Origin: Oscillospiraceae bacterium
GTDB taxonomy: Bacteria; Bacillota; Clostridia; Saccharofermentanales; Saccharofermentanaceae
Reading direction: 5' to 3'
Length of the DNA: 64,000 nucleotides
Assembly (NCBI GenBank): GCA_902802325.1
Contig: CADCLV010000010.1
Span: 1 to 64,000, forward strand
Made by a program: the position numbers and the translations under genes. Numbering within the stretch: the stretch's first letter is position 1; each line of letters starts with the position of its first letter. Under the pieces are notes generated by a model. It worked only from the letters and a program-made list of their open reading frames with translations. It had not been told where the DNA came from and ran no database searches. Of this stretch, positions 1 through 64,000 are shown piece by piece.

Positions 1-72
1 CCCGGAAAGACCGTGGTAACCGTTCTTCCGGATACCGCAGAGAGATATTTCTCCACCCCGCTTTTTGCGTGA
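1..72 (+). CDS. cysK: Cysteine synthase A, C-terminal fragment
   Basis: The first 23 codons read in frame to a TGA and give the end of a protein, PGKTVVTVLPDTAERYFSTP followed by LFA. This matches the conserved C-terminal end of O-acetylserine sulfhydrylase (the VILPDxGERYLST-LF region of CysK), the PLP enzyme that makes cysteine from O-acetylserine and sulfide. The gene enters from outside the window, so only its last 23 residues can be judged; the identification rests on that tail alone. It converges with maf, whose stop codon lies 20 bases downstream. Confidence 0.75.
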   Translation, partial: PGKTVVTVLPDTAERYFSTPLFA

Positions 73-92
73 GAAATCAAATGCGTGAGGAA

Positions 93-740
93 TCAGAGGA
101 GTGACTGAAGTTCCCGGTTGACCCGGGAAACGGGAAGACCGACTACGGCATAGTAGTCGCCGCTTAGGGAGTCGATGAGAAGCGCTCCCTCATCCTGGAT
201 CCCGTAGGCACCTGCCTTATCCATAGGAGAGCCGGTCCGGATATACCGCTCGATCTCTTTTTCTTGAAGCGCATCCAGATCATGGAATTTGACGTCGGCA
301 AATGCACTGAAGCAGCGGCTTTGTGTGTCTTCGCCGGCGCTTTTTTTCAATATGGCCACGCCGGTATATACCCGGTGAGTATGACCGGAAAGCTTTGTCA
401 GCATGCGGCGGGCATCTTTCTCATCTTCGGGTTTTCCGAGGATCTCATCTTCGGTGACGACCACTGTATCAGAGCCGATGACGATGATTTCTTCAGAAGG
501 ATCAGCTTCTTTGCTGACACTTTCCAGTACCGCCTCCGCTTTTTTCAGAGATTGGGCCAGCGCCACTTTCTCGGCGATCGCATACATATTCCGGTGAATA
601 TAATCCTCACTGTAGGCGGAAAGCACCGAAGCTTCCACGGCATCTTCATCCACATGAGATGTGATCACTTCGAAGGGGAGACCTGTCATGGACAGAAGTT
701 CAAACCGGCGGGGGGATTTACTGGCTAAAATGATTCGCAT
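93..740 (-). CDS. maf: Maf family nucleotide pyrophosphatase
   Basis: A 215-residue Maf/Ham1-fold house-cleaning enzyme that hydrolyses non-canonical or modified nucleoside triphosphates to monophosphates. The family signature SKSPRRFELL lies at the N-terminus, followed by the acidic patch HVDEDAV and the central GSDTVV motif that carries the catalytic aspartate region. I chose the ATG at 740 because AAAGGA sits about 8 bases upstream and the protein then starts MRIILASKSPRR as in the family; an in-frame ATG 30 bases upstream has no comparable site. It lies 79 bases downstream of nadC on the same strand, with a weak hairpin between. Confidence 0.9.
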   Translation of the reverse strand: MRIILASKSPRRFELLSMTGLPFEVITSHVDEDAVEASVLSAYSEDYIHRNMYAIAEKVALAQSLKKAEAVLESVSKEADPSEEIIVIGSDTVVVTEDEILGKPEDEKDARRMLTKLSGHTHRVYTGVAILKKSAGEDTQSRCFSAFADVKFHDLDALQEKEIERYIRTGSPMDKAGAYGIQDEGALLIDSLSGDYYAVVGLPVSRVNRELQSLL

Positions 741-756
741 ATTTATCCTTTCGAAA

Positions 757-790
757 GACAAGCGCCACACGGAAGGTGCAGGCGCTTGCT
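757..790 (-). terminator. Weak hairpin between nadC and maf
   Basis: On the minus strand AAGCGCC (787-781) can pair with GGCGCTT (766-760) around a 14-base loop, followed by GTCTTT. The U-tract is poor, so this is at best a partial terminator that could let some nadABC transcripts run into maf. Confidence 0.4.
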
Positions 791-819
791 GATGAAATCT
801 GATATCTTTTTTACGGACA

Positions 820-1677
820 TTACTCGATGGGCTTTAAGTTCTTCATGGAGAAGTCCAGGATCGGGGCCGAATGGGTGAGGGCGCCACAGGAGATGTAGTC
901 CACACCGATCTCGGCCAGCTTTCTTAAACGTTCCTTATTCATATTTCCGGAAGCTTCCAGTTCCGCTTTGCCTTTTGCCATGGCCACTGCCTGCGCGGTC
1001 ATTTCATCAGTCATGTTATCCAGCATGATGATGTCCGCCTTGGCATCGAGGGCTTCCTGAAGCATCTGCAGGTTCTCGACTTCGACTTCGATCTTTCTCA
1101 CGAAAGGCGCATAAGCACGGGCCATTTCCACTGCCTTGGCGATGGAACCGGCAGCACCGATGTGATTATCTTTAATGAGGACGCCGTCAGACAGATTATA
1201 GCGGTGATTCGTACCGCCGCCGATCCGTACCGCGTACTTTTCGAAAGGACGCATGTTCGGAGTGGTCTTTCTGGTATCCAGAAGTTTGGTGGGATAGCCT
1301 TCCAGTTCCTTTGTCATGGAACGGGTGAGAGTCGCGATACCGCTCATGCGCTGAAGAAAGTTCAGCGCAGTTCTTTCACCGCTTAATACGGCACGGCCGT
1401 CGCCGACCAGAACGCCGATCACATCACCCTTATGGATCTCGTCTCCGTCTTTGAAATTGGCACGGAAAGAAGAATTGTCGCAGAGCATCTGGAATACCCG
1501 CTCAAATACATCGAGTCCGCAGAGAACACCGTCCTGCTTGCAGATCAGGTCTACCGTGACCATAAAAGGTTTCGGCATGATGGCCTGGGTCGTCACGTCG
1601 TCAGAGGTGATGTCCTCGCGCAGGGCGCGCATGATATAGTCATCCCAAAGGATCGTATTAAGTACACCATTGTTCAT
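820..1677 (-). CDS. nadC: Nicotinate-nucleotide pyrophosphorylase (quinolinate phosphoribosyltransferase)
   Basis: Third gene of the NAD operon; it converts quinolinate and PRPP to nicotinate mononucleotide and CO2. The 285-residue protein has the family's usual length. It shows the N-terminal helical/beta segment (RALREDITSDDVTT), the PRPP/quinolinate-binding barrel with RKTTPNMRPFEKYAVRIGGGTNHR, KDNH and EVEVENLQ, and the C-terminal MLDNM and ISCGALTHS motifs. The start is placed at the ATG at 1677 because AGAAGGGA precedes it. It overlaps the end of nadB by 20 bases, which suggests translational coupling. An upstream in-frame start at 1737 would extend it 20 residues into nadB without a ribosome site. 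Confidence 0.95.
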   Translation of the reverse strand: MNNGVLNTILWDDYIMRALREDITSDDVTTQAIMPKPFMVTVDLICKQDGVLCGLDVFERVFQMLCDNSSFRANFKDGDEIHKGDVIGVLVGDGRAVLSGERTALNFLQRMSGIATLTRSMTKELEGYPTKLLDTRKTTPNMRPFEKYAVRIGGGTNHRYNLSDGVLIKDNHIGAAGSIAKAVEMARAYAPFVRKIEVEVENLQMLQEALDAKADIIMLDNMTDEMTAQAVAMAKGKAELEASGNMNKERLRKLAEIGVDYISCGALTHSAPILDFSMKNLKPIE

Positions 1678-2965
1678 AGAAATCTTTGTCCCTTCTCTTA
1701 ATTTCTTCCAGTACGATCTCGCGATATTCCTTTGCAAAGTCTCTGCCTTCGTACTGGGTAAAATCTACGTCCTCGACCTGGGTCGGCTCGTAGGGGATGG
1801 TCTCCTCGATGTTCTGGGCCGAACGCTTGGCGAATACCAGGCTCTCCAGAAGGGAGTTGCTGCCGAGACGGTTCTTGCCGTGAACTCCGGTGCAGGAAGT
1901 CTCACCGATGGCATAAAGGTTATCCATGGAAGTTCTGCCCTTAAGGTCGACCTCGATACCGCCCATGAAATAGTGCTGGGCAGGGGTTACCGGGAAAGGT
2001 TCTTTCAGGATATCGTAGCCTTCTTCTTTACAGTGCTCCAGGATATTCGGGAAGTGGCTCTTCACCAGTTCCGGATCGAGGTGGGTCACATCCAGCCATA
2101 CGAAGCCTCTGCCGTCGATCTCCATCTGCTTTTTGATCGCTGCGGAAACCACGTCACGAGGCTGAAGCTCATCTGTGAAACGCTCCATATTCTTGTTTCT
2201 CAGCACACCGCCCTCGCCGCGGACTGCCTCGGAGATCAGGAAAGATCTTCCCGGCTTCTCGGAATAAAGGGAAGTCGGATGGATCTGGATATAGTTAATA
2301 TCCTTCAGAAGCACATTGTGCTTAAGTGCGATCGCCAGCGCATCGCCGGTGATGTGACGGAAAGCGGTACTGTGCTTAAAGAGACCGCCGATACCGCCGG
2401 TTGCCAGAACGACAGCTTTTCCGAATACGGCTTCAAAAGAACCGTCCTCGTTTTTGGTGATGATGCCTTTGCAGACATTTTTCTCGCAGATCAGATCCAC
2501 CATGGTGGTGTGTTCACGCAAGGTGATGTTCTTCTTTTCACGGACATTCTGAAGGAGCTTACTGGTGATCTCCTGACCGGTAATATCCTCGTGGTGGAGG
2601 ATACGGGAAGCGGAGTGACCGCCTTCCTTAGTCAGATCCAGATCTTCACCCTTCTTATCGAAGTTGACGTGATAGTCCAGAAGTTCACGGATGATGACCG
2701 GAGACTGACGGATCATGGTATCTACGGCCTTACGGGAATTCTCGTAGTGGCCGGCACGAAGTGTATCTTCGAAATAATCTTCGTAGTCCTCGGAATCCTT
2801 CAGGGCTGCAATTCCGCCCTGGGCCAGGTAGGATGCGCTGTTTTCCAGCGTGTCCTTGGTGATCATGTGAATCTTAAGATTCTCCGGCAAATGCAGCGCG
2901 CAGAAAAGTCCGGCGGCGCCGGTTCCTACGATCACGACATCTGCAGACGTAGTGGTGTATGCCAT
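1658..2965 (-). CDS. nadB: L-aspartate oxidase
   Basis: FAD flavoenzyme that oxidises L-aspartate to iminoaspartate, the first step of de novo NAD synthesis. The Rossmann FAD motif VGTGAAGLFCAL lies at residues about 12-23. SASYLAQGGIAA, the HEDITGQEI loop, ATGGIGGLF and the C-terminal GETSCTGVHGKNRLGSNSLLE follow as in NadB/FrdA-type enzymes. At 435 residues it is about 100 shorter than the E. coli protein because the C-terminal helical domain is missing; shorter NadB forms are common in Clostridia. It lies 1 base after nadA and overlaps nadC. In anaerobes fumarate is the likely electron acceptor (inference). Confidence 0.95.
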   Translation of the reverse strand: MAYTTTSADVVIVGTGAAGLFCALHLPENLKIHMITKDTLENSASYLAQGGIAALKDSEDYEDYFEDTLRAGHYENSRKAVDTMIRQSPVIIRELLDYHVNFDKKGEDLDLTKEGGHSASRILHHEDITGQEITSKLLQNVREKKNITLREHTTMVDLICEKNVCKGIITKNEDGSFEAVFGKAVVLATGGIGGLFKHSTAFRHITGDALAIALKHNVLLKDINYIQIHPTSLYSEKPGRSFLISEAVRGEGGVLRNKNMERFTDELQPRDVVSAAIKKQMEIDGRGFVWLDVTHLDPELVKSHFPNILEHCKEEGYDILKEPFPVTPAQHYFMGGIEVDLKGRTSMDNLYAIGETSCTGVHGKNRLGSNSLLESLVFAKRSAQNIEETIPYEPTQVEDVDFTQYEGRDFAKEYREIVLEEIKRRDKDFYEQWCT

Positions 2966-2966
2966 A

Positions 2967-3875
2967 TTAACCTCCCCATTCGTGCATTTTCAGCAGGCAT
3001 TTCTTTGCTGCCGCTGCCATGTCTTCCGGCACCTCAATGGGGTTCTTCGGATCACGGAGCACGTTTAACACTTTTTCCAATGTGACCTTCTTCATGTTCG
3101 GGCAGACCGGACGGGTCTCCGGGAAATAGAAGGACTTACCGGGATTATCCAGTTTCAGTCTGTGGGCGACGCCGATCTCGGTCAGGATGATGAATTCCTT
3201 TGCATCGGTCTCATGGGCATATTTCAGGATACCGGTGGTGCTGCCGATATAATCCGCCAGCGCACGTACCCTCGGAGCACACTCCGGATGGCAGGCGACC
3301 TTGGCGTCCGGATGGGCACCCATCAGCTGCTCGATCTCCATGAGCTCCATGAAATTATGGACATGACAGTAGCCGTCCACGAAATGGAATCTCTTTTCCG
3401 GGAACAGCGGAGCGAGATACCCGCCCAGATTCTGGTCCGGAATAAAGAGGATATGTTTGTTCGGAATGTTGGAAATGACCGTCTTGGCATTCGATGAGGT
3501 GACGCAGACATCACTGACGGCCTTGATCTCGGTGGTGGAGTTGATGTAGCACACCACGGCCAGATCATCGTAGCGGTCACGGTACTCGCGCACCTGATCC
3601 GGGGTCGCCATATGAGCCATCGGGCAGTCGGCGGACCGGTCCGCCATCAGGACCGTCTTCTCGGGGTTGAGGATCTTGGCGCTCTCGGCCATGAATTCCA
3701 CTCCGCAGAAAATGATCTTTTCGGCCTCGGTCTTCTGGGCCATCTGGCTCAGATAGTAGGAATCGCCACAGTAATCCGCGATGTCCTGAACTTCTCCGTC
3801 TACATACAGATGCGCCAAAATTACGGCATTCTGCTTTTCTTTCTCCAAACGGATCTCTTCTGCAATTGAAGTCAT
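2967..3875 (-). CDS. nadA: Quinolinate synthase A
   Basis: [4Fe-4S] enzyme that condenses iminoaspartate with dihydroxyacetone phosphate to quinolinate. The 302-residue protein has the compact NadA length. The three cluster cysteines can be seen in FCGVEFMAESAKIL, CHPECAPRV and PVCPNMKKV. Other family motifs include NAVILAHLY near the start, MADRSADCPMA and YINSTTEIKA. First gene of the operon nadA-nadB-nadC. A consensus promoter (3946-3974, minus) and a leader hairpin (3900-3929) lie upstream. GAGGTGG precedes the ATG. Confidence 0.95.
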   Translation of the reverse strand: MTSIAEEIRLEKEKQNAVILAHLYVDGEVQDIADYCGDSYYLSQMAQKTEAEKIIFCGVEFMAESAKILNPEKTVLMADRSADCPMAHMATPDQVREYRDRYDDLAVVCYINSTTEIKAVSDVCVTSSNAKTVISNIPNKHILFIPDQNLGGYLAPLFPEKRFHFVDGYCHVHNFMELMEIEQLMGAHPDAKVACHPECAPRVRALADYIGSTTGILKYAHETDAKEFIILTEIGVAHRLKLDNPGKSFYFPETRPVCPNMKKVTLEKVLNVLRDPKNPIEVPEDMAAAAKKCLLKMHEWGG

Positions 3876-3899
3876 TCGACCACCTCACTTATGCAAATC

Positions 3900-3929
3900 G
3901 CGGACGACCTTAAAAAAGGTGTCGTCCGC
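3900..3929 (-). promoter_or_regulatory. Leader hairpin/palindrome in front of nadA
   Basis: GCGGACGAC (3900-3908) and GTCGTCCGC (3921-3929) are perfect inverted arms around 12 bases. The element lies about 10-40 bases downstream of the predicted nadA start point and 25 bases upstream of its ATG. It could be an operator for an NAD-biosynthesis repressor or an RNA element; it has no U-tract in the nadA direction. Which of the two it is cannot be decided from sequence. Confidence 0.5.
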
Positions 3930-3945
3930 AGAAGGGTTTGTAGAA

Positions 3946-3974
3946 ATTCTATCACGCGTCAGGGCAAGTGACAA
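3946..3974 (-). promoter_or_regulatory. nadABC promoter
   Basis: On the minus strand TTGTCA (3974-3969), a 17-base spacer and TAGAAT (3951-3946) form a good sigma-A promoter with a TG extension. Its -35 box overlaps the -35 box of the plus-strand promoter at 3968-3996. Confidence 0.75.
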
Positions 3975-3996
3975 GGGAAAGGGTAAGGGGTATAAT
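3968..3996 (+). promoter_or_regulatory. Promoter of the 4078 gene
   Basis: GTGACA (3968-3973), 17 bases, TATAAT (3991-3996). The hexamer shares bases with the nadA -35 box on the other strand, so RNA polymerase at the two promoters should exclude each other. Confidence 0.75.
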
Positions 3997-4077
3997 ACCA
4001 TTACTTATGTAAGGGGAAAGTCTGTGCCGAAGTGCAGACGGATCCCTGTAATAACGGAAAGGAAGGAGGCAAAAAGC

Positions 4078-5157
4078 GTGAAACGCGATATTATCGGCGA
4101 TATTTTTCTTGGCGGTGTTCTCCTTTCTCTGCTCTTTATGTTCTCCTTCCCGGTATATTTTTCCTTTTCCCAGGTCACACCGAGAGCGATCTCCTTTCCG
4201 GAACGGATGATGAGCGTGTGCTTTTCCCTGGCACTTATTCTTACCGTGATCTGGACCTGCTGGAAGAAAAAAGTGTGGGTCATGCTGGGACTTCTGATGT
4301 TTTCCATCCTGCCCTATCTTCCCAAGTGGTTCCTGCCGAAGATCGAATCCAGAGCGCTTTTACACGGCAAAAACATCTTGGACTCCTTCTGGTCCATGTT
4401 CCTCAACCGAATCTACGAACTGGTCCATGCACCGTTTACCGGTCTTGTGGGAATATTGCCGGAAAAGACCGTCAGGGGCCTTCCGTACAGGCTTTTGCCG
4501 CTGGTCCTGATTTCCTATGTGCTCTCCCAGGTCGTCCGTTTCTACCACAATGCATATGTGACCGAGAAAAAGCAGATGCACGATTTTTCCCATTTCCGAA
4601 AAGTCCATGCCGACCAGATGCCTGTATTTGCGGCAGCTGCTGCAGCTCCGGAAGCACCGTCTCCACTGGGCACGATCATTAAAAATGAAAAAGATGAGAT
4701 CGCAAAAGAGACTTATTCGGTCAAGCCTTCCGTAGATGAGCCGACCGTGCAGGTACCGGCTGTTGAGACAGAATCGGCCTCTTCGGATACCCAGGTGATC
4801 GCACTTGCGGCCAACGCGCCTACTTCCCGTCCGGCAGTGGATGAGACCCAGGTAATTGCTCTTGCGGCATCGGCACCGACATCGAAAGTGGAAGAAGAGA
4901 AAAAGGAAGATAAGAAGGAAGACGAAGTCATCAGTCTTTCCGCCCATGCGCCGACCTCGGCATTGGAACTTCCGGACAAAGCCCCGAGTTCCGCCCCGGA
5001 AGCTCCGAAAGGAGAGACGGAAGTCCCGGCGGAAACAGAAACTTCGAAAAAGACGGAAACGCCCGAAGCTCCTGCTTCGGCGGAGCTGGATTTCCCGGAT
5101 GTACACGGAGAAGCCGAGAAGATCGATGTATTTGGAGATGACGAACTGTCGAAATAG
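4078..5157 (+). CDS. Membrane protein with repeat-bearing low-complexity tail
   Basis: Not recognised as a named family. The 359-residue protein starts at a GTG, 8 bases after AAGGAGG. An alternative reading upstream to 3919 has no ribosome site and would overlap the promoter. Four hydrophobic segments occupy roughly the first 160 residues (GDIFLGGVLLSLLFMF, SVCFSLALILTVIW, VWVMLGLLMFSILPYL, LLPLVLISYVLSQVV). The remaining half is Pro/Ala/Glu-rich and probably disordered. It carries three copies of a short repeat: TQVIALAANAPTS, TQVIALAASAPTS and EVISLSAHAPTS. The acidic end (DVFGDDELSK) completes it. The repeats could be docking or phosphorylation sites (inference). It precedes the hemolysin III gene by 27 bases and probably shares its transcript. 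Confidence 0.7.
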   Translation: MKRDIIGDIFLGGVLLSLLFMFSFPVYFSFSQVTPRAISFPERMMSVCFSLALILTVIWTCWKKKVWVMLGLLMFSILPYLPKWFLPKIESRALLHGKNILDSFWSMFLNRIYELVHAPFTGLVGILPEKTVRGLPYRLLPLVLISYVLSQVVRFYHNAYVTEKKQMHDFSHFRKVHADQMPVFAAAAAAPEAPSPLGTIIKNEKDEIAKETYSVKPSVDEPTVQVPAVETESASSDTQVIALAANAPTSRPAVDETQVIALAASAPTSKVEEEKKEDKKEDEVISLSAHAPTSALELPDKAPSSAPEAPKGETEVPAETETSKKTETPEAPASAELDFPDVHGEAEKIDVFGDDELSK

Positions 5158-5184
5158 AGAAGAGAATAGCAAGGAGGAAACAAA

Positions 5185-5976
5185 ATGTCCACGAACAAAG
5201 CATTCTGGCGTAACTGGCTGGAGGGTTCGAAATCACATAAAGAAGGCGGCTCGGGATTCCGGGATCCCCTGGAGGAGGGCCTGGCCGGTCTGAACTGGAC
5301 GGAGGAAGAGACCGCCCGGCGCATTAAGAACGAGGAGAGTTTCGGCGAGGAGATCGGTAATGCCACGACGCATGGTGTTATGGCGCTCTTTATGCTGGGG
5401 ATCGTGCCTTATGCGGCGGTCCATGCTTACATCAACGCCAAATCCGGACATGCGATACTGGATACAGTGGCCATCTCCATCTTCTGCATCTGCACGTTCC
5501 TGATGTTTCTGATGTCCACCATCGACCATACTATGAAGCACGGCACCAAGCAGAAGGCTGTCTTTAACCGTCTGGACCACATCATGATCTTCTACGCCAT
5601 TGCCGGTGCGTATACTCCGGTTTGCCTGACCATTATCGGAGGCGAGTGGGGCCTGGGTCTTTGTATCGCCCAGTGGATCGTGGTTATTGCCGGTACGATC
5701 CTAAAGGCCATTGCCTTTTCCAAGACAGCGATCTCCTATATTTTCTCGGCGATGCTGTATCTTCTGATGGGCTGGATGATCGTGCTTTGCTTCCCGATCC
5801 TTTATAGCCATGCCACACTGGTTGCTTTCTGGCTGATCATTGCAGGCGGCCTTTGCTACACCACAAGCGTAGTGCTGTTCTTTATGCGATTTAAGTTCGC
5901 CCACATGATCTTCCACCTGCTGGTGGATTTCGGCGCGATCTGCCACGTGATCGCACTTTGCTTTTTTACCAAATAA
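5185..5976 (+). CDS. Hemolysin III / PAQR family membrane protein
   Basis: A 263-residue HlyIII/YqfA-type seven-helix membrane protein of the PAQR superfamily. Family marks are EEIGNATTHGVMA before the first helix, STIDHTMKHGTKQKAVFNRLDH after the second, and the C-terminal MIFHLLVDFGAICHVIAL. These carry the conserved Ser, Asp and His residues thought to bind zinc. Some PAQR proteins act as ceramidase-like hydrolases, but the bacterial role is not settled. About 50 residues of charged N-terminal sequence precede the core, longer than usual. AAGGAGG lies 8 bases before the ATG. The gene follows the 4078 gene closely and is likely co-transcribed. Confidence 0.88.
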   Translation: MSTNKAFWRNWLEGSKSHKEGGSGFRDPLEEGLAGLNWTEEETARRIKNEESFGEEIGNATTHGVMALFMLGIVPYAAVHAYINAKSGHAILDTVAISIFCICTFLMFLMSTIDHTMKHGTKQKAVFNRLDHIMIFYAIAGAYTPVCLTIIGGEWGLGLCIAQWIVVIAGTILKAIAFSKTAISYIFSAMLYLLMGWMIVLCFPILYSHATLVAFWLIIAGGLCYTTSVVLFFMRFKFAHMIFHLLVDFGAICHVIALCFFTK

Positions 5977-6088
5977 GTGACGGATATTTCACCTCTTGCC
6001 AAAGAGTGTAAAATATAATTGTTTTGAGGGAATAGAAAAGAAAGTTCATGAATGCATTTTTATCATGAAGTAAAAGAGGAGAAAGAAA

Positions 6089-7792
6089 ATGAAGAAAATT
6101 ACCAAGATCCTGGCTTCTTCCCTGGTTGCGGCAATGATCCTGTCTATGGCCGCCTGCGGTAAGGCAGAAGAGACAACCAAGAAGAAAAAGAAGACGAAGA
6201 AGACCACAAAGGAGACAACAGAAGAGACTACGGAGGAGCCGACAGAGACCACCGAGGCCCCGACTGAGTCAACAACGGAAGAGTCTACGACAGTAACGAC
6301 CCAGCCTTCCGGTGTAGATCCGGACACCATTACACTGGATTACAATTTCCCGGAAGCCGGCTGCGCGATCGAACTGGCGAAGAAGGAAGACTGCTTCTAC
6401 TATAAAATGGATATGGAACTGAATCCGGACGACCGGACGATCGGCGGCCATATTGAGTTTACTTTCTTCAATTATTCGGAAGATGAGTGGGATAAGCTCT
6501 GTATGCGTGACTACTCCAGCCTGTTTATCGATGCCAAGACGGCAGGATATGACCAGGCACTGGACACCAACGGTGCCCTGACGGATATTACGAATATCGT
6601 AGATACCAGAAGCAACACCACACTGGAATATACAAGAGATACCGATGTTTCTGTTGTATGGATCCCGCTGACCGAGAACCTCAAGCCGGGTGACAGCATG
6701 ACGCTGACCTATGACTTTAAGGCTACGATCCCGACAGTTGCCGACCGTTACGGTGTAGATAGTGATGTATTTAACGTTACCAACTTCTACCCGATCCTGG
6801 CTGTCTATGACAAAGGCGACTGGTCCCATGCGGCATTCTACGACTGCGGCGAGTGCTTCTTCTCCTACGTTTCCTACTATGACGTAAATCTGACGGTCCC
6901 GAAGGACTGGCCGGTCCTTTCCACCGGTACCCAGACCGCGAAATTCGACAGCGGCGACAAGAGCACCTATACATTTGATGCGCCGAGCGTACGTGATTTC
7001 GTATTCTGCACCTGCAAAGACTTTAAGTTCTTCGAAGATGATTACAATGGCGTACATATCCGTGTCGTTTATAACGAGAAGCATCCGGGTTCTTCCGAGA
7101 TGGATGCGGCCAGTGAGGCATCTTTACAGGCAGCCAAGGACTCCCTTGACAGCCTGGGCTACGCCTTCGGTAAGTATCCGTATCCGGAACTGGATATCAT
7201 CCTGGCGCCGATCGCAGCAGGCGGTATGGAATACCCGAACCTCATTATCGTGACGGATATGGCTTATTACACCACTGCCAACAGCTACGAGGATATTCCG
7301 TATGAGCAGCTGGGTATCGTTGTGGCACACGAGATCGGTCACCAGTGGTTCATGGGTATCGTCGGCAGTAACTCCGGTATGGAGCCGTGGCTGGATGAGT
7401 CTTTCGCTTCTTATACCGAGATCGTCTACGAGCACTATCTGGGTCTGACTGATGAATATGCGTACTACACCCGTGATATGAACGACCTGACTGCACCGAA
7501 CATGGTACAGTCCTTAAAGGCCGGTGACGAGATCCCGGTTAACCGTCCGTACTATGACTTCTCCACTCAGGAAGCCTACATCTCGGCCGCTTACTCTATC
7601 GGTAAAGTTGCCCTCTACCAGATGGAAGAGATCCTCGGCAGAGAGAATTTCTACGCGATCATCCGTGAGTATGTACACAGAAATGCCTTCACTAACTCCA
7701 CAGAAGACCGTCTTTTCGAGGCAATCTACGATTGCGCCGGTAAGGACAACGCCGATCTGAACAAACTGATCGAGACGGTTTTTGAAAGATAA
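6089..7792 (+). CDS. Lipoprotein M1-family metallopeptidase
   Basis: A 567-residue surface-anchored zinc aminopeptidase-like enzyme. A lipoprotein signal with lipobox LSMAAC comes first, then a Lys/Thr/Glu-rich linker of about 45 residues that could span the wall. The peptidase domain has GGMEYPNLI, the counterpart of the M1 GAMEN exopeptidase motif. The zinc site is HEIGH (His414, Glu415, His418) with the third ligand Glu437 in DESFASYTE at the standard 18-residue gap. The C-terminal ERAP1-like helical domain of PepN is missing; only a short helical tail follows. It is monocistronic: a TATAAT-like -10 lies at 6014-6019 and a terminator follows. A role in peptide scavenging outside the cell is inferred. 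Confidence 0.88.
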   Translation: MKKITKILASSLVAAMILSMAACGKAEETTKKKKKTKKTTKETTEETTEEPTETTEAPTESTTEESTTVTTQPSGVDPDTITLDYNFPEAGCAIELAKKEDCFYYKMDMELNPDDRTIGGHIEFTFFNYSEDEWDKLCMRDYSSLFIDAKTAGYDQALDTNGALTDITNIVDTRSNTTLEYTRDTDVSVVWIPLTENLKPGDSMTLTYDFKATIPTVADRYGVDSDVFNVTNFYPILAVYDKGDWSHAAFYDCGECFFSYVSYYDVNLTVPKDWPVLSTGTQTAKFDSGDKSTYTFDAPSVRDFVFCTCKDFKFFEDDYNGVHIRVVYNEKHPGSSEMDAASEASLQAAKDSLDSLGYAFGKYPYPELDIILAPIAAGGMEYPNLIIVTDMAYYTTANSYEDIPYEQLGIVVAHEIGHQWFMGIVGSNSGMEPWLDESFASYTEIVYEHYLGLTDEYAYYTRDMNDLTAPNMVQSLKAGDEIPVNRPYYDFSTQEAYISAAYSIGKVALYQMEEILGRENFYAIIREYVHRNAFTNSTEDRLFEAIYDCAGKDNADLNKLIETVFER

Positions 7793-7824
7793 AAGTGCAT
7801 TTCCCAAAGAAAAAAGTATTTTAC

Positions 7825-7862
7825 ACACGCCGCCCCCAACGGAGCGGCGTGTAATCTTTTCT
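7825..7862 (+). terminator. Terminator after the M1 peptidase gene
   Basis: ACACGCCGC (7825-7833) pairs with GCGGCGTGT (7844-7852), followed by a T-rich run. Confidence 0.8.
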
Positions 7863-7890
7863 TGCAATATCAGTTTCCCCGAATTATAAT
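7862..7890 (+). promoter_or_regulatory. Promoter of the 7936 gene
   Basis: TTGCAA (7862-7867), 17 bases, TATAAT (7885-7890), directly after the preceding terminator. Confidence 0.8.
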
Positions 7891-7935
7891 GGGGCGTGCT
7901 ATATTTTTAACAATAGAAGAAGGAAGGGCATTACC

Positions 7936-9510
7936 ATGTCTACGAAAGACAGATCGGCGAAGGCCAAGACAAAGAAGCATATCAAGGTCTCGACGAAGAA
8001 TAAGATCATTATCACCGTGGTCATCATATTTCTGGCACTTCTGTGCTTTGCCTACATTGCCAATGAGACCGGCCTTCCGGCCAAGGTCCTCCCGGGTGCG
8101 AAGATCGTACATACGGTAGATGGTAAGGAAAAGACAGTGAAGCGTGTCAGCATTGTAGAAATGAATTATTATTATGCGCTGACCTATAACCAGTACGTTC
8201 AGTACGGACTGATCAAGGATGAATCCACACTCGATGAGGTATATAATCCGTCAAACGGTCAGACCTACAGAGATATGCTGTGGGAGAATGCCGCCAACTC
8301 GGCCCAGACCCAGTACCTGCTTTATGAAGCTGCCGAAAAGGCCGGATTTAAGCCGGTAGCTGCTGACCGCTATGCTGAGACACAGGTAGATGCGGTTCGC
8401 GAATCCTGCGACTACATGAATACACTTCGGGGTTCCAACATGACTGCCGACCAGTATCTGCAGAATATGTATGGTAAGGGTATGACCGTACAGATCTACC
8501 GTAAGATCATGAAGCGCGCAGCTGTTGTAGATGAGTACCGTACTTCTCTGCAGCAGAGCACTTTCGTTCCGAATCAGGCTGACCTGCAGGCCAAGTTTGA
8601 TGAGGATCCGGAAAAGTACACATACGCTCACTTCCAGCTGTATTTCATTCAGGCGGATATCCCGGAGAATGCAACAGACGAGCAGAAGCAGAAGGCTCTG
8701 GATGAGGCTCTGAAGAAGGCTCAGGCTATTTCCGACGGCTGCGTCAATGCAGTTGAGTTCCAGACCCGTGTTATGCAGGTCTGCACCGAAGAGTACAGAG
8801 ACCGTTTTGCCAAGGGCGAGACACCGACTGCCAAGAGCGGATACAACAAAGAGCAGATCGCCAGCATCTCTCCGGAGTTCGCGGATTTCTGCTTTGACCC
8901 GAACACAGAAGCAAACAGCGGTATGGCTTTCATCGATAAGGAAAGCATCGGCGCCTATGCGGCTCTGTTCGAAGATACTTATGTAGATGACACTCCGGTA
9001 TGCTCCTATCGTGTTCTCAAGCTGGACGATGATCTTCTGAAGGACATCTCCAAGACACTGGAGCAGAAGGCTCCGTCCCACCAGAAACTGCATGCCAAGG
9101 CTTCTGAGTACATGGCTTCGGTTACGACTGAAGAGCAGTTTTCGGAACTTGCCAAGAAGTACTCCGTAGATTCCAGCACATTCCTCATCGGCGGATATGT
9201 TTCCGGCGTCAAGGAAAGTGACTTCAAGGGAACAGTTCTGGAAGAAGGCGGCGAGCCGCAGCTGGCTCCTGAGGATCAGCAGCTCAAGGATTGGCTTATG
9301 GATCCTTCCAGAAAGAAGGGCGACATGCTCATCATCGACTGCGTCGCTTCCGTAAACCTCTACTACTACTGTGATTCTGTTCCGCTTTGGATGGATACCA
9401 TCCGCACGGACATGACTTCTGAAAATTACAACACCTGGTACACAGGAACCGTGTCTGACACTTCCTATTCCACAGTTGTAAACCACGGTCTCATTGATTT
9501 CTTCTCTTAA
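7936..9510 (+). CDS. Membrane-anchored SurA/PrsA-like foldase with degenerate rotamase region
   Basis: A 524-residue protein with a Lys-rich cytoplasmic start, one membrane anchor (KIIITVVIIFLALLCFAYIA) and a large outside domain. The long helical region (residues about 70-200) resembles the SurA/PrsA chaperone N-terminal domain. Residues about 385-425, EYMASVTTEEQFSELAKKYSVDSSTFLIGGYVSGV, resemble part of a parvulin (PpiC-type) fold, but the usual active-site pattern is not evident, so it may be a chaperone without isomerase activity. The family call is moderate. RBS AAGAAGGAAGG precedes the ATG; the gene has its own promoter and terminator. A clearer parvulin lipoprotein lies at 61093-62265. 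Confidence 0.65.
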   Translation: MSTKDRSAKAKTKKHIKVSTKNKIIITVVIIFLALLCFAYIANETGLPAKVLPGAKIVHTVDGKEKTVKRVSIVEMNYYYALTYNQYVQYGLIKDESTLDEVYNPSNGQTYRDMLWENAANSAQTQYLLYEAAEKAGFKPVAADRYAETQVDAVRESCDYMNTLRGSNMTADQYLQNMYGKGMTVQIYRKIMKRAAVVDEYRTSLQQSTFVPNQADLQAKFDEDPEKYTYAHFQLYFIQADIPENATDEQKQKALDEALKKAQAISDGCVNAVEFQTRVMQVCTEEYRDRFAKGETPTAKSGYNKEQIASISPEFADFCFDPNTEANSGMAFIDKESIGAYAALFEDTYVDDTPVCSYRVLKLDDDLLKDISKTLEQKAPSHQKLHAKASEYMASVTTEEQFSELAKKYSVDSSTFLIGGYVSGVKESDFKGTVLEEGGEPQLAPEDQQLKDWLMDPSRKKGDMLIIDCVASVNLYYYCDSVPLWMDTIRTDMTSENYNTWYTGTVSDTSYSTVVNHGLIDFFS

Positions 9511-9564
9511 TTAGAAAAGATGTGACCCGCCGGGAAAGCTCCCGGCCCCCGATATTGACTTTTC

Positions 9565-9610
9565 CTTTCCCGGGCTTTGATCGATTCAAGGCCCGGGAAA
9601 GTGACTTTTT
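9565..9610 (+). terminator. Terminator upstream of rpoB
   Basis: CTTTCCCGGGC (9565-9575) pairs perfectly with GCCCGGGAAAG (9591-9601), followed by TGACTTTTT. It ends the 7936 transcript. Confidence 0.85.
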
Positions 9611-9632
9611 CGGGGAAAAATAAAAATTGCCG

Positions 9633-9661
9633 TTGACACTTGAAAATATTCGTGATACTAT
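9633..9661 (+). promoter_or_regulatory. rpoBC promoter
   Basis: A perfect TTGACA (9633-9638), 17 bases and TACTAT (9656-9661). It gives a leader of about 150 bases before rpoB. No rplL lies upstream, so this is the operon's own start. Confidence 0.7.
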
Positions 9662-9676
9662 TCTATACTGCGTTAC

Positions 9677-9801
9677 AATGGGTAGGGGTATTTTACCCAT
9701 TTTGACGCCGGAAGTTCCGGGCCTTGGGGCTAAGGCTTCTGCGAGTGTATAGGAAAGTGCGCGGTCTTCTGTCTCGCGCACACGCAAATGAGATGTTTGC
9801 G
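9677..9801 (+). promoter_or_regulatory. Hairpin-rich rpoB leader
   Basis: Successive inverted repeats fill the leader: AATGGGTA/TACCCATT (9677-9684/9694-9701), CCGG/CCGG (9708-9720), GCCTT/AAGGC (9721-9725/9732-9736), GTGCGC/GCGCAC (9757-9762/9776-9781) and CGCAAA/TTTGCG (9783-9788/9796-9801). The first is followed by TTTT and could act as an attenuator close to the start point. The last ends about 9 bases before the ribosome-binding site. Function unknown. Confidence 0.5.
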
Positions 9802-9821
9802 AAGTCGTGAGGTGATGTGTA

Positions 9822-12800
9822 ATGGTGCGTCCCATCAAGCAGGGAAGAGCAGAGAGAATGTCCTATTCTCATATCGACGAAGTCATCGAGGTCCCGGATC
9901 TGATCGAAGTCCAGAAGAACTCCTATCAGTGGTTTCTTGATGAAGGGTTGATGGAAGTATTGGAAGAAGTATCCCCGATTAAGGATTTCTCGGGCGATAT
10001 GGAGCTTTCTTTCATCGGCAAAGAATTCGACATTGACAATCCACAGAACACAATTGAGCAGTGCAAGGAGAAGGACTGCAACTACGCCGCTCCGCTGAGA
10101 GTGAAAGTCCGTCTTCTGAACAAGCGTACCGGTAAGGTTGAGGATCAGGACGTATTTATCGGCGATTTCCCGATCATGACCGAGCATGGTACATTCATTA
10201 TTAATGGTGCTGAGCGTGTTATCATCAGTCAGCTCGTCCGTTCTCCGGGCGCCTATTTTGACGTGATCCACGACAAGTCCGATGCATATCTTTATACTTC
10301 TCAGGTGATCCCGAACCGTGGTGCCTGGCTGGAGTACGAGACCGATCCGAACGGCGTTATCTACGTCCGTGTTGACCGTGCCCGTAAGTTCCCGCTGACG
10401 GTATTCCTCCGTTCTCTGGGTATCGGTTCCGACGAAGAGCTCCGTGAGCTGTTCGGCGATGAGAAGTTCCTCAATGAGACCATTGCCAAGGATTCTTCCC
10501 ACTCCCGTGAGGAAGGTCTGGCTGAGCTGTATCACAAGCTGCGTCCGGGTGAGCCGACATCTCTGGAAGGTGCGGAAACCCTCCTGAACAATATGTTCTT
10601 CGATCCGAAGCGTTATGATCTGGCTCGTGTCGGTATTTATAAGTTAAATAAGAAGCTGTCTCTGGCTGCCCGTATCAAGGGCCACAAGGCTGTTTCCGAT
10701 ATCATCACTGACGAAGGCGAACTCCTTCTGAAGGCCGGTGAGATCATCACTGATGAAAAAGCATGGGAGATCCAGGATGCCGGTATCAACGAAGTTTATG
10801 TATACCCGATCACCAAGATCGGTGATGCGGACAAGATCTCCGATATTCCGTTCAAGGTTATCGGTAATGCCCGTGTAGACTGCGACAAGTTCATCCGCGC
10901 CAGCTTCTCCGAGAAGGAACTGAAGGGCTTCGATATTGCCCAGACTCCGATCAACGAGATGGTTCGTACCACGATCCTGCGCAACATCATCTCCGATGTA
11001 CGTGCGACCGCGAAGAAGACCGAATATGCCGAGGCTCTGATGAATGCACTTCGTGCCCAGGTCGGCGAACTGATGCCGAAGCACCTCATCATCGAGGATA
11101 TCATCGCTTCCGTCAGCTACCTTCTGGGTCTGGAGTACGGTGTTGGTTTCAGAGATAACATCGACCACTTAGGTAACCGTCGTATCCGTTCCGTAGGTGA
11201 ACTCCTGCAGAACCAGATCCGTATCGGTTTCTCCCGTATGGAAAGAAATATCCGTGAGCGTATGAACGCGGTATCCGATGAGGAACCGACTCATCCGAAC
11301 CAGCTGGTCAATACCCGTCCGGTATCTGCTGCAGTGAAGGAGTTCTTCGGATCTTCCCAGCTGTCCCAGTTCATGGATCAGCCGAACCCGCTGGCAGAGC
11401 TTACACATAAGCGTCGTCTGTCCGCTCTCGGTCCTGGCGGTCTCTCCCGTGACCGTGCCAACTTCGAAGTTCGAGACGTTCACTCCTCTCACTACGGCCG
11501 TATGTGCCCGATCGAGACTCCTGAAGGTCCGAACATCGGTCTTATCAACTCCCTGGCAACCTATGCCAAGGTCAACCACTATGGTTTCGTAGAGACTCCG
11601 TACCGTGTCTGCGATAAGGAAAAGGGCGTCGTTACAAACGAAGTCGTTTACATGACCGCAGATAAGGAAGATAACTACAACATCGCTCAGGCGAACGAGC
11701 CGATCGACGAGAACGGCAAGTTCATCAGCAAGAAGGTCGTATGCCGTCACCTCGACCAGTTCATCGAAGTTGATCCGTCCCACGTTGATTACATGGACGT
11801 ATCTCCGAAGCAGCTGGTATCTGTTGCGACATCCCTCATTCCGTTCCTCGGAAACGATGACGCGAACCGTGCTCTCATGGGTTCCAACATGCAGCGTCAG
11901 GCTGTACCGCTCATCAAGCCGGAAGCTCCGATCATCGGTACCGGTATGGAATATCGTGCAGCAAAAGACTCCGGCGTATGTAAGGTCGCAAAAGAAGACG
12001 GACAGGTTACGTTCGTATCCGCTGACCGCATCGTAGTTACTTCCGCAGACGGAAAAGAACATGAATACCGTCTGACCAAGTATCAGAGATCCAACCAGAG
12101 CACCTGCATCAACCAGCGCCCGATCGTAAGAATGGGTGAGGAAGTGAAGAAGGGCGACGTTATTGCGGATGGTCCTTCCACTGAAAACGGTGAGCTGGCT
12201 CTCGGTAAGAACGTTCTCATCGGATTCATGACATGGGAAGGTTACAACTACGAGGACGCCGTTCTCATCAACGAGCGTATGGTACGTGATGATGTATATA
12301 CATCCATCCACATTGAAGAATATGAGTGTGAAGCCCGTGACACCAAGCTGGGTGCCGAGGAGATCACACGTGAGATCCCGAACGTCTCCGATGACGCTCT
12401 GAAGGAACTGGACGAGAACGGTGTGATCCGTATCGGTGCCGAGGTTCGTGCGGGCGACATCCTGGTTGGTAAAGTCACCCCGAAGGGTGAGACCGAGCTG
12501 ACACCTGAAGAGCGTCTCTACAGAGCGATCTTTGGTGAGAAGATCCGTGAGGTGCGTGATACTTCCGTACGTGTACCGCATGGTGAGTCCGGTATCGTTG
12601 TTGATGTAAAGACCTTTACAAAGGAAGACGAGAATGTCCTCAAGGGCAGCGTCAATAAACTGGTTCGTGTCTATATCGCCCAGAAGAGAAAGCTCTCCGT
12701 TGGTGATAAGATGGCCGGCCGTCACGGTAACAAGGGTGTTGTTTCCAGAATCCTGCCGGAAGAGGATATGCCTTTCCTGCCGGATGGTACTCCGCTGGAT

Positions 12801-13598
12801 ATCGTACTGAATCCTCTCGGCGTTCCGTCCCGTATGAATATCGGTCAGCTTCTCGAGGTACACCTCGGACGTGCTGCCCGTGCCCTCAACTGGAAGGTTG
12901 CGACACCGGTATTCGATGGCGCAAACGAGAACGATATCGTTCAGGCATTCCAGCTTGCCGGTATTGATGAAGATGGTAAGACGATCCTTTACGACGGACG
13001 TACAGGTGAGCCTTTCGAGAACCGTATCACCGTTGGTGTTATGTACTACCTCAAGCTCCATCACCTGGTTGACGATAAGATCCACGCCCGTTCCATTGGT
13101 CCTTATTCCCTCGTTACGCAGCAGCCTCTCGGTGGTAAAGCCCAATTCGGTGGTCAGCGTTTCGGTGAGATGGAAGTTTGGGCCCTCGAGGCATACGGCG
13201 CTGCACATACACTGCAGGAGATCCTCACAGTCAAGTCCGACGATATCACCGGACGTACAAAGACCTACGAGGCTATCGTCAAGGGACAGAGCGTACCGGA
13301 GGCCGGTATTCCGGAATCCTTCAAGGTACTGGTTCGTGAACTTCAGTCTCTGGCACTGGATGTACGTATCTACTCCGGTGACGAAGAGTACAAGCTCAAG
13401 GATGCCGCAGATGAAGAAGAGAATCTGCCGGCACCGGATCCGGAACTTCTCATGAAGTTCGATTCTCTGGCCGAGAGCGAGATGGGTGCTGCCGGTTTCT
13501 CTGAAGTCGGCGAGGACGGTGAACTGATCGACGATGGTTCTGAAGATCAGGAGCCGAGCATGGACGATCTTGCGTCTATGGAAGAAGAAGAAATGTGA
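9822..13598 (+). CDS. rpoB: DNA-directed RNA polymerase subunit beta
   Basis: The beta subunit of RNA polymerase, 1258 residues, as usual for Firmicutes. The fork and rifampicin region reads [20 protein letters not shown] then [13 protein letters not shown]. Residues matching E. coli Q513, D516, H526 and S531 are unchanged, so no common resistance change is seen; N518 is Pro. [11 protein letters not shown], the catalytic [20 protein letters not shown] and the C-terminal [20 protein letters not shown], which contacts beta-prime, are intact. The acidic C-terminal tail ([17 protein letters not shown]) is unusually rich in Glu and Met. GAGGTGAT precedes the ATG. rpoC starts 23 bases after its stop. 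Confidence 0.98.
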
Positions 13599-13621
13599 GT
13601 TGGGAAGGAGATAGCAAGTAT

Positions 13622-16600
13622 ATGTTTGAAATGAATCATTTCGAATCGATTGGTATTCGCCTGGCTTCTCCGGAGACCATTAAAAGCTGGTCCCACGGTG
13701 AGGTTAAAAAGCCGGAGACGATCAACTATCGTACTCTGAAGCCGGAGCGCGACGGTCTGTTCTGCGAGCGTATCTTCGGACCTCAGAAAGACTGGGAGTG
13801 CCATTGCGGTAAGTATAAGAAGATCCGTTATAAGGGCATCATCTGCGACCGATGCGGCGTAGAAGTTACCCGTTCCAAGGTGCGTCGTGAGCGTCTGGGT
13901 CACATCGAGCTGGCTGCCCCGGTATCCCATATCTGGTATTTCCGTGGTACACCTTCCCGTATGAGCCTTCTGCTGGATGTATCCCCGAAGCAGCTGGAAA
14001 GAGTTCTGTACTTCGGTGCTTACATCGTAGTTGATCCGGGTACGACAAATCTTGCAAAGTGCGCGATCATTGACGAGATGGAATATCAGGAGAATGTCGA
14101 GAAGTTCGGCAAAACCGCTTTCAAGGCCATGATGGGTGCGGAAGCAGTGAAGATCCTCCTGCAGGAACTGGATATCGATGCACTGACAGCTCAGCTGCAC
14201 GAAGATTACCAGTCCGCAACAGGTCAAAAGAAGGCCCGTATCATCAAGAGACTCGAGGTACTCGAGAGCTTCAAGAAGTCCGGTAACAAGCCGGAGTGGA
14301 TGATCCTGGATGTACTGCCGGTACTTCCGCCGGAACTCCGTCCGATGGTTCAGCTGGACGGTGGCCGTTTCGCCACATCTGACCTCAATGACCTCTATCG
14401 TCGTGTTATCAACAGAAATAACCGTCTCAGCAAGCTCCTGCAGCTGGGTGCTCCTGAGATCATCGTAAGAAACGAGAAGAGAATGCTTCAGGAAGCTGTC
14501 GATGCTCTCATCGACAATGGCCGTCGTGGCCGTCCGGTTACCGGTGCCTCCTCCAGAGCACTCAAGTCCCTGTCCGATATGCTCAAAGGTAAGCAGGGCC
14601 GTTTCCGTCAGAACCTTCTCGGTAAGCGTGTTGACTACTCCGGCCGTTCCGTTATCGTTGTCGGTCCGGAACTGAAGATGCACCAGTGCGGTCTCCCGAA
14701 GGAGATGGCTCTCGAGCTTTTCAAGCCTTTCGTAATGAAGCGTCTTGTCCTCGAAGGACATGCGCAGCATATTAAGACAGCCAAGAGAATGGTAGAGCGT
14801 GCGGCTGATGTCGTATGGGATATCCTGGAAGACGTTATCAAGGATCATCCGGTAATGCTCAACCGTGCTCCTACGCTCCACAGACTTGGTATCCAGGCAT
14901 TCGAGCCGGTACTGGTCGAGGGTCGTGCCATTAAGCTCCATCCGCTGGTATGTACCGCTTTCAACGCCGACTTCGACGGTGACCAGATGGCTGTACACGT
15001 ACCGCTTTCTGCGGAGGCGCAGGCAGAGGCCAGATTCCTGATGCTCTCTACCAACAACCTCCTGAAGCCGCAGGATGGTAACCCGGTTACCGTTCCGACA
15101 CAGGATATGATCCTGGGCTGCTACTATCTGACGATCACCAAGCCGGGTGAGAAGGGTGAAGGCATGATCTTCTCCTCCATCGATGAAGCGATCATGGCTT
15201 ATGGCGATCATCACCTTGAGCTTCATGCTCCGATCTCCATCCGTGTGACCCGTGAATTCAACGGTGCGCCGATGACCAGAATCGTAAAGTCCACACTGGG
15301 ACGTTTCATCTTCAACGAGATCATCCCGCAGGATCTGGGTTATGTTGACCGTACCCAGGAAGGCAACGAGCTGGTTCTGGAGTGCGACTTCGTCGTAGGT
15401 AAGAAGCAGCTGGCTGACGTGATCTCCCGCTCCATCCGTGTACATGGTATCGGAGCCACCGCAAAACTCCTGGATAACATCAAGGCGATGGGTTATAAGT
15501 ACTCTACCCGTGGTGGTATCTCCATCGGTATCGAAGACATGATCGTGCCGGATGTTAAGGAGAAGATGGTTCACGAGGCTGAGGATAAGGTTGAATACGT
15601 CAACAAGATGTACAGAAGAGGTCTTCTCGATGAGGACGGCCGTTATACTTCCGTCGTTAAGATCTGGTCTTCCACCACTGATGCGATCACCAAAGCGCTG
15701 ATCGATTCTCTCGGTGCGTATAACCCGATCAAGATGATGGCTGACTCCGGTGCCCGTGGTTCCTCCCAGCAGATCAAGCAGCTGGCCGGTATGCGTGGTA
15801 ACATGGCGGATACATCCGGTAAGACCATTGAAATCCCGATCAAGTCTAACCTCCGTGAAGGCATGAACGTACTCGAGTTCTTCATTTCTTCCCACGGTGC
15901 CCGTAAGGCTCTTTCGGATACAGCTCTGAAGACCGCTGACTCCGGTTACCTGACACGTCGTCTCGTCGATGTTGCCCAGGACGTTATCGTTACTGAGGAA
16001 GACTGCGGTACAGATGACTTTACATGGGTCAAGGAAATCGCGAACATGGCCGGTACCAAGAAGGATGTCGTTAAGTCCCTTAGCGATCGTCTGACAGGCC
16101 GTTATGCCGCTGAAGATATCTACGATCTGAATGATAAGAAGAAGCTCCTGGTTGCAAGAAACGAGCTGATCACCGCTGATGTGGCGAAGAAGATCGAAGC
16201 TTGCGGCTATGAGAAGGTAAAGATCCGTTCCGTATTTGACTGCCGCGCCCGTCACGGTGTCTGCAGCAAGTGCTACGGTATCAACCTGGCTTCCGGTCAG
16301 CCGACAATCGGCGGTGAGGCTGTGGGTATCATGGCTGCCCAGTCCATCGGTGAGCCTGGTACACAGCTGACAATGAGAACGTTCCATACCGGTGGTATCG
16401 CTTCCGGTGAAGATATTACACAGGGTCTCCCGCGTGTTGAGGAACTCTTCGAGGCCAGAAAACCGAAGGGCCAGGCTATCATCTCCGAGATCGACGGTAT
16501 CGTACAGATCACAGAAGATGCCAAGCATAAGAAGGTCATCGTAGTTACACCGGCGACACCGGAAGGTGAGGCTGTAACCGTGAACCCGAATCCGGACAGC

Positions 16601-17254
16601 GAGATCGAGATCGAAGAGAAGCACTACGCGATTCCTTACTCCGCTACTGTCCGTGTTAAGGACGGCCAGTTCGTTGAGGCCGGTGACCTGCTGACAGATG
16701 GTACCGTCAGCCCGCAGGAGATCATGAAGATCAAGGGCGTTCGTGGCGTACAGAAGTACATCGTCGGCGAAGTTATCAAGGTTTATAAGAGCGGTGGTGT
16801 TACCATCAACGATAAGCATATCGAAGTTATTACCCGTCAGATGATGCGTAAGGTTCGTATCGATGATCCGGGTGAGACAGATCTCATGACCGGTTCTACC
16901 GTTGACATGTTCGACTTCGAGGATGCCAACGTTAAGGCGGAAGCCCAGGGCAAGACACCGGCTGTCGGTAAGCGTATCCTTCTGGGTATCACCAAGGCTT
17001 CTCTGGCAACCGACTCCTTCCTGTCTGCCGCATCCTTCCAGGAGACCACTCGTGTCCTGACCGATGCTGCTGTGAAGGGTAAGATCGACCCGCTTTACGG
17101 TCTTAAGGAGAACGTTATCATCGGTAAGCTGATCCCGGCTGGTACAGGTATGGTCCGCTACAGAAATCTGACAGCGGTTCCGGTACTTCCGGAGAACAAC
17201 GAGCTTTTGGGTAAGGATCCGGTCGTGATCCCGAGCGTGATCGGCGAACAGTAA
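13622..17254 (+). CDS. rpoC: DNA-directed RNA polymerase subunit beta-prime
   Basis: The catalytic beta-prime subunit, 1210 residues. The N-terminal zinc ribbon is [20 protein letters not shown]. The magnesium-binding active-site loop reads [16 protein letters not shown], with the three aspartates in place. The second zinc site is [13 protein letters not shown]; the trigger-loop region is [11 protein letters not shown]. The start at 13622 gives [18 protein letters not shown], matching Firmicutes RpoC, with AAGGAG 11 bases upstream. An in-frame ATG at 13595 inside rpoB has no site. No rpsL follows; a strong terminator closes a two-gene operon. Confidence 0.98.
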
Positions 17255-17282
17255 TACCGGACCAAAAGTAAGATCAACATCA

Positions 17283-17324
17283 ACTGTCCCAAGGTCGGAT
17301 CCCGGCCTTGGGACAGTGCATTTT
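17283..17324 (+). terminator. rpoBC terminator
   Basis: A 12-base perfect stem, ACTGTCCCAAGG (17283-17294) with CCTTGGGACAGT (17306-17317), then GCATTTT. Confidence 0.85.
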
Positions 17325-17417
17325 CCGGGGAAGACAGATTTTTCCGAGGAGATAAAAAAATGACGAAAAATGAAGGCGGCGACACAATATTGAAAAATAA
17401 GCGAAACGTCACTTTCT

Positions 17418-17446
17418 TTGACTTGACTATACCTATCAAGTAAAAT
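17418..17446 (+). promoter_or_regulatory. Promoter of the NlpC/P60 gene
   Basis: TTGACT (17418-17423), 17 bases, TAAAAT (17441-17446). The leader to the ATG is about 80 bases. Confidence 0.75.
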
Positions 17447-17533
17447 ACAGGTAATCACGATACTGGGTGACATGTATTTATATGTCCGAAAAGAAAGGGT
17501 AGGAGTATTCGGGAAAGGTCCCGGGGAAATAAG

Positions 17534-18979
17534 ATGCGACAGCGTAAGAAAGACCGCAACTCAAGATTGGCTGTTCTGTCTATAGCCATCTGCGTCATGA
17601 TCACTTTTCCGGTCATGCTGATCCCGGTCGGCCTTCGTGAGAGTACACCGGCAGGTGTCCTTGTAGGCCGTGCGTATGCCGATACCTATCCGTATGCAGA
17701 TCAGGAAGAAGTGCTGGTCGAAGATTGGGCTATTTCCGCCAATACTGAAGAAACCGAAGGTCCGGATGGTCAGGGTGACCCGAATGTGACCGGAGAACCG
17801 GACGGACAGAATGATCCCGATAATCCGGATGGACAGATCGATCCCGATAACCCGGACGGTCTGGATGAACCGCCGATCTCACCGAATATGCCGGAAGTCG
17901 TGATCGATCCGGAAACCGGACGGGAACTGATCGTGCTGAAAGAGGGCGAGACCGTCGGTGCGACCTATATCGACGATGACAGCCGAACAGAAGCAAAGTA
18001 TAAGAACATTATGACCGCACAGATCGTGCAGACCTATGACTCCTCTGACCTGCCGATCGAAATGCTGGATACCAGTGTATTTACACCCACAAACGAAGAA
18101 TTTTATATCCAGACCAATAATACACAGCTGAAAGAAGCACCGAATATGGATTCTACCACGATCGCGGATATTGACCGTTCCACTCGTGTCGTCCAGCTTT
18201 CCGTCGGTGATACCTGGTCCCTGATCCAGACAAAAGACGGAATCGAGGGATATGTTCTGACGGCATCTCTTTCCTACAACATGGTCTTTAACGATATCGA
18301 CCGTACCGTATGGGTCGATGCCAGCGGTCTGCGGCTCCGTTCGGAACCGAATACCGAAAGTAATGTAATCAAGGAACTGTCGCGTTATACGCGTCTGCAC
18401 TGTAACGGTGTCGCCAATAACCAGTGGTACCGTGTTACCCTGGACGATGGCACGGAAGGATATGTGTATGTTTCGTACACAACAACGAAACCGCCGCCGA
18501 CACCGACTCCGAAGCCGACTCCGAAACCGAAGAGTTCCTCTTCCGGAAAGAAGAGTTCCGGCGGTGGCGGAGGTGGTGGAGGAAGCAGCAATCCTCCGCC
18601 GAAGATCACCGGCGTAAATGGTGAAAGTATCGTCAATATCGCGGAGTCCATGCTGGGCGTGGATTACGACTGGTGCGGCGAGAGTAAGAGCGGTGTAGAC
18701 TGCTCCGGTCTGGTGGTGTACTGCTACAGGCAGGTCGGTGTTTCCGTTCCTCATCAGTCCAACTCCATCCGGTATGTCGGATCCAGCGTCAGCCGTTCCG
18801 ACATTGCCGTAGGCGATGTTATCGTTTACGACTTAAAGGGTGGTGACGGCACAGCCGATCATGTAGCGATCTATGTTGGCGGCGGCCAGGTGATCCACGC
18901 TTCCTCCAGCCGGGATGCGGTGGTATACGGAAGCCTGGATATGGGTACGATCCTGACGATCCGCCGGTTCATCGGTTAA
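17534..18979 (+). CDS. Secreted SH3b-NlpC/P60 peptidoglycan endopeptidase
   Basis: A 481-residue secreted wall hydrolase. A signal peptide or anchor (AVLSIAICVMITFPVMLIPVG) is followed by an acidic linker with repeated NPDG/DPD units (residues about 75-115). Two SH3b domains (about 190-320) probably bind the wall. A Pro/Thr/Lys linker and a Gly/Ser-rich run (about 323-355) lead to the C-terminal NlpC/P60 domain. Its catalytic cysteine is in DCSGLVVYCY (about residue 390) and the histidine in DHVAIYVGGG (about 443), followed by VIHAS. The family cleaves gamma-D-Glu-diamino acid bonds of the stem peptide. The ribosome site is weak (GGGGA). Monocistronic, with its own promoter and terminator. 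Confidence 0.93.
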   Translation: MRQRKKDRNSRLAVLSIAICVMITFPVMLIPVGLRESTPAGVLVGRAYADTYPYADQEEVLVEDWAISANTEETEGPDGQGDPNVTGEPDGQNDPDNPDGQIDPDNPDGLDEPPISPNMPEVVIDPETGRELIVLKEGETVGATYIDDDSRTEAKYKNIMTAQIVQTYDSSDLPIEMLDTSVFTPTNEEFYIQTNNTQLKEAPNMDSTTIADIDRSTRVVQLSVGDTWSLIQTKDGIEGYVLTASLSYNMVFNDIDRTVWVDASGLRLRSEPNTESNVIKELSRYTRLHCNGVANNQWYRVTLDDGTEGYVYVSYTTTKPPPTPTPKPTPKPKSSSSGKKSSGGGGGGGGSSNPPPKITGVNGESIVNIAESMLGVDYDWCGESKSGVDCSGLVVYCYRQVGVSVPHQSNSIRYVGSSVSRSDIAVGDVIVYDLKGGDGTADHVAIYVGGGQVIHASSSRDAVVYGSLDMGTILTIRRFIG

Positions 18980-19014
18980 AAAGAAGATACGAGCAATACC
19001 AAGCCATAACTGAC

Positions 19015-19057
19015 AAAGATGACACAGAGAGAAGATCCCCTCTGTGTCATCTTTTTT
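19015..19057 (+). terminator. Terminator after the NlpC/P60 gene
   Basis: AAAGATGACACAGAG (19015-19029) pairs with CTCTGTGTCATCTTT (19040-19054), followed by TTT. Confidence 0.9.
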
Positions 19058-19110
19058 ATTTGGTGCTATACTGAAGGAAAGTACTTTCTATTTTAGAGGA
19101 GGATAAAGGT

Positions 19111-19359
19111 ATGATTATAAATCTGATTATTGGTTTGGCAATTGGTGGTCTGGCCGGTTTTGTGGCAGGTAAGATCATGAATTCGAATACGGGAAGTATC
19201 CTGATGAACATTATCCTGGGTGTGGTCGGCGGTTTCGTAGCCGGCTTGATCTTCGGTCTTCTGGGACTGGGCGCCGGCGGATATATCGGTACTTTCGTAG
19301 TATCTACAGTAGGTGCCTGCGGACTGATCTATCTTTGGAAGAATGTTCTGAAGAAATAA
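19111..19359 (+). CDS. GlsB/YeaQ/YmgE family small membrane protein
   Basis: An 82-residue, Gly-rich, almost wholly hydrophobic protein with three membrane segments. The arrangement IIGLAIGGLAGFVAGKIM, ILGVVGGFVAGLIFG and YIGTFVVSTVGACGLIYLW is typical of the transglycosylase-associated GlsB/YeaQ family. Members are often linked to envelope or stress responses, but the biochemical role is unknown. GAGGAGG lies close to the ATG. It stands alone between two terminators, with a TATACT -10-like box at 19067-19072. Confidence 0.85.
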   Translation: MIINLIIGLAIGGLAGFVAGKIMNSNTGSILMNIILGVVGGFVAGLIFGLLGLGAGGYIGTFVVSTVGACGLIYLWKNVLKK

Positions 19360-19388
19360 GGCACTTTAAAAAAGCGTAAAAAAGAAAT

Positions 19389-19449
19389 ACTCCCTTTGAC
19401 ACAAGAATTTCTGCCTGGCAGGAAGACCCGTCAAAAGGAGTGTTTTTTT
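19389..19449 (+). terminator. Terminator after the GlsB-like gene
   Basis: ACTCCCTTTGAC and GTCAAAAGGAGT form a long stem with one small bulge, enclosing an inner hairpin (TTCTGCC/GGCAGGAA), and are followed by seven Ts. Confidence 0.8.
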
Positions 19450-19506
19450 ATTATATGTGCAGAGAAGGAAGGAAAGAAAGGAGTGTTTCGAGTTTAAAAA
19501 AAGGTG

Positions 19507-19534
19507 TTGACTTATAGTTTCGGCGTTGTATAAT
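19507..19534 (+). promoter_or_regulatory. ctsR operon promoter
   Basis: TTGACT (19507-19512), 16 bases, TATAAT (19529-19534). Confidence 0.85.
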
Positions 19535-19540
19535 GAAGAT

Positions 19541-19563
19541 AGTCAAAGAAAGTCAAAGTCAAA
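19541..19563 (+). promoter_or_regulatory. CtsR operator
   Basis: AGTCAAA (19541-19547), GAA, AGTCAAA (19551-19557) matches the CtsR heptad direct repeat RGTCAAANANRGTCAAA. A third GTCAAAA follows without a gap. It lies just downstream of the -10 box, over the expected start point, so the operon should be repressed by its own first product until heat stress. Confidence 0.85.
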
Positions 19564-19603
19564 ACAGAATTTGACAAATTAAGCAGAAAGAAGTGAGGGA
19601 TCT

Positions 19604-20065
19604 ATGGCCAGACTGGTGGATGTCATCGAGATGATGATCAAAGAGATGCTGGATGAGAATAACGGCGCCGCTGTGATCAACCGCAGTGATCTGGCGGAGC
19701 GGGTGAATTGTGTACCTTCACAGATCACCTACGTGATCTCGACCCGTTTTACCAACGGGCAGGGCTATATCGTCGAAAGCCGGCGAGGCGGCGGCGGTCA
19801 GATCAGGATCTCGCGGGTACAGCGGATGCCGGAGACCAATTATCTGATGCACACCATTAATTCACTGGGCGATACCCTTTCCCAGCAGCAGGCGGAGATA
19901 TTCCTTCTGAATTTTATCGATTACGGTGTGATGGATCGAAGTACCGCGCGGCTCATTAAGGCCGCCATATCGGATAAAGCCCTATCCGGGATCGATGCGG
20001 ATAAGAAGGCAGCGGTCAGAATGGATATCTTTAAAAATATGCTGATCAGCCTGATCACGAAATAG
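19604..20065 (+). CDS. ctsR: Heat-shock repressor CtsR
   Basis: Transcriptional repressor of class III heat-shock genes in Gram-positives; it binds the heptad repeat found in its own promoter. At 153 residues it has the family length. The N-terminal winged HTH is seen in NRSDLAERVNCVPSQITYVI. The Gly-rich wing GRRGGGGQIRI-type loop (here SRRGGGGQIRI), which senses heat, follows. The C-terminal domain dimerises and is the target of the McsB arginine kinase. First gene of ctsR-mcsA-mcsB-clpC. Confidence 0.96.
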   Translation: MARLVDVIEMMIKEMLDENNGAAVINRSDLAERVNCVPSQITYVISTRFTNGQGYIVESRRGGGGQIRISRVQRMPETNYLMHTINSLGDTLSQQQAEIFLLNFIDYGVMDRSTARLIKAAISDKALSGIDADKKAAVRMDIFKNMLISLITK

Positions 20066-20139
20066 ACGCCGGATGAAAAGGACGGACGAAGAAAGGAGAG
20101 AACCGGAAAAGATTTCCGGAAGACATAGGGAGGCATAAG

Positions 20140-20808
20140 ATGAAGTGTCAACGTTGTAAGGAAAGAGAAGCGAATGTAAAGATCATGAAGCAGTCGACGG
20201 GAAAGGCCCCGCAGATGATCATGCTCTGTGACGAGTGCGCCAGAGAGCTGGGGATCACCTTGCCGGGCACACTGAAAGGCGGACTTTTCGGCAGCATGGG
20301 AAGTGCCCTGGATGAGGGCCTGGCCAAACTTACGAACCCGCTTGACATGATTGCCAGTGCTTTTTCCGCACCATTCGGATTAGGATTAGAAGGAATGCTG
20401 GATGACGGCCAGGAAAATGTGACCTGCCCGACATGCGGCATCAGCCAGAACCAGTTTGCCAAGACCGGTTTCTTAGGATGTCCGGATTGCTATAAGGTCT
20501 TCTCCATGTGGATCGACCCCATGTTCCAGAGAACACAGATGGGCGTCAAGCACCTGGGCAGAAAGCCGGGAAATGCCGGAAATATCGAGCCGGCGGCCGG
20601 AAAAGAAGAAGGAGATACTACGATAAAGCAGGTGGAGACCGTAGCGGATACGCTGGTGGATCTTCCGAAAGAAGAGAAAGAAAAGAGACTGAAGATCCTG
20701 GAAAAAGAGAAACTTCTGGAGGAAGCGGTCAAGAAAGAAGAATATCTGGAAGCGGCCAAGATCCGTGATGAGATCCAGAAACTGAAGGAAGAGGGGGGCG
20801 AAAAATGA
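20140..20808 (+). CDS. mcsA: McsA, activator of the McsB arginine kinase
   Basis: A 222-residue zinc-binding partner of McsB. Two pairs of CxxC motifs occur: CQRC near the start with CDEC, then CPTC with CPDC. A Gly-rich middle (residues about 40-85) joins them. The C-terminal UVR motif (about 185-222, LEEAVKKEEYLEAAKIRDEI) resembles the ClpC- and UvrC-contacting segment. The zinc centres are thought to sense metal and thiol stress. GGGAGG precedes the ATG. Its end overlaps mcsB by 4 bases, so the two are translationally coupled. Confidence 0.95.
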   Translation: MKCQRCKEREANVKIMKQSTGKAPQMIMLCDECARELGITLPGTLKGGLFGSMGSALDEGLAKLTNPLDMIASAFSAPFGLGLEGMLDDGQENVTCPTCGISQNQFAKTGFLGCPDCYKVFSMWIDPMFQRTQMGVKHLGRKPGNAGNIEPAAGKEEGDTTIKQVETVADTLVDLPKEEKEKRLKILEKEKLLEEAVKKEEYLEAAKIRDEIQKLKEEGGEK

Positions 20809-21854
20809 GCTGGTATTTAGAAGCCGGAAACGATAGTGATATCGTTCTTTCCAGCCGGATCCGACTGGCGAGAAATTTAAGCGGCATGCCTTTCCCGAAC
20901 CGGATGAACGATGAGCAGAGAACGAAGGCGCTGGAGCAGATCTCCGAGGTCCTTTCCAAGATGCCCGGAAACGTTCTGATGCGGATGGATATTTCCCCGC
21001 TTCCGATGATCGACCGTCAGGCCCTGATCGAGAAGCACCTGATCTCCGAAGAACTGGCCAAAGGCCAGGCCGGGCAGAGTGCATTTATCTCCCGGGATGA
21101 GAATTTCAGTGTTATGATCAATGAAGAGGACCACATCAGGATCCAGGTCATGGCACCGGGGTTTGCGCTGGAGAATACCTATAAGCAGGCCGAGGAGCTG
21201 GCGCTTTATCTGGAGCAGAATCTGCCGGTCGCGTTTTCGGAAAAATACGGATTTCTGACGGCGTATCCCAGTAATACGGGAACCGGACTTCGCGCCTCGG
21301 TCATGGTGCATCTTCCGGTGATCGCCGCAAGCGGAAAGATCGCGAATGTGTTTGATTCGCTGGAAAAAGCGGGCTATACGGTCCGGGGCGTATATGGAGA
21401 GAAGAGCCGTCCGGCAGGGAATATCTTCCAGATCTCCAATACCATTACCCTGGGAATCTCGGAGAACCGGATCCTTCAGAATTTTACCAAGATGATCAAT
21501 GAGGTCATCACACTGGAAAGAAAACTCCGAAAGGAGCATTACGAGAAGAATAAGGACCGGCTGGAAGATAAGATCTACCGTTCTATGGGAGAACTGGCCT
21601 ATGCCCGGTTCCTGCCGGAGAACGAGGCCATGAACCGCTTAAGCGATCTTCGTCTGGGCGTGGCTTGCGGGTTCTTAAAAGATGTGGATGAAAGACAGCT
21701 GATGCTTCTTCTGAATACGATCGGTCAGGCTTCGGTGCAGAAACGCTGCGGCGAGGCGCTGGATTTGAAAGAAAGGGACCGGAAAAGGGCCGAATTCGTA
21801 AGAGAAGTACTGCTTAAGAAAAAAGAAACGAAACAAGGAGGAAGTGACGTATGA
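20805..21854 (+). CDS. mcsB: Protein-arginine kinase McsB
   Basis: An ATP:guanido phosphotransferase-fold kinase that phosphorylates arginines on CtsR and on misfolded proteins, marking them for ClpC-ClpP. The protein of 349 residues has the nucleotide-binding start SSRIRLARNL. The phosphagen-kinase loop region follows (YLTAYPS-like GFLTAYPSNTGTGLRASVMVH, residues about 145-170). RGVYGEKS and QISNTITLG precede a helical C-terminus. GAGGGGGG precedes the ATG within mcsA, and 4 bases overlap clpC. All four genes are thus tightly coupled. Confidence 0.95.
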   Translation: MSWYLEAGNDSDIVLSSRIRLARNLSGMPFPNRMNDEQRTKALEQISEVLSKMPGNVLMRMDISPLPMIDRQALIEKHLISEELAKGQAGQSAFISRDENFSVMINEEDHIRIQVMAPGFALENTYKQAEELALYLEQNLPVAFSEKYGFLTAYPSNTGTGLRASVMVHLPVIAASGKIANVFDSLEKAGYTVRGVYGEKSRPAGNIFQISNTITLGISENRILQNFTKMINEVITLERKLRKEHYEKNKDRLEDKIYRSMGELAYARFLPENEAMNRLSDLRLGVACGFLKDVDERQLMLLLNTIGQASVQKRCGEALDLKERDRKRAEFVREVLLKKKETKQGGSDV

Positions 21855-24535
21855 ATATATCCAGAAGAACAATGGAAATGCTGTCCCGTGCCCAGATGTA
21901 CGCGGCGGCACTGAATCTGAATTTTATCGGTACAGAGCATGTGCTCCTGGCCTTGTCGGATACGAGCATGACGCCGGTGGATGAGATCATGGAAAAGCAT
22001 GGTGTCAGCCAGACGGATGTCATGGAAGAAATCGTCAAGATCACCGGGCGGGAGCCAGGTGCATTTACCGAAAGAGAAAGCGATCCGAACGAGATCTTTA
22101 CCCACTGCACCAACCGGACAAAGAGACTTCTTTACCTGGCGGAGTTCCTGACAAAGAAGACCGGAAGAAACGTTGTGGAACCGGAACATGTGCTTCTGGC
22201 GATCCTTCGTGACGGCCAGTGCACGGCATTTAGGATCCTGGCTTACCACGACTTCGATGCCAAGCATGCGGCGGAAGATCTGATCGAGATCCTGAAAGAG
22301 CGGGCGAAGAGTGAAAACTCCCGCTTTGACGATGAGGGCGACGAGGACGAGGATGAAGAACTCGATCGCGACGACGAGGACGAGATGGACGACGGCGATG
22401 TGGAGGAAGCCCAGCAAAGACGTCTTGAGCGCTATATGCGCGGTATGTCCGGCAAGAAGGAAAAGAACGGAAAGAAAGACGGCGCTAAGGACAGTAAGAC
22501 GAAAGTCCTGGATAAGTTCTGCAAAGACCTGACGGCGGAGGCCAAAGAAGGCCGTATCGATCCGGTGATCGGACGTGAGGAGGAGATCTCCCGTGTCATG
22601 CAGATCCTGGTAAGAAGAACGAAGAATAATCCGTGCCTTATCGGTGAACCAGGTGTTGGTAAGACTGCCATCGCCGAGGGCCTGGCACTGAAGATCGTCA
22701 ATAACGACGTGCCGGATCTTCTGGCCGGAAAGAGAGTCTTGTCTTTGGATCTGGCCTCGATGGTTGCCGGAACCCGTTACAGAGGTGACTTTGAAGAGCG
22801 CTTTAAGAAAGGCCTGGAGGAAGCCACCAAAGCCGGTGACGTGATCCTCTTTATCGATGAGCTGCATACCATTATGGGTGCCGGAAATACGGAAGGCGCC
22901 ATGGATGCGGCCAATATGCTCAAGCCGCTTCTGGCCCGTGGCGAACTGCATGTCATTGGTGCTACCACTTTGGATGAGTACAGAAAGCATATCGAAAAGG
23001 ACTCCGCGCTGGAGCGACGTTTCCAGCAGGTACTGGTCAAAGAGCCGAGCACTACGGATGCGATCCTGATCTTAAAGGGTATCCGAAGCAAGTTCGAAGA
23101 GCATCACGGAATCAAGATCCCGGACGATGCCATCGATGCAGCTGTGATTCTCAGCAGCCGGTATATCACAGACCGTTTCCTGCCGGATAAGGCCATCGAC
23201 CTGATCGATGAGGCGGCTTCGAGACTTCGTATCAAGTCTTCTACGGAACCGGAGGAGACAAAGAAGATCGGTGAGAGAATTAACGAGATCATGCGTCTGA
23301 AGCAGGAAGCGGTTTCCAATCAGGATTTCGAAACTGCCCAGAAGCTGCGTGATGAGGAGACGCTCCTGGAAGAGAAACTCAGCACTCTCCGTCAGCAGGT
23401 AGTCAGCTCCAAGGAGAAGCAGGAACTGGCCCTGACACCGGATGACATCGCCGATATCGTGGCCAACTGGACAGGTATCCCGGTCAAGAAGATCACGGAA
23501 AGCGATGCAGAGCGTCTGAAGACACTGGAAGAAGAGCTGAAGAAGCGTGTTATCGGTCAGGATGAAGCCGTTACGGCAATCGCCAAAGCGATCAGAAGAT
23601 CCCGTCTGGGTCTTAAAGATCCGAAGCGTCCTTCCGGTTCCTTTATCTTCCTGGGTACCACCGGTGTTGGTAAGACGGAGCTGGCAAAAGCACTGGCCGA
23701 GGTCATGTTCGGGAATGAAAATGCCCTGATCCGTGTCGACATGTCGGAGTATATGGAGAAACACGATGTCAGCAAGCTCATCGGTTCGCCGCCGGGCTAT
23801 GTAGGTTACGATGAGGGCGGTCAGCTGACCGAGAAGGTCCGCCGTCAGCCGTATTCGGTAGTGCTTTTTGATGAGATCGAAAAGGCACATCCGGAGATCT
23901 TCAACTCTATGCTGCAGATCCTGGATGACGGCCGTCTGACTGATGGCCAGGGCCGTATCGTAGACTTTAAGAATACGATCATCATCATGACATCCAATAT
24001 CGGTGCCCGTATGCTGACCACTTCGGCCGGACGTCATATCGGCTTCTCTATTCCGAGTGAGAAGAAGGACGATCCGTTCGTAGATGAGGCAGATGCAGGA
24101 CGTCTTTATGGCGGCAAGTCCTACGCCGAGGCAAAGGAACTGGTCATGGAGGAACTGAAGAAGGCCTTTAATCCGGAGTTCATCAACCGTGTGGATGAGA
24201 TCATCTTCTTCCGTATGCTGGGCAAGCAGTCGATCCTGAAGATCGTAGATCTTCTGACCGACAGCCTCAGTAAGCGCGTGAAGGAGCTGGGCATCGATAT
24301 CGAGCTGACCGACGAAGCCAGAGAGCTTCTGGCTAAGCGCGGCTACGATCCGCAGTACGGTGCCCGTCCGCTCAAGCGTGTCATCCAGTCCATGGTGGAG
24401 GATAAGTTCTCTGAAGCCCTGCTGGATCGGACGGTGGAAGCCGGTTCGACCGCACTGGTGGATGTGGAAAACGACGAGATCGTGATCCGCAAAAAAGAAG
24501 CGCGTGTCGCTTCACTGCATGAAGTAGAAGAATAA
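21851..24535 (+). CDS. clpC: ATP-dependent protease ATPase subunit ClpC
   Basis: AAA+ unfoldase that feeds ClpP, of 894 residues against about 810 in B. subtilis. Order: double Clp N domain (about 1-150), first AAA+ domain with [13 protein letters not shown], middle domain with a UVR motif ([18 protein letters not shown]), second AAA+ domain with [26 protein letters not shown] and a ClpB-like C domain. Between the N domain and the first AAA+ domain (residues about 155-215) lies an unusual stretch: about 30 mostly Asp/Glu residues, then a Lys-rich run. This explains the extra length. The gene ends with a strong terminator. Confidence 0.96.
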
Positions 24536-24537
24536 AT

Positions 24538-24590
24538 GAAAGTCACTGTTTTCCCCGCCTTTCGGGGGGAACGGTGACTTTCCCTTTTTT
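24538..24590 (+). terminator. clpC operon terminator
   Basis: AAAGTCACTGTT-TTCCCCG pairs with CGGGGGGAACGGTGACTTT, then CCCTTTTTT. Confidence 0.85.
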
Positions 24591-24605
24591 AAAGGGAACG
24601 GGTTC

Positions 24606-26264
24606 ATGGAAGGAACGAAGAAGAGTAAGAAGAAAAATGCGGTTTCCTATATCTGGGAAGTGATCGGACGGCAGCGCTGGAATATCGTGGCGATGACGGC
24701 GATCCAGATCCTGCTGGCTGTATTTCTGACATTGCAGGCAGGAGTCCTTCGGAATGTGGTGGACCGCGCCTCGGAAGGAGACAAAGATGCCTTTGTGAAA
24801 ATGGCGGTGCTTCTGGTGGCGCTGGTCCTGATCCAGGTCATTCTTCGTGCCATTATCCGCCCTCTTCGCGCCTATGTGACCGGCGCCATTGAAAATTCAT
24901 TTAAAAGACGGCTATTCCATACCCTTCTCTGGGACGATTATTCCTATGTGGCGGGCGTGCATTCCGGCGAATGGATGAACCGGCTGACATCGGATACGAA
25001 AGTCATCGCCGACACCATCACGGAGATCATCCCGGATCTGACGGGCATGCTGTTCCGTCTGATAGGCGCGTTGATCTACATGATGATCCTTTTCCCGATG
25101 CTGGTCTATGTGATCTTCCCGGCGGGCGTGATCGTATGTATTGTGTCCCTTCTTTTCCGCTGGAAAATGAAAAAGCTCCATAAGGGGATCCAGGAAGCAG
25201 ACGGGGATCTGCGCGTATATCTGACCGATCATCTCCAGAGCATGGTGGTGGTCCGTTCCTTTGCTCAGGAAGACTGTGTGGAAAAAGGCGCGGAAGAACG
25301 GCTTTCCAAGCATCTTCATGCCAGAATGGTCAGAGCGCATTTTTCCAATCTTTCCCAGATCGCCTATGCCTTCTTCCTGAGAGGCACCTATCTTCTGGCG
25401 GCGATCGTCTGCGGTTACGGGATCCTGGATGGCTCGATCTCCTATGGTACCTTTACCGCGATATTGGAGCTGACTGCCCAGATCCAGTATCCGATCGCGA
25501 ATATGTCCGGATATCTTCCGCGCTATTACGCCATGCTGGCCAGTGCCGAGCGGCTGATGGAAGCGGAAGCGTATCTGACGGAGCGTCCGGAGGAGAAAAG
25601 TACCGATTTTACCGGACTGGGTCTTCAGAATGTGGACTTTGCTTACAAGGGTGAAAAAGAATCCACCGTATTTACGGACTTTTCGATTCATGTGAAACGC
25701 GGGGATCACGTGGCCATCACGGGCCCTTCCGGCTCCGGCAAAAGCACTGTACTCCGGCTTCTGATGGGACTTTATCATCCTGAAAAGGGAAGCGCCTATC
25801 TGGAGACGGGAAGTGAAAAGATCCCTCTTGAGAAGGCCAGAAGAAGTCTTTTTGCCTACGTGCCCCAGGGCAATCACCTGATGTCCGGCACCATCCGGGA
25901 AGTGCTCTGCTTCGGGGATAAGACCCGTATGCAGGATGAAGATTCGATGTGGAAGGCACTTAGGATCGCCTGTGCCGAGGACTTTGTAAAAGAAACCGAA
26001 AAGGGACTGGATACGAAGCTTGGTGAGCGCGGCGCCGGTTTTTCAGAAGGCCAGATCCAGCGGATCGCCATTGCCCGTGCCCTCTTTTCTTCCCATCCGA
26101 TACTGATCCTGGATGAGGCGACCAGTGCTTTGGACGAAGATACGGAAGAAAGACTTCTGGAGACATTGCGCGCCCAGACAGACCGCACGGTCATCATCGT
26201 GACCCACAGAAAGAGCGTCCTGAAGATCTGCAACCAGGAGTACCACATTCCCGAACGGGGATAA
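24606..26264 (+). CDS. ABC transporter half-molecule, fused permease and ATPase
   Basis: A 552-residue type I exporter half. The membrane domain (residues about 20-310) has six hydrophobic helices; the ATPase follows at about 340-552. Walker A is GPSGSGKSTVLRLL, the Q-loop is VPQGNHL, Walker B is ILILDEATSALDE and the switch histidine is in IIVTHRK. The signature is FSEGQIQR in place of LSGGQ, a variant known in exporters. No partner half-gene lies next to it, so it probably works as a homodimer. The substrate cannot be told. It starts 16 bases after the clpC terminator with a weak ribosome site (AAGGGAA). Confidence 0.9.
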   Translation: MEGTKKSKKKNAVSYIWEVIGRQRWNIVAMTAIQILLAVFLTLQAGVLRNVVDRASEGDKDAFVKMAVLLVALVLIQVILRAIIRPLRAYVTGAIENSFKRRLFHTLLWDDYSYVAGVHSGEWMNRLTSDTKVIADTITEIIPDLTGMLFRLIGALIYMMILFPMLVYVIFPAGVIVCIVSLLFRWKMKKLHKGIQEADGDLRVYLTDHLQSMVVVRSFAQEDCVEKGAEERLSKHLHARMVRAHFSNLSQIAYAFFLRGTYLLAAIVCGYGILDGSISYGTFTAILELTAQIQYPIANMSGYLPRYYAMLASAERLMEAEAYLTERPEEKSTDFTGLGLQNVDFAYKGEKESTVFTDFSIHVKRGDHVAITGPSGSGKSTVLRLLMGLYHPEKGSAYLETGSEKIPLEKARRSLFAYVPQGNHLMSGTIREVLCFGDKTRMQDEDSMWKALRIACAEDFVKETEKGLDTKLGERGAGFSEGQIQRIAIARALFSSHPILILDEATSALDEDTEERLLETLRAQTDRTVIIVTHRKSVLKICNQEYHIPERG

Positions 26265-26284
26265 AAAATCACGTATATAGGATA

Positions 26285-26314
26285 TTGACAGGAACGAACG
26301 TTCGGTATTACAAT
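26285..26314 (+). promoter_or_regulatory. Promoter of the TIGR03915-like gene with internal LexA-like box
   Basis: TTGACA (26285-26290), 18 bases, TACAAT (26309-26314). The spacer holds GAAC-GAAC-GTTC (26292-26303), which fits the Gram-positive LexA/DinR (Cheo) box GAAC-N4-GTTC. A repressor there would block RNA polymerase directly, so SOS control is likely (inference). Confidence 0.75.
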
Positions 26315-26368
26315 AGCGCCATAACCTAAAAGACGAACATAATTTCGTAAAAGAAAGGGGCGCGTATC

Positions 26369-27163
26369 ATGAACGATGATCTGGAATATATCTATGACGG
26401 TACTTTTGAGGGTTTCCTCAGCTGTGTGTGTGCCAGCTTTATGAGAAGGGAAGTTCCCGGACATATCTATGTGGAAGAAGGCGTGCCGCTTCTTGGCGAA
26501 ACGGCGACCTGGATCCCGACAGACTGGAAAGCGGCCCAGAGCGTCTATGTTTCTTTGAGCCGGAAGATCGGAATGGAAGCCCAGGATGTGGTAAAAGAAG
26601 CCTTTCTGACTCATCTTCCGAATAAAGAGATGATCCTTTTCCGGTATATCTGCCTGGGATATCGTCTTGGAAGGCTGGTGCTTTCCGAGGAAGACTGGCA
26701 GGAAGAGACTTCAGGGCAGAAGGCCGTGCCGGATCTGTGTCAGAGAAAGCTGATCCGGACGGTGCTTTCGGCGGTGACGCTGTACCGGGCCGAGGTAAAA
26801 AATGTGGAAGGGACTATCCGGTTTCGTTCTTTTTCCGATGTGATGATCTCCTGCATTATGCCGAAAAACAGGATCCTCCCCAGCCTGGCGGATCATTTTG
26901 AAAGGCGGTTTATCCGGAATAATTTCCTGGTCTACGATAAGACGCATCAGATGGCGGCATTACACCGTGAAGAGGGGACCATGGTCACAAGGATGGATCA
27001 CATGCAGCTTCCGGTGCTTTACGATGAGAATCACGTATACACGAATCTTTGGAAATCCTGGTATGATCACATGCAGATCCAGACACCTGCTGATCCGAAA
27101 TATGCTCTGAATGAGATGAAAGGAAGACTCTGGTGGGAGATCCGGAGCGGGGAGGGCGCATGA
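26369..27163 (+). CDS. TIGR03915/DUF4130-type putative DNA repair protein
   Basis: A 264-residue protein of the family annotated as a probable DNA metabolism or repair protein (TIGR03915, DUF4130). The typical start YDGTFEGFLSCVCASF, the internal LFRYICLGYRLG and RFRSFSDVMISCIMPKNRIL, and the uracil-DNA-glycosylase-like C-terminal segment FVYDKTHQMAALH (here LVYDKTHQMAALH) support this. In most genomes it sits next to a radical SAM protein (TIGR03916), and the pair has been proposed to act in DNA repair or modification; no radical SAM gene is present here. The LexA-like box in its promoter agrees with such a role. RBS AAAGGGGC. It converges with the MATE gene, with 11 bases between the stops. 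Confidence 0.8.
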   Translation: MNDDLEYIYDGTFEGFLSCVCASFMRREVPGHIYVEEGVPLLGETATWIPTDWKAAQSVYVSLSRKIGMEAQDVVKEAFLTHLPNKEMILFRYICLGYRLGRLVLSEEDWQEETSGQKAVPDLCQRKLIRTVLSAVTLYRAEVKNVEGTIRFRSFSDVMISCIMPKNRILPSLADHFERRFIRNNFLVYDKTHQMAALHREEGTMVTRMDHMQLPVLYDENHVYTNLWKSWYDHMQIQTPADPKYALNEMKGRLWWEIRSGEGA

Positions 27164-27174
27164 AAATGGAAAAA

Positions 27175-28569
27175 TCAGAGTTCGGCTTCCGCGGATTTCT
27201 CTCGGGAAGCGCGTATTTTCTTATCCAGCTTAAGCAGGAACTGCAGCGCAAAGGGAGCACTGGTGGCAAAGGACAGGAAATCGCAGATCGGATAGAGAGC
27301 TTCGATTCCGTGAATGCCAAGAAAGCGCGGCAGCAGGAAAACACAGGGAATAAAGTAGACCCCCTGGCGCAGGCATGAAAGGAAAGATGCCTTGAAGCGT
27401 TCGCCGATGGACTGGAATGTCATATTGCACATGACATTGACGGTCAGAAGGGGAAGCATGAAGGCTTCCAGGCGAAGGGCGCGGGCACCGATATTGATGA
27501 CCTCAGAATCATCGATAAAGAAGGGCATCAGGTCATAAGCAAAGAAGAAGAGCGGAATGGCGAAGAACAGCATAACTGCACTTCCGAATATCCAGGTGAA
27601 GATAAAGGCGGTCTTCATGCGCTCATACTTTTTCGCGCCGTAGTTAAAGCCAAGTACCGGCTGGTATCCCTGACCGATACCCAGAAGGACACAGAAGATC
27701 AGCATGACGACTTTCGAGAAGATACCCATGGCGGAAAGTGCCGAGTCTCCGGCCAGTTTACCGCCCTGCTGGTTCAGAAAGATCGTGGAGATGCTGGCCA
27801 GTCCCTGGCGAAGAAGCGAAGGAAGACCGGTAAACCAGATATTACTGTGAAGCTTGAGGTCCCGGGAAAAGAAGGAAAACTTCAGCTGGGAGATGTTCTT
27901 TTTGAGAAGGACCGGAGTCAGAAGAAGGATAAATGAGATCAGCTGGCTGATAACGGTGGCGATGGCCGCACCGGAGACGCCCAGGTCCAGAACACTGATA
28001 AAGAGCGGATCCAGAAAGATATTCAGGACGCCTCCCAGACCGATACCGATCATGGAGAAGACGGCTTTGCCTTCCCAGCGCCAGAGGTTATTCAGTACAT
28101 AAGAACCCATCATGATGGGTGCGCCCAGAAGAATATAGCGGGCATAGGTCTTCGCATAAGGAAGAGCGGTCTCGGTGGAGCCCAGAAGATTCATAATGGG
28201 TTCCAGAAAGATCAAGCCGAAGATCGTGATCAGGCAGCCGATTCCCAGTGCGGAGAAGAAACTGGTGGTAAATGTTTTACTTGCCGTGTCGGTGTCTTTG
28301 GCGCCAAGGGAACGGGAAATGATACTTCCGGAGCCCATGCCTAAGGTGAAGCCGATGGCCTGGATCAGGGCCATAAGAGAAAATACGACACTGACAGCAG
28401 CGGAAGCACTCTTTCCGAGCTGGGATACGAAGTAGGTATCGGCGGTATTATAAATACCGGTGACCAGCATGCTGACGGTGGTCGGGATGGCCAGTTTTAA
28501 GATCAAAGGGCAGACCGGAGATTCGGTCATTTTCTTAAACTGCTTCTGATCTATCTGTTTGGCGGCCAT
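27175..28569 (-). CDS. MATE family multidrug efflux transporter
   Basis: A 464-residue inner-membrane transporter with twelve hydrophobic helices in two halves, the MatE arrangement. Marks are PLILKLAIPTTVSMLVTGIY, the conserved MGSGSIISRSLGAKD loop after the second helix, its counterpart GQGYQPVLGFNYGAK in the second half and GVSGAAIATVISQ. Members exchange drugs or metabolites for Na+ or H+. The substrate is unknown. AAGAAAGGATC precedes the ATG. It is alone on its strand. Confidence 0.92.
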   Translation of the reverse strand: MAAKQIDQKQFKKMTESPVCPLILKLAIPTTVSMLVTGIYNTADTYFVSQLGKSASAAVSVVFSLMALIQAIGFTLGMGSGSIISRSLGAKDTDTASKTFTTSFFSALGIGCLITIFGLIFLEPIMNLLGSTETALPYAKTYARYILLGAPIMMGSYVLNNLWRWEGKAVFSMIGIGLGGVLNIFLDPLFISVLDLGVSGAAIATVISQLISFILLLTPVLLKKNISQLKFSFFSRDLKLHSNIWFTGLPSLLRQGLASISTIFLNQQGGKLAGDSALSAMGIFSKVVMLIFCVLLGIGQGYQPVLGFNYGAKKYERMKTAFIFTWIFGSAVMLFFAIPLFFFAYDLMPFFIDDSEVINIGARALRLEAFMLPLLTVNVMCNMTFQSIGERFKASFLSCLRQGVYFIPCVFLLPRFLGIHGIEALYPICDFLSFATSAPFALQFLLKLDKKIRASREKSAEAEL

Positions 28570-28711
28570 TTTCGAGATCCTTTCTTTCTTCGTTCAAACA
28601 GGGTCTATTATAGCAAAGGCGCAAAGGCAGGGAAATAAGAGAAGTTGCACGAAATTTCGGTATTTTTACACGAAAAACCATCATTCTCTCAGCGATTTTT
28701 GCCCGGAAAAT

Positions 28712-28720
28712 TGATATACT
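28712..28720 (+). promoter_or_regulatory. Extended -10 promoter
   Basis: TG-A-TATACT 33 bases before the TTG start of the shikimate-kinase-like gene; no clear -35 box. Confidence 0.5.
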
Positions 28721-28753
28721 GATAGTAGACTTGAGAAGAAGGGGGCGAAAAAC

Positions 28754-29326
28754 TTGGATAAGATGATCGTCCTCATAGGTATGCCCGGTTGCGGTAAGAC
28801 CACTATTGGCCGGATCATGGCCAAGGAACTGGGTGTCCCTTTTATCGATACAGATAACCTGATCGCGGAGGCGGAAGGGATGCCCCTTTCCCAGATCCAG
28901 CAGAAGAAGGGAATGAAATATTTCCTTTCGGCGGAGGAACAGGCTCTTTTGTCTCTCGATGATACACCGAAGGTGGTGGCAACCGGAGGCAGTGCGATCC
29001 TCTGCCCTTATGGCATGATGTATCTGACCTCGATCGCGACGGTGGTTTATCTGGAAGTGGATCTCCATATGCTCAGGCTTCGGATGGGAGATCCGAAAAA
29101 ACGTGGTGTAGTTCTGGCTCCGAACCAGACTATCACCGGAGTATATAAAGAACGGCGCCCGCTGTACATGCGGTACGCGGATGTGCGGATCCGGACCAGA
29201 AATACCCGGCCGAGATCTACCGCGATGTATATTCTGGACGTGTTGAACGGTAAGAAGAAAGAAACTGATGGGGATGGACCAAAAGAAAGGACGGCCACAG
29301 ATGGCGGAGAAGAAAAAAACAGATAA
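28754..29326 (+). CDS. Shikimate kinase-like protein
   Basis: A 190-residue P-loop kinase of the AroK group, which phosphorylates shikimate in aromatic synthesis. Seen are Walker A GMPGCGKTTIGRIM, the substrate-binding aspartates in FIDTDNLI, ATGGSAIL (family GGG is GGS here) and a lid-like KERRPLYMRYAD. The basic C-terminal tail of about 25 residues is unusual and overlaps the next gene. The start is TTG, 9 bases after a G-rich site; a later ATG at 28763 is too distant from it. Lack of other aro genes nearby leaves the substrate open. Confidence 0.8.
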   Translation: MDKMIVLIGMPGCGKTTIGRIMAKELGVPFIDTDNLIAEAEGMPLSQIQQKKGMKYFLSAEEQALLSLDDTPKVVATGGSAILCPYGMMYLTSIATVVYLEVDLHMLRLRMGDPKKRGVVLAPNQTITGVYKERRPLYMRYADVRIRTRNTRPRSTAMYILDVLNGKKKETDGDGPKERTATDGGEEKNR

Positions 29327-29612
29327 GAAGAAAGAATCCCTGCTTTATGATCTGGCAGATCTTTTTAAGGTGTTCGGAGACTCAACGAGGATCCGCATTC
29401 TCTATGCTTTACTGGAAGGACCTCTCTGTGTCGGCGATCTGGCCAATGTGCTGGAGATGAACCAGTCGGCGGTCTCCCATCAACTGAAGATCTTAAAGCA
29501 GAATAAGCTGGTGAAGAACACCCGTAACGGTAAAGCCATCAACTATGAGCTGGCAGATGATCACGTCAAGGACATTTTGCAGATCGGCCAGGATCATATC
29601 GAAGAACTATAA
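29301..29612 (+). CDS. ArsR/SmtB family transcriptional regulator
   Basis: A 103-residue winged-helix repressor. The core KVFGDSTRIRILYALLEGPL then CVGDLANVLEMNQSAVSHQL KILKQNKLV is the standard ArsR fold, with the recognition helix in QSAVSHQLKIL. The arsenic-type ELCVC metal motif is reduced to a single Cys (LCVGDL), so the ligand is uncertain. A C-terminal DDHVKDI plus HIEEL helix could carry a zinc site like SmtB/CzrA. The start at 29301 is chosen for GAAAGGA 9 bases upstream; it overlaps the end of the previous gene. Confidence 0.88.
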   Translation: MAEKKKTDKKKESLLYDLADLFKVFGDSTRIRILYALLEGPLCVGDLANVLEMNQSAVSHQLKILKQNKLVKNTRNGKAINYELADDHVKDILQIGQDHIEEL

Positions 29613-29657
29613 GATCAGATCTTCCCATAAACGAAAAAGAAGGAACGGTAAGAAGAA

Positions 29658-30233
29658 ATGGATAGACGTCCCTCGTTTAGCGCGCTGGACATTATTTCCA
29701 AAGTGATCCGGGAGCATGTCCGTCCCGGAGATATATGCATCGATGCCACCGCCGGCCGGGGAAACGATACAGCCATGCTGTGTGAACTGGTAGGTGATAC
29801 GGGCCATGTGCTGGCCTTTGATATTCAGGAAGATGCCATCAGCAGCACAAGAACACTTCTGGAAGAAAGAAATCTTCTTTCAAGAGCGGAGCTTCACCTG
29901 GAAAGCCATAGTGAAATGGGAAAGTATCTGCAAGAGGAAACAGTATCCTGTATTACTTTTAATTTCGGATGGCTTCCCAAAGGCGACCACAATATCTTTA
30001 CGAAAAAGGAAACCAGTATCCCGGCTATCGAGGCGGGACTGAAGCTTCTTTCCGACGGCGGGATCATGACCTTGATCCTCTATTACGGACGGGAGACCGG
30101 ATTCGAGGAAAAGGATGCGCTTCTTTCCTATCTTCCGACGCTTGACAGCAGCAAGTATACTGTTGTGGAGATGCCTTTTGTGAACCGGAGCAATTGTCCT
30201 CCAATCCCGATCATCATCTTTAAGGGTAGATAA
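29658..30233 (+). CDS. Class I SAM methyltransferase, MnmM/YtqB family
   Basis: A 191-residue methyltransferase. The SAM-binding motif I is IDATAGRGNDTAML, followed by VLAFDIQEDAI. NFGWLPKGDHNIFTKKETSI is typical of the YtqB group, recently identified as MnmM, which methylates the wobble uridine of tRNA (nm5s2U34 to mnm5s2U34). The final PPIPIIIFKGR segment agrees. AAGGAACGG precedes the ATG. It lies between the ArsR gene and the GH43 gene, with gaps of 45 and 10 bases. Confidence 0.85.
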   Translation: MDRRPSFSALDIISKVIREHVRPGDICIDATAGRGNDTAMLCELVGDTGHVLAFDIQEDAISSTRTLLEERNLLSRAELHLESHSEMGKYLQEETVSCITFNFGWLPKGDHNIFTKKETSIPAIEAGLKLLSDGGIMTLILYYGRETGFEEKDALLSYLPTLDSSKYTVVEMPFVNRSNCPPIPIIIFKGR

Positions 30234-30243
30234 AGGAGCCACT

Positions 30244-31860
30244 ATGGCGCAGACAGAAATGAGAATGACAGCAGCGATGCGGCCGAATCTGGGCATGGAT
30301 TTTCCGGATCCGGATGTGATCTTTGTGGACGGCACGTATTACATGATCAGTACCACCATGCACTTTCTGCCGGGTGGACAGATCCTTCGTTCCGGAGATC
30401 TTCTTCACTGGGAACACGCAGCCTATGTCTTTGATACCCTCGACGGTACCGATGCCCAGAAACTGCGTAACGGAAAATATATCTACGGAAAAGGAATGTG
30501 GGCCGCGTCTTTACGCTACCACAAAGGAACATTTTATGTGGTCTTTGTCTGTAACGATACCCAGAAAACATATCTCTTCCGCTCAGAAAAGATCGAAGGT
30601 CCCTGGAGAAAAAGTGAGATCGAAGGTTTTTACCACGACTGCTCCCTGCTTTTCGATGACGATGACCGGATCTATGTAGTATACGGAAACCGGAGTATCT
30701 ACCTGACGGAACTGAATGCGGAATTAACAGGGCCAAAAGAAGGCGGACTTTCCCGGCTTCTTTTAAAGGATTCCGACGAGACGCGGCTGGGTTTTGAAGG
30801 TTCCCATTTTTATAAGATCAACGGACGCTATTATCTGTTTTTTATCCATTCCCGGAAAGACAGATGGCGCCGTGTGGAAGCCTGCTTTTCTTCAGATTCT
30901 CTGGAAGGAGAATTTGAAGGTGGCGATATTTTCGATGACGATATGGGTTTCCGGGATTCCGGCATTGCCCAGGGCGGTATCGTGCAGGGAGTCGGCGGCA
31001 ACTGGTATGCCGTGATGTTTCAGGACAGCGGGGCAGTAGGAAGACTTCCGGTGGTGGTGCCGGTTACTTTTGAAAACCGCCGGCCGGTATTCGGAATCGA
31101 TGGAAAAGCCCCGAAGACTCTGTCTCTTCCGATCTCGGAAAAGTTCCCGGAAGGGTATGAGTATGCGCCGCTTTCTTCTTCCGACGATTTCCGTTATGGA
31201 TTTCCCTGGGGCACGAAGAAAGAAGACACCTCCGATCCGGAAACGTTTCAGCGGAAATACGGGACCTTCGGACTCTCCAGCGTCTGGCAGTGTAATCACG
31301 AGCCGGATCTGAATCTTTTATATCGGGACGAGAAGACCGGTACGCTCTGGATCACGACCGATATCTTGAGCCTGAATATCAATCACTGCAAAAATACCAT
31401 GACCCAAAGGATGCGCTATCCGGGATCGGCGGCGGAAGTCACTCTTGATTATTCGCATCTTAAGGATGGGGACAAGATGGGCCTTTGCGCCTTTCAGGGC
31501 GACTATGCCTGGGTAGGTGTAGAAAGAAGAGCAGACCGGTTCTTCGAAGTGATGGTGGCCCATACGAGCACCGAAGGGATATGGGATCTAAGCCCGGTTC
31601 CCGGAGACATAATCGAAGAGCGGGAACTTTCTCCTTCTTCGGAAAAAGCACTTCGTGTCCGTATGGAAGTGGATTTTTCCAGTGAAAAAGACCAGGCTTC
31701 ATGCCTGACGAAAAAGGGAGATTCGTGGGAGAGTATCGGAAAGCCCCACAAGCTTTGTTTCCGGCTGGATCATTTCACCGGTGTGAGGTTCGGATTATTC
31801 GTGTATTCCACGAAGGAGACCGGCGGAAAAGGCGGCTTCTCCCGATTTGATTTTGAATAA
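30244..31860 (+). CDS. Glycoside hydrolase family 43 (beta-xylosidase-like)
   Basis: A 538-residue intracellular glycosidase. The five-bladed propeller (about 1-310) shows the general base Asp in FPDPDVIFVDGTYYM, the second Asp in YHDCSLLFDDDDRIYVVYG and the acid Glu in GFEGSHFYKINGRYYLF. A C-terminal beta-sandwich (about 330-538) resembles the GH43 xylosidase C2 domain. No signal peptide is present, so it would act on imported oligosaccharides. Xylan or arabinoxylan fragments are likely substrates, but specificity cannot be read. GGAGCC lies before the ATG, 10 bases after the methyltransferase stop. Confidence 0.9.
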   Translation: MAQTEMRMTAAMRPNLGMDFPDPDVIFVDGTYYMISTTMHFLPGGQILRSGDLLHWEHAAYVFDTLDGTDAQKLRNGKYIYGKGMWAASLRYHKGTFYVVFVCNDTQKTYLFRSEKIEGPWRKSEIEGFYHDCSLLFDDDDRIYVVYGNRSIYLTELNAELTGPKEGGLSRLLLKDSDETRLGFEGSHFYKINGRYYLFFIHSRKDRWRRVEACFSSDSLEGEFEGGDIFDDDMGFRDSGIAQGGIVQGVGGNWYAVMFQDSGAVGRLPVVVPVTFENRRPVFGIDGKAPKTLSLPISEKFPEGYEYAPLSSSDDFRYGFPWGTKKEDTSDPETFQRKYGTFGLSSVWQCNHEPDLNLLYRDEKTGTLWITTDILSLNINHCKNTMTQRMRYPGSAAEVTLDYSHLKDGDKMGLCAFQGDYAWVGVERRADRFFEVMVAHTSTEGIWDLSPVPGDIIEERELSPSSEKALRVRMEVDFSSEKDQASCLTKKGDSWESIGKPHKLCFRLDHFTGVRFGLFVYSTKETGGKGGFSRFDFE

Positions 31861-31872
31861 GAGGTAGATGAC

Positions 31873-32994
31873 ATGTTTATAGTTCTCTTTGCGGTTATTT
31901 TCCTGATATTACTTCTGGGATTATGGTATCTGTTCCTCCGGTTCAGAAAGATCTTTTCCAGAGGAATCGATCCGAAGACACTTTCGAAAAAAGAGAAAAC
32001 GAGGTGTTCAGTACTGGCAGCGGTCCCGGTTGTGATCATGACTGTTCTTTGTGTGGTCCGGCCCTATATCTTTATTATCCCGCTTTTACATCTGATCCTG
32101 ATCTGGATGATTCTGGAATGTGTGTCCGGACTTATCGAAAAATACCTTTTGGGGAAAAACGAAAAGAAAAAGAAGATGCCTTTCTGGCTTACCGGCGCCC
32201 TGGCGCTTCTGATCACGGGCGTGTATATGAGTATCGCGTACTATCTTGCCGTGCATGTCGTGGAGACCCGGTATGAGATCCATACGAAAAAGGATGTGCC
32301 GGCACTTCGTATCGCCCTGATCGCCGACTCCCATCTCGGAGCCTGCTTTGACGGCGAAGGATTTGCCGAGCATATGAAGACTATCGAAGAGCAGAAGCCG
32401 GATCTTTTAGTCATCTCCGGTGACTTTGTCGATGATGATTCGAAGAGAAAAGATATGGTCCGGGCGGTGCAGGCACTGGGTGAAATGGATCTTCCTTATG
32501 GAGTGTTCTATGTTCCCGGAAACCACGACGTGGGCTACGGAAATTCCCGCGATTTTACCTATGAGGAAATGCTTGATGAAATGGCCAGAAACCACGTAAT
32601 GGTCCTGGAGGACGAAGTGGTCGAACTGGGAAGCGGATACTATCTTTTAGGAAGAAAAGACAGAAGCATGGAAAGAATGGATATCTCCGATCTGAATCAG
32701 GATCTGGATCCGGACCGTTTCCTGATCGTTTTGAATCACCAGCCCAATGACTATAAGGCGGAAGAAGCGGCAGGCTGTGATCTGGTGTTAAGCGGACATA
32801 CCCATGGCGGACAGATGTTCCCGATCCGGCCCATCGGAGAACTGATCGGAGCCAACGATGCGACCTACGGCGTAAAGAAAAAAGGAAATACCACATTTAT
32901 CGTTACCTCTGGTATTGCAGACTGGGCCATTCCTTATAAGAGCGGCACCATTTCGGAATACTGTCTGATCGATGTCATACCGGATGAGACCTGA
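31873..32994 (+). CDS. Membrane-bound calcineurin-type metallophosphoesterase
   Basis: A 373-residue YkuE-like protein. Three N-terminal membrane helices (residues about 1-125) precede the phosphoesterase domain. Metal motifs are IALIADSHLG, VISGDFVDD, VPGNHDVGYG, LNHQPNDY and LSGHTHGGQ, the full set of the family. The active site would face outside. It starts 12 bases after the GH43 stop. YkuE-type enzymes are implicated in envelope or lipid processing. A second copy lies at 50596-51468. Confidence 0.9.
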   Translation: MFIVLFAVIFLILLLGLWYLFLRFRKIFSRGIDPKTLSKKEKTRCSVLAAVPVVIMTVLCVVRPYIFIIPLLHLILIWMILECVSGLIEKYLLGKNEKKKKMPFWLTGALALLITGVYMSIAYYLAVHVVETRYEIHTKKDVPALRIALIADSHLGACFDGEGFAEHMKTIEEQKPDLLVISGDFVDDDSKRKDMVRAVQALGEMDLPYGVFYVPGNHDVGYGNSRDFTYEEMLDEMARNHVMVLEDEVVELGSGYYLLGRKDRSMERMDISDLNQDLDPDRFLIVLNHQPNDYKAEEAAGCDLVLSGHTHGGQMFPIRPIGELIGANDATYGVKKKGNTTFIVTSGIADWAIPYKSGTISEYCLIDVIPDET

Positions 32995-33019
32995 AATCGG
33001 CGCCAAAGGGTGAAAACTC

Positions 33020-33028
33020 TGCTATAAT
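33020..33028 (+). promoter_or_regulatory. Extended -10 promoter
   Basis: TG-C-TATAAT (33020-33028) upstream of the zinc protease gene; the -35 is poor. Confidence 0.55.
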
Positions 33029-33071
33029 GAGGGCAATCGAGTAACCCGTTTTTCTGAAAGGAAGGATGAAT

Positions 33072-33800
33072 ATGTTCTGGGACATCATGCTCTACTTTGG
33101 ATATCCGATCTCCATCGGACTGGTTGTATTAGGTGCGATCGTCAGCGCGAATTGTCAGCGTACGTTTGCAAAGTACAGTAAACAGCTTGCTGCAAACGGA
33201 ATGACCGGTGCCATGGCGGCCCAGCGGATCCTGAGCGCCTATGGTGTAAATGATGTCACCATCCAGCACATAAGCGGAAACCTGACAGATAACTATTCAC
33301 CGAAGGATAAGACACTGAATCTTTCGGATTCGGTCTATGCCAGTTCATCGATCGCGGCAGTAGGTGTTGCCGCTCATGAGTGCGGTCACGCCATCCAGCA
33401 TCACGTGGGATTTCTTCCCAATAAGATCCGCGCTCTTTTGGTCCCTGCCGCCAACATCGGTTCGAAGTTCGGACTGAGCATCGCGATGATCGGTGTCATC
33501 CTGACCGGATACCTGAGCTATTCGGATAACGGCAGTTCCCAGCTGGGCCTGACCCTTCTGAACATTGGTATCATCATGTATGCTGCCTGTGTTCTTTTCT
33601 ATCTCGTCACTTTGCCGGTGGAACTGGATGCTTCCCGCCGCGCACTGAAGATCCTGAAAAATGACGGACTTCTGGCCGGTTCTGAAATGGGAGGTGCCAG
33701 AAAAGTGCTTTCCGCCGCAGCCATGACCTATATCGCTTCGGCCGCTTCCGCGCTCGTTATGCTTCTTCGTCTGATCGCCATCAGTAAGAGAAGAGATTGA
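33072..33800 (+). CDS. YugP-like neutral zinc metallopeptidase
   Basis: A 242-residue integral membrane zinc peptidase of the YugP/neutral zinc metallopeptidase type. The zinc motif HECGHAIQHH lies between hydrophobic segments. An N-terminal helix and SANCQRTFAKYSKQLAANGM are followed by the conserved NLTDNYSPKDKTLNLSDSVY, and the third-ligand region is LPVELDASRRA. The start at 33072 is preferred because AAAGGAAGG lies 6 bases upstream; the ATG at 33066 abuts that site. Confidence 0.88.
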   Translation: MFWDIMLYFGYPISIGLVVLGAIVSANCQRTFAKYSKQLAANGMTGAMAAQRILSAYGVNDVTIQHISGNLTDNYSPKDKTLNLSDSVYASSSIAAVGVAAHECGHAIQHHVGFLPNKIRALLVPAANIGSKFGLSIAMIGVILTGYLSYSDNGSSQLGLTLLNIGIIMYAACVLFYLVTLPVELDASRRALKILKNDGLLAGSEMGGARKVLSAAAMTYIASAASALVMLLRLIAISKRRD

Positions 33801-33860
33801 GAGCGGAGTCGAACGAAACGTCGGTTACGAAAAGAAAAGTTTTTCGAAAAGTCCAACTAC

Positions 33861-33869
33861 TGATATAAA
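33861..33869 (+). promoter_or_regulatory. Extended -10 promoter of the surface protein gene
   Basis: TG-A-TATAAA (33861-33869) with a poor -35, about 75 bases before the ATG. Confidence 0.45.
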
Positions 33870-33943
33870 ATCTTGCGAGGCTTTCTTCCTGAAAAGTAAG
33901 ATACGTACACATTACGAAAATCTACTTGAAGGAGAGAAGGACT

Positions 33944-36900
33944 ATGACAAGAAAAACGAATTTTAAACCTTGGAAATCCAGGCGCGTTCTGGCGCTGTTT
34001 CTGGCTCTTTCCTGTCTGTCCTTTGCGCTTCCGTCCCTCTGGTTTTGCCGGACGGTACTGGCCGAAGGACCTCTCCCGGAAACGGGAAATCACGTATACC
34101 ACGATGACGAATATTTTGAACTGTATCACGAGGTCTCAGGGGAAGTGGTTCCTAAGATCCTGGAGTACATGTATGCCGAAACTTTGGACGGAGACCTTCG
34201 GCCGGTCTATTGTGTCCGGGCAGGCGCCCCTTCTCCGGAGACCGGAAGTATAGAGCCAGCAGTGATGCAGGATCCGGAAGCCTCAGCTCTTCTTGGAAAG
34301 ATCCAGTATGTGATCGAGATGGGCCCGGAAGAATTCGAGATCCCGGATGTGATCTCCGGGCACCCGCATATCCATTACTGTGTCCGGCAGATCCTGATCT
34401 GGCATCTGGTATCGCTTTACCGGGATAGCTTAAGCCCGGAGTCCCGCTCCTTTTTCGGCGGCATCGGCCTGGATACCTTTGTTGATGGCGAAGGCAGCGG
34501 CCCCACTGCCGTGAAGATCCTTTCCGAAGCCAAACGCCTGTGGGAAGTTTACGACGAAATGGGCCGTCCGTCCTGTGCCGGTGCCTATACTCCGGATTAC
34601 CGTGCCCGGATGGAAGATGTCAGCTCTATGCGATTTGATCCCGCATCCGGAAAATACGCCGTGGAATTTACCGTGGAAGTCCGGGAGACCCATACGGGAA
34701 AACGAGGCGGTACTTTCCGTTTTACTTCCCATACCGGCGGAAAGATCTATCTTATAAACGACGATGGCAGTACCGGATCGGAAGTCCGGTACGAGGAAAG
34801 CTATCCATATGGATGGCGGTTCCGCATGCTGGGTTCCCTGAATGAAATGGAAAGCGGGGAACACCTGAAAAACATGGCGGCTTCGGTGGAGACAGTAGAT
34901 AACGGCGACAATATCGCACCGCAGAGAATGTACGGTTACTTCTTCGATGATGCACTTTCTCCAAGCGGACTTCCCAGGCAGACCTATGTGGGCTGGTACG
35001 AAAGTTCAGTAAAATCATTTTCCGGCACTTCCGGCTCATGGAAAGTCAGCTTGTGGGATGTGGATCTTCGGAAACGATCGGTGTTTTCGGATCTTTCTTT
35101 GCCGGAAGAAGGGGCGGAATTTGAAGTCTATTCTTCTTTCTACAGCTCTTATTCCCAGGCTTTGGGAAATGCACTGGGCTTTTTATGTTATTCGGACGGG
35201 GAAGGGAAGATCCGGGACAGAAAGACAGGAAAGATCCTTTCTCTTCCTTCCGGGAACTACACGATCCGGCAGACCTCTGTACCGGAAGGAACAGAGGAAA
35301 TGCACCCGAATCCGGGCACATTTACGGTGACAGAAAGCGGCTTTTCCGGAACCACCTATCTGGATGATGAAATGAAGGCCGGAAAGTTTTCCATTATAAA
35401 GAAGATCCAGACCGGAGAAGATATCCAGAAGGATACCCCCTTTTCAGAACTGGAGCCGGAAGAAAATGCCATGTTTGCCGTGTGGCCGGTCCGCTATGCT
35501 TCCTACGAAGAGACACCTGCCGCCTACCGGGATATATTACTGACGGATAAAGACGGAAAAGCACAAACAAAGATCCTTCCCTATGGAGAGTACCGTGTCC
35601 ATCAGCTGGAATCGGAAGCCACCCGGTATACCTGTACCTGTGACGATGTCACCGTATGGATCCGGGGAGAAGGGGAAAATACTGTTCTGAACCTTCGAAA
35701 CCGCCGCTACGAGCAGAAACTGCAGATCCGGAAGATCGATGAAAGAAACGGAAAACTTGTGCCGGCTTCCGGAGTGACTTTCCAGGTGCTGGACGAAAAT
35801 AAAAATATCCTTTCTGACAGCGAAGGACGAAACTCCTTTCAAACAGCAGAAGACGGCACATGTTCTCTTTCCACGCTGCCGCTTCCGGTGGGACAGTATT
35901 ACATCCGTGAACTTTCCGCCCCGGCCGGATTCGTTCTGTCCGATGAAATGATCCCGGTTGAGGTAAAAAAGGATGAGGCCTTTATTGGCGTAGGCCCTGA
36001 CGGGGACATGAAGGCGGTAGACTTTGCCGACCGTCCGGTGGAGGTGACGCTGGAACTGAAAAAGAGTGGAGAGCAGCTTACTTCCGCATCGAAAAAAGAT
36101 ACCGGATACGAGGGCCTTTCCGGCTATGCCTTTACTTACGAAGAAAGAGCCTTGAGCGGTGCTGTTTATGAGCTCTACTGCGAGGAGGATGTCCTGGATT
36201 TTTCCAGAGATATTTCTCTTTTCGATCCGAAGGAATATCCGGAGGGAGTGTATTTCCTTTCGGAAGACGGAACGCGTTTCACGCCTTATCAGATGTTCGA
36301 CATCGACGGAGATGGCGAAAAAGAAACGCCGCTGAAGGAGGGCACCTGGCTTGGGACCTATGAGACGGACGAAGACGGCCGCATTGTGGTCGAAGGACTC
36401 TCCCTGGATGCCTCCCGCGGCAAAGCCACATATAAGATGCTGGAAGTTTCGGCACCGGAAGGATTTCTGGTGGACCCGGATCCGGTGGTCTTTACTGTCA
36501 CGGATGAACGGGAAGACCAGACTGTTACCGTGATCCGGGAAGTGAAGCCGGTAATGGATGAAAGACAGAAAGTGGAACTTTCTTTTGAAAAGAAAGGAAG
36601 TGACTGCCGATTTGACCCTGTATCGAAAGAATATATTTCCGAGGAAAAAGCACTTTCCGGCGCCGTGATGGGTATCTATGCGGAAGAAGACATAAGGTCG
36701 GCATCCGGCGAGACACTGGTCTTTAAGGACGAGCTTATCGAGGTGGTCGTGTCTGATGAAAAGGGACACTGCCAAAGCGTGGAAGATTATCCTTTCAGCG
36801 GAAACTTCTACGTGCAGGAGATCGCGTCCCCCGAAGGATATGTGCGCTCGACGGAAAAGTATCCGTTATCTGCGGCTTCGAAGGAGACATCGGAAAATGT

Positions 36901-37999
36901 GCCGTCCCGGATCGTTACGCTTTCTGAACCGATCCGAAATGAGAAAGCCAGGGCCTTCCTGGAGATCCGAAAGACGGCTTCGGATACCTCTGCTCCTATG
37001 AAAGATGTGGAGTTTGAGATCTATACCGGAGAAGGCGCACTTGTGGAGAAACTGATTACCGATAAGGACGGCAAAGCCACCTCCCGGACCTGTTTCCCTT
37101 ACGGAGAAAAACTGATCCTGAAAGAAGTAAAGACGGATCCGGACTATGGTCTTTCCCGGGAGATACCGGTTTCTATTTCCCTTAAGCAGACAAGGATCGA
37201 GTCGGTTCCGGTTCAGGTCCTTTCGGTAGTAAATTACCGAAAGTCCGAGATCCGGATCGAGAAAACTTGCGGAGATGATATTCGAACGCCTATGAATGGG
37301 GTCACTTTCCAGCTGTGGGAAAAGCGGGCCTCCGGTTTCCCGGACAGGCTTTTGGAGGAAAAGAAAACGGATGAAAGAGGCGTGGTTTTCTTTATGGCCG
37401 GGGAAGGCGATTACTACGTAAAAGAAACCGACGTGGGATCCTGGACCAGTTTCCGTCTTATGGACGAACCGATCCCGGTCCATTGCGAAAAGGAAGGGCA
37501 GCTTCAGTATTTCGAGGTGGCCGATGCGCCGACCGAGACTCTGGCCGAAAAGCGCTCTGCCGGAAATGGAGCGCTTCTTGGTAACTGCGGTATCTCCGTG
37601 CGGGACAAAGACGGAACGGTCCGTTCCTTTATCTGGGATGCTTCGCGGAACGGATATCTATACTGCCAGAAAGAAACCGAAAATGCGGTGACTGTACTTT
37701 ACACCAATAATGATCCCTCGGCTCCGCAGTTCGGAACGGTCAGCATCCTAGGTCTTCCTGCCGGAGACTACGAGATCTTTGAGGTGGAAGCACCGAAAGG
37801 GTATAGAAATGACAGTGAAGCCATGCCGGTGACTGTAGGAAACAGCGGAGTTCTGGGCGTGACCAGACTATACGACACCGCGAAGACTTCCGAGACAGAC
37901 ATGATCTTCGGGATCGGATGCTGCACGGCTTTCGGCTCATCGGCGCTGGCGCTTCTGGCACTGGGTGTCCTGGAAATAAGCAAGAGAAGAAAAGGATAA
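33944..37999 (+). CDS. Thioester-domain/CnaB (SpaA-like) surface adhesin
   Basis: A 1351-residue wall-associated protein. Signal peptide (about 1-41, LALFLALSCLSFALP). Next an N-terminal region (about 45-340) resembles a thioester (TQXA-type) domain: Cys90 in PVYCVRAG and Gln149 in CVRQILIWHL could form the Cys-Gln bond that attaches covalently to host or matrix amines. At least six beta-sandwich CnaB/SpaA-like repeats follow (about 390-1290), recognisable by xGxYxIxExxxPxG endings such as GQYYIRELSAPAGF and GDYEIFEVEAPKGY. The C-terminal helix and SKRRKG tail look like a sorting signal, but the motif before the helix is TAKTSETD, not LPXTG. Start ATG chosen for AAGGAG 9 bases upstream. It converges with a sortase gene 8 bases away. 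Confidence 0.88.
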   Translation: MTRKTNFKPWKSRRVLALFLALSCLSFALPSLWFCRTVLAEGPLPETGNHVYHDDEYFELYHEVSGEVVPKILEYMYAETLDGDLRPVYCVRAGAPSPETGSIEPAVMQDPEASALLGKIQYVIEMGPEEFEIPDVISGHPHIHYCVRQILIWHLVSLYRDSLSPESRSFFGGIGLDTFVDGEGSGPTAVKILSEAKRLWEVYDEMGRPSCAGAYTPDYRARMEDVSSMRFDPASGKYAVEFTVEVRETHTGKRGGTFRFTSHTGGKIYLINDDGSTGSEVRYEESYPYGWRFRMLGSLNEMESGEHLKNMAASVETVDNGDNIAPQRMYGYFFDDALSPSGLPRQTYVGWYESSVKSFSGTSGSWKVSLWDVDLRKRSVFSDLSLPEEGAEFEVYSSFYSSYSQALGNALGFLCYSDGEGKIRDRKTGKILSLPSGNYTIRQTSVPEGTEEMHPNPGTFTVTESGFSGTTYLDDEMKAGKFSIIKKIQTGEDIQKDTPFSELEPEENAMFAVWPVRYASYEETPAAYRDILLTDKDGKAQTKILPYGEYRVHQLESEATRYTCTCDDVTVWIRGEGENTVLNLRNRRYEQKLQIRKIDERNGKLVPASGVTFQVLDENKNILSDSEGRNSFQTAEDGTCSLSTLPLPVGQYYIRELSAPAGFVLSDEMIPVEVKKDEAFIGVGPDGDMKAVDFADRPVEVTLELKKSGEQLTSASKKDTGYEGLSGYAFTYEERALSGAVYELYCEEDVLDFSRDISLFDPKEYPEGVYFLSEDGTRFTPYQMFDIDGDGEKETPLKEGTWLGTYETDEDGRIVVEGLSLDASRGKATYKMLEVSAPEGFLVDPDPVVFTVTDEREDQTVTVIREVKPVMDERQKVELSFEKKGSDCRFDPVSKEYISEEKALSGAVMGIYAEEDIRSASGETLVFKDELIEVVVSDEKGHCQSVEDYPFSGNFYVQEIASPEGYVRSTEKYPLSAASKETSENVPSRIVTLSEPIRNEKARAFLEIRKTASDTSAPMKDVEFEIYTGEGALVEKLITDKDGKATSRTCFPYGEKLILKEVKTDPDYGLSREIPVSISLKQTRIESVPVQVLSVVNYRKSEIRIEKTCGDDIRTPMNGVTFQLWEKRASGFPDRLLEEKKTDERGVVFFMAGEGDYYVKETDVGSWTSFRLMDEPIPVHCEKEGQLQYFEVADAPTETLAEKRSAGNGALLGNCGISVRDKDGTVRSFIWDASRNGYLYCQKETENAVTVLYTNNDPSAPQFGTVSILGLPAGDYEIFEVEAPKGYRNDSEAMPVTVGNSGVLGVTRLYDTAKTSETDMIFGIGCCTAFGSSALALLALGVLEISKRRKG

Positions 38000-38007
38000 G
38001 AAAAGTT

Positions 38008-38793
38008 TTATCCGGAAATGAGGTGACCGAGGATCAGAAGACGATCTGTTCCGACGCCAACCGGAGTGCAGGTGATGAGGGTGATGCGGCAGGCATCGCC
38101 CTCATTTTGCATATAAAAAGACAGCTCGGAGGGATCAATGGTAAGAATGGTATCGACCATGTAGGTATAGGCTCCGCTTTCTGTCTCGATCCGGATCATG
38201 TCGTCGATCCCGACTTCTCCCAGACGGTTAAAAAGAGAACCGTATTTCTTCATGCGGTGCCCGAGGATCACAAGATTCCCCGTATATCCGGGAAATGCAC
38301 CATTCGGGACTTTCCCGGCTCCATACCGGAGTTCCACAGATCCGGCCCCGTCCCACAGGGGAAGAAGACAGTCGATAGAAGGGATCGAAATGACCCCGCA
38401 GGAATGAAGCGTATAAGAATCAGACGCCTTTTCCGAAGAAACAGAATTTGCTGAATCGAAGGAAGTCGCTTCCAGAGAAAAAGAAGGAATCTCCTCCCCG
38501 GAAGAAGGGCAGACGGCACCGGAGGAAGAAAGATCCATATCCGGCACAGGAAAAAGAAAAGGGAGGTCTCTCCCTACCGGATCTTCGCCGGATACCGGGA
38601 CCGCATCAGGGTCGACAGTGAAAGTGACGATTTCTCCGGAGCGGATCTTATTGGTCATGTCCTCGATCGTCTGTGCCCGCAGGGCTTCATTCTGTTCTTT
38701 CTTCCGATATTTCCAAAGAAGAATTCCACCGGTACCAATAAGCGTCAGAAGCCACAGGCTCAGGATCGTATTTCGAACTTTATGATTTACCAC
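38008..38793 (-). CDS. Sortase
   Basis: A 261-residue transpeptidase that attaches surface proteins to the wall. An N-terminal anchor (RNTILSLWLLTLIGTGGILLW) and a Ser-rich stalk (about 80-125) lead to the sortase barrel. The catalytic triad is visible: His in LVILGHRMKKYG, Cys in ITLITCTPVG and Arg in GTDRLLILGH. The pattern suits class D-type or a related clostridial class; the class is not certain. The GTG at 38793 is taken as the start, with GGAGGG 7 bases upstream; the ATG at 38826 has no site. It lies tail to tail with the adhesin, its probable substrate. Confidence 0.9.
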   Translation of the reverse strand: MVNHKVRNTILSLWLLTLIGTGGILLWKYRKKEQNEALRAQTIEDMTNKIRSGEIVTFTVDPDAVPVSGEDPVGRDLPFLFPVPDMDLSSSGAVCPSSGEEIPSFSLEATSFDSANSVSSEKASDSYTLHSCGVISIPSIDCLLPLWDGAGSVELRYGAGKVPNGAFPGYTGNLVILGHRMKKYGSLFNRLGEVGIDDMIRIETESGAYTYMVDTILTIDPSELSFYMQNEGDACRITLITCTPVGVGTDRLLILGHLISG

Positions 38794-38895
38794 GGAAAGA
38801 CCCTCCTTCTCTTTCCCTAAAAGCATAGCGGGAGAAAATACTGCAAAACAAGATGATATATGCGTGATTTCAAAAATCCCGCAAGTATTTTTCGG

Positions 38896-38925
38896 TTGAC
38901 TTAACAGGGTTGTTGGGAGTAGACT
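38896..38925 (+). promoter_or_regulatory. tyrS promoter
   Basis: TTGACT (38896-38901), 18 bases, TAGACT (38920-38925). The leader is only about 40 bases, so there is no room for a T-box. Confidence 0.6.
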
Positions 38926-38969
38926 TTACAAGTCTGTAAAAGACAGAAATTTATATATAGGAGGAAATA

Positions 38970-40217
38970 ATGATGTCCGAAGAAACGTACCAAAATGTAT
39001 TTGATGTGTTGGAGGCACGTGGTTATGTAGCCCAGACGACGCATCGTGAAGAAATCTACAACTTACTTAGCAAGCCGGGTGTCACCTTCTATATTGGCTT
39101 TGACCCGACAGCAGACAGCCTGCACGTTGGCCATTTCGTCCAGATGATGGTTATGAGCCACATGCAGAAGGCCGGCCACCGTCCGATCGCCCTGATGGGT
39201 GGCGGAACCGGTATGATCGGTGACCCCACAGGAAGATCTGACATGCGCCAGATGCTGACTCCGGAAACCATCAACCACAATGTGGAATGCTTCAAGAAGC
39301 AGATGGGCAAGGTCGTCGATTTTTCCGACGGAAAAGCACTGATCGTCAACAACGGCGACTGGCTCCTGCCTTTGAACTATATCGAATTCCTGCGTGACGT
39401 CGGTCCGCACTTTTCCGTAAACCGCATGCTGACTTTCGAGTGCTACAAGCAGCGTCTGGAAAGAGGCCTTTCGTTCCTGGAATTCAACTACATGCTGCTG
39501 CAGAGCTACGACTTCCTGTACCTCTATCAGAAATACAACTGCCAGCTGGAACTGGGCGGTGACGACCAGTGGTCCAATATCCTTGGCGGCGTAGAACTGA
39601 TCCGCCGTAAGGAGCAGGGTGAGGCTTTCGGCCTGACATTTACTCTTCTGACCAACAGCGAAGGAAAGAAGATGGGTAAGACCGCAAAGGGCGCAGTATG
39701 GCTCGATCCGAATAAGACCACACCTTTCGACTTCTACCAGTACTGGAGAAATGTCGAGGATGCCGATGTCATTAAGTGCTTAAAGCTTCTGACATTCGTA
39801 TCTCTCGAGGAGATCGAAGAATACAGTAAGCTCACCGACGCCGCCATTAACGAGGCAAAGAAGAGACTTGCTTTCGAAGTGACCAAGATCGTACACGGTG
39901 AAGAGACCGCACTGGCTGTGAAGAAGCAGGCAGAGGACCTCTTCGAAAAGGGCGGACGTTCTGATGACATGGCAACAACAGCGATCGCCGCTGACCGCCT
40001 TTCCGGTGACGGACTGTCGCTTCTGGATCTTCTTTGTGAGACAAAGCTCACACCTTCCAAGGGGGAGGCAAGAAGAATGATCCAGCAGAAGGGCATCTAC
40101 CTCAACGACGTGGCAGTGGAAGATGTGTACTACATGCTGACCGAAAAAGACTTCAATAACGGTGAAGCCTTCCTGCGTAAGGGTAAGAAAGTCCATCACA
40201 GACTCACGATCGGCTGA
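38970..40217 (+). CDS. tyrS: Tyrosyl-tRNA synthetase
   Basis: Class I aminoacyl-tRNA synthetase charging tRNA-Tyr; 415 residues. [16 protein letters not shown] carries the HIGH-type motif (HVGH). [10 protein letters not shown] contacts the substrate and [10 protein letters not shown] is the KMSKS-type loop, here KMGKT, as in the TyrZ-like group. The C-terminal S4 domain is present (about 350-415, [20 protein letters not shown]). AGGAGG lies 5 bases before the first of two adjacent ATG codons. Monocistronic with its own terminator. Confidence 0.97.
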
Positions 40218-40240
40218 GAAAACGGAATATAAGATTTTTC

Positions 40241-40280
40241 AAAAGGGTGTTTCCGGTAAGTGCGGAAACGCCCTTTTCTT
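40241..40280 (+). terminator. tyrS terminator
   Basis: AAAAGGGTGTTTCCG pairs with CGGAAACGCCCTTTT, followed by CTT. Confidence 0.85.
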
Positions 40281-40324
40281 ATGGTACAATCAAAAATGAA
40301 GACGAATCAGGGAGGCGAAAGGAA

Positions 40325-41182
40325 ATGAAGACATGCCGTTTTTGTATGCATGAACAGGAGTCCGGCGAGTATTGCGAAGCCTGCGGTTCCCCTTTTTCCG
40401 CGGATAAACTGGATTTTTCCAACGCATCCATGCCGGATCCGACAGCCGGCGCCTTCCCTGACCCGACCAAGAGCGCATTTCCGGAAGCAAAAGAAAGTGC
40501 TGCCACGCCGGAGATTTCGAATGGATCCGTGCCGGAAGTGATGCCTGTCGCTGCTGCGGGCGCGCCATCTATGGATGCGCTGAAGCCGGGAAATGCATCT
40601 TCGGAAGAAAAGACGGATAAAAAACAGCCGGAAAAGAATGAAGAGTTTTCCGATGGTACCAAGAAGATCATGTACTCGGCAAGTCAGTATCACGAGACGG
40701 TCTACCTGAAAGGAAAAGGAAATCTTCTGAAAAAGGGAAAGACTGATCCGAAGGAATTCTCTCCATATTTGACAGAGAGAGAGGATGCACCGACACAGCA
40801 GCAGGGAGCCGGCTGGTGGAACGGAGCGGCACCATCTGCATCGAGTGCCCCGCAATCCGAACCTTCCACGATCCCTACACCTCCCGCGGTAAATGCATAT
40901 TCTGCTTCGGCATCCGGCGGAAATGCCGCAGTGCCTTCCTGGCTTTATGCATTTTCTATCGTGATGATCGTTTTGGGCGGACTCGGAACGATCTGCCTCT
41001 GCGGTGCCGGCTTCATCCCGCTTGTCATGGCACTTATTGCTCTCAGCAAGATCACTTCTGTAAAAAAAGGGAGTTCTGATGATACAGACCACGATCTGAA
41101 TTCGGCAAAGATCCTTTTGATCATATCTGTGGTGATACTTGTGCTGTGCTCGATCCTTATGATCACGACGGTACTCATTTGA
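40325..41182 (+). CDS. Zinc-ribbon protein with C-terminal membrane helices
   Basis: Unnamed 285-residue protein. The N-terminal zinc ribbon is CRFCMHEQESGEYCEACGSPF (two CxxC knuckles). A long, low-complexity, Pro/Ala/Ser/Glu-rich middle (about 30-195) includes a Gln/Trp patch (TQQQGAGWW). Two C-terminal helices resemble the DUF4190 type (WLYAFSIVMIVLGGLGTICL, GFIPLVMALIALSKI), with a third hydrophobic stretch at the end. Such proteins are common in Clostridia and may sense or scaffold at the membrane; no activity is known. GGAGG lies 9 bases before the ATG. Confidence 0.75.
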   Translation: MKTCRFCMHEQESGEYCEACGSPFSADKLDFSNASMPDPTAGAFPDPTKSAFPEAKESAATPEISNGSVPEVMPVAAAGAPSMDALKPGNASSEEKTDKKQPEKNEEFSDGTKKIMYSASQYHETVYLKGKGNLLKKGKTDPKEFSPYLTEREDAPTQQQGAGWWNGAAPSASSAPQSEPSTIPTPPAVNAYSASASGGNAAVPSWLYAFSIVMIVLGGLGTICLCGAGFIPLVMALIALSKITSVKKGSSDDTDHDLNSAKILLIISVVILVLCSILMITTVLI

Positions 41183-41235
41183 GGCTGGAATCTGCTCCCG
41201 ACAATACCGGTTTTCCTTGAAAATAGGGCATCTTG

Positions 41236-41264
41236 TTGATTATAAAACGCATATCGTGTAAAAT
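41236..41264 (+). promoter_or_regulatory. Promoter of the tandem lipoprotein genes
   Basis: TTGATT (41236-41241), 17 bases, TAAAAT (41259-41264) with a TG extension. Confidence 0.7.
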
Positions 41265-41331
41265 AAGATTGATATGTGCGGATTTTCGTGCGTATGTGAG
41301 TGATGGAAAAATAGAGATGAGGAGAAGGAGT

Positions 41332-41826
41332 ATGAAATCAATGAAAAAGGTTTTGGCTGTGGTTCTTGTTAGTGCGATGGGACTTTCTCTCGCTGCCTGC
41401 GGTGGCAAAAAGGCGAAGAAACTCACTGCCAAAGAATTCAAGAAGGCCATGAAGGCAGAAGACTATTCTGTCGAGGAAGGCGATGACGATGACTACGAAG
41501 AGTACCTGATCGCTGTTGATGAGGATAAAGAGATCCAGGTCAACTACTATCTGTTCGAAGATTCGGATGCTGCCAAGGATTATTTCGATGAAGGCATTGA
41601 AGCCATGGAGGATTGGCAGGATGAGGATGATCTGGATGGTTCCGTAAAAAAGAGCGGATCCAAGTTCGTTGCTGATCTTTCCGGTGAAGATGATGACGGC
41701 GATGAGGGCGGTATCTACCTCGTATGTGTACGTTCTGGTGAGATGGTAATTACGGCTACCACATATGAAACAGATAGCAAGACCAAAAAGAAGGTCGATT
41801 CGATCATCGATACTCTCTGCTATTAA
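41332..41826 (+). CDS. Small acidic lipoprotein, tandem paralogue 1
   Basis: A 164-residue lipoprotein of unknown function. Signal with lipobox SLAAC, a Lys-rich linker, then a compact acidic domain. The domain starts LTAKEFKKAMKAEDYSVEEG, contains a run of Asp/Glu and ends in VCVRSGEMVITATTY. It is clearly paralogous to the next gene (TAKEFKK-MKAEDY, INYYLF/IYYLF, EDDLDGSxKKSG, VCVRxGEMxI shared). Start at 41332 or 41341 is open; both lie near GGAGAAGGAG. Confidence 0.8.
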   Translation: MKSMKKVLAVVLVSAMGLSLAACGGKKAKKLTAKEFKKAMKAEDYSVEEGDDDDYEEYLIAVDEDKEIQVNYYLFEDSDAAKDYFDEGIEAMEDWQDEDDLDGSVKKSGSKFVADLSGEDDDGDEGGIYLVCVRSGEMVITATTYETDSKTKKKVDSIIDTLCY

Positions 41827-41883
41827 TTTTTGAATGTAACGGTAAGAAAGCAAAAAAGTAAAAGAAGTATAAGGAGAAAAAAG

Positions 41884-42366
41884 ATGAAAGCAACTATGAA
41901 AAAAGTACTGGCAACCGTTCTCGTATGCGCAATGGCGCTTCCTCTGGCAGCCTGCGGCAGCAAGGTGAAGAAGATCACTGCAAAGGAATTCAAGAAGACC
42001 ATGAAGGCAGAGGATTATCGCTGTGTAGATGGCAGCGGCAAGAAGTATAAGGATATGGTCACTGCCACAAGTGAAGAAGGTGACATTCAGGTTATCTACT
42101 ATCTGTTCAAGGATGCCGATAAGGCCAAAGATGAATTCGATGATGTTTATGACAAGATGAAGGACATGAAGGACGAGGAAGATCTGGACGGCTCCATCAA
42201 GAAGAGCGGAAACAAGATCACAGCAAATATCTATGATGATGACGATCACGCGATGTATGTTGTATGCGTCAGAAACGGCGAAATGATCATCAACGCGATG
42301 GCCAGAGACAATGATAAGTCTACCGTCAAGGAAGTGGATGAAATCATTAAAAAGCTGGTAGGCTGA
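41884..42366 (+). CDS. Small acidic lipoprotein, tandem paralogue 2
   Basis: A 160-residue lipoprotein with lipobox PLAAC, paralogous to its upstream neighbour along its whole length and 57 bases after it. Shared blocks are ITAKEFKKTMKAEDYRC, IQVIYYLFKDADKAKDEFDD, DEEDLDGSIKKSGNKI and VVCVRNGEMIINAM. The duplication suggests dosage or diverged ligand use; the function is unknown. AAGGAG precedes the ATG. A terminator closes the pair. Confidence 0.8.
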   Translation: MKATMKKVLATVLVCAMALPLAACGSKVKKITAKEFKKTMKAEDYRCVDGSGKKYKDMVTATSEEGDIQVIYYLFKDADKAKDEFDDVYDKMKDMKDEEDLDGSIKKSGNKITANIYDDDDHAMYVVCVRNGEMIINAMARDNDKSTVKEVDEIIKKLVG

Positions 42367-42416
42367 TCTTAAAGCCCAAGAGGACGAGATGATCTCATCT
42401 CCCAAAACAGCATGAG

Positions 42417-42450
42417 AAGACCGTTCCGGAAGATCCGGGACGGTCTTTTT
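42417..42450 (+). terminator. Terminator after the tandem lipoproteins
   Basis: AAGACCGTTCCGG pairs with CCGGGACGGTCTT, then TTT. Confidence 0.85.
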
Positions 42451-42500
42451 GACGGAAAAATCGGGATGTTACGGTTTTTTGGCATTTTTTGAAATCCCTG

Positions 42501-42529
42501 TTGTCAAGAATGGGGATGGGTGCTATACT
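42501..42529 (+). promoter_or_regulatory. rpsL-rpsG-fusA promoter
   Basis: TTGTCA (42501-42506), 17 bases, TATACT (42524-42529) with a TG extension. A strong promoter that starts the split str operon. Confidence 0.8.
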
Positions 42530-42604
42530 TAATTGCCCGACAAAGAGGCGTTTCTTTTTGTGCGCCATTTTGCCGAGACTAAATTTTTGAAAGGAGATGT
42601 ATTG

Positions 42605-43033
42605 ATGCCTACGTTCAACCAACTGGTAAAGTCCGGCAGAACTTCGAAGACATATAAGTCTTCCTCTAAAGCTCTTCAGTCTGGACTGAATACCTTGCGC
42701 AAGCAGGAAACAGACGTTTCTTCCCCGCAAAAGCGTGGTGTGTGCACTGTTGTTAAGACCGTAACTCCGAAGAAGCCGAACTCTGCTTTGAGAAAGGTTG
42801 CAAGAGTACGTCTGACAAATGGCTACGAAGTAACTGCATATATTCCGGGAATCGGACACAATCTGCAGGAGCACTCCGTTGTATTGATCCGTGGCGGACG
42901 TGTTAAGGACCTTCCTGGTGTTCGTTATCACATCGTTCGCGGTACTCTGGATACAGCCGGTGTTGCCAATCGTCAGCAGGGCCGTTCCAAGTACGGTGCG
43001 AAGAAGCCGAAGGCCGCTAAGGTAAAGAAGTAA
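42605..43033 (+). CDS. rpsL: 30S ribosomal protein S12
   Basis: Decoding-centre protein, 142 residues. It has the Firmicutes form with the KxxALxxGxNxxRK segment before [10 protein letters not shown]. The streptomycin-region loop [11 protein letters not shown] has the wild-type Lys, and [17 protein letters not shown] is unchanged. The ATG at 42605 gives [12 protein letters not shown] as expected, with AAAGGAGATG upstream. First gene of rpsL-rpsG-fusA. Confidence 0.97.
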
Positions 43034-43050
43034 TTCTTTATTTCCTGCGG

Positions 43051-43118
43051 TTGGACAGATTAAGTTGTCAGTACACTGTCTATATAGGGGACATGCTACT
43101 GGCGCTGACACGGTCCAA
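43051..43118 (+). promoter_or_regulatory. Structured RNA between rpsL and rpsG
   Basis: Nested inverted arms: TTGGAC/GTCCAA (43051-43056/43113-43118), TGTCAG/CTGACA (43066-43071/43105-43110) and TGTC/GACA (43077-43080/43090-43093). The 159-base gap is long for this operon. In E. coli the same gap holds the S7 autoregulatory site, so an S7 (or processing) site is a fair guess, without sequence proof. Confidence 0.45.
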
Positions 43119-43162
43119 AAAGAACAAGATTTTTACGTGAGTACCTATGGTTTCAGTACTAG

Positions 43163-43663
<501 letters not shown>

Positions 43664-43687
43664 GTTGATGAAGGAGCAAGTGACACG

Positions 43688-45757
43688 ATGAATAAAAGAG
43701 AGTATTCACTCGAAAACACAAGAAATATCGGTATCATGGCTCACATCGACGCTGGTAAAACAACGACTACCGAAAGAATTCTGTACTACACGGGTATCAA
43801 CCGTAAGATGGGTGAGGTTCATGAGGGTGCCGCTACCATGGACTGGATGGTTCAGGAGCAGGAGCGTGGTATCACGATCACCTCTGCTGCTACAACAGCT
43901 CCTTGGAAGGGTCACCGTATCAACATCATCGACACCCCCGGTCACGTTGACTTTACTGTAGAAGTAGAGCGTTCCCTGCGTGTTCTCGACGGTGCGGTTA
44001 CAGTAATGTCCGCCCGTGGTGGTGTTGAGCCCCAGACCGAGACCGTTTGGAGACAGGCTGAGCATTACGGTGTTCCGCGTATGGTATACGTCAATAAGAT
44101 GGATATCCTGGGTGCGGATTTCTTCCACGTAATCGACATGATCAAAGACCGTCTGAAGAGCAACGCGGTTGCTATTCAGATCCCGATCGGCAAGGAAGAC
44201 AGCTTTGCAGGTATTATCGACCTGATGACTCTCCGTGCCGAGGTCTACACAAGTGAAGACGGTATGCAGTACGAGGACCGTGAGGTTCCGGAAGATATGG
44301 TCGAGTTCGTAAATCAGAAGCGTGAGGAGATGGTGGAAGCCATCGCCGAGACCGATGAAGAGCTCACCATGAAGTTCCTCGAGGGTGAAGAGATCTCCGT
44401 TGACGAACTGAAGGCTGCACTCCGTAAGGCGACATGTGCTTGTAAGATGATCCCGGTTATCTGCGGTACTTCTCTTAGAAATAAGGGCGTACAGATGATG
44501 CTGGATGCGATCGTTGACTACATGCCGTCCCCGCTGGATATTCCGGCAATCAAGGGTGTTAACCCGGATACTGAAGAAGAAGAAGAGCGTCCGGCTTCGG
44601 ATGAAGGTCCGTTTGCTGCACTGGCGTTCAAGATCATGACTGACCCGTTCGTTGGTAAGTTGTGCTTCTTCCGTGTTTATTCTGGTGTTCTGGAAGCAGG
44701 TTCCTATGTTTCCAATGCGACAAAGGGTAAGAAAGAGCGTATCGGACGTATTCTCCAGATGCACGCTAACGACCGTAAGGAAATCTCCGAAGTATTCTCC
44801 GGTGATATCGCGGCTGCAGTTGGTCTGAAGGATACCACAACCGGTGACACGCTCTGTGATGACGATCATCCGATCATCCTCGAGTCCATGGAATTCCCGG
44901 AGCCGGTTATCGAAGTTGCTATCGAGCCGAAGTCCAGAGCTTCCCAGGAGAAGATGATCGTGGCTCTTCAGAAGCTTGCTGAAGAAGACCCGACATTCCG
45001 TACATTTACAAACCAGGAGACAGGACAAACGATCATTGCCGGTATGGGTGAGCTTCACCTCGACATCATCGTTGACCGTCTCTTCCGTGAGTTCAAGGTT
45101 GAAGCGAACGTAGGTGCCCCGCAGGTATCCTATAAGGAAACAATCAGAAAGCCTGTCCGTGCAGAAGGACGTTTCGTACGTCAGTCCGGTGGTCATGGTC
45201 AGTATGGTCATTGTATCCTCGAGCTCGAGCCTCAGGAGCCGGGTAAGGGTTACGAATTCGTCAACGCAACCGTTGGTGGTTCTATCCCGAAGGAATTCAT
45301 CGGCCCGATCGATGCAGGTGTTCAGGAAGCTATGCAGAGCGGTGTACTCGGCGGCTATCCGGTAGTAGACGTTAAGGTAACTGTCGTAGACGGTTCTTAC
45401 CACGAAGTCGACTCTTCCGAAATGGCCTTTAAGATCGCCGGTTCTATGGGCTTCAAGGAAGGTATGAAGAAGGCAGATCCTGTTCTTCTCGAGCCTATCA
45501 TGCGTGTTGACGTCGAAGTTCCGGATGATTACATGGGTGACGTTATCGGTGGCCTCAATGCCCGTCGTGGTGTTGTTAAGGGTATCGAAGGACTCAACGG
45601 CACACAGAAGATCCAGGCTGAAGTTCCGCTTTCCAACATGTTCGGTTATGCGACAGCTCTCCGTTCTACAACACAGGGTCGTGGTACCTTCGTAATGCAG
45701 ATCGGTCACTTCGCTGAAACTCCGAAGAACATTATGGAGACAATCCTCAAGAAGTAA
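43688..45757 (+). CDS. fusA: Elongation factor G
   Basis: Translocase GTPase, 689 residues. The G domain has [14 protein letters not shown], the switch [10 protein letters not shown] and NKMD. Domains II-V follow, including the domain IV loop ([10 protein letters not shown] in [15 protein letters not shown]) and the C-terminal [15 protein letters not shown]. It follows rpsG by 24 bases. No second EF-G copy is in view. Confidence 0.98.
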
Positions 45758-45794
45758 TTTTTGAGGGAAAACAAGGCTTCTTGTCATTTGCATC

Positions 45795-45822
45795 TTGCGA
45801 TTATGAAAAATCATAGTAAAAT
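45795..45822 (+). promoter_or_regulatory. tuf promoter
   Basis: TTGCGA (45795-45800), 16 bases, TAAAAT (45817-45822) in the 138-base fusA-tuf gap. It would allow extra tuf transcription apart from the operon. Confidence 0.6.
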
Positions 45823-45895
45823 AGATGTATCTGACGCTCGGAAGCGAAAAAAGAAATTATCAGCAGAATAATGCTGAATAAGGAGGAAATTTTAA

Positions 45896-47098
45896 ATGGC
45901 AAAGGCAAAATTTGAAAGAACTAAGCCGCACGTTAACATCGGTACCATTGGTCACGTTGACCACGGCAAGACTTCTCTTACAGCTGCTATCACGAAGGTT
46001 CTGTCCTTCCAGGGTAAGGCACAGTATGAGGCTTACGGCGATATCGATAAGGCTCCGGAAGAAAGAGCTCGTGGTATCACGATCAACACAGCTCACGTTG
46101 AGTACGAGACAGATGCTCGTCACTACGCTCACGTTGACTGCCCCGGCCATGCCGACTATATCAAGAACATGATCACAGGTGCTGCTCAGATGGACGGTGC
46201 TATCCTCGTAGTATCCGCTGCTGATGGCCCGATGCCTCAGACACGTGAGCACATCCTGCTCGCTCGTCAGGTAGGTGTTCCTTACATCGTAGTATTCATG
46301 AACAAGTGCGATCAGGTTGACGATGAAGAGCTCCTCGAGCTTGTTGAGATGGACATCCGTGATCTTCTCAACCAGTATGATTTCCCGGGCGACGATACAC
46401 CGATCATCCGCGGTTCTGCTCTGAAGGCTCTGGAGTCCACATCTACAGATGTTAACGCTCCTGAGTATGCTCCGATCCTTGAGCTCATGAAGGCTGTAGA
46501 CGAGTTCATCGCTACACCTGCTCGTCCGACAGACCTCCCGTTCCTGATGCCTGTTGAGGACGTATTCACAATCACAGGTCGTGGTACAGTTGCTACCGGC
46601 CGTCTCGAGCGTGGTATCATCAAAGTTGGTGACGCTGCTGAGATCGTTGGTCTCCAGGATGAGCCGAAGGGCACAACAATCACTGGTGTTGAGATGTTCC
46701 ACAAGCTGCTGGATCAGGCTGAGGCTGGTGATAACATCGGTGCTCTCCTCCGTGGTATCGACCGTAAGGAAGTTGAGCGTGGTCAGGTTCTGGCTAAGCC
46801 GGGTACAATCACACCTCACACAAAGTTCACAGGTCAAGTTTACGTTCTGACACACGACGAAGGTGGCCGTCATAAGCCTTTCTTCAATGGTTATCGTCCG
46901 CAGTTCTACTTCAGAACAACAGACGTTACCGGTGTTGCTCACCTTCCGGAAGGCACAGAAATGTGCATGCCTGGTGACCACGTAACCATCACTGTTGAGC
47001 TCATCACTCCTATCGCTATGGAGCAGGGCCTCAAGTTCGCTATCCGTGAGGGTGGCCGTACAGTTGGTGCTGGTACTGTTGCTACAATCATCGAGTAA
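45896..47098 (+). CDS. tuf: Elongation factor Tu
   Basis: GTPase delivering aminoacyl-tRNA to the ribosome; 400 residues. [22 protein letters not shown] and NKCD form the GTP site. Domains II and III end with [15 protein letters not shown]. Codon use is strongly biased, as for a highly expressed gene. AAGGAGG precedes the ATG. It closes rpsL-rpsG-fusA-tuf. Confidence 0.98.
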
Positions 47099-47131
47099 TT
47101 CGATCCTAAAGTAGATCAAACAAGCTATTTC

Positions 47132-47170
47132 AAAGAGCTTCGGGATTCCGATCCCGGAGCTCTTTTCTTT
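47132..47170 (+). terminator. tuf terminator
   Basis: AAAGAGCTTCGGGAT pairs with ATCCCGGAGCTCTTT, followed by a T-rich run. The AT-rich island begins directly after it. Confidence 0.85.
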
Positions 47171-47190
47171 CCAAGGAGAGACAACTGAAG

Positions 47191-47199
47191 TGATATAAT
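47191..47199 (+). promoter_or_regulatory. Extended -10 promoter of the first XRE gene
   Basis: TG-A-TATAAT (47191-47199), no clear -35. Confidence 0.55.
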
Positions 47200-47246
47200 T
47201 AGACTGTACGCAGTAAGAGCCTTCAGAACTATTTGGAGTAAAGCAT

Positions 47247-47666
47247 ATGGTTGGAGATCAAATACGAAAATATCGTATAAGTCAAGATATAACTCAGATG
47301 AAGCTAGCTCAGAAAATGGGGATTTCCAGACAAACACTTAGCAAAATCGAAACAAATAAGCAGCCTGTCACGGAAGACATGATTCATAGAGCGGCCGAAG
47401 CATTACATGTGAACTATCATGTTTTAATTGAGTCGGATATGGTTCATAATGGGAAATTTTGGAACGAAACGGTTGATAGAATTTCGCAGGCAACAAAGGC
47501 TATTCATGAGAAGACAGCTGAGTTGGGAGAAAGTGACATTGCAATCGATAATGAAAAATATGAGAGAAAAATGCGGATGATTAGAAACAGGCTAATAGTC
47601 ATTTTCTGCATTTTGTTTTTGGTGGAAATTATATATTTTTTGGTGATTGATATGTGTAATCGGTGA
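47247..47666 (+). CDS. Membrane-anchored XRE-family regulator 1
   Basis: A 139-residue protein. N-terminal Cro/C1-type HTH (residues about 5-60, KLAQKMGISRQTLSKIETNK), a charged linker, then one C-terminal membrane helix (RLIVIFCILFLVEIIYFLVI). Such tethered regulators may receive a signal at the membrane. DNA here is much richer in A/T than the flanking genes. It precedes a second regulator of the same design by 13 bases. Confidence 0.85.
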   Translation: MVGDQIRKYRISQDITQMKLAQKMGISRQTLSKIETNKQPVTEDMIHRAAEALHVNYHVLIESDMVHNGKFWNETVDRISQATKAIHEKTAELGESDIAIDNEKYERKMRMIRNRLIVIFCILFLVEIIYFLVIDMCNR

Positions 47667-47679
47667 TTGGGACAGGAAA

Positions 47680-48210
47680 ATGTGTATTGAAGTACCATCT
47701 GTAATTGGTAAGAATATTAGAAGATATAGAATACTCAAGTCAATGACACAGGAGGAACTCGGTGTTGCAATATACTCATGCCGCAGTACAGTATCCTTGT
47801 GGGAAAGAGGCGAAAAAGAGCCAAGTGAAGACGAAATTAAGCGAATCGCCCAAGTTCTTGGTATCGATATTTGCGACCTCTTGTCCGAAGAATTATCAGA
47901 AAAGAGTGGGAATAATGATGATTGTCCGACGATGATGATAAAAATCGAAGAGTCAATAGGACAAATCGAGGGTGCTCGGCAGGAATCGTCGGAAGCAATA
48001 ACATATATTATCGATCAACTTCAGCAGGTGACCCAGCGCAATGCTCTGAGAAAAAAGTATCAAAAAGAAATCATATGTGTGATTCTGATAGGAATAAGTA
48101 TCCTCCTTGCAATTTTTATTCTATATCTGATGCATGTGAATAAACCAGACTCTCGAGGCAACTTAAGAGAAGGTTCACTCGTGATAGAAGTCTCGAGAGA
48201 ATCACAGTAA
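47680..48210 (+). CDS. Membrane-anchored XRE-family regulator 2
   Basis: A 176-residue protein with the same plan as its neighbour: HTH (about 5-65, EELGVAIYSCRSTVSLWERG), a helical linker, one membrane helix (EIICVILIGISILLAIFILY), then about 28 residues outside. The ATG at 47680 is used, near GGGACAGGA. A TTG reading from 47647 would overlap the upstream gene. The two HTHs differ in the recognition helix, so their operators probably differ. Confidence 0.83.
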   Translation: MCIEVPSVIGKNIRRYRILKSMTQEELGVAIYSCRSTVSLWERGEKEPSEDEIKRIAQVLGIDICDLLSEELSEKSGNNDDCPTMMIKIEESIGQIEGARQESSEAITYIIDQLQQVTQRNALRKKYQKEIICVILIGISILLAIFILYLMHVNKPDSRGNLREGSLVIEVSRESQ

Positions 48211-48232
48211 ATAATCAAACGATTGCTGAAAA

Positions 48233-48269
48233 AATGCATGATGTAAAGCAAAATTTTACATCATGCATT
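48233..48269. repeat. Perfect 15-bp inverted repeat
   Basis: AATGCATGATGTAAA (48233-48247) and TTTACATCATGCATT (48255-48269) around 7 bases. No T-run follows on the plus strand, so it does not look like a standard terminator. Confidence 0.75.
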
Positions 48270-48313
48270 CGCTCTATGTTACCCCGATAATGTAGACTAA
48301 ACAAAAACATGAT

Positions 48314-48349
48314 TCGGTAGCATGCTTGTCTAAACTGCTACCGATTTTT
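48314..48349 (+). terminator. Terminator after the XRE pair
   Basis: TCGGTAGCA (48314-48322) pairs with TGCTACCGA (48336-48344), followed by TTTTT. Confidence 0.75.
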
Positions 48350-48376
48350 GATATTATTTGGTAGAGGTGATAATCG

Positions 48377-50499
48377 ATGAGAAGGCGAGTTGCAACAATT
48401 CTTTGTGCTATGTTTCTTTCTTCATTCCTTTCCAGTGCCTGTGGAAAGAAAAAAGATAAAAGAGTGACCAAAGTTACGGAGGCGGCTGCGGTTTACAATA
48501 GTTCGTTTTTCTCAATTCCGGAAAAAGAAGGGTATAACGCTTTTCTTTCTAATGTATTTCTGGACAATGAAGATTTTTGTGTAACTGTATTCTATTCAAA
48601 TCAGAAAGAGGGGCAGAATCACACAGATATATTTACGGTGAATGACAAGGGTGAAATAACTTATACGCTGGAGCTTCCTGGAAATCAATTGCCCGAGACT
48701 ATTATTTCGGATGAGTATGTATTTCTTGGTGTGCCAAGTAAAGAACTGGTCGGGGAAGATGCTGCGAAGAAAGCAGATTGTGTTGCAGTATTTATCGATA
48801 AGAAAACCGGTGAATTGAAAAAAACGGTGAAGCCGGACTTTGAAGCAGAGTCGATATCTCCCGTAGATAATGGGTTTGTCATTATCGGAAACAGAGATCT
48901 CGCCCAATATAGTTTGGATGGAACTTGCCTGAAGACTGTACATACGAAGTTCCCTATTGTGAGAAATACAAGGTAGACTTTGAGAATAAAAAATGTGATC
49001 AGAAGGTTTCACTTCGAGAAATGAGTCTGTTATCAGCTGTTGTGACAGGAAATCATGTATTTACCAACGAAGGTGAATATAGGATTGACATGACAAATCT
49101 GCGCATGCAGGAACTGGTGAATTGGAATAATATTGACATACGTCCTCCAAAGAAAGCCTTGCAGAATAAGCAGTATTTTGCAATGGATGATGATCGTTTT
49201 GCTTTGATGTATGAATATGATGAAAGGAATGTGGAACTTTTACTTCTATCACGAGATCCTTCGGAAAAGGCTTCTGAGAAGACGATAATCACAATAGGTG
49301 GATGTAGAACCACTCAGGATATTTCATTACAGTGGTTAATATACCAATTTAATACTACGAATAAAGAATATCGCGCTGTAATTGACCGATACGATCGCTT
49401 TTTTGGTGGAAACGAGGAAGCGCTTCGCAAGGGCAGGCTGGAGATGGTCCAGTACTTTAATGACGGGAATGCCCCGGATATTTTCTATGGCAGTACGTTT
49501 GATTATGAATATATGGGTAGGGCAGGAATGGTCTCGGACCTGAAGCCGTATCTTGACCGGTCTTCAGATACGATCGACTCGCTTACGGAAACTGCGAGAA
49601 AACTGATGATCAATGAGGAAGGAAAGTGTTTTCAACTGTTTTCGTCTTACTGGCTGGATGGATACGTAGGCCTGGAAGAGAGTTTTCCAAACGGAAATGA
49701 AGTCAGTATTTTTGATGTTCATCAATTGGCTCTTGAAAAGTCGATACCGCCGTACTTAGGTACATACGAAACCGCAGATGATATTGTAAGTGTTGCTCTT
49801 ATGTATGATTTTCCAAGATTGTGGGGATTATATGATAAACAAAGAGTAATTACGGATGAAGATCTAAATAAATTAGTCGATACGGCTGTGGAGCTACAGA
49901 AGCTGATACCTCGAAGAGATGGAGTAGTGTCTGATATTTCGCTGAAAGATCAGTCTGTCTTGCTTCAGTCGGCAGTGATTAAAGATTATTACAGTTTTGC
50001 TCGGATCGAAGAGCGGGCCGGTAGCCCAATTGTCTATGTGGGTTTTCCAAGTGTGGATGGTTCAGCACACCCGGCTATTCCAAGTTGCCAGATGGCGATG
50101 TCATCTGCTACAAATTATCCGGACAAGTGCTGGGAACTGATGAGTGGCATTTTTTCTGAGGAAATTCAGAAAATAACTTCTATTGACCAGGGTGGTGCCG
50201 CCCCAATCAATCAAAAGGTAATGGATATGATTTGCCAGGCTTTGATGAAACCTGACGAGGTCGAGGATGAAGTAATCAAAAGTCTTGTGCAGAATAAGAC
50301 TCCGGCGAAAAAGGAAATTATAGAATCATATTTAAAGGCGGTATATTCAGCAGATGTCATTTTCATTGAAGATAGACGGCTTCTTTTCTTGATTGAAGAT
50401 GAAGTCCAGACTTACTACTCGCAGAACCGATCCTATGAACAGATTGCCAAGTCGCTGGAGGAACGGTTGGACTTATTTGCCCAGGAAAACTATGGATAG
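48377..50499 (+). pseudogene. Solute-binding lipoprotein, split by a frameshift
   Basis: Two overlapping frames look like one broken gene. The first part (48377-48976) encodes a lipoprotein signal with SACG lipobox and about 175 residues of an outer beta-rich region ending in SLDGTCLKTV. The second part (to 50499) continues from about 48950 in another frame, has no signal of its own, and holds a family 1 extracellular solute-binding domain (YDRFFGGNEEALRKGRLEMV, APDIFYGSTFDYEYMGRAGM and SDLKPYLDRSSD are typical). A single lost base near 48925-48976 would explain it. No ABC permease lies nearby. AGAGGTGAT precedes the ATG. A sequencing error cannot be excluded. Confidence 0.75.
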
Positions 50500-50595
50500 T
50501 ATTCCGTTGAATACGTTGCTGCTTCAAAGAACTATGGAGTCTTCCGTAGTTCTTTTTGTATATAATGTGTATGAGATATATTTGCAGGAGAGAAT

Positions 50596-51468
50596 ATGGC
50601 AGAGGATAGTAAAAGGAAAAGAAAGTTTTCTTTCCCGTCCCTGACGCGGGGCAGAAAGATCGCGCTTCTTATTCTTGCGGTGATGCTGATACTGATCCTT
50701 CCGGGGCTGTATAACCGCCTGAAGATCGTGCGCTACAAGGTAGATTCACAGAAGGTAAACACGCCTGTACGGATCGTTCTGGTGACAGATCTTCATTCCT
50801 GTAAATATGGAAAAGAAGAGAAGGAATTGATCGAAGCGATCGAAAAAGAAAATCCGGACCTTCTGCTTTTAGGTGGAGATATCTTTGATGATAAGTTATC
50901 CAGTGACAATACAGAGGCATTTCTTTCCGGAATCAGCGGGAAATACCCCACCTACTATGTAACCGGAAATCATGAATACTGGTCCAGCAAAGAAGATTTC
51001 GAATCTGACCTTCGGATATTGGAAAAGTACGGGATCACACGTCTTCGGGGGGAAGTGAAAGTGCTGGAGATCAATGGCAACAGCATCGCCGTCGCGGGTG
51101 TGGATGATCCGGACCTGTGGTATCATGAAGAAGGGGATTTTTATCAGCAGCTGCAGACTGTCACGCAGAATATTCCCCAGGATGCTTTTTCGATTTTACT
51201 GACCCACAGGCCGGAACTCTATAAGACTTATCTGGGGCGCGGGTTTGATCTGGTACTGGCAGGCCATGCCCACGGAGGTCAGTGGCGGATCCCGGGAATA
51301 CTGAACGGATTGTACGCACCGAATCAGGGGATATTCCCGAAATATGCAGGCGGCCGGTATTCGGACGGGGTGACCACAATGATCGTCAGCCGGGGACTGG
51401 CAAGAGAATCTACGCTGATCCCGCGAATCTATGACCGTCCGGAACTGGTCGTGATCGAAATCGAATAA
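50596..51468 (+). CDS. Metallophosphoesterase, YkuE-like
   Basis: A 290-residue protein with one N-terminal membrane helix (IALLILAVMLILILPGLY) and a calcineurin-type domain. Motifs: IVLVTDLHSCKYG, LLLGGDIFDD, VTGNHEYWSS, LLTHRPELYK, LAGHAHGGQW. Its first motif has DLH where the paralogue at 31873 has DSH, and it has one helix instead of three. GGAG lies before the ATG. The next gene starts 6 bases after its stop. Confidence 0.9.
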   Translation: MAEDSKRKRKFSFPSLTRGRKIALLILAVMLILILPGLYNRLKIVRYKVDSQKVNTPVRIVLVTDLHSCKYGKEEKELIEAIEKENPDLLLLGGDIFDDKLSSDNTEAFLSGISGKYPTYYVTGNHEYWSSKEDFESDLRILEKYGITRLRGEVKVLEINGNSIAVAGVDDPDLWYHEEGDFYQQLQTVTQNIPQDAFSILLTHRPELYKTYLGRGFDLVLAGHAHGGQWRIPGILNGLYAPNQGIFPKYAGGRYSDGVTTMIVSRGLARESTLIPRIYDRPELVVIEIE

Positions 51469-51474
51469 GAGGAC

Positions 51475-52725
51475 ATGAGGGCTGAGGAACGCGAAAAGAG
51501 GGGGATCATGCGTATTCAGTTTGACACAAGAGATAAGAAACCGAAAGTCTGGAATATCCTGGTCCTTTCGTGTCTGACCGTAGTCGCTATCGTTTTGTTG
51601 GCGCTGTTTGGTGAAGGAGTGGAGACGGATATCGCCATCGGGTGCATTTCCATCGGATACTTCGCAATCGTGATCGGAATGCTTCTGTCTGCCTGGGTCA
51701 AGCAGATCCAGTATAACCCTTACTCTTATAACACCATCTACTATATGGGATTTGCTTTCTTTCTTCTGTCGGTTCTGGTGTCCAGTTCTCTGATGACCAT
51801 CGATATGATAAGGTTCCCGGAAGAAGCAGAGGCAGTGACATTGCTTCCTGCCCTGCAGAGGTCGGCCCGGAACTATCTTCTGATCTCTTTTCCGTTTATT
51901 CTGGTATTTTCCATCGCTTTATTTGTCTCCAATGTGTCTTTGATCCGCCATGAAGGAAAGCGTGTCGTAAATGTCCTGGGAATCATTCTGTCCTTCGTGC
52001 TATTGGGAGGAGAAGCCGTGATCTACTTTATGGGAAGAATGATTGAGGAAGAGCATTTTCTGACGTTCTTTACGATGGCGGTAAGCCTGATGGCGGCGGT
52101 ATATCTGTATTTCGAAAGTATGCTTCTGGGTTCGATCATTGCCAATATCGTGGCAGTCCGCTATGAGCCGGATCCGGACAAGGACTATCTGATCATACTC
52201 GGCTGCGGACTTCGAAAAGACGGGACACCGACGCCTCTTTTGAAAGGCCGTATCGACCGGGCACTTCGTTTCCGCCAAAAACAGCTGGATGAAACGGGAA
52301 AGGATCTGATCTTTGTCACATCCGGCGGGAAAGGCCCGGATGAGGTCATTTCAGAAAGTGCGTCCATGAAGCAGTATCTTCTGGAGCAGGGGATACCGGA
52401 AGATCATATCATCGAAGAGGATCAGTCAACGGATACCCATGAGAATATGCGATTTTCAAAGGAGAAGATCCTGAAAGCAGGAGAAATGGGAAAAGTCGCG
52501 TTTGCCACCACGAATTATCACGTATTCCGAAGCGGCCTTTGCGCAAGAAGAGTCAAGATGCGCGCGGTCGGCATGGGAGCAAAGACAAAGTGGTATTTCT
52601 GGCCGAATGCGGCGGTCAGAGAGTTTGTCGGGCTCCTGACGGAGCATAGGCTGAAGCAGGGACTGATATTCGGAGGACTGATCGGGATCTATGTGATCCT
52701 TGCGCTCCTTTCCCATTACATGTGA
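51475..52725 (+). CDS. YdcF/SanA (DUF218)-type membrane protein
   Basis: A 416-residue protein with about six N-terminal membrane helices (to about residue 230) and a C-terminal DUF218 domain. The domain shows YLIILGCGLRKDGTPTPLLKGRI, TSGGKGPDEVISESASMKQYL and STDTHENMRFSKEKI, the core motifs of the ElyC/SanA/YdcF family, which is tied to envelope biogenesis. A final helix ends the protein. The start is 51475 or, with a better ribosome site (GAGGGGG), 51508. Confidence 0.88.
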   Translation: MRAEEREKRGIMRIQFDTRDKKPKVWNILVLSCLTVVAIVLLALFGEGVETDIAIGCISIGYFAIVIGMLLSAWVKQIQYNPYSYNTIYYMGFAFFLLSVLVSSSLMTIDMIRFPEEAEAVTLLPALQRSARNYLLISFPFILVFSIALFVSNVSLIRHEGKRVVNVLGIILSFVLLGGEAVIYFMGRMIEEEHFLTFFTMAVSLMAAVYLYFESMLLGSIIANIVAVRYEPDPDKDYLIILGCGLRKDGTPTPLLKGRIDRALRFRQKQLDETGKDLIFVTSGGKGPDEVISESASMKQYLLEQGIPEDHIIEEDQSTDTHENMRFSKEKILKAGEMGKVAFATTNYHVFRSGLCARRVKMRAVGMGAKTKWYFWPNAAVREFVGLLTEHRLKQGLIFGGLIGIYVILALLSHYM

Positions 52726-52762
52726 CCGGAAAGAGGAGAGGGGGAATCTGTCCCTTCTTTTC

Positions 52763-52792
52763 GAATTCTCGAAGATATCTGAGAATTCTTTT
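52763..52792 (+). terminator. Terminator after the YdcF-like gene
   Basis: GAATTCTC (52763-52770) pairs with GAGAATTC (52781-52788), followed by TTTT. Confidence 0.65.
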
Positions 52793-52924
52793 GGCACGAA
52801 GGGAAACTTCCGCAAAAAAGTGGTATTTTTTCGTAAAAACGTGTAGAAAATCTAAAGACTTATCCATGAAAATGGTATATACTATACGAGTGGAACTTTG
52901 GGTTGCCACTAAAAATGTCGGTAT

Positions 52925-52942
52925 GACCCTTTCATAAGGGTC
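52925..52942 (+). promoter_or_regulatory. Hairpin in the pckA leader
   Basis: GACCCTT and AAGGGTC around a 4-base loop, 41 bases before the pckA ATG and after a TATACT -10-like box at 52878-52883. It may stabilise or regulate the mRNA; purpose unknown. Confidence 0.4.
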
Positions 52943-52982
52943 CGAAAAATACCAAAAAATCTAGAGAAAAGAGAGAAGAATT

Positions 52983-54596
52983 ATGGCACAGGTAGATTTG
53001 ACCAAGTACGGCATTACAGGTACAACAGAGATCGTCTACAATCCTTCTTACGAGCTGCTCTTCGAAGAAGAGACCAAGGCTGGTCTGGAAGGCTATGAAG
53101 TAGGCAAGGTAACGGAGCTGGATACAGTTAACGTTATGACAGGTATTTACACCGGTCGTTCTCCGAAAGATAAGTACATCGTAATGGATGAGAACTCTAA
53201 GAACACCGTTTGGTGGACATCTGATGAGTACAAGAACGACAACCACCCGATGAGTGAAGACACATGGGCTGTTGTTAAGGATATCGCTAAGAAAGAACTC
53301 TGCAACAAGAGACTTTTCGTAGTTGATGCTTTCTGCGGTGCTAATGCTGATACAAGAATGGCTGTTCGTTTCATCGTTGAGGTTGCTTGGCAGGCTCACT
53401 TTGTTAAGAACATGTTCATCCAGCCGACAGAGGCCGAGCTGGCTTCCTTCAAGCCGGATTTCGTAGTTTACAACGCTTCCAAGGCGAAGGTGGAGAATTT
53501 CAAGGAACTGGGCCTCAATTCTGAGACCTGCGTTGCTTTCAACATCACATCCCGTGAGCAGGTTATCATCAACACATGGTACGGCGGTGAGATGAAGAAG
53601 GGTATGTTCTCCATGATGAACTATTACCTGCCGCTGAAGGGCATCGCTTCCATGCACTGCTCTGCTAACTGCGATATGGAAGGTAAGCACACAGCAATCT
53701 TCTTCGGTCTTTCCGGTACTGGTAAGACAACACTTTCTACTGACCCGAAGCGTCGTCTCATTGGTGATGATGAGCACGGTTGGGATGACAACGGTGTATT
53801 TAACTTCGAAGGCGGCTGCTATGCTAAGGTTATCGGCCTGGATAAGGAATCCGAGCCGGATATCTACAACGCCATCAAGAGAAACGCTCTCCTCGAGAAC
53901 GTAACTGTTGCTGATGACGGTAAGATCGACTTCAACGATAAGTCCGTTACTGAGAATACTCGTGTTTCTTACCCGATCAATCATATCAACAATATCGCTG
54001 CAGAAGTGAACAAGGTTTCTTCCGGCCCGGCTGCTGAGAACGTAATCTTCCTTTCTGCTGATGCTTTCGGTGTTCTGCCGCCGGTTTCCATCCTGACTCC
54101 GGAACAGACAAAGTACTACTTCCTCAGTGGTTTCACAGCTAAGCTGGCCGGTACTGAGCGTGGTATCACCGAGCCGACTCCGACATTCTCTGCTTGCTTC
54201 GGTCAGGCATTCCTCGAGCTGCACCCGACAAAGTACGCTGAGGAACTGGTAAAGAAGATGGAGAAGAACGGTGCGAAGGCATTCCTCGTTAACACAGGCT
54301 GGAATGGTACCGGTAAGAGAATCACCATCAAGGATACACGTGGAATCATCGACGCGATCCTCAATGGCGACATCCTCAAGGCTCCGACAAAGAAGATCCC
54401 GATGTTCAATTTCGAAGTACCGACCGAGCTCCCGGGCGTAGATTCCGGTATCCTCGATCCGCGTGACACCTATGCTGATGCTTCCGTATGGGAAGAGAAG
54501 GCGAAGGATCTCGCCGGCCGTTTCATTAAGAACTTCGCGAAATACGAAGGCAACGATGCCGGTAAGGCTCTCGTTGAGGCTGGCCCGAAGCTCTAA
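52983..54596 (+). CDS. pckA: Phosphoenolpyruvate carboxykinase (ATP)
   Basis: ATP-dependent PEPCK, 537 residues, interconverting oxaloacetate and PEP. In fermenting anaerobes it often runs towards oxaloacetate to fix CO2 (known for related organisms). Seen: [12 protein letters not shown], the kinase-1a loop [13 protein letters not shown], the kinase-2/metal motif LIGDDEHGW, and the ATP-binding NTGWNGTG region. Strong codon bias suggests high expression. Monocistronic between two terminators. Confidence 0.97.
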
Positions 54597-54628
54597 TGCT
54601 TCCTGATCAGGTCTGATCTAAATAATTC

Positions 54629-54671
54629 CGATCCCGATGTGAGGTTTTCCCCGCATCGGGATCGTTTTTTT
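54629..54671 (+). terminator. pckA terminator
   Basis: CGATCCCGATG (54629-54639) pairs with CATCGGGATCG (54654-54664), then seven Ts. Confidence 0.9.
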
Positions 54672-54752
54672 CTGAACCGGGAATGAGCCTGTTTCCCATA
54701 GGATAAATAAACTTTTCGTAATCGGTTTCGAGATATTCGTTTCAGGTATTTT

Positions 54753-54780
54753 TTGAATATCAATATTATGATATTATAAA
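54753..54780 (+). promoter_or_regulatory. Promoter of the second GH43 gene
   Basis: TTGAAT (54753-54758), 16 bases, TATAAA (54775-54780) in a short AT-rich stretch. Confidence 0.55.
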
Positions 54781-54809
54781 TATTATCTTGAAGTGGAGCG
54801 TGTACTCGT

Positions 54810-55781
54810 ATGAAAGAAAGAACACCATTAGTAACACATATTTTTACAGCCGATCCTTCCGCACATGTTTTTAACGGAAAGATCTATGTTTATCCGTCCC
54901 ACGATATCCCGCATGACGGCGAGGATAACGACGATGGCGACGAGTATAGAATGGAAGACTACCATATCCTTTCGCTGGATAATCTGGATGCAGATTGCGT
55001 CGATAACGGCGAAGCGCTGCACATGAAAAATGTTCCGTGGGTCAGCAAGCAGATGTGGGCTCCGGACTGTGCATTTAAGAACGGAAAGTATTATCTGTAT
55101 TTCCCGGCCCGTGACAAGGACGGAATCTTCCGTATCGGTGTAGCCGTATCTGACAAGCCGGAAGGACCGTTTACTCCGGAAGACAACTATATTCAGGGTA
55201 CTTACAGTATCGACCCGGCTGTGCTGGTAGATGATGACGGACGTGCCTACATGTACTATGGCGGCCTCTGGGGCGGTCAGCTGGAAATGTGGCAGACAGG
55301 TAAGTTCGATGAAAAGACACCGCGTCCGGTTGGAAAAGACAAGGCTCTGGGACCGATGTTCGCAGAACTGAATGAGGATATGAAGACTCTCAAGACCGAG
55401 CCGAAGCATCTGGAGATCCTGGATGAGAACGGCGAGCCCCTGAAGGCAGAAGACGAAGACCGCCGTTATTTCGAAGGTCCGTGGATGCATAAGTATAATG
55501 GCCTTTACTACCTCTCCTATTCGACAGGTACGACCCATTATCTCGTATATGCCACATCCAAGAACCCGGATGGTCCGTTTACCTATCGCGGACGCATCAT
55601 GGAGCCGGTTATCGGCTGGACGACCCACCACTCCATCGTGGAGTATCAGGGCAAGTGGTATCTGTTCTATCATGACTGCGAACTCAGTAACGGCATCAAC
55701 CATCGCCGCTGCGTAAAGTATACTGAACTGAAGTATAACGAGGATGGTACGATCCAGACCATTAAGCCGTACGAGAAGTAA
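54810..55781 (+). CDS. Glycoside hydrolase family 43
   Basis: A 323-residue single-domain GH43 enzyme of the arabinofuranosidase/xylosidase type. Catalytic residues are seen as Asp in TADPSAHVFNGKIYVYPSHD, Asp in SIDPAVLVDDDGRAYMYYGG and Glu in FEGPWMHKYNGLYYLSYS. TTHHSIVEYQGKWYLFYHD carries the late conserved His. No signal peptide, so intracellular. It lacks the C-terminal sandwich of the other GH43 at 30244. The ribosome site is weak (GTGGAGCG). Own promoter and terminator. Confidence 0.9.
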   Translation: MKERTPLVTHIFTADPSAHVFNGKIYVYPSHDIPHDGEDNDDGDEYRMEDYHILSLDNLDADCVDNGEALHMKNVPWVSKQMWAPDCAFKNGKYYLYFPARDKDGIFRIGVAVSDKPEGPFTPEDNYIQGTYSIDPAVLVDDDGRAYMYYGGLWGGQLEMWQTGKFDEKTPRPVGKDKALGPMFAELNEDMKTLKTEPKHLEILDENGEPLKAEDEDRRYFEGPWMHKYNGLYYLSYSTGTTHYLVYATSKNPDGPFTYRGRIMEPVIGWTTHHSIVEYQGKWYLFYHDCELSNGINHRRCVKYTELKYNEDGTIQTIKPYEK

Positions 55782-55845
55782 TCTTGACGATATCTATCTT
55801 CTGGAAATGGACCTGGATCTGAAATAATACGGTCACAAGAAGAAA

Positions 55846-55905
55846 AAAGATCCCCGGAAAGTGCTTTTGCATAGGATATATGCAAGACATTCCCGGGGAT
55901 TTTTG
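55846..55905. terminator. Terminator between converging genes
   Basis: ATCCCCGG(GA) and CCGGGGAT form the base of a long hairpin (55850-55900) with an inner TTGCATA/TATGCAA stem. TTTTT follows on the plus strand and an A-run precedes it, so it can serve both directions. Confidence 0.8.
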
Positions 55906-55911
55906 TGTCTT

Positions 55912-56418
55912 CTATTTCTTCTCTGCCTGCCCCTTTAAAAGCTTGTCCTGAAGCTTAAGGATAATGACGGCCAGTTCTTCCGCGTTGCGGATATTCCGAA
56001 GAAGGATCTTCTTTCCGTTATAGGGATGAATAATCAGATGAGCATAGTGGAAGACTTTGGTGCCGATGGTGGCGCGGATCTCCACATCCTTGATCTCATC
56101 CAGAGAAATCTCGATCCTTCTATGGGAGGGAAGAAAGCCATATACCTGCCCGTAGAGACGGTACTTGGTTACAAAGACCAAAGTGCTGATACGGGCGATC
56201 AGTGCGGTGGAAAATCCCAGAAAGGCAATGACCCAGAAGCCGAATGAAAGCAGGCTGATCAGGCGTCCGATGCGGGAAGAATAATCCGTAAAAAGATAGA
56301 GAAAGCCCATGCAGCTGGAGATGATCAGATCCGCTAATACCGGCACCAGAGAGGAACGAAGGTAAAAGAGAATGGAGGTATCTTTCCCGTTTGGTTTTTC
56401 GATCGGTTCAAAGCGCAT
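55912..56418 (-). CDS. PH-domain (bPH2-type) membrane protein
   Basis: A 168-residue protein of the YdbS/bacterial PH-domain kind. Two N-terminal membrane helices (about 25-75) precede a PH-like sandwich (VFVTKYRLYG, RRIEISLDEIKDVEIRATIG, HYAHLIIHPYNGKKILLRNI). The role is unknown. The start is taken at 56418, 4 bases after the PotD stop with GGAGG upstream, which implies co-expression with PotD. A longer reading to 56487 would overlap that gene. Confidence 0.78.
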   Translation of the reverse strand: MRFEPIEKPNGKDTSILFYLRSSLVPVLADLIISSCMGFLYLFTDYSSRIGRLISLLSFGFWVIAFLGFSTALIARISTLVFVTKYRLYGQVYGFLPSHRRIEISLDEIKDVEIRATIGTKVFHYAHLIIHPYNGKKILLRNIRNAEELAVIILKLQDKLLKGQAEKK

Positions 56419-56422
56419 GGGA

Positions 56423-57559
56423 TCACTGTCCTCCGGAAGTGGAAGGGGTGCGGATCTGATTCCAGAGCTCGTTATATTTCTTCTCATATTCCTCGGACGT
56501 GTAGTACACTTCCAAAGTGGAGAGAGTGTCGATGGTCGGATAGAAGCGGGGATCTCCGGAGATCTTCTTGTCCAGCATTTCTTTGGCTGCGATATTCGGT
56601 GTCGAGTAACCGACGGATTCGCAGCTGATCAGAGCGATATTCGGGTCATACATGAAATTGATAAAGTCGTGGGCGCCTTCCACATTCCGGGCATTGGTCG
56701 GGATGCACATCATGTCCACAGACCAGTTGCTGCCTTCAGGAAGGAGAAAACGAAGATCCATATATGCACTCCGGTTCTGTTCCTTGATCCGGTCGCAAAG
56801 CACTTTATAATCGCCGGACCAGCCGACTGCCGCCACAAGATCACCATAGAAGATCATGTTCTTGATGGCATCGACACCAAAAATCGGAGAGAGCCGGCTC
56901 TTCTGGTCAAGAAGAAGCTGGCGGGCTTTTGAAAGTTCCTGGGGATCGAGGGAGTTGACGCTGTAACCGTAATAATTCAGTGCGACACCGAGGGTCTCCC
57001 GCATACTGTCGTACATGCCGATCTTTCTTTTATAACGCTCGTCGAAAAGCACTCCCCAGATCACTTCCGGATCGGTGGTATCTTCAGGAAGGTCGACGCG
57101 GTTGGCATCGTAAATGAGACCTACAGTGCAGTAAAGGTAGGGAATGCCATACGAAAGCATGACGTCGGAAATTTCCGGATCCTGGGTATATTGGACATTC
57201 TCGAAGAGAGGATCCATATAGGTGGTCACGTTGGGAAGTTTTTCCCAGTCGAGTTTTCTGAGCCTGCCTTCCCGGATCAGGCGCCCCACCATGTATTCCG
57301 AGGGGACGATCACATCGTAGGAGTTATCCAGATTCGGATACATGGCTTCGTTATTCTCGAAAGTACGGTAGACCAGCTTATACTTGGGATAGGCTTTTTC
57401 AAATTTTGCGATGATCTCTTCTTCGAAGTACTCGCCCCAGTTATATACGACCAGTTCTTTTCGGGAATCGCAGCCGGTGGACAAAATAAGGGAAGCCGTC
57501 ATGAGGACGGATACAAAAAATGCCGCGATCTTCCGAAGAAGTGTACTTTTTCTTTTCAT
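56423..57559 (-). CDS. PotD-type polyamine-binding lipoprotein
   Basis: Substrate-binding protein of a spermidine/putrescine ABC transporter, 378 residues from the start used. The lipoprotein signal is KIAAFFVSVLMTASLILSTGC. The PotD core includes VVYNWGEYFEEEIIAKFEKA, YDVIVPSEYMVGRLIREGRL, GIPYLYCTVGLIYD and AAVGWSGDYKVLCDRI. No potABC genes lie in the window, so the partner permease is elsewhere. In-frame ATGs at 57604 and 57637 are also possible; none has a good ribosome site. A TG-C-TATTAT -10-like box lies at 57652-57660 (minus). Confidence 0.88.
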   Translation of the reverse strand: MKRKSTLLRKIAAFFVSVLMTASLILSTGCDSRKELVVYNWGEYFEEEIIAKFEKAYPKYKLVYRTFENNEAMYPNLDNSYDVIVPSEYMVGRLIREGRLRKLDWEKLPNVTTYMDPLFENVQYTQDPEISDVMLSYGIPYLYCTVGLIYDANRVDLPEDTTDPEVIWGVLFDERYKRKIGMYDSMRETLGVALNYYGYSVNSLDPQELSKARQLLLDQKSRLSPIFGVDAIKNMIFYGDLVAAVGWSGDYKVLCDRIKEQNRSAYMDLRFLLPEGSNWSVDMMCIPTNARNVEGAHDFINFMYDPNIALISCESVGYSTPNIAAKEMLDKKISGDPRFYPTIDTLSTLEVYYTSEEYEKKYNELWNQIRTPSTSGGQ

Positions 57560-57790
57560 CTTTAGTTCTTCGAAAAACTCCGAAGTCCCCTTCCTTTTCC
57601 TTATCATGGCAAGAGAAATCCTTTTCTCCGATGCCATGCTTTTCCGAAAACATAATAGCAGAAATAGGGAAAATAATCATCTTCCGCGAAAGGCACATTC
57701 GGACTGACAGCCCGAAATTTCTTGCTTTTTCCGCAGGAAGGGGGTATTCTATTGAGTGCTTTATATATGTATTAGAAGAGTAATGAGGTT

Positions 57791-58630
57791 GTGACAGAAA
57801 TGAGCGAAGAAGAGAAGCAGGGCAGAAACCTGGTCCGGGAAGCGAAGCGTATCGTAGTGAAAGTGGGGACTTCCACGATCACCTACGAGAATGGACGTAT
57901 GAATATGCGCAATATGGATCGTCTGGCCCGTGCCATTGCCGATCTGATGAACTCCGGCCGTGAGGTCGTGCTGGTTACATCCGGTGCGATCGGTGTCGGT
58001 GTCGGATGTCTGGATCTTCCGGAGCGTCCTCGCGAAATGCGTGACAAGCAGGCTGTCGCTGCGGTGGGCCAGTGCGAGCTGATGAATGTTTACAGCCGCT
58101 GCTTTGCCGAGTATTCCCGTGTTGTGGCGCAGATCCTTCTGACCAAAGACGGAATCGATGACCCCATTACGAGAAGTAATATTTCCAATACCATGGAGTC
58201 CCTTCTGGAAAAGGGGATCCTGCCTGTTGTTAATGAAAACGATACCGTATCTACAGCTGAGATCCCTCATGCCGGAACATTCGGAGATAATGACACATTG
58301 TCCGCACTGGTTGCCCGTGTGGTCAACGCGGATCTTCTGATCATCCTTTCGGATATCGATGCCGTATATGATTCCAATCCCCGTGAAAATCCGGATGCCA
58401 AGCGCATTTCTGTAGTCACGGAAGTGGACGATGCCCTGATCTCCGGTGCCGGCGGAGCCGGTTCTGCCTTAGGTACAGGCGGCATGCAGACGAAGATTCT
58501 GGCGATGAATATGCTGATGCAGCACGGAATCGCCGGCGTGATCGCGGAGGGATCCCAGTCCCAGATCCTGGAGGATATCCTGGAGGGAGAAGACATCGGA
58601 ACCCTGTTTGTTCCGACAGCCGGCAAGTGA
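57791..58630 (+). CDS. proB: Glutamate 5-kinase without PUA domain
   Basis: First enzyme of proline synthesis; it phosphorylates glutamate. The amino-acid-kinase fold shows RIVVKVGTSTIT, LVTSGAIGVGVG, PVVNENDTVST, LLIILSDIDAVYDSNP and GTGGMQTKILAMNM. At 279 residues it ends with that domain; the C-terminal PUA domain of the E. coli enzyme is missing, as in several Gram-positives. proA is not adjacent. The start is GTG at 57791 or ATG at 57800; GAGG lies just upstream of both. Confidence 0.93.
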   Translation: MTEMSEEEKQGRNLVREAKRIVVKVGTSTITYENGRMNMRNMDRLARAIADLMNSGREVVLVTSGAIGVGVGCLDLPERPREMRDKQAVAAVGQCELMNVYSRCFAEYSRVVAQILLTKDGIDDPITRSNISNTMESLLEKGILPVVNENDTVSTAEIPHAGTFGDNDTLSALVARVVNADLLIILSDIDAVYDSNPRENPDAKRISVVTEVDDALISGAGGAGSALGTGGMQTKILAMNMLMQHGIAGVIAEGSQSQILEDILEGEDIGTLFVPTAGK

Positions 58631-58687
58631 ATTTCTGCCAATTGTGAAGAAAATGTGTGCAAATATGGCATGGATTTCACTTCTCTT

Positions 58688-58702
58688 ACGAAAGCGTTTA
58701 CA
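58688..58702 (+). promoter_or_regulatory. cre-like site (CcpA)
   Basis: ACGAAAGCGTTTACA matches the catabolite-responsive element pattern WTGAAARCGYTTWCA with one mismatch. It lies about 32 bases upstream of the -10 box of the small RNA candidate and in the gap after proB. Confidence 0.45.
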
Positions 58703-58733
58703 GAAATAGCGTATATTTCCAAATCCAGATAGG

Positions 58734-58739
58734 TATAAT
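58734..58739 (+). promoter_or_regulatory. -10 box of the small RNA candidate
   Basis: A perfect TATAAT (58734-58739). The -35 region is poor, so an activator may be needed. Confidence 0.5.
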
Positions 58740-58745
58740 AGAATC

Positions 58746-58889
58746 AGAAGCGGATGAGAGACCGGTTCTAGCGCAGCTGATGTGAGATCTGATTGTTGAG
58801 TTTGTTTGTTATAGATCTTAGCTGAGCACCAACTTACATTGCTGATCATAATAGTTCCGGGCTGTCATTTAAAAATGGCAGCTTTTTTT
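58746..58889 (+). ncRNA. Candidate small structured RNA, 6S-like layout
   Basis: No open reading frame fits this stretch. After a TATAAT box a transcript of about 145 bases would form: a closing stem ATGAGAGACCGG with CCGGGCTGTCAT (58754-58765/58857-58868, two mismatches); an open internal loop (8 and 12 bases); a 12-pair helix CAGC-GATGTGAG/CTTACATT-GCTG (58774-58786/58833-58844, one bulge, three G-U pairs); and a terminal loop. A terminator hairpin GCTGTCAT/ATGGCAGC with eight Ts ends it. Closing stem and terminator share bases. The layout resembles 6S RNA, but it is shorter than usual and the family is unproven. The next gene is on the other strand, so it is not a leader. Confidence 0.5.
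58861..58889 (+). terminator. Terminator of the small RNA candidate
   Basis: GCTGTCAT (58861-58868) pairs with ATGGCAGC (58875-58882, one G-U), then eight Ts. Confidence 0.85.
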
Positions 58890-58942
58890 TGCCCGGATTT
58901 TCTTCTTTTGAAAAAATGCGTGAATTTGTGAACAGAATAAAG

Positions 58943-58985
58943 AAATGAGCCGCAGGGGGGATCTTCCCGTGCGGCTCATTTTTTC
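58943..58985. terminator. Strong hairpin downstream of the asparaginase gene
   Basis: AAATGAGCCGCA (58943-58954) pairs with TGCGGCTCATTT (58970-58981), followed by TTTT on the plus strand. A second hairpin (TTTCCGAAA/TTTCGGAAA, 59002-59030) lies next to the asparaginase stop and probably ends that gene. Confidence 0.7.
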
Positions 58986-59039
58986 GTTCATACTTTTTTC
59001 ATTTCCGAAAAGAAACTTCTCTTTCGGAAAAACCGGGGA

Positions 59040-60035
59040 TCACTTCTTGATCAGTTTTCCCAGCCAGGTGGAAAGCATCAGATATGCCCAGGCAGCTTCA
59101 AACGGAATATCGTAAAGCGGCTTGATCTTCGCTGCCAGGATCGCTTTCGTGGAAGCAGACGGTACCAGCGTACTGTCGATCGGCGCGACAAAGATCTGCT
59201 TCTCATAACGGGCACAAGCATTTTTCAGATACAAAATGGAGAAGGGATTCTCCTCGGAAAGTGTATTGACGGTGCCGTCGTGATGAAGGCGCTGCAGTAC
59301 ATATTTATAATCAGACCGGGCGATGCTGTAGTTGGCGTAATTGACGCATACCGGAGCATCGATCGTCAGGATCGTATCTTCCTTCGGAAGAGTCATAAGC
59401 TTACTTAATGCACGAAGATTCTTCATGGCATTGGGGCACTCTGCCGGAGCTTCCACATCTTCTGCCGGAGTAAACTTCTTTCCGGAGATCTTACCTGCCA
59501 CGCGGTTCTTGTAGCTGGCATAGTCGTCAGTTTTTCTATTCGGACTCATGAGATATGCGGCATAGTGGACGTAGATCTTTCCGTCAGCGGCTTTGCCGAC
59601 TACATAGACACCTTTTTCCACTTCCATGGCCAGAGTATGGGCAGCCTTAAGATTCACTACCGCATCGGTATCCGGCTCTGTCGGGGCGATCTTGCTTCCG
59701 AAGAATACGATCGGGATCTCATAACCCGACAAAAGAAGATCTGCCAGCTGGGCGGTATAGGCCATGGTGTTGGTGCCGTGGGCGATGAGTACACAGCCGT
59801 AATCGCCGGAATCCAGTGCTTTTTTAATGGAATCGAAAAGAACTTTATACATCGGCGGAGTGAAGTTTTCGGAACAGACATCGACCGGCTCGATAATGGT
59901 GAAATCTTTCCCGAATTTTCCGGCGGCATCCAGTACCGCATAAGGAGCGGTACCCAGTTCCAGCGCTTTCTTCGAAAGACGGGTGGAAATGCTTCCGCCT
60001 GTAAATACCATCAGGACCTTCTTACTATCTGCCAT
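59040..60035 (-). CDS. Asparaginase family protein with altered active site
   Basis: A 331-residue protein of the L-asparaginase/glutamyl-tRNA(Gln) amidotransferase D fold. The N-terminal motif is VFTGGSIST (family TGGTIA), and the second is IAHGTNTMAYTAQLADLL (family HGTDTM). The catalytic Asp of the second motif is thus Asn and the first Thr is Ser. A lysine matching the E. coli catalytic Lys162 is also not obvious. Activity may therefore be changed or lost. GGAGG lies 9 bases before the ATG; a TATAAT box (60127-60122, minus) lies upstream. Confidence 0.82.
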   Translation of the reverse strand: MADSKKVLMVFTGGSISTRLSKKALELGTAPYAVLDAAGKFGKDFTIIEPVDVCSENFTPPMYKVLFDSIKKALDSGDYGCVLIAHGTNTMAYTAQLADLLLSGYEIPIVFFGSKIAPTEPDTDAVVNLKAAHTLAMEVEKGVYVVGKAADGKIYVHYAAYLMSPNRKTDDYASYKNRVAGKISGKKFTPAEDVEAPAECPNAMKNLRALSKLMTLPKEDTILTIDAPVCVNYANYSIARSDYKYVLQRLHHDGTVNTLSEENPFSILYLKNACARYEKQIFVAPIDSTLVPSASTKAILAAKIKPLYDIPFEAAWAYLMLSTWLGKLIKK

Positions 60036-60150
60036 GTGTCAACCCTCCTCAAATAGGACAAAATGAGAAGAGTTCGAAAGGAGCTTTCCCCCGACCGATA
60101 CGTCTTCTCCCCGATACGATCATTATATCGCTAAAAATCTATAATTTCTC

Positions 60151-60159
60151 TGATATAAT
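60151..60159 (+). promoter_or_regulatory. Extended -10 promoter of exoA
   Basis: TG-A-TATAAT (60151-60159), poor -35, 39 bases before the ATG. Confidence 0.6.
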
Positions 60160-60198
60160 ACACAAGAAAGATAAAAGAAATAGTGAGGAAATGTTAAC

Positions 60199-60963
60199 AT
60201 GCGGTTAATTAGTTGGAATGTGAACGGAATCCGTGCCGTGGCGAAGAAGGGCTTTCTGGAGACAGTGGAAAATCTTCAGCCGGAGATCCTCTGTATTCAG
60301 GAGACGAAAGCATCGGTGGACCAGCTCGATGACAGTCTTATTCATATCCCCGGCTATCACAGTTACTTTTCCTCGGCAGAAAGAAAAGGCTACTCCGGTA
60401 CCGCGGTCTATACCAAAAGAGAACCGGTCAGTGTTTCTTACGGGCTGGGGACAGATGAATTCGATCACGAGGGACGGACTATTGAACTGGACTTTGGGGA
60501 TTTCATTCTCTATAACATCTATTTTCCCAACGGCGGGCAAGGCCCGGAGCGAGTGGATTTCAAGCTGCGATTCTACGACTGCTTTCTGGATAAGGTGAAA
60601 AAACAGATGGCGGAAGGGCGTATGGTACTGGTGTGCGGAGATGTGAATACCGCCCATAAAGAGATCGATCTGTCGAATCCGAAGGCCAATAGTAAGATCT
60701 CGGGTTTCCTGCCGGAAGAGCGGGTCTACATGGATCATTTTGCCGAAGCCGGGCTTGTGGATTCCTTCCGCATGCTGTATCCGGATGCAACAGAAAAGTA
60801 TACCTGGTGGTCATATAAGACCTTTGCCAGAGATCGGAATGTGGGCTGGCGTATCGACTATTTCTTTGTCGACCGGGCGCATAAAGATAAGATCACGGAA
60901 TCCGAGATGCTTTCCGACGTCATGGGCTCGGATCACTGTCCGATCTATATCGACCTTGCGTGA
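60199..60963 (+). CDS. exoA: Exodeoxyribonuclease III (AP endonuclease)
   Basis: Base-excision repair enzyme, 254 residues, XthA/ExoA type. Motifs: SWNVNGIRA, the metal-binding Glu in CIQETKA, GYSGTAVYTK, NIYFPNGG, CGDVNTAHKEIDL, WRIDYFFV and the catalytic GSDHCPIYIDL. All are intact. It cuts 5' of abasic sites and has 3' exonuclease activity. GTGAGGAAATG precedes the ATG. Single gene with its own promoter. Confidence 0.96.
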   Translation: MRLISWNVNGIRAVAKKGFLETVENLQPEILCIQETKASVDQLDDSLIHIPGYHSYFSSAERKGYSGTAVYTKREPVSVSYGLGTDEFDHEGRTIELDFGDFILYNIYFPNGGQGPERVDFKLRFYDCFLDKVKKQMAEGRMVLVCGDVNTAHKEIDLSNPKANSKISGFLPEERVYMDHFAEAGLVDSFRMLYPDATEKYTWWSYKTFARDRNVGWRIDYFFVDRAHKDKITESEMLSDVMGSDHCPIYIDLA

Positions 60964-60994
60964 CAAAATACATAGTGAATCGTCTATCTGTGTG

Positions 60995-61003
60995 TGTTAT
61001 AAT
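60995..61003 (+). promoter_or_regulatory. Extended -10 promoter of the parvulin gene
   Basis: TG-T-TATAAT (60995-61003), 90 bases before the ATG; poor -35. Confidence 0.6.
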
Positions 61004-61092
61004 GCCACTGTTATGTAGAATCCGTGCGCCGGGATCTGCCCTGTCTGACGATATGGGGCCTTCGGCGGCACACGACTGAGAGGAAAAAAGAA

Positions 61093-62265
61093 ATGAAAAA
61101 GACAAAGATCGTAGCCGTTCTGACGGCGCTGATGGTTATGACTTCCATCCTGGGAACAGCCTGCAGCAAGAAGGATGAATCTTCTTCGGCAAGCAGTACG
61201 CTTTCTTCCGACACAGGTGTCAGCCTTTCCATAGACCCGAATGTCACAGGCGGCAATACCAATGCTTCCGGTGCACCCGGAGATAGCAGCATGCCGGCTT
61301 ATGTGAAGATGACTTTCGAAGATAACTACGACCAGGCGGCGATCAAAGAAATGAGCAAGGTCGTGACGATCCACGGTATGCAGTTTACCGGACTGGAGTA
61401 CAATTACTATTTTGCCAATGAGTACACCCAGCTGATGTCCATGACCATGAATCCTTCCGGCGGATATAATATCCCGATGACTGATTCCGGATTCCTGGAT
61501 ATGGAAGGCCAGCTGACCGAGGATAAGAAGACCAAAGACTATCTGCGGGAACTGGTGGTTTCTGATCTTCAGGGCGAAGTTTTCCTTCTGGAATATGCCA
61601 AGGAGAATAATCTGAAACTGGATGATACAGTCATTGCCAAGATCGACGATACTCTTAAATCTGCCAACGAAAGTGCCCAGCAGTACGGTATCACATTCGA
61701 TGAGTATCTGCAGTCTTACTACGGACCGGAAGCGACCGAGCAGGGCATGCGCGAGATCCTTCAGCGATACGAGCTGGTGACTCTGGCCATGAAGACTTAC
61801 GTGGACAACTACAAGTTCGAAGAGGGCGAGGATACGCTTCCGAAGGTGTATCACGTACTCTTCCCGACAGTGGATCTTTCTGCTTATCCGTATCCGGAGC
61901 TCTCTGAAGAAGAACAGGAAGCGGCAAAGAAGAGGGCAGAAGAATTCAAGGCATCTGTCACGAGTCTGGACGATATGAAGACCAAAGGTGATGAGAAGAC
62001 TGCTTCCGGTGAGGCGGCGGAGGCTTCCGAGTATACGGTTTCCATCGGTGAGATGGTTCCGGAGTTCGAGGCATGGTGCTATGCCAAGCATGAGCCGGGT
62101 GATGTAGACATCGTGAAGACCCAATACGGCTACCATGTTATGTACTACATTGAAGCTGTTCCTGCAGATGACAGCCAGAAGCAGCGTATCGCTTACGGTA
62201 AGCTTCAGGCGGCACTGGATGAGTCCATCGAAAGCGGCGAATACGACGCGGTATTTGCCAACTAA
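61093..62265 (+). CDS. Parvulin-type peptidyl-prolyl isomerase lipoprotein (PrsA/SurA-like)
   Basis: A 390-residue extracytoplasmic foldase. Signal with lipobox LGTAC, a Ser/Gly-rich linker, then a chaperone-like helical domain (about 80-235) with a EYLQSYYGPEATEQGMREIL segment. The C-terminal parvulin domain (about 250-375) shows YHVLFPTV at its first strand and the typical end FEAWCYAKHEPGDVDIVKTQ YGYHVMYYIE. Such lipoproteins fold secreted proteins outside the membrane. It may be the main foldase, the one at 7936 having a degenerate isomerase region. Confidence 0.88.
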   Translation: MKKTKIVAVLTALMVMTSILGTACSKKDESSSASSTLSSDTGVSLSIDPNVTGGNTNASGAPGDSSMPAYVKMTFEDNYDQAAIKEMSKVVTIHGMQFTGLEYNYYFANEYTQLMSMTMNPSGGYNIPMTDSGFLDMEGQLTEDKKTKDYLRELVVSDLQGEVFLLEYAKENNLKLDDTVIAKIDDTLKSANESAQQYGITFDEYLQSYYGPEATEQGMREILQRYELVTLAMKTYVDNYKFEEGEDTLPKVYHVLFPTVDLSAYPYPELSEEEQEAAKKRAEEFKASVTSLDDMKTKGDEKTASGEAAEASEYTVSIGEMVPEFEAWCYAKHEPGDVDIVKTQYGYHVMYYIEAVPADDSQKQRIAYGKLQAALDESIESGEYDAVFAN

Positions 62266-62295
62266 AAAAGTTTTTTGCCGAAGTGAAAGCAGGTA

Positions 62296-62324
62296 TTGAC
62301 TTCCGGATAAGGCAGTCTTATAAT
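62296..62324 (+). promoter_or_regulatory. ribU promoter
   Basis: TTGACT (62296-62301), 17 bases, TATAAT (62319-62324), directly before the riboswitch. Confidence 0.85.
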
Positions 62325-62330
62325 CCTACC

Positions 62331-62457
62331 GTAACTTCGGGGCGGGGTGTGATTCCCCACCGGCGGTGATGCTTTCTAAAACAGAGAGATAAGCCCGCGA
62401 GCAGAATGCAGAACCGGTGTGAATCCGGTGCCGACGGTATAGTCCGGATGGAAGAAG
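62331..62457 (+). promoter_or_regulatory. FMN riboswitch (RFN element)
   Basis: The conserved RFN blocks are present in order: CTTCGGGGCGGGGTG, ATTCCCCACCGGCGGT, AAGCCCGCGAG, CCGGTGTGAATCCGGTGCCG, ACGGTATAGTCCGGATG and GAAGAAG. It binds FMN and precedes an intrinsic terminator, so ribU should be shut off when flavin is plentiful. Confidence 0.96.
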
Positions 62458-62516
62458 ATTCGATAGCTGACCTAAGACGGAATACCGTACTTGGCAGCAT
62501 AGGAAGATTTTTCATG

Positions 62517-62548
62517 AAGCGGTACCCCGAAAAGGGGACCGCTTTTTT
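62517..62548 (+). terminator. Riboswitch expression-platform terminator
   Basis: AAGCGGTACCCC (62517-62528) pairs with GGGGACCGCTT (62533-62543, one bulge), then TTTTT, 54 bases before ribU. Confidence 0.9.
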
Positions 62549-62601
62549 GCTGCTTTCGAAGATTTTGTGGCAAGCCGGCCAGAAAGTATGAGGTAAGAAA
62601 A

Positions 62602-63237
62602 ATGGCAGTACAAGAAGAAAAAGCAATGAAACAGACAAGAAAAGCAATGAACTATCGGGTCGCACTTTTGGGCATGATGACCGCATTGGCCGAAGTGCTG
62701 ATGATGCTGGAGATCCCGCTCCCTTTGATGCCGGGCTTCCTGAAATATGATTTTTCCGATATCCCGGCGCTTTTTGCCGGATTTGCCATCGCTCCCTGGG
62801 CCGGAATCGTGGTGGAGTTTCTGAAGAATCTGATCCATATGCCTTTTACCAACACCCAGTATATCGGTGAAGTGGCCAACTTCATCTCCGGAAGTGTTTT
62901 TGTATTCGTAGGTGCATTTGTATACTCCAAAAAGAGAGATAAGAACGGAGTGATCCTTTCTCTTGCACTGGGTACCATCGCTTTGGCGATCGCCACCTCT
63001 TTCGTCAACTACTTCTTCAGCCTGCCGCTTTATGAGTCGGTGATGGGATTCCCGACAGTTGCCGTGATCGGCATGTGCGACAAGGCCAATGTGCTTTGCA
63101 CCATCGACAGTAAGCTGGACGTGATATTGATGACCTTCGTTCCTTTCAATCTCTTTAAGGGCATTTCCATTTCCATCGCGACGTTCATGGCCTACATTCC
63201 GCTTCACCAGTTCCTCGCAAAAAAGGAAGAAAAGTAA
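62602..63237 (+). CDS. ribU: Riboflavin ECF transporter S component RibU
   Basis: A 211-residue membrane substrate-binding subunit of an energy-coupling-factor importer for riboflavin. Six helices; family marks are ALAEVLMMLEIPLPLMPGFLKYDFSDIPALF, the loop after the first helix, and AGIVVEFLKNLIH. The FMN riboswitch upstream confirms the ligand. The energising module (EcfA1A2T) is not in the window. GAGGTAAG precedes the ATG. An ATG inside at 62626 is less likely. Confidence 0.96.
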   Translation: MAVQEEKAMKQTRKAMNYRVALLGMMTALAEVLMMLEIPLPLMPGFLKYDFSDIPALFAGFAIAPWAGIVVEFLKNLIHMPFTNTQYIGEVANFISGSVFVFVGAFVYSKKRDKNGVILSLALGTIALAIATSFVNYFFSLPLYESVMGFPTVAVIGMCDKANVLCTIDSKLDVILMTFVPFNLFKGISISIATFMAYIPLHQFLAKKEEK

Positions 63238-63287
63238 TTGTCAAAAAGTGCAACGCATTTTTCATTTCTCTCGTCTTATTTACAGAG

Positions 63288-63317
63288 TTGCTTATGAGGC
63301 AGGCAAAACTGTAGAAT
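63288..63317 (+). promoter_or_regulatory. Promoter of the last gene
   Basis: TTGCTT (63288-63293), 18 bases, TAGAAT (63312-63317). A GCCGGAT/ATCCGGC hairpin (63331-63349) lies in the leader just before the ribosome site. Confidence 0.45.
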
Positions 63318-63368
63318 GAATTCGGGTCCTGCCGGATGACGGATCCGGCCAATAAGGAGAAATACGAA

Positions 63369-64000
63369 ATGAAAAAGAGTATACAGATCATGGCCTTATT
63401 TCTTTCCGCTTCGATGCTTTTTGGCGGATGCGGGAAAAAGGACGGGTCTTCGAAGAAAAAGTCTTCGAATAAGAACGAGACATCTGAAAAGAATGAATCC
63501 GGAAAGATTCAGGCGGATATGGAGAGACAGTATCCGGAGACACGTCTTCCGGCCACTCCTCTTGAGACGGAGATCAAGAATATTCCGGATGCAGCCTGTG
63601 AGATCTCGGAAGTAACGATCTCCGAGGTGGTCCAGGATGACTTCGAACATGTGGAGATCCATGAAGGTCCGTACTATGCCGGAAAAGATCTGAAAGTAAA
63701 ACTGAATCTCTCTTCCTCTACAGGAAAGAGTGAATTCACTGCTTATCTGTTCCCGTCCGGAGCAAACTATAAATACGATCTGGAAGAAGCACTGGTTTCC
63801 CCGGTAGACTTTATCGCTGTGGAGAATTCCAAATCTGCAGAATGTCAGGTCCATATTCCCTGCGATTTTTCCGGCGGCGCGGATCTGCTCATTACAAACG
63901 GGGATGAGGTATGTGTTTTCGCACCGATGTATGTGCACCCGGAAGAGAGGATCGGAGATGTTCAGGTGGACAAACCGGTCATCTATCTGTATCCGCAGGA
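63369..64000 (+). CDS. KPVIYLYP-type lipoprotein, truncated by the window end
   Basis: The first 210 residues of a lipoprotein; the rest lies outside. The signal ends in the lipobox MLFGGC, followed by a Lys/Ser-rich linker of about 25 residues. A mature region of no recognised fold leads to DKPVIYLYPQ at the very edge. KPVIYLYP is the hallmark of a widespread uncharacterised family of surface or secreted proteins. AAGGAG precedes the ATG. Function unknown. Confidence 0.72.
   Translation, partial: MKKSIQIMALFLSASMLFGGCGKKDGSSKKKSSNKNETSEKNESGKIQADMERQYPETRLPATPLETEIKNIPDAACEISEVTISEVVQDDFEHVEIHEGPYYAGKDLKVKLNLSSSTGKSEFTAYLFPSGANYKYDLEEALVSPVDFIAVENSKSAECQVHIPCDFSGGADLLITNGDEVCVFAPMYVHPEERIGDVQVDKPVIYLYPQ

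Follow-up and report, generated by a model that had tools for sequence, protein, structure and literature searches.

A DUF4130 gene without its radical SAM partner carries a conserved LexA-type box in its promoter

The DUF4130 gene and its promoter

The window, i.e. the whole 64 kb stretch of DNA that was analysed, contains a lone gene of the DUF4130/TIGR03915 type that is preceded by a core promoter and two SOS-like boxes (Table 1). The family assignment given in a preliminary description of this DNA holds, as the gene product scores above both curated cut-offs: 129.6 bits for TIGR03915 (cut-off 112.25) and 77.9 for PF13566 (DUF4130, cut-off 27). A protein with 96% identity is found in the rumen MAG RUG13936, ‘Ruminococcaceae bacterium’, and a search in PHROGs gave no match for the DUF4130 protein.

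Table 1. Promoter elements, SOS-like boxes and the DUF4130 gene in the window.
Feature	Position	Strand	Remark
-35 hexamer TTGACA	26285..26290	+	promoter match; conserved in the genus
SOS (LexA) box 1, GAACGAACGTTC	26292..26303	+	in the promoter spacer; conserved in 22/23 members of the genus
-10 hexamer TACAAT	26309..26314	+	promoter match
Weaker second SOS-like box 2, GAACATAATTTC	26335..26346	+	one mismatch to GAACN4GTTC
Lone DUF4130/TIGR03915 gene, 264 aa	26369..27163	+	single-gene transcription unit; next gene converges

The same description had placed a GAAC-N4-GTTC sequence between TTGACA and TACAAT, and both its coordinates and the 18 bp spacer between the hexamers are confirmed. Box 1 starts one base past TTGACA and ends five bases short of TACAAT, and the 11/12 promoter match formed by these hexamers is the sole one obtained with a promoter search of positions 26150-27300. 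Box 1 is also the sole GAACN4GTTC in the 64 kb window, for which the chance expectation is 1.17. Because a single match is at chance level, the significance of box 1 rests on its position and its conservation. Box 2, a feature overlooked in the preliminary description, lies between the -10 hexamer and the ribosome-binding site, 43 bp past box 1; with its one mismatch, it could serve another purpose.

No neighbor of the lone gene was found to be shared by its genus and the sister genus. Of the genus members, 16/23 have a MATE-type gene that converges on the lone gene, and what lies upstream differs from one member to the next; among sister-genus genomes, the upstream gene is tyrosyl-tRNA-synthetase-like (20) or another one (all names assigned by eye). 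Immediately upstream in the window, positions 19604-24535 read, by eye and from ORF translations, as a ctsR-mcsA-mcsB-clpC stress operon followed by an ABC transporter. A search with the consensus CtsR operator yielded nothing above chance.

The LexA motif in the same genome

The LexA box of Bacillus subtilis and clostridia is CGAACN4GTTCG, with GAACAAATGTTT given for recA and lexA of Clostridium difficile in the excerpted text of that study (PMC4234289). The box of the lone gene has the same sequence as that of this regulon, of which lexA, recA and ruvCA are the core targets. Among the C. difficile LexA targets covered by that excerpt, DUF4130 does not appear (PMC4234289).

In the genome assembly of the lone gene, GAACN4GTTC occurs 35 times, compared to 29 times for a reversed control pattern, and a search allowing one mismatch swamps the signal (275 sites versus 237 for the control). 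The GAACRNNYGTTC form is found at seven sites, including box 1 of the DUF4130 gene. A second one is the recA box GAACGAATGTTC, an exact match located directly before the ribosome-binding site. Another precedes ruvC-ruvA, and a fourth belongs to the promoter of a gene for a Y-family polymerase (these three gene products were identified by reading the translated sequences of ruvC, ruvA and the polymerase); of the other three, one is situated inside a DNA-polymerase-III-like coding frame and two are unassigned. The lexA promoter box, GAACAATCGTTT, deviates from the motif by one change and overlaps TTGACA. In the bacterial family, RAACN4GTTY is present at 30/30 lexA and 29/29 recA genes. The lexA and recA promoters, named as a comparison in the preliminary description, hence display the same motif in this genome and in its relatives.

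Conservation of the boxes upstream of lone DUF4130 genes

TIGR03915 is present in 96/115 genomes of the bacterial family. RAACN4GTTY is located upstream of the start codon in 22/23 lone genes of the genus, where 0.70 are expected based on dinucleotide shuffles, and upstream of all 38 lone genes of the sister genus for which upstream DNA was fetched (0.66 expected). When both genera are pooled, the box occurs at 60/61 lone genes versus about 1.4 expected; the genomes are related, and these counts do not represent independent events. The sister-genus proteins score below the TIGR03915 cut-off. In box-aligned sequences, the half-sites carry 1.90 and 1.88 bits, and the DNA 12-60 bp upstream 0.43 and 0.23 bits.

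Box 2 is present in 23/23 members of the genus, 36-43 bp past box 1 where box 1 exists. The sole genus member without box 1 (G097, L048) has retained box 2. In another member of the genus (G093, L049), the DUF4130 copy contains one internal TGA, reflecting a pseudogene, a frameshift or an assembly error.

The radical SAM partner

The preliminary description had remarked that the radical SAM partner (TIGR03916) is missing beside the gene and had proposed to look for it elsewhere. The gap is genuine and concerns all members of the genus as well as its sister genus: TIGR03916 is neither adjacent nor elsewhere in this genome (assembly 95.6% complete, 145 contigs), and is likewise absent from the 23 genus members and from 85 sister-genus genomes. 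Partner-bearing relatives occur in the same bacterial family. TIGR03916 exceeds its cut-off there in only five genomes, from genera g2-g4, where it adjoins a canonical DUF4130 gene; a sixth genome (G002) has a TIGR03916 fragment at the same place, and elsewhere in the family nothing beyond partial matches of about 20 bits occurs. Compared to this radical SAM-DUF4130 operon, the lone genus has no radical SAM gene, transcribes DUF4130 alone and has lost the canonical C-terminal motif of the protein.

In genera g2-g4, the box precedes the radical SAM gene and not DUF4130 in 5/5 cases, and a second box lies 35 bp past the first in 4/5 (exact in G003, G005 and G006, with one mismatch in G004). Across the class Clostridia, the radical SAM gene is directly upstream of DUF4130 in 86 of the 90 loci examined, which form a non-random set selected on score and, manually, to cover different families. 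Of the operon heads for which 120 bp or more of upstream DNA was available, 70/83 carry RAACN4GTTY (1.9 expected); in the 250 bp that precede DUF4130, the count is 0/83 (1.46 expected). Since the box is found at the operon head and not before DUF4130, the operator is that of the operon, and it stayed with DUF4130 when the partner was lost. In the protein tree, a branch (96/90) has both lone groups on the same side, and the partner-bearing members of the family are their neighbors. This placement is compatible with one partner loss, in a tree that is unrooted and has the sister genus on a long branch.

In the DNA fetched for two DUF4130 genes elsewhere in the class, L224 (G406) and L215 (G140), no radical SAM gene stands directly before DUF4130, and neither gene showed a clear LexA box in its upstream region. 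They possibly represent independent partner losses.

Constraint and C-terminal divergence of the lone proteins

Judged by a median dN/dS of 0.10 and 0.11, the two groups of lone DUF4130 genes are under purifying selection. The mean identity of DUF4130 within the genus amounts to 71.7%, and residues D10, G15, G101, E142, P165, D190 and W228 are nearly invariant in lone and partnered proteins alike. The C-terminal residues R234, P245 and E254 (L180 numbering) are conserved only in proteins with a partner and are lost in both the genus and the sister genus. From residue 211 onwards, the model of the window protein has a pLDDT of about 40-60, compared to 83-93 up to about residue 250 in the model of a canonical protein. 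The C-terminal tail of partnered DUF4130 proteins presumably serves the partnership with the radical SAM protein.

Predicted fold of DUF4130

The mean pLDDT of the two models is 85 and 92. Foldseek with both models retrieves PAP phosphatase 8a8k, an archaeal protein (E 4.7e-5 and 1.1e-4), onto which VIA aligns 192 residues of the canonical model (Z 8.7, rmsd 5.2) and 189 residues of the window model (Z 9.7, rmsd 4.2). RecJ matches reach Z 7.7 and 8.6, Cdc45 and DhhP are also among the structure matches, and the second domain resembles family II pyrophosphatase (rmsd 3.0-3.9 over about 77 residues). The leading PDB matches of both models thus belong to the RecJ/Cdc45/DHH superfamily throughout, over about 190 residues. 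Unmatched models often yield Z values in this middle range, but in the present case the match list consists essentially of a single superfamily. Whole-chain TM-scores are about 0.3, and both structures are predicted models.

Kinship of DUF4130 with RecJ is unsupported at the sequence level. The window protein has no DHH triad, hhalign against a RecJ alignment returns a probability below 1%, the 25 Pfam families listed across 80 relatives include no DHH/DHHA family, and a sequence search of solved structures gave nothing significant for the DUF4130 protein. DUF4130 is therefore predicted to have a RecJ/Cdc45/DHH-like fold without DHH motifs, a resemblance of fold only, from which function is not transferable. 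Tentatively, the lone protein may be a non-catalytic or re-purposed factor that binds DNA or nucleotides. It is equally tentative to regard DUF4130 as an overlooked and catalytically divergent RecJ/Cdc45 (DHH) fold that acts as an SOS-induced DNA-binding or nucleotide-handling factor, here alone without its radical SAM protein, which would set the role of DUF4130 apart from that of its partner. If confirmed, a RecJ/Cdc45-like fold would provide the first structural hypothesis for how DUF4130 acts.

Discussion

The DUF4130 gene is very probably a member of the LexA regulon and under SOS control. This reading, already put forward in the preliminary description, withstood two of the three refutations named there, as the box is conserved at orthologues and its motif recurs at lexA and recA. 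By binding to box 1, within the core promoter, LexA would block RNA polymerase, and the weaker box 2 just downstream would confer extra repression. Upon DNA damage, RecA-triggered self-cleavage of LexA would free the promoter. The operator would be inherited from an ancestral radical SAM (TIGR03916)-DUF4130 operon, SOS-boxed across Clostridia; the genus and its sister genus lost the radical SAM gene, with DUF4130 retaining the promoter operator and remaining under purifying selection. While the box and its conservation, the loss of the partner, the selection on the lone genes and the fold resemblance of the models are observed, LexA binding, induction and the biochemical role of DUF4130 are what we infer here.

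From the gene names and our knowledge of the families, we take the genes of CAC3343-CAC3344 and of COG1573-COG4277 to be TIGR03915/TIGR03916 genes. LexA control has been predicted for CAC3343-CAC3344 of Clostridium acetobutylicum, where CAC3344 is named only ‘unknown function’ (PMC3828012). This pair in all likelihood includes the same DUF4130 family and has the same type of promoter LexA box as the lone gene. For the COG1573 (UDG)-COG4277 operon in Bacteroidetes, SOS control has likewise been predicted, in a study that cites previous reports from Verrucomicrobia and Alphaproteobacteria (PMC8565304), and DUF4130 has been linked to this UDG-type system (PMC3765255). The Bacteroidetes operon is thus also an SOS-controlled, DUF4130-linked system, but it uses other LexA motifs and ties DUF4130 to uracil-DNA glycosylase, whereas the lone gene has no fused or adjacent UDG. 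As SOS control was predicted earlier for the radical SAM-DUF4130 pair, the SOS link as such has a precedent. What is new is an orphan, divergent, tandem-box, C-terminally altered and still SOS-controlled branch, with a predicted RecJ/Cdc45-like fold without DHH motifs. DUF4130 is widespread, and its SOS control throughout Clostridia defines the condition under which a phenotype should be sought; in the partner-free genera, DUF4130 is already separated by nature from the radical SAM enzyme.

Because the operator and purifying selection were kept after the loss of the partner, the lone DUF4130 protein most likely has a role in the damage response that requires no radical SAM enzyme. The rival to this role, which leaves SOS control intact, is that the SOS-controlled protein still acts together with a partner from another locus, either a radical SAM protein or a uracil-DNA glycosylase. 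Indeed, 112/115 family genomes encode a UDG-superfamily protein (PF03167), yet this protein is equally frequent whether or not the radical SAM gene is there and so does not track the change, TIGR03916 is nowhere in the lone genera, and the C-terminal motif conserved in partnered proteins is lost. We consider such a distant partner rather unlikely. As a candidate replacement partner, the near-ubiquitous UDG is uninformative.

It is improbable that the lone gene is a remnant of the lost operon in the course of decay, with an inherited SOS box that has ceased to matter. The loss of R234, P245 and E254, the low pLDDT of the model C-terminus and the copy with an internal TGA would fit such decay, but a dN/dS of about 0.1 in both lone groups, the identity retained within the genus, the nearly invariant residues from D10 to W228 and the box half-sites at 1.9 bits argue against it. 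More improbable still, the site could be real but read by another regulator of GAAC/GTTC palindromes, e.g. a phage-type LexA-like repressor. Second LexA-like matches in four genomes (G054, G058, G005 and G006) speak for this option, whereas the lone gene's genome has one LexA match and its lexA and recA share the motif. That box 1 is a functionless chance match deserves almost no credence: the window and genome counts lie close to expectation, but its core-promoter location, its likeness to the recA, ruvCA and polymerase boxes and above all its conservation at lone genes already refute this.

The second LexA-like proteins are encoded at L149 (G054), G058:C21, G005:C53 and G006:C15 and are possibly phage or element repressors. 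In the genome of the lone gene (G000:C22), a GAACAGATGTTC box at L028:109-120 is oriented leftward beside TATAAT, before an ORF beginning MSELKDVITAYRKLPFG that leaves the contig end and is possibly a further SOS gene.
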